A stretch of DNA of 37,521 bases, taken from assembly GCA_027886925.1 (NCBI GenBank), contig JAPCJN010000005.1:1-37521 (forward strand), written 5' to 3'. The notes under the pieces were generated by a model. That model searched no databases. It had not been told where the DNA came from and saw only the letters and a list, made by a program, of their open reading frames with translations. Source of the stretch: Nitrososphaerota archaeon (GTDB lineage Archaea > Thermoproteota > Nitrososphaeria > Nitrososphaerales > UBA183). This document shows positions 1 to 37,521 of the stretch, one piece after another; within the stretch, counting starts at the first letter, position 1, and the number at the start of each line of letters is the position of its first letter. The translations under genes were made by a program, and so were the position numbers.

Positions 1-222
1 GGGAAGACCCAGAAGAGGGCGCGCGAGATACTCCTGAGGGCAGAGCAGGCGAGGATATCGGCAGGGAAGGATCCGATGGGGATCTCTGCGTCCGCACTCT
101 ATGTGGCGTGCATACTCGAAGGCGAGAACATGACGCAGAGGGACATCGCAGACGCCGCCGGAGTCACCGAGGTCACGATCAGGAACAGATACAAGGGCCT
201 AAGGCTGGCCCTCGGAATCTGA
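1..222 (+). CDS. tfb: Transcription initiation factor IIB (TFB), C-terminal end, partial
   Basis: The reading frame is open from the window edge to a TGA and encodes the last 73 residues of a TFB. The second cyclin repeat is recognisable: a GKDPMGISASALYVAC segment is followed by a helix-turn-helix-like end (MTQRDIADAAGVTEVTIRNR) that contacts the BRE element next to the TATA box. TFB bridges TBP and RNA polymerase at archaeal promoters. The N-terminal zinc ribbon and first cyclin repeat lie outside the window. The last 24 bp overlap the 3' end of the convergent NUDIX gene. The family assignment is secure; whether this is the main or an alternative TFB cannot be told from the fragment. Confidence 0.93.
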   Translation, partial: GKTQKRAREILLRAEQARISAGKDPMGISASALYVACILEGENMTQRDIADAAGVTEVTIRNRYKGLRLALGI

Positions 223-837
223 TCGCGCACCCTCGCCACCTTCCGCATTTCCTATGATGGCCGAGAGTATTCTCTCGGTCAAGCCCCAAATGGTGTAGCC
301 CCGGTGGACGAAGGACGGTAGCTCGACCTCCAGACCGTCTTTGTCGTCATCGTCATCGCTCCGAACACGGTAGGGTGCACGGGCCTCTGGCGACGCCAGC
401 TCCCGGAGCGGGACCCACACGTGAGCCGCTGCCTCTTCGTTTAGAATGACGGCCGCATCCCTCGCCAGCTTGAAGACACAGGGGACCACCGTGACCGCTC
501 CCGTCCGCGACTTTGATGCGTCCATGTAGCCAAGAAAGGTCGACGCGCCGGGAGCGGACAGGTCGATCCCGACCTCCTCTCGGGTCTCTCTGATCGCCGT
601 GCCCTCGAAACTGCTGTCAGCGGCACCGACCCTCCCTCCCGGAAAGGCCATGTGCCCGGACCATGGGTCGTCGGCCCTCTCGGCCCTCTTGATCAGGAGG
701 ACCTCCTCCTCTCCCGTTCTCCCGTTCCGGAACACCACCGCGACGGCCGCGCTTTCCATTACGGCGAGCCTCGTGGGCTCGTCTCTCTTCAGAGAGCGAG
801 ACAGGGAATCGAGGAAATGTATCCCGGCCTTTGGCAA
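199..837 (-). CDS. NUDIX hydrolase, CoA pyrophosphatase-like
   Basis: The predicted 212-residue protein has a NUDIX core: LLIKRAER, then SGHMAFPGGR and the box end TAIRETREEVGID, whose glutamates coordinate Mg2+. The AFPGG context and the aspartate after it resemble the CoA/acyl-CoA pyrophosphatase branch (NUDT7/8-like), so cleavage of a nucleoside diphosphate-linked compound such as CoA is likely; the exact substrate is inferred. I chose the TTG at 837 because a TATA-like element (864-874) sits about 30 bp upstream and it adds the helix normally found before the first strand. An ATG at 759 (MESAAVAV) is the alternative start. A longer upstream reading frame runs antisense through the thioredoxin gene and is not credible. 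The gene is divergent from thioredoxin and convergent with tfb. Confidence 0.85.
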   Translation of the reverse strand: MPKAGIHFLDSLSRSLKRDEPTRLAVMESAAVAVVFRNGRTGEEEVLLIKRAERADDPWSGHMAFPGGRVGAADSSFEGTAIRETREEVGIDLSAPGASTFLGYMDASKSRTGAVTVVPCVFKLARDAAVILNEEAAAHVWVPLRELASPEARAPYRVRSDDDDDKDGLEVELPSFVHRGYTIWGLTERILSAIIGNAEGGEGARSDSEGQP

Positions 838-863
838 GTCAGTCAGCGGCAAACTCCCGAGAA

Positions 864-874
864 TCTTAAAATAC
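864..874. promoter_or_regulatory. Shared TATA element for divergent NUDIX and thioredoxin genes
   Basis: TCTTAAAATAC reads as a TATA-like box on both strands. Its centre is about 29 bp before the thioredoxin TTG (899) and about 32 bp before the NUDIX TTG (837). Both distances fit leaderless or nearly leaderless archaeal transcripts, and only 61 bp separate the two start codons. Confidence 0.6.
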
Positions 875-898
875 GCTTTGCATTCCGAGACAAAATCG

Positions 899-1306
899 TT
901 GTCAGACCCCGAGCTCGAGAGGATACTTGAAGAGAAAGCAAGGAGGCTTGTGTCTCCGAAACCGGTTGAGTCAGTCAGGCACGGCGAGATATTGGAGCTC
1001 ACGGAAGCGAACTTCGACAAGCACATCAACGGCGGGAAGCCCGCATTCGTCGACTTTTGGGCGGTCTGGTGCGGCCCCTGCAGGACGATGGAGCCCATTG
1101 TCGAGAGATTGGCTTCGAAGCTCGGCGACAGCGTGACCTTCGGGAAGGTGAACGTCGACGAGCATCCGACGGTCGCGACGAGGTACCAGGTCCAATCGAT
1201 CCCGACGTTCATGATATTCAATCACGGAGCGCCCGTCGACGCGATTATCGGGACGATGTCCGAGTCGGCGCTCGAGCAGCGCGTCCGCAGGGTCTCGGGC
1301 AGCTAG
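899..1306 (+). CDS. Thioredoxin with N-terminal charged extension
   Basis: The protein has 135 residues. After a 30-residue charged helix (MSDPELERILEEKARR) comes a complete thioredoxin fold with active site WCGPC (Cys58, Cys61), the central VDEHPTVATRYQVQSIPTFMIF segment and its cis-proline (IPTF). It should act as a cytosolic thiol-disulphide oxidoreductase. The TTG start at 899 is favoured because it leaves a TATA-like box about 29 bp upstream and because residues before it have no thioredoxin character and run antisense to the NUDIX gene. The N-terminal helix resembles the start of archaeal PDCD5-like proteins (M-S-D-x-E-L-E); this similarity is by eye only. It ends 17 bp before the 3' end of the convergent metallophosphoesterase. 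Confidence 0.92.
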   Translation: MSDPELERILEEKARRLVSPKPVESVRHGEILELTEANFDKHINGGKPAFVDFWAVWCGPCRTMEPIVERLASKLGDSVTFGKVNVDEHPTVATRYQVQSIPTFMIFNHGAPVDAIIGTMSESALEQRVRRVSGS

Positions 1307-1323
1307 CTAGCGACGAACCAACG

Positions 1324-2079
1324 TTATCCGACGCGTGTCCCGTCGAGCAGGAAGACGTCCGAGCCATCCGTGTTTATGGCGCCAGACGACAGTATGGGCC
1401 CGAAATGCAAGCCTCCTTTTGCGTTTATCGCCTGCCCCCCGACGAGGTTGTTGAAGGGAGGCATGACCACGAGCTTGCCTTCGCCGCGCTTGACGGGAGG
1501 GTGGCCTGCCTTCGCGAGCAGTCCCGCCATGTCATAGGTCGCGAAAAGCCATACGGCCTCCTTGCTCCTCCCTCCGAACTTGTCCCTCATCTCGTACCTG
1601 TAGTGCGTGTGCCCCATCACGATGTTTCTCGACGCGATGACTTCCAGCGAAGGCCATGAGTGGCCGTGGGTGACTCCGACCTTCTGGCGGGTCCCGATCA
1701 CGATCCCTTCCGATGGATGCAATTTCACGCGGCTCGGGAGGAGCGACTTTATCCCGCCGTCGTGGTTCCCGGGCACCACCTCGACCGAGGGGAAGACGTC
1801 GAGCAACGTGTCAAAGAACCAGGGCATGATCCCCCAGTCTATGTCTTGGACCTTCCCGATGGAATGCTTCACGTCGCCCACGACGATCACCCTGTTGAGG
1901 CGGTTCCTCTCCGCGATCGCGTTTATCCTATCCAGCATCTTCTGCGAATAAGGCGGGATCCTGAACCCCTTGGACGCCATCTCTTTCTCTAGCCCAAGGT
2001 GAAGGTCAGAGACGAGCAGGGTCGCCGTGTCTCCCTCCTTGTGGATGAGCGCGGATTCCCCGGGGACGACCTTGAGCAA
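1324..2079 (-). CDS. Metallophosphoesterase (calcineurin-like fold)
   Basis: The 251-residue protein carries the metallophosphoesterase motifs in order: VSDLHLG (D-x-H), VGDVKH (G-D), PGNHDG (G-N-H-D), THGH and MGHTH (G-H-x-H). These residues hold two metal ions for phosphodiester or phosphomonoester hydrolysis. The length and layout resemble the archaeal/bacterial group often annotated as DNA ligase-associated or YfcE/MJ0037-like phosphoesterases, but there is no ligase or helicase neighbour here to support that role. The start at TTG 2079 was chosen because a TATA-like box (2107-2115) lies about 30 bp upstream; the reading frame extends to an ATG at 2169, which would put that box inside the gene. 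The substrate is unknown. Confidence 0.88.
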   Translation of the reverse strand: MLKVVPGESALIHKEGDTATLLVSDLHLGLEKEMASKGFRIPPYSQKMLDRINAIAERNRLNRVIVVGDVKHSIGKVQDIDWGIMPWFFDTLLDVFPSVEVVPGNHDGGIKSLLPSRVKLHPSEGIVIGTRQKVGVTHGHSWPSLEVIASRNIVMGHTHYRYEMRDKFGGRSKEAVWLFATYDMAGLLAKAGHPPVKRGEGKLVVMPPFNNLVGGQAINAKGGLHFGPILSSGAINTDGSDVFLLDGTRVG

Positions 2080-2106
2080 AGCGCATGCCGCGACACTGCC
2101 TGATGC

Positions 2107-2115
2107 CTTTAATCC
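2107..2115 (-). promoter_or_regulatory. TATA box of the metallophosphoesterase gene
   Basis: On the minus strand this reads GGATTAAAG, about 30 bp before the TTG at 2079, the spacing expected for a leaderless archaeal transcript. Confidence 0.45.
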
Positions 2116-2215
2116 TTCCCGACCTATAGAGGCCATCATAGGCCGACATCGGAAGACATAGCGACACATAGCCGACGGTCGCTGCCTGCGCTAACATAGA
2201 GTAATTCGGCAACCA

Positions 2216-2224
2216 AGAAATATT
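2216..2224 (+). promoter_or_regulatory. TATA box of the secreted phosphoesterase gene
   Basis: AGAAATATT is centred about 25 bp before the ATG at 2245, with no ribosome-binding sequence between, so the mRNA is probably leaderless. Confidence 0.5.
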
Positions 2225-2244
2225 CTTTCTCGCCTCCCGAGAAT

Positions 2245-4521
2245 ATGAAAACAAGGACAAAGTTATCAATTGCAATCCCTTTGCTTGTGATGGCGGTGGT
2301 GCTGACTTCCAGCGTGGCCGCCTTTCCACAAGAATCCTCGAGCACCGCCACGCCCATACAGCACGTGGTGGTGATCTTCCAAGAGAACTCGTCTTTCGAC
2401 CACTATTTCGGCACCTACCCTAACGCGGCGAATCCTCCTAACGAGCCACAGTTCTTCGCCGCGCCCGACACCCCCTCAGTCAACGGATTGACAGGCGCTC
2501 TCCTCACAAACAATCCCAACACGGCCAACCCGACGAGGTTGGACCGCACGCAGCCGGTGACCTGCAGCAACAACCACGACTACACGGCGGAGCAGCAGGC
2601 CTTCAACGGAGGCCTGATGAACAAGTTCGTCCAGGACACGAGCTGCAGCGCCAACATAGTGATGGGGTACTACGACGGCAACACTGTGACAGGCCTGTGG
2701 AACTATGCGCAGAACTACGCGATGAACGACAACTTCTTCGGGACGACATTCGGCCCATCGACTCCAGGAGCGTTGAACCTGGTCTCGGGTCTCACGAGTC
2801 CCGCCGTCTCCAGCAACGGTCTCCCTATCTCTGGCACCCTCACAACTAGCGGTGTCGTGATAGGAGACGCCGACCCGACCTACGACGACTGTTCCAGCAC
2901 CTCTGGCCAGACCATGGCAATGGCGACTGGAGCCGGTGCGCCTCAGAACGTCGGCAACCTGCTCAACAACGCCGGGGTCACGTGGGGGTGGTTCCAGGGA
3001 GGCTTTACGCCCACGGTCCCCAGCAACCCGGTGACCGGGTCCAAGGCGGTCTGCGGCTCCTCCCACGTCCAGGTAGGAGGGACCACGGAAACCGACTACA
3101 GCCCCCACCACGAGCCCTTCCAGTACTTCGCTTCGACATCGAACCCACACCACCTCCCCCCGACCTCTGACGCGATGATCGGAAAGACCGACCAGGCGAA
3201 CCATCAATACGACCTCTCCTCGTTCTGGATCGCGGCGGACTCGGGTAACTTGCCCGCGGTCAGCTTCCTAAAGGCAGACAGATACCAGGACGGGCATCCG
3301 AGCAACTCCGACCCACTGGACGAGCAAGCCTTCCTGGTGAACACAATCAACCAACTCCAGAGCCTCCCAACTTGGAGCAGCACAGCCATCATGGTCGCCT
3401 GGGACGACTCCGACGGCTGGTATGACCACGTCATGGGGCCTATCGTCAGCCCATCCAACGACCCCGCCAACGACGGCCTCGTCGGGACAAGCTGCGGAAC
3501 GACTCCAGCCAGCGGCATCGAAGACAGGTGCGGTTACGGTCCTCGCCTCCCATTCCTGGTCATCTCGCCATACGCGAAGCAGAACTTCGTAGACAATACC
3601 CTGACTGACCAGAGCTCGATCCTCCGATTCATCGAAGACAACTGGCACCTCGGAAGCACCGGAGCCGCATCCTTCGACAACATCGCGGGTTCGCTGCTCA
3701 ACATGTTCGACTTCACCAACGACCACGGGAACGGCCACGGAGACGCCATCCAGAACTTCCTCAATGGAAACGACAATGAAAACACGCTGATCCTGAACCC
3801 GCAGACCGGCGAGCCTGTCGAACAAGACCACAACACTCAGACTTGCACCGACCAGGGCACGAACCCTAACGTCTGCGCGCTGCAATCCGAGTTCCAAAAG
3901 ACCTCAGTGAGCACAGGGAGCTATGTCTGGTTCAACAGCGTGGCGAACCTTAACTCACAGGTGCCCACCACCGGATTGACCCTCCACTTCAGCGGCCAAA
4001 GGATAGGGCTCCAGCTGCAGGACGGGACGACCCTTACGCTGTCCGCGCCCAATTCAGAAGTGATATTCAGCCCAACAGCAACGACCTCGACCACGACCTT
4101 CACGTCAGGGCAATGGGTGACCACGGTCCCCACGAGCTACAAGGGGAACGTCTTCCTCGGCGGCCTGGCCTACCAGGTCCCAACCGGTGTCTCGCTCGCA
4201 GGTGCTCACGTGACGTGGAGCGGCGCCTTCAGCGGCACGACGAACTCCTTCAAGCTCCAATGGCAATGGGGCGCAGCGGTCTACTCTGGCTTCGGCACCC
4301 TGAGCACTTCCAACACTAACACCCTCTACAACGGCCTCGGTGTAAAACCGATCGACGCCAGCACGGGCAGCAGCTACCTCAACAACGACCACGCAGGCAC
4401 TCCTGAGAGCTTCACAGCAAACGTCGTCGCAGGCGCTACCGGCAACGGTGGCAGCGACTTCACCGGTCACTACTCCGACCTCGGGACAGCCTCGTATCAA
4501 GCCTATCTTCTGAACGCGTAA
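2245..4521 (+). CDS. Secreted phospholipase C/acid phosphatase-family phosphoesterase
   Basis: The 758-residue protein starts with a signal peptide (basic MKTRTK, then a hydrophobic run to about residue 27). The phosphoesterase family (PF04185-type) domain follows: HVVVIFQENSSFDHYFGTYP near residue 40 contains the metal-binding glutamate and the nucleophile region, AWDDSDGWYDHV lies in the middle, and GYGPRLPFLVISPYAK plus the DQSSILRFIEDNW segment close the domain near residue 460. Family members hydrolyse phospholipids or phosphomonoesters outside the cell. About 200 further residues are rich in Thr, Ser and Gly and look like a beta-sandwich adhesion or binding domain. No C-terminal anchor is seen. 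The gene is monocistronic with its own TATA box. The substrate cannot be read from the sequence. Confidence 0.88.
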   Translation: MKTRTKLSIAIPLLVMAVVLTSSVAAFPQESSSTATPIQHVVVIFQENSSFDHYFGTYPNAANPPNEPQFFAAPDTPSVNGLTGALLTNNPNTANPTRLDRTQPVTCSNNHDYTAEQQAFNGGLMNKFVQDTSCSANIVMGYYDGNTVTGLWNYAQNYAMNDNFFGTTFGPSTPGALNLVSGLTSPAVSSNGLPISGTLTTSGVVIGDADPTYDDCSSTSGQTMAMATGAGAPQNVGNLLNNAGVTWGWFQGGFTPTVPSNPVTGSKAVCGSSHVQVGGTTETDYSPHHEPFQYFASTSNPHHLPPTSDAMIGKTDQANHQYDLSSFWIAADSGNLPAVSFLKADRYQDGHPSNSDPLDEQAFLVNTINQLQSLPTWSSTAIMVAWDDSDGWYDHVMGPIVSPSNDPANDGLVGTSCGTTPASGIEDRCGYGPRLPFLVISPYAKQNFVDNTLTDQSSILRFIEDNWHLGSTGAASFDNIAGSLLNMFDFTNDHGNGHGDAIQNFLNGNDNENTLILNPQTGEPVEQDHNTQTCTDQGTNPNVCALQSEFQKTSVSTGSYVWFNSVANLNSQVPTTGLTLHFSGQRIGLQLQDGTTLTLSAPNSEVIFSPTATTSTTTFTSGQWVTTVPTSYKGNVFLGGLAYQVPTGVSLAGAHVTWSGAFSGTTNSFKLQWQWGAAVYSGFGTLSTSNTNTLYNGLGVKPIDASTGSSYLNNDHAGTPESFTANVVAGATGNGGSDFTGHYSDLGTASYQAYLLNA

Positions 4522-4591
4522 GAGAGAGAGAGAAAGAAGGAAAGTAGGGTCTAGCGGGGGATGCCCGCGACCCTTCCCCCACCCTTTGTCA

Positions 4592-4619
4592 CGAGTAACG
4601 AGTAGCGAGTAACGACTAC
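4592..4619 (+). repeat. Four-unit 7-bp tandem repeat
   Basis: CGAGTAA, CGAGTAG, CGAGTAA and CGACTAC follow each other without gaps. It is a minisatellite-like element with no assigned function. Confidence 0.75.
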
Positions 4620-4830
4620 GGACTTATGAGCGGAAGTTGTAGCAGAGGCGTCGCCCTTCCATCGTCGGCGAGTCGTCGGCCTTCCATCCTCACTGAATCT
4701 TGGTGCGCTCTCAGACCGTGTTTTCAATCTCTCAGCCATTGCCTGGCTCCCTCCGAACGGCTTGCGAGCCAAAGCCAGAGGTTTCATCCCTGAGAATATC
4801 ATTTAGTTGCAACATTCGCTTTTCCTAGGC

Positions 4831-4935
4831 GTCAACTGCGCGATTGACATGAATTCTGCAAAATGACTATCAGAAACTTGACACAATGAGACGCTCGGAT
4901 GTCAAGGCGATTGTTGACATTTGCGTCAAGGTCAA
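4831..4935. promoter_or_regulatory. Cluster of GTCAA/TTGAC elements, two as GTCAA-N8-TTGAC palindromes
   Basis: Seven copies of GTCAA or its complement TTGAC lie at 4831, 4844, 4878, 4901, 4914, 4925 and 4931. Two pairs form identical-spacing inverted repeats, GTCAA-N8-TTGAC at 4831-4848 and 4901-4918, exactly 70 bp apart; the second extends to TGTCAA-N8-TTGACA. This is the form of an operator for a dimeric DNA-binding protein, or of a multi-copy recognition site. It lies about 270-380 bp upstream of the LAGLIDADG-like gene, so the regulated gene is uncertain. Confidence 0.6.
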
Positions 4936-5207
4936 ACTTGTCATGCGCGGCCTTTTAAGGAAAGGAAACAGAGCATCTCATCCTTCAACAAATATTCCGT
5001 CCTTAGAATTGACGTCTAACCGACCTACTCGATACCATGTTTCGCTCTCTCCCACAATGAAATCAACTCAATTCTGACTTTTTGCGTCTTTCCGCGATTC
5101 TCCAATCCTTCAGTTCCCTTCACATCTGCAATCACCGTTTGTTCTCCTTTCGCCTTCTCTCCTACCTTCTTGCCGATGTTGCCGCATTTATCGTGTCTTA
5201 CCTTACG

Positions 5208-6785
5208 ATGGACGAAGATAATTCATCCATGACTGCGACTCGAAAGTTGGGAATACGAGTCTCAGATGTTGCCTCACTGTCTCCGGTTCCTCCTGTTGAG
5301 CCCTCGATTTCTTCTTCGGCTCGACTCGATACTGGATCCCAGCGCGCAGAAACAAGAATTGGCACCAGAATGCCCAAGGAAGAACGAAAAGTTGGGAAGG
5401 GTCGAGGAAGCGCGGGGCAGGATGGAACACGACCGAAGAGAGGCCGAGGTGAAGAAATCAATCTTGGGAAGATTGAAGACAAGGCTTGGCTCGGCGCGCT
5501 TATCGTTGGCGAAGGCTCAATCTTCACCAAAGGTCCCGCAGGCAAAATCAAACGTGTGCCGGTCTTGGCTGTGATGATGGAGGACAAAGCAGCAATCGAC
5601 AAGGCAGCTGCTTTGATGGGGGTTAGGACAACAGCAGCAGGGCGGTCACCGATAACCGGCAGGCCATATTGGCGCGTCTGCGCGATCGGAGCTCGAGCCA
5701 TCAAAGTGCTAGATTCGGTAAGACGGTTCATGACTACCGCCAAGTTAACTCAGGCAGAGAGAGTCATAACCGCGGCCAGAGATGCCGGATTCAGAACAGT
5801 CGAGGAGATGAAAGAGGAGAGAAAGCTTCTTCTCCTGAAGTACCTTGAATTAAGACCTGGATCGCCCCCTCGACCACTCGAGGGTCAGACGGGAGTTCCA
5901 CACGCTGTTATACGAAGATACTTCGAAGAACTTGAGCAAGATGGAAAGGTCTGGAAAATCGATTATGGAATCGGCAGGCGGCCGAGGACAAAGTGGTTCG
6001 TTGTCAAATCGTCTCTTAATTCGAAGCAGGAGTCAAAGCGCACGGAATACTTCATGGCAGTTCTTCCCGGCGAAATGTCCCTGCCTTCGAGTCGGGAGCA
6101 AGAAGAATCCGTAATCGGGAGAGCGAGGACTGGTCACCAGACATCCAAAGAAACACCTGGGGCTGGGATTAGGAATAAGAATCCGGCGGCCGGAAGCAAG
6201 GGACTAAGAGGAAAGCCAGGCGGAGATATTCGACTAGGCAATACGGAGGATAGGGCGTGGCTAGCCGCTCTAATTGTAGGCGAAGGCAGCATACACACCA
6301 GAGGGAAAAAGGGGAAGGTTTCCCGGCAACCCTGTATCGTAGTGAGGATGCAAGACAGTGAGGCAATAGAGAAGGCTGCATTCCTGATGGGAGTAAGAAG
6401 ATCCGCCGCGGGAGTTTCGGAATCGTCAGGGAACCAATTTTGGAGCGCCACTGCTGTGGGAGGCAGGGCCATCGGGGTGATAGAGCTGATTAGGCCGTTT
6501 ATCACACCCACGAGATCGGAGCAGGCGGACCAAGCAATCCTATTGGCGAGAAAGACAGGTTTCAGAAGCAAGCCCGAGATGCGAGAAATGAGAAAACAAT
6601 TCGTTGAAGAATGCATAAGACTGAGACCGGGGTCCTTCACCTCAAAAGTCGGAATCCAAGCCGGAACAACTGGCCGCGACCTCAAGAGGTACCTTGAAGA
6701 GCTAGAGAGGGATGGGAAGGTGCGGCCTGTGAATGTGGGCACTATTCGACGTCCCAGGCACAGGTGGTTTCCCTGCGGTACCTAG
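5208..6785 (+). CDS. Tandemly duplicated LAGLIDADG-like DNA-binding protein with winged-helix tails
   Basis: The 525-residue protein consists of two similar units. Each opens with a LAGLIDADG-like helix, AWLGALIVGEGSI (Glu102) and AWLAALIVGEGSI (Glu359), and both keep the acidic residue at the catalytic position while the usual aspartate three positions earlier is Val or absent. Each unit ends in a helix-turn-helix-like module (RRYFEELEQDGKV and KRYLEELERDGKV) followed by an RRPR basic patch. Residues 1-80 are low-complexity and basic. Two LAGLIDADG helices per chain are typical of monomeric homing endonucleases, but here the units are complete and 257 residues apart. Whether it cuts DNA or acts as a regulator is undecided. 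The ATG at 5208 is preferred; a TTG at 5082 in the same frame would add an unconvincing 42 residues. Composition suggests transfer. Confidence 0.75.
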   Translation: MDEDNSSMTATRKLGIRVSDVASLSPVPPVEPSISSSARLDTGSQRAETRIGTRMPKEERKVGKGRGSAGQDGTRPKRGRGEEINLGKIEDKAWLGALIVGEGSIFTKGPAGKIKRVPVLAVMMEDKAAIDKAAALMGVRTTAAGRSPITGRPYWRVCAIGARAIKVLDSVRRFMTTAKLTQAERVITAARDAGFRTVEEMKEERKLLLLKYLELRPGSPPRPLEGQTGVPHAVIRRYFEELEQDGKVWKIDYGIGRRPRTKWFVVKSSLNSKQESKRTEYFMAVLPGEMSLPSSREQEESVIGRARTGHQTSKETPGAGIRNKNPAAGSKGLRGKPGGDIRLGNTEDRAWLAALIVGEGSIHTRGKKGKVSRQPCIVVRMQDSEAIEKAAFLMGVRRSAAGVSESSGNQFWSATAVGGRAIGVIELIRPFITPTRSEQADQAILLARKTGFRSKPEMREMRKQFVEECIRLRPGSFTSKVGIQAGTTGRDLKRYLEELERDGKVRPVNVGTIRRPRHRWFPCGT

Positions 6786-6931
6786 CGTCTTAGCAGAGAA
6801 TTCAAACTAACTTCTCTGAAACCAGCACCCAATGATTGGAAGAATCTCGTTCTTTAGGAAAGTCTTGAAGTCTGGAAGGTCTGTTTCGCTACTTAGCTAT
6901 GGCTTTCGAACGCCCCATTCTGAAATGCTTA

Positions 6932-7612
6932 CTAACTAATCAGGGGCAAAACTTCTCCCTTGACATATCTCTTGAACTCAGGGAGATCTGTCCTACTGAA
7001 GCAGGTCGCTACGCAATTTCGCGTCAAGCCAATCACATATCCATACGTCTTTGACTTTACAACAGCATACCAAATCTGTCCATGCTGAAGATAGTCGTTG
7101 TAGAGATTAGTGCTGGCCAAGCCCTCGCCGTAGAGTGAGAGCTTTGATATACTCGGAATGTCTACTCCGTCGAAGAACAAGATTTTCGACTCGATGCCAT
7201 CTTCGTGAAAACGTTTCAGTGTCTCGGGCGCAATTCTTCCCTCCACTATCTGGCCAAGGCTCATGAATAGTGACTTGCTCATCTCGTTTGCAATTGCGTT
7301 CGCACGACTCTTCTTGTCGAAGATGCTCAGGAATAGGTCCTTCCCGTAGAGGTCGAACATAAAGGGCGCCTCGTATGTCCGGATCATCGAGACCTGCTTT
7401 CCATGCTGGTTCACTTGGAAGACCGAGTCGAACGAGAAAGTCCCCTGGAGGGACTCCTGGGAGATGTCCAGGTCGGTGACCTCGGAAAGTAGCTTGAAGC
7501 TGTCTCCCTCGATGCGCACCTCCTGCTCGAGCTTAAAGTCCTTCAGCTTCGAAGCGACAAGCGGCAGGTTGCGCTCTTCCTTTACGACAAAGACCTTAGC
7601 TGCAAGAACCAA
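6932..7612 (-). CDS. Conserved-looking hypothetical protein, 226 aa
   Basis: I do not recognise this family. The 226-residue protein is soluble with no signal peptide or membrane segment. An N-terminal part of alternating strands (KVFVVKEERNLPLVASKLKDF) is followed by a mixed alpha/beta region with DLYGKDLFLSIFDKKSRANAIANEM and a C-terminal part with GQIWYAVVKSKTYGYVIGLTRNCVATCFSR. Codon use and a balanced amino acid composition support a real gene. The TTG start is placed where a T-rich TATA-like element (about 7636-7645) lies roughly 27 bp upstream. The gene stands alone between the LAGLIDADG-like gene and the divergent SMC operon. No function is proposed. Confidence 0.7.
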   Translation of the reverse strand: MVLAAKVFVVKEERNLPLVASKLKDFKLEQEVRIEGDSFKLLSEVTDLDISQESLQGTFSFDSVFQVNQHGKQVSMIRTYEAPFMFDLYGKDLFLSIFDKKSRANAIANEMSKSLFMSLGQIVEGRIAPETLKRFHEDGIESKILFFDGVDIPSISKLSLYGEGLASTNLYNDYLQHGQIWYAVVKSKTYGYVIGLTRNCVATCFSRTDLPEFKRYVKGEVLPLIS

Positions 7613-7903
7613 GACGCACGGAGCCTTTCAATGCCAATTCAAAAAGGTAATCGTAGACGGATGCTCCAACCAACGTGGACGCTTAACAACCAATCGCACA
7701 TTGGGCTGCGTTGCTTGCTCTCGTCCCGCAGACATCAAAAATATATCCTATAGAAGGAAATGCAGCTAAGAGAAGCCCCTGCCCTCCCTCGGGCACCGTA
7801 AACAAGCCCGAAGCGCCGAAGCCTGGAAGCCCTTCGACCTCGGTCTAGGACCTCGTAAACCACATGCCTAAAATACGTCCGCGCTTGGGAACCGTTTAGC
7901 GTC
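7613..7903. promoter_or_regulatory. Divergent intergenic region with SMC-operon promoter
   Basis: CCTAAAATAC at 7867-7876 is a TATA-like box about 32 bp before the SMC ATG. Directly upstream, GACCTCG occurs twice (7836-7842 and 7849-7855) as a 13-bp-spaced direct repeat, a possible activator or repressor site. A second TATA-like string (AAAATATATCC, about 7738-7748) has no convincing reading frame after it; a short RNA from there is possible but unsupported. Confidence 0.4.
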
Positions 7904-9937
7904 ATGTCGGGACCTTTTGAGGAGATGTCAACAGAGCAGGAGAGGACGTTTTCACCTCCCATCAAGGAGATAATCCTTGAGAATTTCATGAGCTACGAGT
8001 ATGCCAGGATACCGCTCAACCACGGGTTGAACCTCATCGTCGGCCCCAACGGCGCGGGCAAGTCTTCGGTCCTTCTTGCCATCTCCGTCGCTTTCGGGCA
8101 GGCATACACCGAGAGGTCGAGGAAGCTCAGCGACCTCATCCGTAGGGGCAAGGACATCGCCAGGGTCTCGCTCATATTCGACAACAGCCAGAGGGAAGGC
8201 AAGAGGCCGATACCCTACTCCAAGTCGGACACCTTCATGCTCTCCCGATACCTCCGGAAGGACGGCTCGTACTGGTATGAGGCCGACTACAAGGAGATAG
8301 ACAAGAGCGAGGTAGTGAGGCTGCTTCGCGAGTTCGGGATAAACCCAGACAACCTGCTCATAATCATGCACCAGGGCATGATCGAGGAGCTCGGCGCCAT
8401 CTCCCAGGAAAAGAGGCTCGTGATGGTAGAGGAAGCGGTGGGATTCCGCGAATACCGAGAGAGGATACTCAACGCCGAGGCCGACCTAAACAACATGGTG
8501 AGCGAGGAGGGCTCCCTGACCCAGCTCATCGAAAACGCCAACCAGACGATAGAATATTGGAAGCAGATCTACGACAGGTTCCTCGAGAAGAGGAGGCTCC
8601 AAGAGCACAGGGTGCTCCTGGAGCGTGAGCTCCTGTGGGCTCAGGAAGGGAAGCTCTCGCGTTCGCTCGCGTCCGTCAAGGAGAAGCTCGAAGGAAAGCG
8701 CGAGTCCCTCGCCGACCTCAGGGAACAACAGAAGAAGGCGGGGAGCGAGTCGGAGGAGCACCGAAAGGCCCTGGGCGAGAGGCAGGTCGAGGTGAAGAAG
8801 CTCTACGGGGCGCTCGTGAGGGCAGAGAAGGAGCGCTCCGGTCGCGAGGCGACGCGTGATGCGATGAAGGGCCTCCGAGAAGAGCTGGACTCCATCAACA
8901 AGGACATCGAGGAGATAGTCGGCGGCAGCCCTACCATTGACGCTCGAAGGTCGAAGCACCTGAAGGATTTCGTGGCGTTCGCCTCGTCAAAGTCAGGAGG
9001 CGACTCTGAGGAAGCAGGCAGGAAGAAGATCGAGCTAGACCGGGAGATAGCCTCTCTCCAGTCGGAGATAGGAGCCGTCGAGGATTCGATAAGGAAGGTG
9101 ACCGACGACTACATCTCACAACGGGTGAAATTCGAAGTCCTAGAATATAGGACGAAGGTGACAGAGTCCGAGATCAGGGAGTACGAGAGGTCCGAGAGGG
9201 AGGTGAGGGCCGAGCTCGACGCCATGAAGGCGGACCTCGAGAGGGTCGGCGAGAGGATCATTACCCAGAGGGCCCCCTACGAGGTATCCGAAGAGATGAA
9301 GCTCGTCTCGGCGCAGCTCCAGAAGCTGCAGGACCTTCCTGAGGACGCCGAGAAGATCTACAAGGACTACACCGGGAACCTCGAGGGGCTGAAGGGGAAA
9401 TTGGGAGAGCTTCAGGACAACAAGAGGTTGATGCTCAAGGAGCTCGAGGAGAGGAAGAAGGCTTGGAAGGCAGCGGTCCAGAGCCTGATCGACGAGGTCG
9501 CCCCCATCTATCAGCAGGTCCTCTCCACGGTCGGCGCTACGGGAGCCATCCGGCTCGACGAAGCGGGCGGCGTCGCCGAGGCAGGGCTTCAGCTCTTGGT
9601 GGGATTCAAAGGAGCCGAGCCTGCCATCCTCGACCCATACACGCAGAGCGGAGGCGAGAGGTCGGTGGCACTGGTCGCGTTCATGCTCTCGCTGCAGAGC
9701 AGGATAATCTCGCCGCTGAGGGCGATGGACGAGTTCGACATCCACATGGATCCGCGCAACAGGGAGGCGATCTTCAAGATGATACTCGCCCAGGGAAAGC
9801 GGAACCCCAACTCGCAGCATATCGTGATAACGCCGTCGATAATCAGCGTGGCAGACAGGACTGCCCACGTCATCACCGTGCAGTCCGTCCACGGTTCGTC
9901 GGAGGTAAAGGAGTATGCCGGTCCAAACAGAAGATAG
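7904..9937 (+). CDS. Short SMC-family ATPase with Smc5/6-like signature motifs
   Basis: The 677-residue protein has an ABC/SMC head split by a coiled coil: NFMSYEYARI before the Walker A GPNGAGKSS (residues 47-55), a Q-loop in IIMHQGMIEEL, the VEEAVGFREYRERI segment typical of SMC heads, coiled coil from about 190 to 560, signature QSGGERSV (about 581-588) and Walker B LRAMDEFDIHMD with Asp609-Glu610. QSGGERSV and MDPRNRE resemble eukaryotic Smc5, and NFM plus DEFD-x-x-MD resemble Smc6. Bacterial or archaeal SMC is about 1,150 residues; here the arms are short and the midpoint (about 325-360, GGSPTIDARR to SKSGGDSEE) is a short linker with no recognisable hinge and no Rad50 CxxC hook. It probably works in chromosome organisation or repair with the two downstream overlapping genes. 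Confidence 0.85.
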   Translation: MSGPFEEMSTEQERTFSPPIKEIILENFMSYEYARIPLNHGLNLIVGPNGAGKSSVLLAISVAFGQAYTERSRKLSDLIRRGKDIARVSLIFDNSQREGKRPIPYSKSDTFMLSRYLRKDGSYWYEADYKEIDKSEVVRLLREFGINPDNLLIIMHQGMIEELGAISQEKRLVMVEEAVGFREYRERILNAEADLNNMVSEEGSLTQLIENANQTIEYWKQIYDRFLEKRRLQEHRVLLERELLWAQEGKLSRSLASVKEKLEGKRESLADLREQQKKAGSESEEHRKALGERQVEVKKLYGALVRAEKERSGREATRDAMKGLREELDSINKDIEEIVGGSPTIDARRSKHLKDFVAFASSKSGGDSEEAGRKKIELDREIASLQSEIGAVEDSIRKVTDDYISQRVKFEVLEYRTKVTESEIREYERSEREVRAELDAMKADLERVGERIITQRAPYEVSEEMKLVSAQLQKLQDLPEDAEKIYKDYTGNLEGLKGKLGELQDNKRLMLKELEERKKAWKAAVQSLIDEVAPIYQQVLSTVGATGAIRLDEAGGVAEAGLQLLVGFKGAEPAILDPYTQSGGERSVALVAFMLSLQSRIISPLRAMDEFDIHMDPRNREAIFKMILAQGKRNPNSQHIVITPSIISVADRTAHVITVQSVHGSSEVKEYAGPNRR

Positions 9938-10679
9938 CAAGAAGCTCGAAGACATCCTCAGGCTGATCGAGCTCTGCCGCAACATCCAATCGAGCAGCGT
10001 CAACCCCTTCGAGGTGGATATCAGGGAGAAGCTCCTAGTCCTTAGGAGGCATCTCCCAGATTGGGACGTCATCGACGTGATGCTCAAGGACTCCGAGGCG
10101 CTGCAGCAGCTTGTCGCCATAATCAAGCTGCAAGACCAGTACATCAAGCACCGCGCGTCGGCCCTGTACATCGACCCGCTCCTGCTCGAGCTGAAGATCC
10201 AGTTGATCTCCAAGGAAGAGCTCGCCGAATGCTTCGCAAAGTGCTGGCACCCGATCGCGCAGATCGACCAGCTGACGCCTCGCGGCCTCGAGAAGGCCTT
10301 CGTCTACTGGCGGGAGCTCGTCCCGTTCAGCGAGAGGTACAAGGACAAGTTCTCGAATAGCGGCCAGCAGACAGGCGTGATCGGGCTGGAGGAGCTCGAG
10401 TCCCTGAGCATCTTTACGAAGGAAGAGTTCGAGACGAGGCTCAACGCCATCTACAAGGAGCTCGTCGACAAGTGCGACGGAATGGAAATCGACTACAGAG
10501 ATTTCATCAGAGGAAAGGATCCTGAGGAGACGGCGTTGCGCGGCTACCTCATCGCTTTCGTCGTCACAGAAGGCAGGGCCACGGTCAGGACCGACCCCCT
10601 CACCGAGCAGATATTCATCTCGATAATCCAAGGAAAGCCGGATGACGAAACCAAGTCGGTGGCGATAGTAGTAAGATGA
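9915..10679 (+). CDS. Probable kleisin-like partner of the SMC ATPase
   Basis: The 254-residue, all-alpha-looking protein overlaps the SMC gene by 23 bp and has a strong ribosome site (GGAGGT at 9901-9906, 8 nt before ATG), so the two are translationally linked. I do not find a decisive motif. An N-terminal helix (KKLEDILRLIELCRN) could bind the SMC neck. The middle is helical with conserved-looking WHPIAQIDQLTPRGLEKAFVYW. The last 40 residues (LRGYLIAFVVTEGRATVRTD then EQIFISII) look like a small winged helix, as at the end of kleisins (ScpA/Nse4), which binds the SMC head. The role is inferred mainly from position in an SMC operon together with a winged-helix gene. Confidence in a real gene is high; in kleisin identity, moderate. 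Confidence 0.6.
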   Translation: MPVQTEDSKKLEDILRLIELCRNIQSSSVNPFEVDIREKLLVLRRHLPDWDVIDVMLKDSEALQQLVAIIKLQDQYIKHRASALYIDPLLLELKIQLISKEELAECFAKCWHPIAQIDQLTPRGLEKAFVYWRELVPFSERYKDKFSNSGQQTGVIGLEELESLSIFTKEEFETRLNAIYKELVDKCDGMEIDYRDFIRGKDPEETALRGYLIAFVVTEGRATVRTDPLTEQIFISIIQGKPDDETKSVAIVVR

Positions 10680-11332
10680 GCGACCCCGGAGGCGCGCCGC
10701 CCGACACGACGCCCGACACGACGCCCGGAATGACAACAGCAGCACCCGTTCCGGAGCCCCAAGCGGCGGAAAGAGCCGCGCTCGACCGCAAAACGAGAAG
10801 GGCCTTCCAGGTCCTGATAATCCAGCGGGGCCGGAACCCGGGAGTGAAAGGCTGGGAGCTCCGCAGGTACCTTGGGAAGGACTACAAGACGATCGTGGAG
10901 GTCCTCTCCGACGACCTGAGACCTCTCGGGCTCGAGGTCCATCAGGTGCCCGGCCCAGAAGGGACCGACGATTCCACGCGCTTCCTCCTTCGATTCAGGG
11001 ACCCGCCGACGCTGAGCGAGGCGGAGACCGCAGGTTTCAGGATCGACGACCTCGCGGTGCTGGCCGCGACCATCGCCCTGGTCAACTCCAAGCAGGGCCG
11101 CATCTCGAGGAAGGAGCTGGAGAGCTTCCTGAAGGGAAAGTTCCCGCGATGGAGGATCGACTACTCGGTGGACAGATACATCAAGCGAGGATATCTCGAC
11201 CTCGACGACAAGGAACTCGTCCGGGTAGGGTGGAGGACGAGGGCGGAGATAGACGAGAGGTCGCTGATGACGCTGATACTCGCACAGGGAACAAAGTCGG
11301 ACGCGGCGGGCAGCGGCAAGAAAAGATCTTAA
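10676..11332 (+). CDS. Winged-helix (KITE-like) third subunit of the SMC operon
   Basis: The 218-residue protein overlaps the previous gene by ATGA. After a disordered Pro/Thr-rich start (about residues 1-35, with a repeated DTTP unit), a first winged helix (RRAFQVLIIQRGRNPGVKGWELRRYL) and a second (LAATIALVNSKQGRISRKELESFLK, then SVDRYIKRGYLDL) can be read, ending with a basic GSGKKRS tail. Two successive winged helices are the layout of KITE proteins (ScpB, MukE, Nse1/Nse3) that dimerise on the kleisin of SMC complexes. The segment with GRISRKELESFL and a following hydrophobic strand recalls MAGE/Nse3 domains, by eye only. It is the last gene of the operon and converges with lhr 3 bp away. 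Confidence 0.6.
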   Translation: MSDPGGAPPDTTPDTTPGMTTAAPVPEPQAAERAALDRKTRRAFQVLIIQRGRNPGVKGWELRRYLGKDYKTIVEVLSDDLRPLGLEVHQVPGPEGTDDSTRFLLRFRDPPTLSEAETAGFRIDDLAVLAATIALVNSKQGRISRKELESFLKGKFPRWRIDYSVDRYIKRGYLDLDDKELVRVGWRTRAEIDERSLMTLILAQGTKSDAAGSGKKRS

Positions 11333-11334
11333 CG

Positions 11335-14250
11335 CTACTGCGTGACGAAATACCGGCGCTTCAAGGCCTCCCTCTCTCCTTCGATGATGTAGTCGACGAG
11401 GTCGCCTCCCTCTTCTTTCTTTTTCTTCAGCAGTGCCGGGACTTCGGAGGGCCTTATGCCCCTCCCGGCTATCAGGTAGAGCGCGTCGTCTCCGAACTCG
11501 TTCTTGATCTGGGCCGACCTCTTGAGCGTCTCGATGACCCTCACCGCCTTCCCGTGGAGCTGGAGCCTGCTCCTTTGCTTCAGGGCCGTGCTGAACACCG
11601 TCTCATAGGACTCGGTCGTGAAGCCTATCGAGTCGGTCCTCCCGCACCTGGGGCATCTCTCCGGCGCTCCGCTTCCGACCCTCCTCAGCTCCACATATTC
11701 CCAGCAGTGCGTGCACGCCGCGACGAGGAAGCTCTCCCTTATCCTCGCCTCGGTGGACTGGCGGATTATGGCCCTGAGCCTCTCAGGCGAGACTATCTCG
11801 CCCCTCCTGCTCACCTCTTCGAGCCCTATGCCGGCTATCGGAGACGGCGCACCCTCGGTCTCTATGATCTGGATGGCCACCTCGTCCCGTCCGATCTGGG
11901 CGACTATGGACTCTGACGCGGCCGCGTCGAAATCGTCGTGAAAGATCACGCTCAGCGCCTCGTCGTAGACCGGCGTCCCCCTCAGGGCCTCCATCAGTCC
12001 TGATATGGAGATGCTGGCGTAGTCCGCCTCCTTCGCGATCGCCCCGCACTTCTTCCCGACATGGATGAGCCGCCTCTTGAAGATCCCCGAGCGCTCCACC
12101 GCGGCGCGCGCGAGCTCCTTCATGTCCTGCCCGGCAAGCCCACGTAGGACCGCCTCGATGGACTGGGGCGAGGAGTCGACCTCGAGGATTATCCTGTACG
12201 GGTCCTGGTGGACCGCCACCGACTGGCCCAGCCTCTCTGAGAGGATGTGCGCTATGACCCTTGCCAGCAGCCTGTTGACCTTGTGACCGAAGGTGGCCTG
12301 GATGACGATGTACTTGTCCCATCTCTCTATCGTGATCAGCCTGTCCGACGGGATCGGGAGGCCGAGCGCTGCCTGCTCTTTCACCTCGGCGAGGGACTCT
12401 GAGAGGGCGCGCCTGTCGACGGGATATCTCTCGCACAGGGAGTCGATGATCGACTGCTCGCCTCGACCGCCTGGTGCGAGCGCCTCCCCATACTCCCTCC
12501 TTATCGACCCGACCTCTAGCGCGACCGGGAGGGGCACGGGTATCTCGTCGCCGACCCAGCTGGGCACGGCGCCCGTCGGGTCGTCCTCCGGCGCGACGTA
12601 GACCTTGTTTCCGTAGATCTCCAGTATCCGCCAGCACCTCCCGGCTTCGACGAACTTCACCCCGATCTGTCCATATTCGGAGACGAAAGCCTCGTCGAGC
12701 ACGCCGATGGGCCTGTCGCCCTCCGCGATGACGATGTATTGTTTCTCGTCCGGGATCATCGAGAGGTTCTCGAAGTAGTACTCGAAGAGGGGCTTGAAGT
12801 CCTTCGCACGCCTGACTATCCCGTCGCTCTCGGTGAAGAAGAGGAGACGCGGGTACCTGTCGCGCATGTAGTCGAGGATCTTCTTCAGCGTCTCGATGCT
12901 GAGCGTGGAGTACGGGTAAGTCCTCCTCAAGAGCGAGTGCATGTCCTCGAGTTTCCAGGAGCTGGTCTCGATGAGCAGGCCTGCTATCTGGTGGATCGCG
13001 GCGTCGGCCGCGTTGCGAAACGGGAGGAGCGGCTCGAGCTCTCCCTGCAGAGATTTCCTGCAGAGGACCATCGCCTCGAGCGTGTCGTCCGAGTCCTGGG
13101 TGATTATCATCCCCCTCGAGATCTGGCCGACGGAGTGGCCCGCCCTCCCGATCCTCTGGATGAGCCTCGAGACCTGCCTCGGCGAGTTATACTGGACCAC
13201 GCACTCCAGGAAGCCGATGTCTATCCCGAGCTCGAGGCTGCTGGTGCATATCACCCCCGACAGCTTCCCTTCCCGCAGGCTCTTCTCCGTCGCCTCTCTA
13301 GTCGCCCTCGAAAGGGAGCTGTGATGGATCCCGATGGGGAGCTTCTCGTTCCAGACCCTGAACCTGTTGGCCAGCGCCTCCGCTTCCGAGCGCGTGTTCG
13401 TGAAGATGAGCACCGACCTGTACTTCTCGACGACCTCCCTGATCGTCCTCAGCCTCGCCGCGACCTCGGGATAGGTGAAGATGCTCTCCGCGAGCGCGTT
13501 GTCCTCGGGCGTCGCCTCGGGCCTTACGACTGTGAGCTGCAGCATCTTCTCCACGGGGACCCGCACGACGTCGCATTCGCCTCCCTCCCCGACGAGGAAC
13601 TTCGCTATCGTGTCGGGCGAGCCTATAGTGGCGGACAGGCCGACCCTCTGAAAGTCCCTCCCGATGAGGCGCCGGAGCCTCTCCAGGGCTATCGTCAGCT
13701 GGCTCCCTCGCTTGTCCTCGGCCAGCTCATGGACCTCGTCCACGACGACCCACCTCAGCTTCATGAGGCCGTCCCTGATCCTCCTCCCGGTCAGGAGCGC
13801 CTGGAGGGTCTCGGGAGTCGTGATCAGGATGTCGGGGGGTGCCATGCTCTGCCCGGCTCTCTCCGAGGCGCCTGTGTCCCCGTGCCTCACCCCGAGCCTG
13901 ATGTCGAACCGCTTGCACCACCACTGCATCCTCTCGAGCATGTCCCTGTTCAGGGCGCGGAGAGGGGTGATGTAGAGCAGCTTGATGCCGGGAGTTCTCG
14001 CGAGGCCGTTGCGGATCATGTTGTCGAGGATCGGGAGGAGGACCGCCTCCGTCTTCCCGGTTCCCGTCGGCGCCATCAGCAGGGCGTTGCGACCCTCCGC
14101 CACGAGCGGGACCAGCTTCATCTGCGGGTCTGTCGGCAAGGTGAACCCTCTCTCCTCGAGCGCCTTCAGGAGAGGCGGAGAGAAGAGCCTCTGGAATACG
14201 TTGTCTTGGGGGCCGTCGTCCGCGAGACTCGCTTCAGGGGTGCCCGACAT
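11335..14250 (-). CDS. lhr: Lhr-family ATP-dependent helicase with C-terminal zinc motif
   Basis: The 971-residue superfamily 2 helicase has Walker A APTGTGKTE (about residues 59-67), motif Ia TPLRALNRDML, motif II DEVHEL, motif III SATIG, then in the second RecA domain FTNTRSEAE, a SSLELGIDIG segment and motif VI QRIGRAGH. These are followed by the Lhr-type winged-helix and beta-barrel extension. Near the end a four-cysteine site (CTHC and CPRC) suggests zinc binding, seen in one of the archaeal Lhr groups. Lhr helicases act in DNA repair and, for some members, RNA metabolism. The gene starts 42 bp after ilvD on the same strand and could be co-transcribed with it, although the functions are unrelated. 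Confidence 0.95.
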   Translation of the reverse strand: MSGTPEASLADDGPQDNVFQRLFSPPLLKALEERGFTLPTDPQMKLVPLVAEGRNALLMAPTGTGKTEAVLLPILDNMIRNGLARTPGIKLLYITPLRALNRDMLERMQWWCKRFDIRLGVRHGDTGASERAGQSMAPPDILITTPETLQALLTGRRIRDGLMKLRWVVVDEVHELAEDKRGSQLTIALERLRRLIGRDFQRVGLSATIGSPDTIAKFLVGEGGECDVVRVPVEKMLQLTVVRPEATPEDNALAESIFTYPEVAARLRTIREVVEKYRSVLIFTNTRSEAEALANRFRVWNEKLPIGIHHSSLSRATREATEKSLREGKLSGVICTSSLELGIDIGFLECVVQYNSPRQVSRLIQRIGRAGHSVGQISRGMIITQDSDDTLEAMVLCRKSLQGELEPLLPFRNAADAAIHQIAGLLIETSSWKLEDMHSLLRRTYPYSTLSIETLKKILDYMRDRYPRLLFFTESDGIVRRAKDFKPLFEYYFENLSMIPDEKQYIVIAEGDRPIGVLDEAFVSEYGQIGVKFVEAGRCWRILEIYGNKVYVAPEDDPTGAVPSWVGDEIPVPLPVALEVGSIRREYGEALAPGGRGEQSIIDSLCERYPVDRRALSESLAEVKEQAALGLPIPSDRLITIERWDKYIVIQATFGHKVNRLLARVIAHILSERLGQSVAVHQDPYRIILEVDSSPQSIEAVLRGLAGQDMKELARAAVERSGIFKRRLIHVGKKCGAIAKEADYASISISGLMEALRGTPVYDEALSVIFHDDFDAAASESIVAQIGRDEVAIQIIETEGAPSPIAGIGLEEVSRRGEIVSPERLRAIIRQSTEARIRESFLVAACTHCWEYVELRRVGSGAPERCPRCGRTDSIGFTTESYETVFSTALKQRSRLQLHGKAVRVIETLKRSAQIKNEFGDDALYLIAGRGIRPSEVPALLKKKKEEGGDLVDYIIEGEREALKRRYFVTQ

Positions 14251-14292
14251 TTGTTGTTGACATCCGCCTTTTCCCTGGTGCTTCGTGTCCTT

Positions 14293-15993
14293 CTATGAAG
14301 AGTCGTAGGGGTCGCCCGAGACCACGCAGACCGCTCCCTTTGAGGCCGACGTGACGAGCTTGGCGTACTTGGCGAAGACCCCGTGCACGTATCGCGGCGG
14401 GATGGGCTTCCAGCCCTTCCTCCTTGCTGCGAGCTCCTCCTCGGAGAGCTCCACGTTGAGCGACCGTTTCGCGACGTCGATCGCGACGATGTCGCCGTCC
14501 TTGAGAAGGCCGATGGTCCCTCCTACGGCCGCCTCGGGAGCCACGTGCCCTATCATGAAGCCGTGGGTCGCGCCGGAGAACCGCCCGTCAGTCAAAAGTG
14601 CCACAGAGTCCTTCAGCCCCTGGCCGACGAGGGCGGCCGTGACGACCAGCATCTCCCGCATCCCCGGCCCGCCTTTCGGCCCCTCGTACCGCACGACGAC
14701 GACGTCGCCCGCGTTGACCTTCTTCTCCATTATCGCCTGGCGCGCGTCCTCCTCCCTGTCGAATACCTTCGCCGGACCGCGGTGAGAATTCCTCGTCGAG
14801 CCTGCCGTCTTCAGGACTCCCCCTTCGGTGGCGAGGTTCCCTCTGAGTATCGCGAACCCCCCAGACTTCCTCACAGGGTTGGAGATGGGGTACAGTACGT
14901 CTTGGCCGGTGGGGAACTTTACGTTCTTCAGCCTCTCGGCGAGCGTCTCTCCCGTGACCGTCCTCGCTTCTCCGTGAAGCAGGCCGGCGTCGAGGAGCTG
15001 CTTCATGACGATCTGGACGCCTCCGACCCGGTCTACATCTGACATCACGTACTTGCCGGCCGGCCGCAGGTCTGCGAGCTCGGGGACGCCCGTTCCCACC
15101 CTCTCAAAGTCGTCCATGGTGAGGTTCACGCCTGCCTCGTAGGCGATCGCAAGGAGGTGGAGCACCGCGTTCGTCGAGCCTCCCATGCCAGCCACAACCG
15201 CTATGGCATTCTCGAACGCTTCCTTGGTCAAAATGTCCCTGGGCCGCGTGTCGCTCTCGAGCACTTTCATCACCGCCCAGCCGCTCTCATATGCCAGCTT
15301 CCCGCGCTGCTCGCTCGGGGCGACAGGGGCGGCGCTGTTCGGGACCGTCAACCCGATCGCCTCCAAGGCCGATGCCATCGTGTTCGCGGTGAACATGCCC
15401 CCACAGGCTCCGTAGGTAGGGCAGGCGCTGCATTCCAGCTCCTTGAGCTGCGCTACCGTCATCGTCCCCCTAGAGACCTGCCCCATCGCCTCGAAAACGT
15501 CCTGGATCGTAACGTCTTTTCCGTTCCACTCGCCCGGAGGGATGCTCCCGCCGTAGAGGTAGACGCTCGGGAGGTTCGTCCGCGCCATCGCCATCGCGCA
15601 CGCGGGCTGCGTCTTGTCGCATCCGCCGATGGTGACCATCCCGTCCAGCTGGTAGCCCGAGGCCACCAGCTCCATCGAATCGGCGATGACCTCCCGGCTG
15701 ATGAGGGACGCCTTCATCCCCTCGGTGCCCATCGCTATGGCGTCGTTGATCGCGATAGTGTTGAACTCGAGAGGGGTACCTCCTGCGTCTCTCACGCCCT
15801 TTTTCACTTGTTCCGCGAGCTCCCTCAGGTTGTAGTTGCAGGGCTGTGCCTCTATCCAGGTGTTAGCGATCCCGATTATCGGCTTTTCAAAGTCCTCGTC
15901 GGTCAGGCCTATGGCGCGGAGCATCGCCCGCTGGGGGGTCCGCTCGATCCCCGCAGTCAGCTTGGCGGGGTGCGCCCTGGTGGCTTTTTCCAA
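14293..15993 (-). CDS. ilvD: Dihydroxy-acid dehydratase
   Basis: The 566-residue enzyme matches IlvD over its whole length. It converts 2,3-dihydroxy-isovalerate and 2,3-dihydroxy-3-methylvalerate to the 2-oxoacids, the third common step of valine, leucine and isoleucine synthesis. The family motifs are present: GIANTWIEAQPCNYNL, the iron-sulphur ligand region GGCDKTQPA, the ACPTYGACGGMFTANTM segment, and TDGRFSGATHGFMIGH near the C terminus. The start is a TTG at 15993 with a TATA-like box about 32 bp upstream (16021-16030). It is separated from ilvC (19780) and the ilvB-leu operon and has its own promoter. Confidence 0.97.
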   Translation of the reverse strand: MEKATRAHPAKLTAGIERTPQRAMLRAIGLTDEDFEKPIIGIANTWIEAQPCNYNLRELAEQVKKGVRDAGGTPLEFNTIAINDAIAMGTEGMKASLISREVIADSMELVASGYQLDGMVTIGGCDKTQPACAMAMARTNLPSVYLYGGSIPPGEWNGKDVTIQDVFEAMGQVSRGTMTVAQLKELECSACPTYGACGGMFTANTMASALEAIGLTVPNSAAPVAPSEQRGKLAYESGWAVMKVLESDTRPRDILTKEAFENAIAVVAGMGGSTNAVLHLLAIAYEAGVNLTMDDFERVGTGVPELADLRPAGKYVMSDVDRVGGVQIVMKQLLDAGLLHGEARTVTGETLAERLKNVKFPTGQDVLYPISNPVRKSGGFAILRGNLATEGGVLKTAGSTRNSHRGPAKVFDREEDARQAIMEKKVNAGDVVVVRYEGPKGGPGMREMLVVTAALVGQGLKDSVALLTDGRFSGATHGFMIGHVAPEAAVGGTIGLLKDGDIVAIDVAKRSLNVELSEEELAARRKGWKPIPPRYVHGVFAKYAKLVTSASKGAVCVVSGDPYDSS

Positions 15994-16020
15994 AATGGTC
16001 TTGGGCTTCGCCGCTGCCGG

Positions 16021-16030
16021 AGTTTAATAA
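16021..16030 (-). promoter_or_regulatory. ilvD TATA box with repeat-rich upstream region
   Basis: The minus strand reads TTATTAAACT about 32 bp before the ilvD TTG. Upstream of it, between 16078 and 16126, the string CAAGCAA or a one-base variant recurs three times (16078, 16104, 16120 on the plus strand). It is a low-complexity stretch that might hold regulator sites. Confidence 0.45.
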
Positions 16031-16186
16031 GCGTAGTCATGCGAAAAAAGGCGGCACCATTCTCCTGAAGGCGCAAACAAGCAAGGAACCTAGCAACTGA
16101 CGAGCAAGCAGGCAACAATCAAGCAAGAAAGCAGGGCGCAAATCGCTCTTGAAGGCCTCAAACCTGCACGGCTGAGTTTTGGTTAC

Positions 16187-17275
16187 CTAGACGTTTTCAA
16201 TCGGCGTCGGCATTCTCATATCGAACGACGTCGCTTTCTCAAGCAACTTGGCCGCAAGCGCCTGCTGTTTGGGAGTTCCAGACTCGATATATTTCATGAG
16301 TTTCGATTTGACGTCCTTCCCGTTTCTTGCGATGTGGTATTCCATGAGCTTTTGGCCTTCCGAGAGGCCCGGATACGGATATGCATCACTTTTGGCCGGC
16401 TCTTCCCAGTCCCATCCGAGATAGAACTGCAGCAGCGTGTCCTCCTGACAGGCATCGAGCAATCGCTCCAGAGGCACTTCGACCTCCTCCTTTGAGGGCC
16501 GCTTGAACGCCCCTTCGAGCGCTCTCGTGACAAATTGCTGGGGAATAGAAGATCCGAGTTTGGTGAGGGCTTGGAACGAGGCTGTTCGCACTCTCCTCTC
16601 CGGACTTTCCAGCAGGTTCAGCAACCCTGAAATCCCTGACGCGCCCTTCGCTTCTTGAAAGACGACACAGGCGCATAGACCGACTGCTAAATCGTTGCTC
16701 ATCGTCTCGCCCAACCTCATAACCTCGCCCAACCTCATAACCTCGCCCAACCTCGTCACCGCCTCCTGCCCGAAATACGAGAAAGCCTCTTTGGCTAGTT
16801 CCGGACTCTCCTTTGACTCGCCATCCCGCTCCTCGTGCATGAACCACTGCGGGATTTCCTGCACTAGTAAGCCCAGTGCCGCGGAAGTCCCGACCTTTCC
16901 GAGAGCTAGAGCGGCTTCAGGCCTCGGAAGCGCTTTCGCCAAAACGGCGGCAGACGAGGGCTCGGCTATCATCCCCAATACTCGGACTATTCCCTCGATT
17001 GCGCGTTCAGGGTTCGAGTCTCTTCCAGAATTGTAGGCTCCTCCTTCCTCCCTCATATGGTCTTTCTCCCCGATGGCAGCCAGCAGTGCCGAAGATAGAT
17101 GTGGAACAGCTTTGGTCCCGAACAGGCTTAACTGGACGACCGCGGACTCTCTTACAGAGTCGAGGTCCGCACGCAAGGCTCGAACGAGAAGGCCTATCTG
17201 CTCTCTCAGCCGCGCCTCCTCATCGTATCTACCCGCCAAGTTTGACTTTCTGATAATCGCTCTTCGCCTATACAT
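16187..17275 (-). CDS. HEAT-repeat protein
   Basis: The 362-residue soluble protein is built of helical pairs of HEAT type: VRALRADLDSVRESAVVQLSLFGTKAVPHL, IEGIVRVLGMIAEPSSAAVLAKAL, AALALGKVGTSAALGLLVQ and LLNLLESPERRVRTASFQALTKLG. Such proteins act as binding scaffolds; there is no catalytic motif, signal peptide or membrane segment. Residues near 180 contain RLGEVM in tandem (RLGEVMRLGEVMRLGETM), caused by an 18-bp DNA repeat. The ATG at 17275 starts with a basic MYRRRAIIRKS. The gene appears monocistronic, between ilvD and the secreted propeller gene, and the partner is unknown. Confidence 0.75.
   Translation of the reverse strand: MYRRRAIIRKSNLAGRYDEEARLREQIGLLVRALRADLDSVRESAVVQLSLFGTKAVPHLSSALLAAIGEKDHMREEGGAYNSGRDSNPERAIEGIVRVLGMIAEPSSAAVLAKALPRPEAALALGKVGTSAALGLLVQEIPQWFMHEERDGESKESPELAKEAFSYFGQEAVTRLGEVMRLGEVMRLGETMSNDLAVGLCACVVFQEAKGASGISGLLNLLESPERRVRTASFQALTKLGSSIPQQFVTRALEGAFKRPSKEEVEVPLERLLDACQEDTLLQFYLGWDWEEPAKSDAYPYPGLSEGQKLMEYHIARNGKDVKSKLMKYIESGTPKQQALAAKLLEKATSFDMRMPTPIENV
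16706..16759 (-). repeat. Three-unit 18-bp tandem repeat within the HEAT-repeat gene
   Basis: Two identical 18-bp units (16706-16723, 16724-16741) and a third with two or three changes (16742-16759) encode the repeated RLGEVM hexapeptide. The unit length keeps the frame and suggests a recent in-frame expansion. Confidence 0.8.
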
Positions 17276-17419
17276 GTCTTATGAATCCTGAAATGTGACT
17301 GCAAGACATAATCACCCGCATCTTGGATGCAAAAATCGCCGAAGGAGACCGCTGGTCGCGCGCGTGAAGGGATGCTAGGGCTCGCTTGGGGAGCTCGAGT
17401 CCGACACATCCAACGCGCT

Positions 17420-19495
17420 CTATGGCTGACTCAGCTGCAGCGTCGCCAACGTCGAGAAGCTGGTGAGGTCGCTCGCCATCACCTCGCTCTGGGAGATCGT
17501 GTACAGGACGTTCCCTATGATCACTGTCCTGTCTATCTCGTGCGTCCCGGGGCTCTGTCCGCGTTGGTCCTGCGACACGGTCCCTAGCAGCTTGAAGCCG
17601 CTCGTTGACACGTTGAAGACGTATGCGCCCTGCCAGACGAAATGGCCGAAGGGCGGCGGGCTGCCGGGGTATTGCGACTGGCTGCTCGACACCACGTACA
17701 AGTCGACAGGGATCACCATCGTGTTCGTGGTCGAGTCGAAGGTAAATGCCAGGTGGTCGTTGAGCACAGCCGAGTCGGTACCGCGGTCTCCGATCATGTA
17801 CCTGGCCACCTCCGTGGAGTTCCCGTCGGAGCCGATGTGGAACAGCGAGAGCTTCATGCCAAGGTACCATGCGAAGTTTCCGTTTGGCGCGGCGACGGCG
17901 TCTTTCCCGACGCCTATCAGGTAGTCGGTCCCGAACGGCTGAAGGTAGTCCGAGAATCCCGTGACGGTGAGGGCGCTGAGAATGACCGGCTTGGCAGGGT
18001 CAGCGAACGAGATGGTGAAGAGTGGGTCGATCTGCTCGAATGTCACAACGTACCCCTTGTCGCCTTCGAACCTCACCGAGTAGATGTTCTCTCCAGGGGC
18101 GATGTTGCGGATGACCCCGACTTGTTCGAGGTTCTGGTCGAGGACATAGACGTCGTCGCTCCGCGTGATGCTCCCGTTGATGTAGTCGGAGCCGCTCGTC
18201 GCGACCCTGAAGTAACCGTTGTACTCGTCCATCGAGAACTGGTTCAGCACGCCTCCGGGGAAGGAGCCTGCCGCCTTCACCGTGATGTTCCCCGCAGAGT
18301 ACGCGACGCGGAACACGGTGCTGTTCTGCTGCTGCACGACGCCACCCACGCGCGTCACGCCGCCCGAGCCGCCGAAGTAGTCACCGGCGATCCCGTCGAC
18401 ATACCCCGCATAGAAGTTGGAGTAGACGACATAGATGTTCGAAGCCGAGACGTAGATTATCGAAGAAGGCCCCGTCAACACCGCGTCGGAGCGCTCAGAC
18501 CCTGTTGACATCGACATGCTGAGAACCATCGTGTAGACGCTGATCTGGCTCCTGTTGGGCGTGTAGTATGTGGAGCCAGGCGCGAGGACTGATGAGACCC
18601 CGTCCTCTACGACCGTCGGGTAGGCGGCGGTCACGTTTCCGTTGCCGCTGACGACATAGGAGGGCTGCTGGACCACCATGTAGAAGTAGCCTTGAGTCAC
18701 CCTGGCGCCCACGAAGTCTCCAGCCGCTCCTATGGAGCTCAGGAGATGCGGAGAGGCGGGGTTCGAGACGTCGTAAAGACGGAGGCCGACCGAGGCGTTC
18801 ACGCGACTCTGCGCTATGACGGCGAGGCGCTGCGGCGCGATGGTGATCCCGAGGACGCTGAGGCTGGGGAGGCTTATCGTCGAGACGAGCGACGTCGAAT
18901 TCGCCGGATATGCCTTGATTATCGAGACTGACTGCGACGTGGCGACGTAGAGATACGTGCCGTCGGTCTTCACTTTGTCCAACTCGTCGACTCCCTGGAC
19001 CTGGACGTTCGACGTCGTGTAGGATGGCGATCCGGCTGCCGCGCCCGCTCCCGCATTGACCGTGGAGCCTGCACCGACAGTGGTGGTGGCAGTAGCCGTA
19101 ACAGTGCTCATGGTCACGCCCGTCCTCGCAACCGCGGGCCCCCCCACCGTCGTGGTCATCGTCATTCCGCCCTGGACTGTGACGGTGCCTCCGAAAAACG
19201 CTCCAGGATAGTTGGTGTTCTGCTGTTGCACGCTCTTCGCATTGGCGGCGATGAACTGGTGGAGCTCCTGGAAGGTCTGGAACGAACTCAAAGTCCCGGG
19301 CTTCGCGTCGCCGACGATGGTGCTAGCGTTAGTGTCAGTACTAGCACTGGTGCTGGTGTTTGTGCTGGTGCTTGTAGAGCCCAACGGAGCGCGAGGCGGA
19401 AACGAAAGAATCGCAGTGCCTGCCACGATTAGTGAGATGACCGCCAAGAAGACCGCCGCGTTACGTCCGACGCCACGCCGATTCACGCTTTGCAT
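17420..19495 (-). CDS. Secreted beta-propeller domain protein
   Basis: The 691-residue protein has a signal peptide or N-terminal anchor (residues about 12-32, hydrophobic AAVFLAVISLIVAGTAIL), then a Ser/Thr/Asn-rich low-complexity linker (about 38-60) and a second Thr/Val/Gly-rich stretch (about 105-150). The conserved entry SNVQVQGVDELDKVKTDGTY then begins the secreted beta-propeller family (Beta_propel, COG4880-like). Repeating strand units such as YLYVATSQSVSIIKAY, YFYMVVQQ, GYFRVATSGS and DKGYVVTFEQIDPLFTISF run to the end (MASDLTSFSTLATLQLSQP). It is probably exported and held near the cell surface; its ligand is unknown. A TATA-like box lies 28 bp before the ATG. It is a single gene. 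Confidence 0.85.
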   Translation of the reverse strand: MQSVNRRGVGRNAAVFLAVISLIVAGTAILSFPPRAPLGSTSTSTNTSTSASTDTNASTIVGDAKPGTLSSFQTFQELHQFIAANAKSVQQQNTNYPGAFFGGTVTVQGGMTMTTTVGGPAVARTGVTMSTVTATATTTVGAGSTVNAGAGAAAGSPSYTTSNVQVQGVDELDKVKTDGTYLYVATSQSVSIIKAYPANSTSLVSTISLPSLSVLGITIAPQRLAVIAQSRVNASVGLRLYDVSNPASPHLLSSIGAAGDFVGARVTQGYFYMVVQQPSYVVSGNGNVTAAYPTVVEDGVSSVLAPGSTYYTPNRSQISVYTMVLSMSMSTGSERSDAVLTGPSSIIYVSASNIYVVYSNFYAGYVDGIAGDYFGGSGGVTRVGGVVQQQNSTVFRVAYSAGNITVKAAGSFPGGVLNQFSMDEYNGYFRVATSGSDYINGSITRSDDVYVLDQNLEQVGVIRNIAPGENIYSVRFEGDKGYVVTFEQIDPLFTISFADPAKPVILSALTVTGFSDYLQPFGTDYLIGVGKDAVAAPNGNFAWYLGMKLSLFHIGSDGNSTEVARYMIGDRGTDSAVLNDHLAFTFDSTTNTMVIPVDLYVVSSSQSQYPGSPPPFGHFVWQGAYVFNVSTSGFKLLGTVSQDQRGQSPGTHEIDRTVIIGNVLYTISQSEVMASDLTSFSTLATLQLSQP

Positions 19496-19517
19496 AATGA
19501 CGGATACGGCACAAGGG

Positions 19518-19527
19518 GTCTAAAGCC
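19518..19527 (-). promoter_or_regulatory. TATA box of the beta-propeller gene
   Basis: The minus strand reads GGCTTTAGAC, about 28 bp before the ATG at 19495, with no ribosome-binding sequence, so a leaderless mRNA is likely. Confidence 0.45.
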
Positions 19528-19715
19528 CACGCACACGAACGGCTGTTCTGGGGTCGCGAACAGGAGCGCTGCCGTGACAGGTTCTTCTTTTTGTAACATC
19601 AGCGAGGCTTAGAACCAAGATTTGGAACACTCTCAAAGCTTTCAGAACAGCGCGTTCATGAAGACGACGCCTTGGGTGTCAGAAATCCACGGGCACATCA
19701 GGCGTGATAACACTT

Positions 19716-19752
19716 CGACCAACCATTGGTCGGCGCTCCCAAACTTATATCA
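19716..19752 (+). promoter_or_regulatory. ilvC promoter with upstream perfect inverted repeat
   Basis: CGACCAA-CCA-TTGGTCG (19716-19732) is a perfect 7-bp inverted repeat ending 10 bp before the TATA box AACTTATATC (19743-19752). The TATA centre is about 32 bp before the ilvC ATG (19780), so the transcript has a very short leader. The palindrome next to the BRE/TATA is a good candidate operator for ilvC. The rest of the 284-bp gap to the beta-propeller gene shows no gene. Confidence 0.6.
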
Positions 19753-19779
19753 TGAGGCGCGGACGGTGCCCCGAAACAA

Positions 19780-20781
19780 ATGGCGAGGATGTGGCACGAC
19801 AAGGACGTCAGTCTAGACCCGATAAAGGGCGAAACCATTGCGGTGATAGGTTATGGTATCCAGGGCGCGGCTCAGGCGAGCAACCTGCGCGACTCTGGGC
19901 TCAAAGTGCTGGTCGGTCTTCGCGAGGGGGGAAAGAGCTGGGCAAAGGCGAAGAGCGAGGGGCACAACGTGATGACCGTCGCGGACGCAGTCAAGAAGGC
20001 TGACGTAGTCCATATCCTCGTTCCGGACATGGAACAGGCCCGCATTTACCGGGAAGAGATCAAGCCGAACTTCCAGAAGGGTGCCGCTCTCTCCTTTTCG
20101 CACGGGGCCGCAATACACTGGAAGTGGATCGTCGCTCCGAAGCAGTCCGACGTGATAATGGTCGCGCCCAAGTCTCCCGGACAGAGAGTGAGGGAACTCT
20201 ATCTCGAGAACTTCGGGACACCGTCCCTGGTCGCCGTCCAGCAAGACTATTCGAAGAAGGCCTGGGAAAGAATCCTCGGGATGGCGAAGGGCATCGGCTC
20301 GACCCGCCCGGGCGTCCTGCAGACCACCTTCAAAGAGGAGGTCGAGAGCGACTGGTTCGGAGAGCAGGTGGACCTTTGTGGGGGCGTGGAGAGCATGGTG
20401 AAGAACGCTTTCGAGACGCTCGTCGAGGCCGGCTACCCGCCCGAGATATCCTACTTCGAAACTCTTCATGAGTTGAAATTAATCGTGGACTTGGTCCAAA
20501 AATATGGGATTTCTGGGATGTATAGGCGCGTCAGCGAGACAGCCCGCTACGGAGGCCTCACCCGAGGCAAGCGCGCAATAGACGCGAATGTCAAGAAGAA
20601 CATGAAGAAGGTTCTCAAAGAGATCCAAGACGGGACCTTCGAGAAAGAATGGGTTGACGCCTACAGCAAAGAGGGGCAGAAAGCGTTCCAGAAATACATG
20701 GACGAGCTAGAAGCCCATCAAATCGAGAAAGTCGGAATCAAGATGAGGAAGATGATGTGGCCCAACGATAGCGTAACCTAG
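19780..20781 (+). CDS. ilvC: Ketol-acid reductoisomerase (class I)
   Basis: The 333-residue enzyme performs the Mg2+-dependent alkyl migration and reduction of acetolactate or acetohydroxybutyrate, the second step of branched-chain amino acid synthesis. The N-terminal Rossmann fold shows GYGIQGAAQASNLRDSG (about residues 24-40) and the cofactor loop VGLREGGKSW, where the serine is usual for NADPH enzymes. The knotted C-terminal domain has the metal-binding segment SDWFGEQVDLCGG and the FETLHELKLIVDLV helix with its catalytic acids. Length is standard for the short class I form. A second ATG nine bases downstream (MWHDKDV) is also possible. The gene stands alone under its own promoter. Confidence 0.97.
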   Translation: MARMWHDKDVSLDPIKGETIAVIGYGIQGAAQASNLRDSGLKVLVGLREGGKSWAKAKSEGHNVMTVADAVKKADVVHILVPDMEQARIYREEIKPNFQKGAALSFSHGAAIHWKWIVAPKQSDVIMVAPKSPGQRVRELYLENFGTPSLVAVQQDYSKKAWERILGMAKGIGSTRPGVLQTTFKEEVESDWFGEQVDLCGGVESMVKNAFETLVEAGYPPEISYFETLHELKLIVDLVQKYGISGMYRRVSETARYGGLTRGKRAIDANVKKNMKKVLKEIQDGTFEKEWVDAYSKEGQKAFQKYMDELEAHQIEKVGIKMRKMMWPNDSVT

Positions 20782-20822
20782 CACATTGACCAGATGGGGG
20801 CGGTGAGGAACTCGGCTGGAAA

Positions 20823-20853
20823 AGGAGTGGGGCGGCCGGGATTCGTCCCAGCC
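20823..20853 (-). other. tRNA 3'-end-like fragment (low confidence)
   Basis: On the minus strand, CTGGG-ACGAAT-CCCGG followed by CCGCCCCACTCC looks like the T arm and acceptor 3' half of a tRNA. The T loop is one base short and lacks TTC, and no matching GGGGCGG 5' acceptor half lies at the right distance. It is therefore not an intact tRNA. It may be a degenerate gene end, as left at integration sites, or chance. Confidence 0.2.
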
Positions 20854-20876
20854 ACGACGCCTCGCGTCTGCCGCCG

Positions 20877-21137
20877 CTACCCCGCCATCCCGGTTACCGT
20901 AGTGGCGCTGTTACCTCCGGGGCCGCCCATGTTCGGGCAATTTACGCTCGAACCGGTGGCGCTCGACTGCGACCCAGAGCTGGTCTGGCTGCCGGTACCG
21001 GTTGATGTCGTTGTAGTGGTGCTGGTCGCTGCGAACGCGATCCCGACAGATGACAATGCCGCGACGACCGCGATGGCGAGGACTGAATATGCAAGCACGC
21101 TCCTCTTCCCATTCTCAAAACCCAATGTGAAACTCAT
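20877..21137 (-). CDS. Small secreted or membrane-anchored Ser/Thr/Gly-rich protein
   Basis: The 86-residue protein has a basic start (FENGKRS), one hydrophobic segment (VLAYSVLAIAVVAALSSVGIAFAA, about residues 13-36) and a tail made largely of Thr, Ser and Gly with a single cysteine (VNCPNMGGPGG). It is likely exported or anchored in the membrane with the tail outside. I chose the ATG at 21137 because GGAGGTGA, a full ribosome-binding sequence, lies 8 nt upstream; an in-frame ATG at 21161 would place that site inside the gene. A TATA-like CGATATTAC around 21176-21184 fits a short leader. No family is recognised. It converges with ilvC. Confidence 0.6.
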   Translation of the reverse strand: MSFTLGFENGKRSVLAYSVLAIAVVAALSSVGIAFAATSTTTTTSTGTGSQTSSGSQSSATGSSVNCPNMGGPGGNSATTVTGMAG

Positions 21138-21324
21138 TTTTTGTGTCACCTCCTGTCTCATCCGAGCACCTCTTCGGTAATATCGAATTTCCGAGAACCG
21201 CCCCGGATTTGTATCGAATCCTCCCCCAATGCTCCCCGAATGACTAGGCACCTATGAAAGCAAGCGAGCCGGCGCGCAGAAACGCTTTATTACACTGGGA
21301 CTCCTTTCCCCCTTTGGTTCGCAT

Positions 21325-21555
21325 TTGATATCAGCTTGCATCCTAATCAGGACGGAGCGAGGAAGAATGGAAGAGCTGGCGAAGAAACTCAGACAGATAC
21401 CCGAGATCAAGAGGGCGTTCCCTGTCTTGGGTCGCTACGACATAGTCGCGGACGTGGAAGCGGCGGACGGCAAGCAGCTTGCCCGCGCGGTCACCAAGAC
21501 GATGAGGCTTGGTGGAATCGTATTCACGGAGACGCTGCCGGAGGTGGAGGAGTGA
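21325..21555 (+). CDS. Stand-alone Lrp/AsnC ligand-binding (RAM) domain protein
   Basis: The 76-residue protein consists only of the alpha-beta sandwich that follows the DNA-binding domain in Lrp/AsnC regulators: ACILIRTERGRMEELAKKLRQI, then IKRAFPVLGRYDIVADVEA and FTETLPEVEE. The RYD-I-V segment and final T-E-T-L are typical. It lacks an HTH and therefore may sense amino acids and assemble with a partner regulator. The start is a TTG, with a TATA-like CTTTATTAC about 35 bp upstream. The next gene, a paralogue, overlaps it by 4 bp (GTGA). It is flanked by ilvC and the dehydrogenase complex, in keeping with amino acid or 2-oxoacid sensing. Confidence 0.85.
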   Translation: MISACILIRTERGRMEELAKKLRQIPEIKRAFPVLGRYDIVADVEAADGKQLARAVTKTMRLGGIVFTETLPEVEE

Positions 21556-21785
21556 CCTTGTCGCTCAACACCTGCATCTTGATCAAGACCACGCCTCTGG
21601 AAGCCGACGACGTCCTGCAGAAATCGAGGAAGATCAAGGGAGTGAGGAAGGCGTTCCTCGGTTACGGGCGATACGACATCATCGCCTTCGGAGAGGCACC
21701 AGGCTACCCCGAGATACGGAAGATATCGGAGCTCATCAACGAGATAAGCGGAGTCCGGAGCACCGAGACGCTCGTCGAAGGCTAG
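21552..21785 (+). CDS. Second stand-alone Lrp/AsnC ligand-binding (RAM) domain protein
   Basis: The 77-residue protein is a paralogue of the preceding gene with the same pattern: NTCILIKTTPLEADDVLQKSR, then VRKAFLGYGRYDIIAFGEA and RSTETLVEG. It again lacks a DNA-binding domain. The GTG at 21552 overlaps the upstream stop; a TTG at 21558, 7 nt after GGAGG, is an equally good start and would remove two residues. Overlap and similarity suggest the two products form a hetero-oligomer. It converges with the E2 gene 31 bp away. Confidence 0.82.
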   Translation: MTLSLNTCILIKTTPLEADDVLQKSRKIKGVRKAFLGYGRYDIIAFGEAPGYPEIRKISELINEISGVRSTETLVEG

Positions 21786-21816
21786 GAAGCTTAGCTAACT
21801 GGGCGTTGGCGAGAGT

Positions 21817-23037
21817 TCAGAAGATCTCCGCCAGCAGGAGCTTCGTGTCCTCGATGATGGCCGTCACCTTGTTCACGAACCTCGCGGCGTAGGCCCCGTC
21901 CAGGATCCGATGGTCGAAGCTCAGAGAAAGATACATCACGTCGCGCGCCTCGATCTTCCCGTCCCTGACGACGGGCCTCTTCGTTATCTTGTGCGTCCCG
22001 AGTATCGCGGCCTCTGGGTAGTTGATTATCGGCGTCGCGAACAGGCCTCCCACGGAGCCCTGGTTAGTTATCGTGAACGTGGAGCCATGAACCTCGTCGA
22101 GCGTGAGCTGGCCTTCCCTGGCCTTGGTCGCCAGGCGCTGGATCTCCGCTGCGATCTCGAAGATGTCCTTCTTGTCGACGTCCTTCACAACGGGGACCAC
22201 AAGGCCGTTCTCCGTGTCGATCGCTATCCCGATGTTGTAGCTCTTCCTAAGCACGATCTCGCCGGCTTCCTCGTCGAGCGTGGAGTTGACGTAAGGGAAC
22301 TCCTTCAATGCGGGGACCACGGCCTTGATTATCAGCGGCAGGAAAGTGAGCTTGACCCCCCTCTTCTCCGCACTCCCCTTGAATGCCTCCCGGAGCAGCA
22401 CGAGCTCTGTCATGTCGACCTCGTCGACGTGCGTTACCTGGGCGGTCGTGTGGATGGACTTTGCCATGTGCTCCGCCACCTTCTTCCTCACCCCGCGGAC
22501 CGGCACCCTGTCGTCGGAGCTCGAAGCCGCCGATGGCCGATGAGCTTGGGCAGTGTTCTGGCTCGCGGCCATCCTCACGTCTTCTTCGGTGATCCTTCCC
22601 ACCTGGCCTGATCCTCGCACCTTCGTGATGTCGACGCCCATCTCCCTGGCCAGCTTCCTTGTGGCCGGTGTCGCGAGCACTCCCTCGGCCCTATGTCCCT
22701 CTTGCGGGCGCTGAGGCATCTGCAGCTGCTGGACGGCGGGTTGAGGCTTGCTGGGCTCCGCCCTCGCTTCGACGCTAGTCGTCGTCGGCTGATCAGCGTC
22801 TCCGGAATCGATCACGATGATGGTCTGGCCGACCTTGACGGTATCCCCTTCACTGGCCAGAATCTTCGAGACGGTCCCGGCCTTTGGCGAAGGGATCTGG
22901 ACGTTGACCTTGTCGGTCATGACCTCCACGAGCGGCTGCTCCTCGGAGATCTTCTCTCCCTCTTTCACGAGCCACTTTAGTATCTCTCCCTCGGCGATGC
23001 CTTCGCCGATGTCTGGAAGCTTGAACTCATACGGCAA
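21817..23037 (-). CDS. 2-oxoacid dehydrogenase complex E2 (dihydrolipoyl acyltransferase)
   Basis: The 406-residue E2 has one N-terminal lipoyl domain with the lipoylated lysine in EVMTDKVNVQIPSP (Lys43), a Pro/Gln/Ala-rich linker (about 82-115), a peripheral subunit-binding domain (ATPATRKLAREMGVDITKVRGSGQVGRITEEDV, about 121-153), and the catalytic acyltransferase core ending in SLSFDHRILDGA, whose His and Asp are catalytic. It passes the acyl group from E1 via lipoate to CoA. It is the last gene of the E1 alpha-E1 beta-E2 set, 14 bp after E1 beta, with a TTG start. Whether the complex uses pyruvate, branched-chain 2-oxoacids or acetoin is not settled by sequence reading. Confidence 0.95.
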   Translation of the reverse strand: MPYEFKLPDIGEGIAEGEILKWLVKEGEKISEEQPLVEVMTDKVNVQIPSPKAGTVSKILASEGDTVKVGQTIIVIDSGDADQPTTTSVEARAEPSKPQPAVQQLQMPQRPQEGHRAEGVLATPATRKLAREMGVDITKVRGSGQVGRITEEDVRMAASQNTAQAHRPSAASSSDDRVPVRGVRKKVAEHMAKSIHTTAQVTHVDEVDMTELVLLREAFKGSAEKRGVKLTFLPLIIKAVVPALKEFPYVNSTLDEEAGEIVLRKSYNIGIAIDTENGLVVPVVKDVDKKDIFEIAAEIQRLATKAREGQLTLDEVHGSTFTITNQGSVGGLFATPIINYPEAAILGTHKITKRPVVRDGKIEARDVMYLSLSFDHRILDGAYAARFVNKVTAIIEDTKLLLAEIF

Positions 23038-23051
23038 CGGACTACAACAAC

Positions 23052-24026
23052 TCAGTAGTTCGCTGCCTTTCTGATGGACCTAAGTATCCTTTCTGGTGAA
23101 GGGAGGTATCTGTTCTCGAGCGCGTAGGGGAACGGCGTGTCGAATCCGCCGAGGCGGACGATGGGGGCCTCGAGAGAATCGATCGCACGTTCCGCTATCT
23201 GAGCCGCGATCTCCCCGCCGAAGCCAGAGATCTTCGTCGCCTCGTGGGCGATGACCACTCTTCCTGTCTTCCTCACGGACTTTAGGACCGTCTCGAGGTC
23301 GAAGGGCATTAGCGTCCTCATGTCGATGAGCTCTACAGAGATGTTCTCCTTAGAGGCGAGCTCCAAGGCTTCCTTGCAGGTGTGCACCATCGCGCCCCAG
23401 CTTATCAAAGTGACGTCCGTCCCTTCCTTCAGGACCTTGGCCTCCCCGAAGGGTATCTCATAGTCGTCGTCCAGCGAGAGCTCTTCTTTCACCGTCCGGT
23501 AGACGCGTTTCGGCTCGAGGAAGATGACCGGATCGGACCCTCTGATGGCGGTGCGCAACAAGCCCATCGTATCGTATGGCGTCGAGGGCGTCACCACATA
23601 GAGGCCGGGCGTGTGGATGAAGTAGACCTCGGTGGACTGCGAGTGATAGAGCGCGCCCTTGATGCCTCCGCCGTAGGGTGTCCTGATCACGACGTGGGCC
23701 GGGTAGTGGCCTCCCGACCTATACCTCAGCTTTGCGAGCTCGCTGACTATCTGGTTGAACCCGGGATAGATGAAATCGAGGAACTGGATCTCCACGACAG
23801 GCTCGAGCCCGTAGAGGGCCATCCCTATCGCCGTCCCGATTATCCCGTCTTCGGCTATCGGGGTGTCCATCACCCTCTCTGGTCCGAACTCGTTCAGCAA
23901 CCCGGAGGTCGCCCTGAAGACCCCCCCGTTCTTGGCTATGTCCTCACCAAGGAGGACGATGTCCGCGTCCCTCCGCATCTCGCTCCGAAGCGTCTCGTTG
24001 ACGCTCTGCACGATATTGAGCAGCAT
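23052..24026 (-). CDS. 2-oxoacid dehydrogenase E1, beta subunit
   Basis: The 324-residue beta subunit of an alpha2beta2 thiamine-diphosphate E1 shows the usual landmarks: LLGEDIAKNGGVFRAT, DTPIAEDGIIGTAIGMAL, the EIQFLDFIYPGFNQIVSELAK segment, RTPYGGGIKGALYHSQS and the C-terminal transketolase domain with ISWGAMVHTCKEAL and VIAHEATKISGFGGEIAA. It contributes the glutamate that activates the thiamine cofactor (probably in the EDG motif). It lies 13 bp after E1 alpha and 14 bp before E2. Its sequence resembles both branched-chain 2-oxoacid and acetoin or pyruvate dehydrogenases, so substrate use is open. Confidence 0.95.
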   Translation of the reverse strand: MLLNIVQSVNETLRSEMRRDADIVLLGEDIAKNGGVFRATSGLLNEFGPERVMDTPIAEDGIIGTAIGMALYGLEPVVEIQFLDFIYPGFNQIVSELAKLRYRSGGHYPAHVVIRTPYGGGIKGALYHSQSTEVYFIHTPGLYVVTPSTPYDTMGLLRTAIRGSDPVIFLEPKRVYRTVKEELSLDDDYEIPFGEAKVLKEGTDVTLISWGAMVHTCKEALELASKENISVELIDMRTLMPFDLETVLKSVRKTGRVVIAHEATKISGFGGEIAAQIAERAIDSLEAPIVRLGGFDTPFPYALENRYLPSPERILRSIRKAANY

Positions 24027-24039
24027 CCCAGCAGCACCA

Positions 24040-25140
24040 CTACCCTTCCTGCCCCTCTCCTTCCTTCTTGTTGTAGGCTTCCTCTCTCATGTACTCGTCA
24101 GCCTCCTCCTGCAGGTGCCATGGAATCTCGGAGTAGACGTCGGTGAAGAGCGTGGATGGGTCGGGCGCAGCGATCTTCTCTCTTTCCTTGACGACCCTGG
24201 TCATCTCTGCATCGATCTCCTCCATGAACTTCTCGTTCTCCTTCTCGCTGATTATGCCCTTTTTGACCAGATAGGCGGTGAACCTGACGATGGGGTCTCT
24301 CTTCTTCCAGAGCTCCACTTCCTCGCTGTTCCTGTAGACCGATGGGTCGTCGGAGCTCGAGTGGCCTCCCATCCTATAGGTGATTGCTTCGATGAAAGTG
24401 GGCCCTCCTCCTGAGCGCGCCTTGTCCACAGCGGACTTTGTGGCCTTGTAGACGGCGAGGACGTCGTTACCATCGATCTGGACTCCCTCAAAACCATAGG
24501 CCTCGGCCTTGACGGCGAAGTTCTCCGATGCGGTCTGCCGCCGCGCCGGGAGCGAAATCGCGTACTGGTTGTTCTCGCAGAAGAAGACCACCGGCGCCCT
24601 GAACACCCCCGCGAAGTTCATCGCCGCATGGAACTCGCCTTGCGACGTGGCACCCTCGCCGATCGATGTGAAGCATACCAGCTTGTCCCGCTTGTACTTC
24701 GCGGCGTAGGCGATCCCGACGGCGTGGAGGAGCTTTGAGCCTATGGGGCTGGAAAGGCTGACTATGTTCTGCTTCTTGAAGCTCCAGTGGGTGGGCATCG
24801 ACCTCCCGTGGCTCTCGTCGGCGGAGTTGCCCATGAGCTGGTCGAGGAGGGTCGATAGGGGCACCCCTCTCACGAGGCAGACTCCTGGGTCCCGGTAGCT
24901 CGGGAGCGCCCAGTCCTGCGGAGTCAGCGCGTACGCGCTGCCGATCTGGCAGGCCTCCTGCCCGGTAGACTCCATGAAGAAGCCTAAACGCCCCTGTCTT
25001 TGCAGGGACATGCCCTTCTCGTTGAGCTTCCTGACCGTCAGCATGTACCTGTGCATCTTCAGCAGGTCTTCACGGCTGAGGTCTGGTTCAACTTTAGGAT
25101 CGAAACCGCCGTCCGCCCTGATTACTTGGAGCATTTCCAA
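24040..25140 (-). CDS. 2-oxoacid dehydrogenase E1, alpha subunit
   Basis: The 366-residue alpha subunit binds thiamine diphosphate through GEGATSQGEFHAAMNFA and the following FFCENNQYAIS (the classic GDG-N motif with Glu replacing Asp). Upstream are RQGRLGFFMESTGQEA and the ALPSYRDPGVCL segment, and later TYRMGGHSSSDDP, the phosphorylation-loop region of mitochondrial homologues. FFMESTGQEA and the conserved SYRD are closer to branched-chain 2-oxoacid dehydrogenase than to classic pyruvate dehydrogenase, by eye. The gene starts at TTG 25140 or ATG 25134, and a promoter with an inverted repeat separates it from lipA. Confidence 0.95.
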   Translation of the reverse strand: MEMLQVIRADGGFDPKVEPDLSREDLLKMHRYMLTVRKLNEKGMSLQRQGRLGFFMESTGQEACQIGSAYALTPQDWALPSYRDPGVCLVRGVPLSTLLDQLMGNSADESHGRSMPTHWSFKKQNIVSLSSPIGSKLLHAVGIAYAAKYKRDKLVCFTSIGEGATSQGEFHAAMNFAGVFRAPVVFFCENNQYAISLPARRQTASENFAVKAEAYGFEGVQIDGNDVLAVYKATKSAVDKARSGGGPTFIEAITYRMGGHSSSDDPSVYRNSEEVELWKKRDPIVRFTAYLVKKGIISEKENEKFMEEIDAEMTRVVKEREKIAAPDPSTLFTDVYSEIPWHLQEEADEYMREEAYNKKEGEGQEG

Positions 25141-25177
25141 TATATGGTCGAGCTCGGCTGGCCCGTCCGCTTTTTTC

Positions 25178-25213
25178 CATCAAATAAGACTTTCTGATTT
25201 TTATCCAGAAAGT
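25178..25213 (-). promoter_or_regulatory. E1 alpha promoter with perfect 8-bp inverted repeat
   Basis: ACTTTCTG (25189-25196) and CAGAAAGT (25206-25213) form a perfect inverted repeat with a 9-nt A/T spacer. It lies between the lipA stop and a TATA-like CTTATTTG (minus strand, about 25178-25188) that precedes the E1 alpha gene. It could be an operator for the dehydrogenase operon or a hairpin ending the lipA transcript; the absence of a long T run just after it favours the operator. Confidence 0.5.
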
Positions 25214-25216
25214 TCG

Positions 25217-26131
25217 TTAATCGTTGTGTGTTTTCCGCCTATCCCTCAAAAGTGAGCTGATGAAGAACTCCCCCGCCTTGTAACTCGACCTGACGAGCGG
25301 GCCCGAGGCCACATACCTGAACCCGAACTCGTTTTCGCCGACGTCCTTGAAATGCTCGAACGTCGCAGGGGCGACGTATTCTGCGACTGGGAGGTGTCGC
25401 GCCGACGGGCGCAGGTACTGCCCGATGGTAAGGAAGTCCACTCCCGCGTCCCTGAGGTGCATCATCGCGAGGCGCACCTCCTCTTCCTTCTCGCCCAGCC
25501 CGAGCATTATCGACGATTTCGTGAACATCTTTCCGTCGAGCTTCTTGATGCTCCTAAGAACTGAGAGCGACTGCCAGTAGCCCGCCCTCGGGTCCCTGAC
25601 TCTGTCCGTTAGGAATAGGGTGGTCTCGATGTTGTGCGCGATGACGTCGGGCCCGGCTTCCACGACCGTCCTGATCGCGTCGACGTCGTTTTGAAAGTCA
25701 GGGATGAGCACCTCGACGAGCATCTCGGGGTTCATCTCCTTCGTCGCCCTGATCGTCCGAGCAAAGTGCGCAGCGCCCCCGTCGGGCAGCTCGTCCCTGT
25801 CGACGGAGGTAAGGACGACGTAGGAGAGCGACATCTTCGAGAGTGTCAGCGCGACGTTCTCCGGCTCTAGCGGGTCAAGCCCTCCCGAAGGCCTCCCCGG
25901 GGTGACCATGCAGAACCTGCAGGCCCTTGAGCAGACGTCGCCCATGAGCATGAGCGTGGCAGTCCCCCCGCCCCAGCACTCGGCGACGTTCGGGCAGTGG
26001 GCCTCTTCGCAGACCGTGTGGAGCCCCACCTGGGAGAAAAGCCCCTTGAGCCTGCGGTAGTTCTCGCCCTCGTCTGTCGTTCCAGAGGAGGAGGGCGGGA
26101 CCACCGTGAGCCATTGCGGCTTGGGTTCCAT
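25217..26131 (-). CDS. lipA: Lipoyl synthase
   Basis: The 304-residue radical SAM enzyme inserts two sulphurs into octanoyl groups on lipoyl domains. Both iron-sulphur clusters are visible: the auxiliary cluster cysteines in CEEAHCPNVAEC (Cys41, 46, 52) and the radical SAM motif CSRACRFC (Cys67, 71, 74). The C-terminal RSSYKAGEF carries the serine that ligates the auxiliary cluster. The ATG at 26131 follows directly after an in-frame TTG. It sits between the HTH regulator (62 bp upstream) and the dehydrogenase genes whose E2 it modifies; lipB is at 36154 on the other strand. Confidence 0.97.
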   Translation of the reverse strand: MEPKPQWLTVVPPSSSGTTDEGENYRRLKGLFSQVGLHTVCEEAHCPNVAECWGGGTATLMLMGDVCSRACRFCMVTPGRPSGGLDPLEPENVALTLSKMSLSYVVLTSVDRDELPDGGAAHFARTIRATKEMNPEMLVEVLIPDFQNDVDAIRTVVEAGPDVIAHNIETTLFLTDRVRDPRAGYWQSLSVLRSIKKLDGKMFTKSSIMLGLGEKEEEVRLAMMHLRDAGVDFLTIGQYLRPSARHLPVAEYVAPATFEHFKDVGENEFGFRYVASGPLVRSSYKAGEFFISSLLRDRRKTHND

Positions 26132-26193
26132 CAAAGAAATCCAGATACCACCCTCGCGAGAGGACGCTATTAGCTTAGCCGGAGTTAAGAAGG

Positions 26194-26616
26194 TCAGGCC
26201 GTGGTCTTGAGCTTTATCGTCCCGCTATCGGGATGAAGGCTGCCGAGGCACGCATAGCACCCCTCCGTCTTGAACCCGGGCTCGAGCTCCTCGTGCAGGC
26301 TGCAGAGGACGTGGTTATACCTGACGTAGTCGCAGACCTCGGTCATCAGGCGGAGCGCCTCCCTCTGGTCCGGGGCGTCCGCGGCGAGCACCATCGCGAC
26401 GTTGTCGGCGGCACTCGCGATGTTCTTGTCGACCTCGAGGTCGAGCATCATCCCCCTCGCCTTGCGCGCGTAGTTGCTGACGGAAGCTTGGGTCACCCCT
26501 AGCCTTGACGCGACCTCCTGCTGGGTCATGTTGTAGTTGTCGGTGAGCCGTTTCGAGACCATGGCCCTGAATGCCGGGAGCGCCGACTTTGACACTATCT
26601 CGTAGGGGTGGATCAA
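26194..26616 (-). CDS. HTH transcriptional regulator with C-terminal cysteines
   Basis: The 140-residue protein has an XRE/sigma-like helix-turn-helix (NMTQQEVASRLGVTQASVSNYARKA, about residues 29-53), a helical middle, and a C-terminal part with four cysteines (CDYVRYNHVLC, then GCYACLGS) that could bind a metal or an iron-sulphur cluster. It resembles archaeal predicted regulators of the COG2522 type. The TTG start at 26616 is about 28 bp from a TATA palindrome, consistent with a leaderless mRNA. It lies 62 bp upstream of lipA in the same direction, so it may control lipoate synthesis or the dehydrogenase operon; no operator is proven. Confidence 0.85.
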   Translation of the reverse strand: MIHPYEIVSKSALPAFRAMVSKRLTDNYNMTQQEVASRLGVTQASVSNYARKARGMMLDLEVDKNIASAADNVAMVLAADAPDQREALRLMTEVCDYVRYNHVLCSLHEELEPGFKTEGCYACLGSLHPDSGTIKLKTTA

Positions 26617-26640
26617 CTACTAAGGATATTAAGCCGTTAT

Positions 26641-26648
26641 ACTTAAGT
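26641..26648. promoter_or_regulatory. Palindromic bidirectional TATA element (ACTTAAGT)
   Basis: The palindrome's centre is 28.5 bp from the regulator's TTG (26616, minus strand) and 28.5 bp from the ATG at 26673 (plus strand). Such symmetry suggests one TATA core serving two leaderless transcripts, and it would let the regulator control both. Confidence 0.5.
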
Positions 26649-26672
26649 CTGATTTCAGGGCGTTTCTTGCGG

Positions 26673-26795
26673 ATGGACTACGATTCCGCCAACATTCTCC
26701 AGAACCTGGAAGAAATTGCCAGAGATCGACGGAGTCCGCGCGATGACCTAGGGCCAGCCGGGGCCTCTTCTCGTGGACAATCAATCAATGCTTAA
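26673..26795 (+). CDS. Possible small protein, 40 aa
   Basis: This short reading frame begins MDYDSANILQNLEEIARDRR and ends in a polar Gly/Ser-rich stretch. Support is limited to the exact promoter spacing (TATA palindrome centre 28.5 bp upstream) and a plausible amphipathic helix at the start. Nothing is known about its function. It lies between the divergent HTH regulator and the ilvB leader; its TAA overlaps the leader's TATA box. It could equally be an untranslated stretch. Confidence 0.3.
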   Translation: MDYDSANILQNLEEIARDRRSPRDDLGPAGASSRGQSINA

Positions 26796-26800
26796 ATAAG
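26791..26800 (+). promoter_or_regulatory. TATA box of the ilvB leader transcript
   Basis: CTTAAATAAG is centred about 27 bp before the ATG of the leader ORF (26822), the exact spacing for a leaderless archaeal mRNA. Confidence 0.6.
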
Positions 26801-26821
26801 AGCAAGGGGTCGTGCTGCCTG

Positions 26822-26905
26822 ATGCAACGCATCAGCAACGGCGGTTCGAGTGTTCAGTTCTCCTCGCTCGACAACGTAACGGTTGCGTTGTTAGTTTTAG
26901 TCTAG
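26822..26905 (+). CDS. Putative branched-chain amino acid leader peptide upstream of ilvB
   Basis: A 27-codon ORF starts at ATG 26822 and ends at TAG 26903-26905, 70 bp before ilvB. It begins MQRISNGGSS and its last nine residues are VTVALLVLV, so seven of the last nine are valine or leucine, the end products of the downstream operon. The last five codons before the stop are TTG TTA GTT TTA GTC; TTA appears rare in the G+C-rich neighbouring genes. A TATA box sits at leaderless distance. The codon run overlaps an 8-bp hairpin and precedes a repeat arrangement able to form alternative stems. These are the marks of ribosome-mediated attenuation leaders such as those of bacterial ilv and leu operons; such control is inferred here. 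Chance is possible for so short a frame. Confidence 0.6.
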   Translation: MQRISNGGSSVQFSSLDNVTVALLVLV

Positions 26906-26937
26906 AGCCTCGCTCAGGCGTTTTGCATATGCGAGGC
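26862..26937 (+). promoter_or_regulatory. Alternative hairpin region between leader peptide and ilvB
   Basis: Three elements are seen. An 8-bp stem (26871-26878 with 26884-26891, one G-T pair, 5-nt loop) covers the Val/Thr/Ala/Leu codons. A 7-bp stem GCCTCGC (26907-26913) pairs with GCGAGGC (26931-26937). A second copy of CCTCGCTC at 26862-26869 could pair with the same GCGAGG. The two CCTCGC copies therefore compete for one partner, as in attenuators. No long T run follows the second stem. A TATA-like CATTATAG (26940-26947) and GGTGA (26962-26966) lie between it and the ilvB ATG, so ilvB may also have its own promoter. Confidence 0.5.
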
Positions 26938-26975
26938 AACATTATAGATGGTTACAATTCTGGTGAATCCATAGA

Positions 26976-28700
26976 ATGACAGAAAAGATGTCCGGTGCTC
27001 GGGCCACAGTGGAGGCCCTCGAGAGGGAGAAGGTGGACTACATCTTCGGCATGCCAGGCGGCGCGAACCTCCCGTTCTACGACGCCCTCTGGGATTCTAA
27101 GATAAAGCACGTGCTGGTCCGACACGAGCAGCTGGCCGCCCACATGGCCGATGCCTACGGCAGAGTGTCGAGGAAGGCGGGGGTGTGCTCCGCGACCTCC
27201 GGGCCCGGGGCCACCAACCTCATCACCGGGATCGCGACCGCGTTCGCCGACTCCTCCCCGGTCGTGGCGATCACCGGCCAGGTGGCGAAGGCGATGACCG
27301 GAAGGAACGCCTTCCAGGAGACCGACATCGTCGGTATCGCCACCCCTGTGACGAAATACACCCTGCAGCCGCTTTCCGCCGCCGAGGTTCCTTTCGCGGT
27401 AAAGCGCGCCTTCTACATCGCCACCACCGGAAGACCGGGCCCCGTCCTTCTGGACCTGCCCAAAGACGTCCAGCAGGAGGAGGCGGAGATGATCTTCCCC
27501 GACAGCGTCGAGGTGAGGGCATACAGGTCGAACGTCCCCGTCGACGCGCAGGACATCGAGCGGGCCGCCGAGATGATGGTCTCGGCGGAGAGGCCGATCC
27601 TCTGGGGCGGAGGCGGGGTCAGGATCGCGGACGCCGCTCGGCCGTTCACCGCCCTCGCGGAGTTGCTCATGATGCCGGTGATCACGACACTGCAGGGCAA
27701 GGGAGACTTCCCCGAGAACCATCCCCTGTCTCTAGGCCCGATCGGGATGCACGGCCGAGCGGAAGCCAACAAGCTGGTCTCCGAGTGCGACCTCTTGGTC
27801 GCCGTGGGCGTCAGGTTCTCCGACCGCTCGACCGGGAACTTCGGCGAGTTCGCCCCTGGCGCCAAGATAATCCACATCGACGCAGACCCGACGGAATTCA
27901 ACAAGAACAAGATGGTGGACCTCTCGATACTCGGCGACGCCAACCAGGTCCTCACTACGCTCTTCGATGCGGTGGCGAGGCGACTGACGAGGACAAGGGA
28001 CGCCGGCGCAAACCCGTGGCTGAAGCGGGTCAACGGCGTGCGCGAGGAGCTCGCGGGAATCCCCGCCTACAGGGACTCCTACGCGGAGCTTTCGGGGCCG
28101 AAGATAGTCAAGATGATGAGGGACATCCTCCCGCCCGAGGCGATACTCACCACCGGCGTGGGGAGGCACCAGATGTGGTGCGAGATTCACTATAGGGTGC
28201 TGAGGCCGAGGACGTGGATAACGTCGACCGGCCTAGGGACGATGGGCTTCGGGCTGCCCGCCGCGGTAGGGGCGAAGTTCGCGGAGCCAGACGTGCCCGT
28301 CGTGGACTTCGATGGTGATGGAAGCTTCGTGATGACGGAGCAGGCCCTTGCCACGGCCGTCGAGGAGGGGCTTCCCATCATATCGGTGATAATCAACGAC
28401 AGGAGCCTCGGGATGGTCGAACAGTGGCAGAGGCTCATGTACAACCGGCGCTACATCGGGATCAAGTTCCCCAACGTGCCGGACTTTGTGAAACTCGCGG
28501 AGGCCTATGGGGCGCACGGCCGCACGGTGGGCTCGCTCGAGGAGTTCGGCAAGGCCCTGCGAGAAGGGCTGGCCAACGAAGGGCCGACCGTCATCGAGGT
28601 CCCGGTCTCGCCGGAAGAGGACGTCTTCCCGTTCTTGCCTCCAGGCAAGGGCATCAAGGACACGGTCTACGGTTCTCCGAAGGAGATGGCCATCTTTTGA
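26976..28700 (+). CDS. ilvB: Acetolactate synthase large (catalytic) subunit
   Basis: The 574-residue thiamine-diphosphate enzyme condenses two pyruvates to acetolactate or pyruvate with 2-oxobutyrate, the first step of branched-chain amino acid synthesis. The catalytic glutamate is in VRHEQLAAHMADAYGR (Glu51). SGPGATNLITGIATAF and GRNAFQETDIVG follow, then a FAD-type middle domain, and the cofactor motif GDGSFVMTEQALATAVEEGLP with IINDRSLGMVEQWQ near residue 450-485. It heads the ilvB-ilvH-leuACDB-ilvE operon. GGTGA precedes the ATG by 9 nt, so translation from a leadered mRNA reading through the leader region is possible. Confidence 0.97.
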   Translation: MTEKMSGARATVEALEREKVDYIFGMPGGANLPFYDALWDSKIKHVLVRHEQLAAHMADAYGRVSRKAGVCSATSGPGATNLITGIATAFADSSPVVAITGQVAKAMTGRNAFQETDIVGIATPVTKYTLQPLSAAEVPFAVKRAFYIATTGRPGPVLLDLPKDVQQEEAEMIFPDSVEVRAYRSNVPVDAQDIERAAEMMVSAERPILWGGGGVRIADAARPFTALAELLMMPVITTLQGKGDFPENHPLSLGPIGMHGRAEANKLVSECDLLVAVGVRFSDRSTGNFGEFAPGAKIIHIDADPTEFNKNKMVDLSILGDANQVLTTLFDAVARRLTRTRDAGANPWLKRVNGVREELAGIPAYRDSYAELSGPKIVKMMRDILPPEAILTTGVGRHQMWCEIHYRVLRPRTWITSTGLGTMGFGLPAAVGAKFAEPDVPVVDFDGDGSFVMTEQALATAVEEGLPIISVIINDRSLGMVEQWQRLMYNRRYIGIKFPNVPDFVKLAEAYGAHGRTVGSLEEFGKALREGLANEGPTVIEVPVSPEEDVFPFLPPGKGIKDTVYGSPKEMAIF

Positions 28701-29185
28701 CCAGATCGCAGAGGGTCCTCTCGACGCTGGTCGAGAACAAGCCCGGCACGCTGTTCCGCGTCGTCCACCTGGTCCGGCTGATGCGCCTCAACGTCGAGGG
28801 GCTCACCCTCGGTGTCACAAACGGGGGGGCGGACTGCCGGATGACCATGACCCTCAGCGGAGACGACGCCGCGATTGAGCACGTCGCGAAGCAGCTCATG
28901 AAGGTCATAGACATCCTCGAGGCGCACACCTACGGCCCTGAGGAGGTCACGGCTAGGGAGCTCGCCCTCGTCAAGATAAGCACCGACAAGATCTCGGTCG
29001 CGGAGATCCAGAAGAATACGAGCTGCAGGATCGTCGACTCCTCCCCCCACTCCGTCGTGGCGGAGATAGTGGGGTCGGCCGACGAGATCGACCAGTTCGT
29101 GCAGAGGCTGGGAACGTCAAACGTCCTCGACATCGCGAGGACTGGTGTCGCCGCGCTCCCGAAGGAGAGGCTGTCGTCGCGATGA
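28697..29185 (+). CDS. ilvH: Acetolactate synthase small (regulatory) subunit
   Basis: The 162-residue protein has an N-terminal ACT domain (VLSTLVENKPGTLFRVVHLVRLMRLNVEGLTLG) and the C-terminal ALS_ss domain (REL-ALVKIST to VLDIARTGVAALPK). It binds valine in homologues and stimulates and inhibits the catalytic subunit. It starts at a TTG that overlaps the ilvB stop (TTGA), and its own stop overlaps the leuA ATG (ATGA), so the three genes are translationally coupled. Length matches the usual 160-170 residues. Confidence 0.95.
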   Translation: MTRSQRVLSTLVENKPGTLFRVVHLVRLMRLNVEGLTLGVTNGGADCRMTMTLSGDDAAIEHVAKQLMKVIDILEAHTYGPEEVTARELALVKISTDKISVAEIQKNTSCRIVDSSPHSVVAEIVGSADEIDQFVQRLGTSNVLDIARTGVAALPKERLSSR

Positions 29186-30744
29186 CGAGCATCGACAGGA
29201 CGATCCGTGTCCTGGACACCACCCTTCGAGACGGGGAGCAGACTCCCGGCGTCTCGCTGACCCCCGACGAGAAACTCGAGATAGCGGAGGCGCTGGACAA
29301 GCTCGGGGTCGACGTCATCGAAGCCGGTTTTCCGATCACCTCGAAAGGCGAGCAGGAAGGGGTCAGGAGGATAGCGAAGGCCGGCCTGAAGGCAGAGGTC
29401 TCGGGCCTCGCGAGGGCGGAGAAGGTCGACATCGACACAGCCATCAACTGCGGCGTCAACGGCGTCCACGTCTTCCTCGCGTCCTCTGACATCCACCTCC
29501 AGCACAAGCTCCACCTTACCAGGGAGCAGATGATCAAGCAGTCCGTCGAGTCGGTGCAATACGCGAAGAGCTTCGGCGTGAAGGTGGAGTTCTCCGCCGA
29601 GGACGCGACCAGGACCGAGATCCCGTTCTTCCAGCAGGTGGTGAAGGCCGTCTCCGAGGCAGGGATAGACAGGTTCGACATACCCGACACGGTGGGCGTG
29701 GCGACGCCCCAGAGGATGGCGGAATACGTCCAGGCCGCGCGCTCGGTCTCTGACGTGATGATCGCAGTCCACTGCCACAACGACTACGGACTGGCGGTCG
29801 CCAACAGCCTCGCGGGCGTCGCCGCGGGAGCACAGCAGGCGCACGTCACCATCAACGGCATCGGCGAGAGGTCCGGGAACACGTCGCTCGAAGAGTTCGT
29901 CATGGGGTGCTTCAACCTCTACGGCCTGAAGACGAAGATCAACTACTCTCTGCTTTACGAGACCTCGCGCCTCGTCTCCAGGCTCACGGGCGTCGTGATC
30001 CAGCCGAACAAGGCCATCATAGGCGACAACGCTTTCGGGCACGAGTCTGGCATCCATACGCACGGCGTCCTGAGCAACCCCTCGACCTACGAGCCGTTCG
30101 ACCCGTCCATGGTTGGAAGGACGAGGTGGCTCCAGGCGGGCAAGCACGCAGGGAGGCACGGCATCGCCTACCAGCTCCGTGGGATGGGGCTGAAACCCAA
30201 GGAAGACAGCCTCAGGCTCATCGTCGAGAAGGTCAAGGAGATGGGCGACCAAGGGCGCAACACCACCGACAGCGACCTCTACCAGCTCGCGGTCCAGATC
30301 ATGGGCGGAGGCAAGGCTGAGAGCCACGACATCGTCGAGCTCGAGGGGCTCGAGGTCGTCACCGGGATAAAGCGCCTGCCGAGCGCCACGGTGAAGCTGC
30401 TGGTCAGGGGCCAGCTCCACGAGGCGACCGACGTCGGCTCCGGCCCCGTGGACGCGGCGTTCAACGCCGTCCAGAAGATATTCAGCACCATAGACATCGT
30501 GAGGCTGAAGGAATACCGGCTAGAGGCGCTTACGGGCGACTCGCAGGCGGTCGCCGACGTCTCCGTCAAGGTCGAAGACGAATCAGGTCTCGCCGCATCC
30601 GGGAGAGGCATGAAGCGAGACATAGTGGTGGCCAGCGTCGAGGCGATCGTGAGCGGGATAAACGCGCTCATGGCGAAGAAACTGGAGGCCCAGCCGTCGA
30701 AGGACATCACGCCTTCAGGCGAGAAGCCGATAGAAGGGGTCTAG
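29182..30744 (+). CDS. leuA: 2-isopropylmalate synthase (or citramalate synthase)
   Basis: The 520-residue enzyme has the HMGL-like TIM barrel with [18 protein letters not shown] at the N terminus, the metal-binding [16 protein letters not shown] and [16 protein letters not shown] motifs, and [15 protein letters not shown]. The C-terminal part (from about residue 400, [19 protein letters not shown]) is the LeuA allosteric domain where leucine binds in homologues. It should condense acetyl-CoA with 2-oxoisovalerate, the first leucine-specific step. In archaea the same family includes citramalate synthase (CimA), which uses pyruvate; the operon with leuCDB fits either, and I cannot separate them by eye. 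Confidence 0.9.
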
Positions 30745-30761
30745 GGCAGGCTGGGAGACGA

Positions 30762-32090
30762 ATGGCAGGCGCAACGATAACCGAAAAGATAGTCTCGCGC
30801 GCGATGGGTCGGAAGGTGAAGGCCGGAGACCTCATCGAGGCGCTCCCCGTCGACAAGCTCTACTTCAACGAAGTGATAGGGCCGCCGGCCATCCTGAACT
30901 TCGAGAAGGACTTCGCCGACGTCTACACCGAGTCGGGCAAGAAGCTCCAGGTCTTCAACCCGTCGCGGATCGCGTTCATGCCAGACCACACCGTCCCATC
31001 CTGCTCCATCATGGTCAGCCAGGGCATCCGCCTGATGTCAGACTTTGCAAAGGACCAGGGGATCGCCATGTACAAGGAGGGAGACGGGATAGAGCACACC
31101 ATCGCCTCCGAGGAGGCGTTCGTCCTCCCTGGAGAGATCGCGGTCGCGACCGACTCCCACACGTGCACCCAGGGCGCCCTGGGAGCTCTGGCGTTCGGCA
31201 TCGGGACCACCGAGGGAGAGAACCTGCTTGCGACGGGCGAGCTGTACTCGTTCACGGTGCCGCAGACCATAAGGTTCGAGGTCGGCGGCAAGTTCCAGAG
31301 GGGCGTCTACGCCAAGGACCTCGTGCTCCACGTCCTGGGGGTGATGGGCGAGGGCGGGGCCTCGAAGCACGTCGCGGAATACACGGGGCCCACCATCGAT
31401 TCCTTGGACATGGAAGGAAGGTTCACGATATGCAACCTCTCCGTCGAGATGAGCGCGAGGACGGCCATAATGAACCCCGACGACAGGACGCTGGCCTACG
31501 TGACGGAGGCGCTCGCCCGCAGACGGATGGAAATGACCGACGAGATGAGCAGGATGGCCGCGCGGAGCGACGCGGATGCGAGCTACGCGAGGGTGGTCAG
31601 GGTCGACGCCTCCACAATCGAGCCGACGGTGTCGATGCCTCACTCTCCCGCCAACGCGAAGCCGGTCAGCCAGGTCGACGACCCGATCACGTCCGTGTTC
31701 CTCGGCTCTTGCGCCAACGCGCGCGAATCCGACCTCACGATAGCGGCGAAGATACTGAAGGGGAGGAAGGTCCACCCGCAGACCAACCTGCTGGTCATCC
31801 CAGCGAGCAGGCGGGTCTACAACTGGGCGATGGACAACGGCCTGCTCAAGATATTCGCAGACGCAGGCGCCAACATCGAGTCCTCGAACTGCGGCCCGTG
31901 CTTCGGAAAGCACATGGGCATACTCGCGCCGGGCGACAGGTGCCTGAGCACGAGCAACCGCAACTACAAGGGGAGGATGGGCTCGGCCGAGGCTTTCATC
32001 TACCTGGGGTCGCCTGCCGTAGCCGCTGCCACTGCGATAGAGGGGAGGGTAGCCGACCCGAGGAAGTACCTGCCGGCGGGTGACAACTGA
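30762..32090 (+). CDS. leuC: 3-isopropylmalate dehydratase large subunit
   Basis: The 442-residue aconitase-family protein carries the iron-sulphur ligands: one cysteine in FLGSCANARESD and two in SNCGPCFGKHMG. It also has the N-terminal ITEKIVSRAMGRKVKAGDLI and ATDSHTCTQGALGALAFGIGTTE segments. With LeuD it isomerises 2-isopropylmalate to 3-isopropylmalate. The size and sequence are of the archaeal LeuC/homoaconitase type, which can also act on citramalate-derived substrates. The gene starts 17 bp after leuA and abuts leuD. Confidence 0.95.
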   Translation: MAGATITEKIVSRAMGRKVKAGDLIEALPVDKLYFNEVIGPPAILNFEKDFADVYTESGKKLQVFNPSRIAFMPDHTVPSCSIMVSQGIRLMSDFAKDQGIAMYKEGDGIEHTIASEEAFVLPGEIAVATDSHTCTQGALGALAFGIGTTEGENLLATGELYSFTVPQTIRFEVGGKFQRGVYAKDLVLHVLGVMGEGGASKHVAEYTGPTIDSLDMEGRFTICNLSVEMSARTAIMNPDDRTLAYVTEALARRRMEMTDEMSRMAARSDADASYARVVRVDASTIEPTVSMPHSPANAKPVSQVDDPITSVFLGSCANARESDLTIAAKILKGRKVHPQTNLLVIPASRRVYNWAMDNGLLKIFADAGANIESSNCGPCFGKHMGILAPGDRCLSTSNRNYKGRMGSAEAFIYLGSPAVAAATAIEGRVADPRKYLPAGDN

Positions 32091-32624
32091 GTGCAGATGA
32101 GGGGGAAGGTGGCCAAGAAGTTCGGTGACGACATCAACACCGATTACATCATCCCCGCCTTCCTTCTTCAGGAGAGCTGGGACAAGCAGTTCTTCGCCGA
32201 CCACGCCTTCGAGAGCTTCAACCCCTCGTTCCGTGCCGACTGCAGGGCGAACAAAGAGAGCGTCGTCGTCGCGACGAACAACTTCGGCTGCGGGAGCTCT
32301 AGGGAGCAGGCCGTGTATGCGATAAAGTACAACAACGTGGTCGCGGTCGTCGCCCAGAGCTTCCCCGACATATTCTACCGCAACTGCCTCAACAACGGGT
32401 TGCTCCCGATCCAGATAAGCGACACTGCAGAGATCGGGCTCGGCGACGAGCTGGTCATAGACCTCGACGCACGGCTTGTGAAGGACGTGACGAACGGGCT
32501 CGAGTTCTCGATCGTGGCGACCGAAGCGGCGATAGAGCAGATGAAGAAAGGAGGGTTCCTCGGCCTCGTCAGGGAGAGGCTCCGGCAGAAGCTAAAAGCA
32601 CAGCCTCATGGGACCTCGTCCTAG
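32091..32624 (+). CDS. leuD: 3-isopropylmalate dehydratase small subunit
   Basis: The 177-residue swivel-domain subunit has KKFGDDINTDYIIPAF at the N terminus and NNFGCGSSREQAVYAIKYN, whose GCGSSREQA loop shapes substrate recognition, followed by VVAQSFPDIFYRNCLNNGLLPI. It completes the isomerase with LeuC. The GTG at 32091 directly follows the leuC stop; an in-frame ATG at 32097 is an alternative start. It lies 18 bp before leuB. Confidence 0.95.
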   Translation: MQMRGKVAKKFGDDINTDYIIPAFLLQESWDKQFFADHAFESFNPSFRADCRANKESVVVATNNFGCGSSREQAVYAIKYNNVVAVVAQSFPDIFYRNCLNNGLLPIQISDTAEIGLGDELVIDLDARLVKDVTNGLEFSIVATEAAIEQMKKGGFLGLVRERLRQKLKAQPHGTSS

Positions 32625-32642
32625 AGGGCTGACGAAGAAAGG

Positions 32643-33677
32643 TTGACGCAGCAGAAGCATTACACGATCTCCCTGATAAGGGGAGATGGAGTAGGGCCTG
32701 AGATCTCCGAGGCCGCCCTGCTCGTCCTCGAGGCCCTTCAGGAGAAGTCAAGGCTCAGGTTTACGATCAAGGACTCGCCCGCGGGCGACACATGCAATGA
32801 GAAGACGGGCGTCCCTCTCCCGGAGTCGTCGCTGAAAACGATAAGGGCTTCCGACGCCTGCCTCAAGGCTCCCGTGGGGGAGACGGCGGCCGACGTGGTG
32901 GTAAGGCTCCGTCAGACGCTCGACCTCTACGCGAACATAAGGCCGGCGAAGAGCCTCCCAAACGTCCCTTCGTTGAAACCCGGGATCGACATGGTCATAG
33001 TCAGGGAGAACACCGAAGACCTCTACAAAGGGCAGGAGTTCGAGTTCGACGGGGGTGTGGTAGCCCTCCGGACGATCACGCGGCGCGCCTCGGAGAGGAT
33101 CGCGACACGCGCGTTCGAGCTGGCCGAGCAGAGAGGGGGCAGGAAGAAGGTGGTCGCCGTCCACAAGTCGAACGTCCTCAGGAAGAGCGACGGTCTGTTC
33201 GCGAAAGCCTGCAAAGAAGTCTCCAAAAACTATCCCGAGGTCTCGTTCAGCGAAATGCTCGTGGACGCGGCCGCGATGAACCTGCTGCGAGACCCGCTGT
33301 CGTTCGACGTGCTTGTCACCACCAACCTCTATGGGGACATCCTTTCAGACGAGGCAGCCCAGCTCGTCGGAGGCCTGGGGGTGGCTCCCTCCGCCAATGT
33401 CGGCGAGACGTTCGCGATCTTCGAGCCGGTCCACGGCTCGGCTCCTGACATCGCGGGCAAAGGAAGGGCGAACCCCGTTGCGATGATCCTCACGACCGCG
33501 ATGGCACTGGAGTGGCTGGCCGCGACAAGGAACGACAGAGACTGCGCGGCTGGCGCCTCCGAGACCAGGAAGGCGGTGAACCAGGTCCTAAGGACGAGCC
33601 GAAGGACGCCAGACCTGGGAGGCAAGGCCACGACGATGCAGGTCGCGCAGGCTGTCGCGCAGGCGATAAGTAAATAG
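32643..33677 (+). CDS. leuB: 3-isopropylmalate dehydrogenase (isocitrate/isopropylmalate DH family)
   Basis: The 344-residue oxidative decarboxylase has the N-terminal IRGDGVGPEIS, the substrate loop VRENTEDLYKGQEF, the catalytic KSNVLRKSDGLF lysine, LVTTNLYGDILSDEAAQLVGGLG with metal-binding aspartates, and FEPVHGSAPDIAGKGRANPVA. It converts 3-isopropylmalate to 2-oxoisocaproate. The family also includes homoisocitrate and isocitrate dehydrogenases, but the leuACD context supports the leucine step. The start is a TTG preceded by GAAAGG. The next gene is 38 bp away. Confidence 0.92.
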   Translation: MTQQKHYTISLIRGDGVGPEISEAALLVLEALQEKSRLRFTIKDSPAGDTCNEKTGVPLPESSLKTIRASDACLKAPVGETAADVVVRLRQTLDLYANIRPAKSLPNVPSLKPGIDMVIVRENTEDLYKGQEFEFDGGVVALRTITRRASERIATRAFELAEQRGGRKKVVAVHKSNVLRKSDGLFAKACKEVSKNYPEVSFSEMLVDAAAMNLLRDPLSFDVLVTTNLYGDILSDEAAQLVGGLGVAPSANVGETFAIFEPVHGSAPDIAGKGRANPVAMILTTAMALEWLAATRNDRDCAAGASETRKAVNQVLRTSRRTPDLGGKATTMQVAQAVAQAISK

Positions 33678-33715
33678 CCAACCGAAGGTAATTGGGTGCC
33701 TTCCAGGAGATAGGG

Positions 33716-34669
33716 ATGCAACCCACCAAGAAGATCTGGTTCAACGGGGAGTTCGTGCCCTGGGACGAGGCGAAGGTCCACGTCCTTACGCACGGCCTCC
33801 ACTACGGGTACTCGATCTTCGAGGGAATCAGGTGCAACTCGACCCCAAAGGGTCCCGCGATCTTCCGGCTCAGGGAACACATCAAGCGCCTCATCGGCGG
33901 GACAAAGGCCTACAGGATGCAGCTCCCATACACGGAGGACGAACTGGTCCACGGCTGCCTCGAGCTGGTAAGGGAAAACGGCCTCAACGACTGCTACGTC
34001 CGACCTATCGTCTTCAGCTCCTACGGGGAGATGGGAGTGAACCCGCTCAAGAACAAGATAATCGGGGCCATCGCGGCCTGGGAGTGGGGCTCGTACCTCG
34101 GAGACGAGGGGATGGAGAAGGGGATCAGGTGCACCGTCTCGAGCTGGTCGAGGATCGACCCGCGGACCCTCCCGCCGCACGCAAAATGCTCCGCGAACTA
34201 CGCGAACTCTATCCTCGCAAAGATGGACGCGCTCTCTGGCGGGTTCGACGAGGCCATATTGCTCACGACGAACGGCCTCGTGGCAGAGGGCTCTGGGGAG
34301 AACATCTTCAGGGTAAAGGACGGTGTCCTCACGACGCCGACAAAGTCGGCCGGAGTCCTCGAGGGCATAACGAGAGACTCTGTGATCCAGATAGCAAAGG
34401 ACAACGGCATCCCGTTCAAAGAGGAGGACTTTATCCGCGAGGACATGTTCACTGCTGACGAGCTCTTCATGTGCGGCACCGCGGCTAACGTGACCCCGAT
34501 AAGGGAGGTCGACAACAGGATGATAGGGAACGGAAAGTTCCCGACCACCAGCAAGATCCAAAAGACCTACTTGGACGCGATACACGGCAGGATCGCAAAG
34601 TACGAGCCTTGGCTGTCTTACACCACCCTGCCCACGATCTACAACGCACCGGCTTCTGAGAACGCATAG
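33716..34669 (+). CDS. ilvE: Branched-chain amino acid aminotransferase
   Basis: The 317-residue fold-type IV PLP enzyme carries out the last step of valine, leucine and isoleucine synthesis with glutamate as amino donor. Recognisable parts are VHVLTHGLHYGYSIFEGIRC, YVRPIVFSSYGEMGVNP, the PLP lysine in PPHAKCSANYANSI, GLVAEGSGENIF and ELFMCGTAANVTPIREVD. I chose the ATG at 33716 because AGGAG lies 6 nt upstream and the residues of the longer frame (from 33692) add nothing family-like. It closes the operon; lpd has its own promoter 68 bp later. Confidence 0.95.
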   Translation: MQPTKKIWFNGEFVPWDEAKVHVLTHGLHYGYSIFEGIRCNSTPKGPAIFRLREHIKRLIGGTKAYRMQLPYTEDELVHGCLELVRENGLNDCYVRPIVFSSYGEMGVNPLKNKIIGAIAAWEWGSYLGDEGMEKGIRCTVSSWSRIDPRTLPPHAKCSANYANSILAKMDALSGGFDEAILLTTNGLVAEGSGENIFRVKDGVLTTPTKSAGVLEGITRDSVIQIAKDNGIPFKEEDFIREDMFTADELFMCGTAANVTPIREVDNRMIGNGKFPTTSKIQKTYLDAIHGRIAKYEPWLSYTTLPTIYNAPASENA

Positions 34670-34696
34670 CAGAAGAAACCGACTTTCCGCGAGAAG

Positions 34697-34703
34697 GTTT
34701 AAG
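34697..34703 (+). promoter_or_regulatory. TATA box of lpd
   Basis: GTTTAAG lies about 38 bp before the lpd TTG (34738), so transcription should start around 34727-34730 with a short leader of about 10 nt. Confidence 0.45.
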
Positions 34704-34737
34704 CCGAACATTTTTTCGTCGGCATCCAGACAACGAT

Positions 34738-36147
34738 TTGACCAGGGAAGCCGACGTCGCGGTAATCGGTGGCGGGCCAGGAGGCTACGTCTGCGCGATA
34801 AGAGCCGCCCAACTGGGCCTGAAGACGATACTCATCGAAAAGGACAGGCTGGGCGGGATTTGTAATCTATCGGGTTGTATTCCGTCCAAGGCGCTGATTT
34901 CGGTCACCAAGCTTTACGAGAAGGCGAAGGAGGGGACGGCCTTCGGGATAATCGCTGACGGGATCAGGGTGGACCTGCCCTCCCTCCAGAAGTGGAAGGG
35001 TGAGGTCGTCTCCAAACTCGAGACCGGAATCGCGACCCTCTGCCGTGGAAACAAGGTCGCGGTCGTCCACGGCGAGGCCGAGCTCGTCTCGGCCGGCACG
35101 CTCAAAGTGAAGACGAGCGAAGGGATCGAGGAGGTGCACGCCAAGAACATAGTGATCGCGACCGGCTCGCGGGCGATATCCTTACCCGGGCTCGAGGTCG
35201 ACGGGAAGCTTGTCATCAGCTCGACCGAAGCCCTCTCGCTCGAGAAGGTGCCCGAGAGCATGCTCGTGGTCGGTGGCGGCTACATCGGGCTTGAAATCGT
35301 CGGCGTCTACCAGAAGCTGGGCAGCAAGATCACCATCGTCGAACTCACCGACCAGCTCCTGCCCGGGACGGAGCCCGACCTCGTGAGACCCGCCCAAAGG
35401 AACCTCGAGAAGAGAGGGGCGAAGATCCACCTAAAGTCGAGGGTGGTCTCGCTCGAGAAGGACCCCGCGGGCGCGTGGGTCAGCGCGACGATATCGACCC
35501 CCACGGGAGAGGTCAAAGTCCAGGCCGGCGTGGTCCTGGTGAGCGTGGGGAGGGGTCCTCTTACCGAGGGCCTGAGCCTCTCGAAGGTGGGGGTGAAGAC
35601 CGACGCCAAGGGCTACGTCATCACGGACGAGAGGATGAAGACCAACGTCGAGGGCGTCTACGCGATCGGGGACGTCCGCGGCCAACCGCTGCTCGCTCAC
35701 AAGGCCTCGAAGGAGGGGATCGTGGCCGCCGAAGTCATAGCCGGGATGCCCAGCGCCTCTGACTGGAAGAGCGTCCCCTGGGCGATATTCACCGACCCGG
35801 AAATCGCCGGAGTGGGACTCACCGAGCGCGCCGCCGTCGAGGCGGGAGCACAGGTCAAGCGGACCCGATTCTCCTTCGCGGCGCTCGGTCGGGCCCTCGT
35901 CGGCGGGGAGCCCGAGGGCTTCGTGAGGGTCGTCTCCGACGCCAACAACGGGCTCGTCTTAGGGGTCCAGATAGTCGGCCCCGAGGCGTCGAACCTCATC
36001 AGCGAGGCGGCCCTCGCCATCGAGATGGGCGCCACCGTCGAGGACATCGCCCTGACGATCCATCCACACCCGACGCTCCCGGAGGCGCTGATGGAAGCCG
36101 CAGAGGCGGCTGCCGGGAGGCCGATCCACCAGCTCAAGCTTTCCTAG
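34738..36147 (+). CDS. lpd: Dihydrolipoyl dehydrogenase (E3)
   Basis: The 469-residue flavoprotein reoxidises the E2 dihydrolipoyl group with NAD+. FAD binds at VIGGGPGGYVCAIRAAQLG, the redox disulphide is in GGICNLSGCIPSKAL (Cys42, Cys47), NAD binds at VVGGGYIGLEIVGVYQKLG, and the C-terminal dimerisation domain ends with HPHPTLPEALMEA, carrying the catalytic His444-Glu449 pair. The GGICNLSGC active site differs slightly from the common GGTCLNVGC. It is the E3 for the E1-E2 genes at 21817-25140, though encoded 9 kb away on the other strand. The TTG start follows its own TATA box, and lipB follows after 6 bp. Confidence 0.95.
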   Translation: MTREADVAVIGGGPGGYVCAIRAAQLGLKTILIEKDRLGGICNLSGCIPSKALISVTKLYEKAKEGTAFGIIADGIRVDLPSLQKWKGEVVSKLETGIATLCRGNKVAVVHGEAELVSAGTLKVKTSEGIEEVHAKNIVIATGSRAISLPGLEVDGKLVISSTEALSLEKVPESMLVVGGGYIGLEIVGVYQKLGSKITIVELTDQLLPGTEPDLVRPAQRNLEKRGAKIHLKSRVVSLEKDPAGAWVSATISTPTGEVKVQAGVVLVSVGRGPLTEGLSLSKVGVKTDAKGYVITDERMKTNVEGVYAIGDVRGQPLLAHKASKEGIVAAEVIAGMPSASDWKSVPWAIFTDPEIAGVGLTERAAVEAGAQVKRTRFSFAALGRALVGGEPEGFVRVVSDANNGLVLGVQIVGPEASNLISEAALAIEMGATVEDIALTIHPHPTLPEALMEAAEAAAGRPIHQLKLS

Positions 36148-36153
36148 CGGGCG

Positions 36154-36858
36154 ATGACCAAAGTGAACCTCGCCCTGCTCGACCTTGGGAGGCGGCCCTA
36201 CGAATCCACCTGGGAGTTGCAAAAGCGCCTAGTGCGCGAGAGAGCAGAAGGGTCGCTCGGCGACGACGCCCTGATCCTGGTCGAGCACGAGCATGTGATA
36301 ACGCTCGGGAGGAAGACGACCCCCGAGAACTTCAAGCCCCAGGACATCCCCGTCTTCAAGGTCGAGAGGGGGGGCGACGCGACCTACCACGGCCCGGGGC
36401 AGCTGGTGGGATATCCGATCATCCGCCTCTCGACGCCGAACGTCCAAGGATTCGTGCGGAGCCTCGAGGACGTTCTCATCCTCTCGACCAGGGCCTTCGG
36501 CATCGAGTCGGTCAGGGTCGACGGCCACACCGGCGTGTGGGTGGGCCAAAGGAAGATCGCTTCCATCGGGGTCGCGGTCTCCAACTGGGTCACCTACCAT
36601 GGGTTCGCGCTCAACGTGAACACCGACCTGTCTTACTTCCACCTGATCAAGCCGTGCGGCCTGGACGCCAGCAAGATTACCTCGATGAAGGAGGAGTTGG
36701 GCAAGGAAGTCCCCTTCGAGCTAGTCAAGAGAGAGGTGGTCGAACGATTCGTAAAGACGTTCGGGTACACCTTCAAGCCGCCCCTCGACCTGCCTACTAC
36801 TGCTAACCACCACCACAACCAAAGTCGCCTTTCCATAGATTCGGCGAGGAAAGATTAA
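36154..36858 (+). CDS. lipB: Lipoyl(octanoyl) transferase
   Basis: The 234-residue enzyme transfers octanoyl groups from acyl carrier to the lipoyl-domain lysine. The family motifs are ERGGDATYHGPGQLVGYPI, the catalytic lysine in GQRKIASIGVAVSNWVTYHG (Lys134) and the thioester cysteine in LIKPCGL (Cys168). The last 25 residues, with an HHH and Ser/Arg, are a variable tail. It forms an operon with lpd and, with lipA (25217-26131), gives the octanoylation-sulphuration route to lipoate, rather than salvage by a lipoate ligase. Confidence 0.95.
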   Translation: MTKVNLALLDLGRRPYESTWELQKRLVRERAEGSLGDDALILVEHEHVITLGRKTTPENFKPQDIPVFKVERGGDATYHGPGQLVGYPIIRLSTPNVQGFVRSLEDVLILSTRAFGIESVRVDGHTGVWVGQRKIASIGVAVSNWVTYHGFALNVNTDLSYFHLIKPCGLDASKITSMKEELGKEVPFELVKREVVERFVKTFGYTFKPPLDLPTTANHHHNQSRLSIDSARKD

Positions 36859-36859
36859 G
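36853..36859 (+). promoter_or_regulatory. TATA box of the aldehyde dehydrogenase gene
   Basis: GATTAAG, overlapping the lipB stop, is centred 28 bp before the GTG at 36884, fitting a leaderless transcript. Confidence 0.5.
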
Positions 36860-36883
36860 TAGAGTTTCACGCTGGGAAATTTC

Positions 36884-37521
36884 GTGCCTAAAGCTCCAAA
36901 GATCACCTACGTAACGCTCTTCGCTGACGAGAGCATCCATCCGAAATACGAAGCGGCCTTGAAGAAGTTCGCCTCTTCACAGCTCGGCAAGCACCATGCG
37001 ATGCGCATCGGCTCGAAACAGGTGAAGTCGGAGGCGGGCGAATTCGAGCACAGGAGCCCGATCGACACGTCCATAGTCGTCAGCTATTTCCCGATAGGCC
37101 AGAGGGAGCACGCGAAGCAGGCGATCGACGCCGCGCAGCGAGCTTTCCCTGGTTGGAGCGCCACGCCCTGGCAAGAGAGGGTCAGGATACTGAAGCGGGC
37201 CGCAGAGATAATCGACGAGAGAAAGTTCCAGATCGCGGCCACCATCACCTACGAGGTGGGTAAGAACCGGCTGGAGGCCCTCGCAGAGGCCTGGGAGGCG
37301 ATCGACGCGATAAGGCTCTACACGAAGCTCATGGAGGAGCACAGAGGTTACTCGCAGGACGCGGAGAAGGGTGTCCCCGGTGAGCACGGCAAGATACTCA
37401 CCAAACCCCTCGGCGTCTGGCCGGTGATCTCTCCGTTCAACTTCCCGTTCATGCTCGCGAACGGGATGGCCACCGGTGCACTCCTCACGGGAAACACGGT
37501 CGTCTTGAAGCCGACCAGCGA
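36884..37521 (+). CDS. Aldehyde dehydrogenase, 1-pyrroline-5-carboxylate dehydrogenase-like, partial
   Basis: The gene runs off the window; 212 residues are seen. From GTG 36884 it reads MPKAPKITYVTLFADESIHP and continues as an NAD(P)-dependent aldehyde dehydrogenase: HRSPIDTSIVVSYFPIG, AIDAAQRAFPGWSATPWQERVRIL, TITYEVGKNRLEALAEAWEAIDAI and the cofactor-binding GVWPVISPFNFPF followed by TGALLTGNTVVLKPTS. The long N-terminal part and the VGKNRLEALAE segment resemble delta-1-pyrroline-5-carboxylate dehydrogenase, which oxidises glutamate semialdehyde in proline breakdown. The catalytic cysteine lies beyond the edge. It starts 25 bp after lipB under its own TATA box. Confidence 0.85.
   Translation, partial: MPKAPKITYVTLFADESIHPKYEAALKKFASSQLGKHHAMRIGSKQVKSEAGEFEHRSPIDTSIVVSYFPIGQREHAKQAIDAAQRAFPGWSATPWQERVRILKRAAEIIDERKFQIAATITYEVGKNRLEALAEAWEAIDAIRLYTKLMEEHRGYSQDAEKGVPGEHGKILTKPLGVWPVISPFNFPFMLANGMATGALLTGNTVVLKPTS

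What the first reader, a model, noticed from the sequence alone, without database searches (positions are those of the whole stretch)
26791..26976. Attenuation-type leader peptide (ending VTVALLVLV) upstream of an archaeal ilvB-leu operon
Seen: a TATA box centred 27 bp before an ATG, a 27-codon ORF whose last nine residues contain four valines and three leucines, two TTA codons among the last five codons, a hairpin over the regulatory codons, and two copies of CCTCGCTC (26862, 26908) that compete for one GCGAGG (26931). Known: bacterial ilv and leu operons use Val/Leu/Ile-rich leader peptides whose translation selects between RNA structures. Inference: the operon for valine and leucine synthesis is controlled by ribosome stalling on its own end-product codons. 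I know of no well-established archaeal example, and transcription-translation coupling in archaea makes it possible. A competing reading is that ilvB has its own TATA box (26940-26947) and the repeats are protein operators.
Basis: partly seen in the sequence, partly recalled or inferred. Interest (0 to 1): 0.92.

Follow-up and report, generated by a model that had tools for sequence, protein, structure and literature searches.

The report
Archaeal leucine/valine leader-peptide attenuator (ilvB)
In front of the genes for making valine and leucine, this group of archaea carries a tiny gene packed with leucine and valine codons followed by an RNA hairpin, which suggests that they sense their own amino-acid supply through a stalling ribosome, a trick known from bacteria.

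Summary
A short ORF ending in a Leu/Val run, directly behind a TATA box, precedes ilvB in 75 of 94 loci of the window's class. Controls: antisense 6/94, ilvC/ilvD 1/47, trpE/hisG 2/46, leuS 1/26, Sulfolobales-like ilvB 1/26. Between lineages the peptides differ, but the Leu/Val content and position persist. Pooled pN/pS is 0.63 in frame, 1.07 and 1.02 out of frame. A perfect TATA precedes the leader in 44-51 of 76-78 loci and ilvB in 2 of 78, which argues against a separate ilvB promoter.

The RNA part is only partly right: the competing repeats are not conserved, nor is any alternative pairing. What recurs is one hairpin right after the leader stop (29/54 loci against 97/2700 shuffles) and, more weakly, one inside the ORF. 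The window has no U-tract terminator.

I read it as a Leu/Val-sensing ribosome-mediated attenuator built unlike the bacterial ones. The sensor is well supported; switch direction and output are inferred. Ten paper searches listed no archaeal example.

The parts
26791..26797 (+). TATA box CTTAAAT, centre 28 nt before the leader ATG
   Evidence: Perfect match to YTTAWAW (motif recalled) 22-38 nt before the leader start in 51 of 78 leader loci, where the start was chosen partly by TATA; 44 of 76 for the 5'-most and 47 of 76 for the 3'-most ATG. Before ilvB 2 of 78.
26822..26905 (+). Leader ORF MQRISNGGSSVQFSSLDNVTVALLVLV, probably leaderless
   Evidence: Same kind of ORF in 75 of 94 ilvB loci of the class. 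Pooled pN/pS 0.63 in frame against 1.07 and 1.02 in the other two frames. SD-like string before the leader in 10 of 78, before ilvB in 53 of 78.
26882..26902 (+). Regulatory codons GTT GCG TTG TTA GTT TTA GTC, with TTA and GTT rare in ten long window ORFs
   Evidence: Ile/Leu/Val frequency is 0.81-0.94 at codons -2 to -5 from the stop in 54 long-spacer loci.
26824..26831 (+). 5' arm of hairpin H1 (GCAACGCA), just after the AUG
   Evidence: -8.5 kcal/mol, p=0.11 against codon-order shuffles for the window alone; 17 of 77 loci have p<=0.05 (about 4 expected).
26884..26891 (+). 3' arm of hairpin H1 (TGCGTTGT), over the regulatory codons
26907..26913 (+). 5' arm of hairpin H2 (GCCTCGC), one base after the stop codon
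   Evidence: Stem of -8 kcal/mol or better starting +1 to +5 after the stop in 29 of 54 long-spacer loci against 97 of 2700 shuffles.
26931..26937 (+). 3' arm of hairpin H2 (GCGAGGC), purine-rich
   Evidence: The stem sequence differs between lineages (e.g. TCCTCGC/GCGAGGA, AGCCCACAA/TTGTGGGCT, CACCCC/GGGGTG).
26962..26966 (+). Shine-Dalgarno-like GGTGA of ilvB
26976..28700 (+). ilvB, acetolactate synthase large subunit, first gene of the ilvBN-leuACDB-ilvE cluster (26976-34669)
   Evidence: TIGR00118, 685 bits.

Best explanation
This is a ribosome-mediated leader-peptide attenuator that senses charged leucyl- and valyl-tRNA. Transcription starts at or a few bases before AUG 26822, so the ribosome loads on a leaderless mRNA and translates 27 codons (inferred from TATA spacing and the lack of a Shine-Dalgarno). 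With Leu and Val plentiful, it runs to the stop and is released; hairpin H2, which begins one base after the stop, then forms and lowers expression of ilvB-leu. With Leu or Val short, the ribosome dwells on the Leu/Val codons just before the stop and masks the 5' arm of H2, so H2 does not form and the operon is expressed. H1, formed by the start of the ORF and the regulatory codons, may hold RNA polymerase until the ribosome arrives. Shown here: the ORF, its Leu/Val bias, its frame-specific constraint, its position behind the promoter, and H2 in the long-spacer loci. Inferred: the stall, the sign of the switch, and the output. I favour a transcriptional output (loss of coupling and FttA-type termination, or pausing; about 60%) over a translational or RNA-stability one.
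For: Leader in 75/94 ilvB loci of the class against antisense 6/94, ilvC/D 1/47, trpE/hisG 2/46, Sulfolobales-like ilvB 1/26, shuffles 335/4700, leuS 1/26. Also in 3 of 5 further ilvB loci outside the class (L007, L067, L068; not L013, L069); these three are the genomes with an IlvB match at E<=1e-150 among 10 in the order of the Marsarchaeota locus, two of them with 99% identical IlvB. Peptides differ between lineages (VALLVLV, LALIILD, IASLLLLILA, IILIVLGLLVVLV, ILLLVELVL, HVLVLLRVA), which fits codon sensing better than a fixed arrest peptide. Leu 294 and Val 156 of the 499 Ile/Leu/Val codons, Ile only 49; in shuffled ORFs passing the same filter Ile is 931 of 3154. TATA before the leader 44-51 of 76-78 against 2/78 before ilvB; SD 10/78 against 53/78. 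Pooled pN/pS 0.63 in frame. H2 29/54 against 97/2700; mean fold z -1.51 against -0.15 for upstream control stretches, z below -1 in 47 against 13 of 78. H1 17/77 at p<=0.05.
Against: No expression, ribosome or transcript-end data. 19 of 94 loci fail the criterion. In 4 of the 12 clades pN exceeds pS. No conserved antiterminator-like alternative, no U-tract after H2 in the window, and folding does not predict that the ribosome's position changes access to the ilvB SD in the 54 long-spacer loci (0.45, 0.47, 0.49), so the output step rests on position alone. In the 24 short-spacer loci no stem after the stop was found in 15 and none better than -5.2 kcal/mol in the other 9. The F+M share among NTN codons is only modestly low (20 of 519 against 231 of 3385 in shuffled ORFs picked by the same score). 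In Streptomyces coelicolor, changing such codons upstream of ilvB had no effect on regulation (PMC1262725, passages).
Confidence: 0.7

Rival explanations
1. Classical two-state attenuator as in E. coli leu/ilv: the stalled ribosome lets an antiterminator form that excludes a terminator hairpin.
For: Leader ORF and the post-stop hairpin are there. In the Marsarchaeota locus L007 the ORF segment GGGCTA could pair with the TAGCCC that spans the stop codon (read by eye). The window's two CCTCGCTC copies could in principle compete.
Against: Across 36 loci the H2 5' arm shows no excess pairing with the ORF (mean z -0.14) and the 3' arm none with downstream sequence (0.27). No U-tract after H2 in the window. 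The duplicated CCTCGCTC is not kept letter for letter in the nearest relatives, though G-U pairing remains possible.
Confidence: 0.12
2. Translational control: ribosome position on the leader opens or closes the ilvB ribosome-binding site, or terminating ribosomes reinitiate at ilvB.
For: In the 24 short-spacer loci (leader stop 16-38 nt before the ilvB match) predicted SD access rises from 0.37 without a ribosome to 0.54 with one at the stop.
Against: In 54 long-spacer loci the predicted SD access barely changes (0.45, 0.47, 0.49). Coupling by reinitiation is little or none beyond 30 nt in tested Haloferax and E. coli gene pairs (review PMC12548453, passages); the window's spacer is 70 nt. 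Reinitiation would also raise ilvB in replete cells, the wrong sign.
Confidence: 0.2
3. The short ORF makes a nascent peptide that is arrested by its sequence, or a small functional hydrophobic protein.
For: In-frame constraint.
Against: No peptide motif that I could see shared between lineages beyond Ile/Leu/Val content; hydrophobic run of about 8-10 residues, too short for a usual membrane span (recalled); N-terminal halves look unrelated between lineages (by eye).
Confidence: 0.06
4. ilvB has its own promoter at 26940-26947 and the repeats are protein operators; the ORF is chance.
For: The window has CATTATAG at 26940, scoring 4-5 of 7 against the TATA consensus; L014 has CTATAG nearby. A divergent HTH gene lies at 26194-26616.
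Against: Perfect TATA before any candidate ilvB start in 2 of 78 loci, against 44-51 of 76-78 before the leader; best TATA score 22-38 nt before ilvB is 5, 3, 4 and 4 of 7 in the window, L001, L010 and L014; the ORF is conserved as coding sequence.
Confidence: 0.03

Closest known systems
Corynebacterium glutamicum ilvBNC attenuator (leader peptide MTIIRLVVVTARRLP)
   Same: Short leader peptide with Ile/Leu/Val codons upstream of ilvB; transcription start one nucleotide from the leader start codon, i.e. no ribosome-binding site; hairpins downstream (PMC11857589, abstract and passages).
   Different: There, three competing hairpins with a proven terminator and a 292-bp leader region. Here, leader start to ilvB is 154 nt, with one clearly recurrent hairpin abutting the stop, no U-tract in the window and no conserved competitor; archaeal TATA promoter.
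Enterobacterial ilvL/leuL transcription attenuators
   Same: Leader ORF rich in end-product codons, rare codons included, in front of the cognate operon (family features recalled).
   Different: No conserved antiterminator/terminator pair, leaderless instead of SD-led leader, and archaeal transcription, which does not use hairpin-dependent intrinsic terminators of the bacterial kind (recalled).
Actinobacterial ilvB leader peptides and the LEU element of leuA
   Same: ORFs with runs of Ile/Val/Leu codons upstream of ilvB (PMC1262725, passages).
   Different: There the codons overlap terminator hairpins followed by poly-U, or (LEU element) pair with the leuA SD. Neither is seen in the window.
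Archaeal polarity, likely by FttA
   Same: Would give a way for a leader ribosome to affect downstream transcription (PMC12548453, passages).
   Different: A general response to untranslated RNA, not an amino-acid-specific leader.

Membership tests
Ribosome-mediated leader-peptide attenuation | Short ORF with clustered codons of the pathway's end products upstream of the cognate operon | tested here: met
   75/94 against antisense 6/94, ilvC/D 1/47, trpE/hisG 2/46; operon makes Val and Leu; Leu and Val dominate.
Ribosome-mediated leader-peptide attenuation | Leader ORF under coding constraint | tested here: met
   Pooled pN/pS 0.63 in frame, 1.07 and 1.02 in the shifted frames; 12 clades, of which 4 alone have pN above pS.
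Ribosome-mediated leader-peptide attenuation | RNA structure placed so that ribosome position on the leader decides its formation | tested here: met
   H2 starts +1 to +5 after the stop in 29/54 long-spacer loci, the window among them, against 97/2700 shuffles. Not met in the 24 short-spacer loci. That the ribosome decides its formation is inferred.
Ribosome-mediated leader-peptide attenuation | Ribosome occupancy and derepression on starvation for the cognate amino acids | not testable with these tools
   No RNA or ribosome data.
Classical bacterial transcription attenuator | Mutually exclusive antiterminator and terminator stems | tested here: not met
   Mean z of alternative pairings -0.14, 0.27 and 0.17 in 36 loci. 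Not excluded for single loci such as L007 or the window.
Classical bacterial transcription attenuator | Terminator hairpin followed by a U-tract | tested here: not met
   Window H2 is followed by AACATTATAG. Relatives were read by eye, not counted; T4-5 follows a small stem over the stop codon in several short-spacer loci there.
Translational attenuator masking the SD | Hairpin sequesters the downstream SD, freed by ribosome position | tested here: inconclusive
   No clear change in the 54 long-spacer loci, modest change in the 24 short-spacer loci, by folding only.
Known Rfam leader or riboswitch family | Match to a covariance model | tested here: not met
   0 matches at E<=5 in window 26100-27300.

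The most novel reading that the evidence does not exclude
An archaeal class (Nitrososphaeria, which by recall includes the ammonia oxidisers), together with Marsarchaeota relatives, controls branched-chain amino-acid synthesis by a leaderless leader peptide whose ribosome directly blocks or permits one hairpin abutting its stop codon. It needs neither an antiterminator nor a U-tract terminator: a single-hairpin, coupling-dependent archaeal attenuator that was present early in the class.
Probability: 0.5. Interest if true: 0.92.

Novelty: new variant of a known kind. Interest (0 to 1): 0.85.

Why it matters
Leader-peptide attenuation is a textbook bacterial mechanism. None of the titles and abstract starts listed by my ten paper searches describes an archaeal amino-acid leader peptide; the lists (10 of 12; 12 of 1,567) were capped, and the library lacks most subscription journals. 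A class-wide archaeal example would show that ribosome position on a leader is used there for specific regulation, would assign a function to a short ORF in genomes of the group to which the ammonia oxidisers belong (recalled), and offers a ready test of how archaeal ribosomes act on transcription or RNA folding.

Tried and rejected
Second promoter for ilvB: disfavoured, perfect TATA 2/78. Duplicated CCTCGCTC as competing arms: not kept in the nearest relatives. General pairing alternatives to H2: no excess in 36 loci. SD masking: no clear effect in 54 long-spacer loci, modest in 24 short-spacer loci. Rfam: no match. Leaders on sister genes: ilvC/ilvD 1/47, leuS 1/26, that one a 58-residue ORF scoring 6, trpE/hisG 2/46 with the Leu/Val score. 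Trp leaders: 8 of 22 trpE loci had an upstream ORF with two Trp, none with three, and no Trp run; two of them (L167, L173) share GWSLLGS in a frame that overlaps the trpE start. Not pursued. Wider spread: 59 usable of 60 further loci of the phylum, classes not told, gave 9 at >=5 against 2 antisense, with a few strong ones (L299, L306, L308). A MAFFT alignment of the post-stop region of ten loci misplaced several stems and was not used for counts.

Errors and biases of mine: read minus-strand loci from the genome search without turning them; the analyses were repeated turned. In some searches the leader start was chosen partly by TATA; one search repeats the TATA count with starts chosen without it. 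The start position +1 is partly a boundary effect of the search, which began at +1. The structural and TATA counts are on the 75 class leaders plus L007, L067 and L068 (78), which were selected by the Leu/Val score.

Rows dropped: L012 (contig ends 56 nt before ilvB), L323 (contig end), L174 (contig end, trpE), the partial or weak ilvC rows (L226, L232-L238), the two partial ilvD rows (L264, L265), the second hisG fragments (L203-L208), one partial leuS row (L298). Of 309 class genomes with a match I examined 89; the last 20 of those and the 60 I picked by hand from the lists, before seeing their upstream DNA.
Full report
What was checked. The leader ORF, TATA box, repeats and downstream ilvB are where the finding puts them. 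The downstream genes are ilvB, ilvN, leuA, leuC, leuD, leuB and ilvE by NCBIfam, so the products are valine and leucine (and isoleucine through shared enzymes). No whole genome is held for the window. The nearest named relatives of its IlvB are metagenome-assembled archaea, most labelled Thaumarchaeota (L010 90%, L014 87%, L001 86%, and Candidatus Gagatemarchaeum L002 81%).

Conservation of the ORF. I scored every short ORF (9-60 codons, ATG/GTG/TTG) ending 15-90 nt before the ilvB match by the number of Ile/Leu/Val in its last nine codons. At a score of 5 or more: 75 of 94 ilvB loci of the class; antisense of the same DNA 6 of 94; ilvC and ilvD of the same genomes 1 of 47; trpE and hisG 2 of 46; 26 ilvB loci that I take for Sulfolobales (recalled) 1 of 26; shuffles 335 of 4700; leuS 1 of 26. 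At 6 or more: 57 of 94, against antisense 1, ilvC/D 0, trpE/hisG 0, Sulfolobales-like 0, 73 of 4700 shuffles, and leuS 1. The 94 are the window, 89 of the 309 class genomes with a match, and four loci (L003, L006, L009, L015) whose genomes were not in that draw. Nineteen loci miss the threshold. Some of these carry ORFs at the same place with weaker tails (e.g. L098, L101, L131); others show nothing obvious.

What is conserved is composition, not sequence. Examples: VALLVLV (window), LALIILD (L003), IASLLLLILA (L005), IILIVLGLLVVLV (L007, Marsarchaeota), AASLILVIILLL (L046), VVLLILTVLPLVVLL (L056), HVLVLLRVA (L096), ILLLVELVL (L146). The last nine codons of 78 leaders (the 75 plus L007, L067, L068) hold Leu 294, Val 156 and Ile 49 of 702. 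Pooled over 12 clades, pN/pS is 0.63 in the ORF frame and 1.07 and 1.02 in the two others; in 4 of the 12 clades alone pN is above pS. This is modest, as expected if only codon class matters.

Promoter and initiation. A perfect YTTAWAW match lies 22-38 nt before the leader start in 51 of 78 loci and before the ilvB start in 2 of 78; an SD-like string precedes the leader in 10 of 78 and ilvB in 53 of 78. Because I had chosen leader starts partly by TATA, I repeated the count without that: 44 of 76 for the 5'-most in-frame ATG, 47 of 76 for the 3'-most with at least 15 codons, and still 2 of 78 before any candidate ilvB start. With TATA centres at 27-31 or 33-37 nt in 66 of the 74 loci scoring 6 or 7, and archaeal start sites about 25 nt downstream of TATA (recalled), the leader mRNA is leaderless or has a 5' end of a few bases.

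RNA structure. A stem of -8 kcal/mol or better whose 5' arm starts at +1 to +5 after the leader stop is found in 29 of 54 long-spacer loci against 97 of 2700 shuffles. The mean fold z of the post-stop stretch over all 78 is -1.51, against -0.15 for upstream control stretches. Its letters change between lineages while the pairing stays. In 46 of 62 loci with any stem the 5' arm is the more pyrimidine-rich one, in 12 the less, an asymmetry that I cannot explain. In the 24 short-spacer loci there is no stem in 15 and none better than -5.2 kcal/mol in 9; several could instead form a small stem over the last Leu codon and the stop (GCTGTAA..ACAGC, by eye). A second hairpin, pairing the start of the ORF with the regulatory codons, beats codon-order shuffles at p<=0.05 in 17 of 77 loci, very strongly in some (L007, L064), but only at p=0.11 in the window. 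In 36 loci with a stem no alternative partner for H2 shows excess pairing, and the long-spacer loci show no clear predicted change of SD access with ribosome position.

Mechanism. Codon composition without peptide conservation, rare codons in the window (TTA 3/371, GTT 3/354 in ten long ORFs), and a hairpin abutting the stop are what one expects if ribosome speed on Leu/Val codons sets whether H2 forms. Ile/Leu/Val frequency is highest at codons -2 to -5 (0.81-0.94) and stays above 0.6 to codon -8 in long-spacer loci, so a stall at the last few codons would reach the H2 arm (ribosome footprint recalled), while a stall further upstream would not; hence I favour 'stall masks H2, operon on', but only narrowly. 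The opposite wiring (stall upstream lets H2 form) is not excluded. Whether H2 acts on transcription, translation or RNA decay is open. Translational reinitiation is disfavoured by the 70-nt spacer (PMC12548453 passages) and by sign. That review calls FttA the likely cause of polarity in archaea, which offers a route from uncoupled leader RNA to termination.

Spread. In the order of the Marsarchaeota locus, 3 of 10 genomes have an IlvB match at E<=1e-150 and all three carry a leader; two of them are 99% identical in IlvB. Two further loci outside the class (L013, L069) do not. Among 59 usable loci from further members of the phylum 9 reach the score against 2 antisense, with a few convincing ones (L299, L306, L308). 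The element is thus typical of the window's class and sporadic elsewhere in the sample.

Known relatives. The nearest in anatomy is the C. glutamicum ilvBNC attenuator, also with a leader that starts one nucleotide from the transcription start, where replacing three valines by alanine abolishes valine-dependent expression (PMC11857589, abstract and passages, citing earlier work). Actinobacterial ilvB leaders were predicted with poly-U terminators, but in S. coelicolor codon changes had no effect (PMC1262725, passages), which is a caution for this case. None of the entries listed by ten searches describes an archaeal amino-acid leader peptide (titles and abstract starts seen, two lists capped). 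A hit on a methanogen valine paper proved to name the Corynebacterium leader-peptide work only in its reference list (PMC13158618, passages).

Noticed in passing
L181-L183, L188-L190, L192, L194, L198, L202 (about 64-190 nt upstream of the hisG match): Before hisG a conserved short reading frame, often with a GTG start...(M/L)xGDx(L/V)Hx(S/G)W..., e.g. MEQLEGDSLHGHWSWFSSSVASLVHA in L192. Here the peptide sequence itself is conserved, with one to three His, unlike the ilvB leader; 10 of the 24 hisG loci examined show it well, and L180, L186, L197 and L200 hold looser matches.
   Followed up: partly
Sulfolobales-like ilvB loci (12 of L070-L095 printed), roughly 70-135 nt upstream of ilvB: A conserved element, roughly ATGATNGGTGNNTNYNYCCTCCAAGT, readable in most as a short ORF M(I/V/A/M)G(E/D/G)xx(L)Q(V/I); it holds both an SD-like GGTG(A/G) and a CCTCC. 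No Leu/Val run.
   Followed up: no
26194-26616 (-) and L003, L015 upstream regions: A divergent HTH gene (HTH_ParB/HTH_3 matches) lies next to the ilvB promoter; its start region and a stretch CCGTTATAYTTAAGTCT recur in L003 and L015 (by eye). It could be a regulator of this operon or merely a neighbour.
   Followed up: no
H2 arms in 62 loci: The 5' arm of the post-stop stem is the more pyrimidine-rich one in 46 of 62 loci and the less in 12; a plain hairpin would not need this orientation. The purine arm resembles an SD.
   Followed up: no
L326, L327, L332 (about 80-125 nt before ilvB): Short similar ORFs (MVKLLHLEVLVKI, MVKLLHLEVLERT, MLELLQLWVLEGT) in genomes that were not in the first class sample, possibly a related leader.
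   Followed up: no
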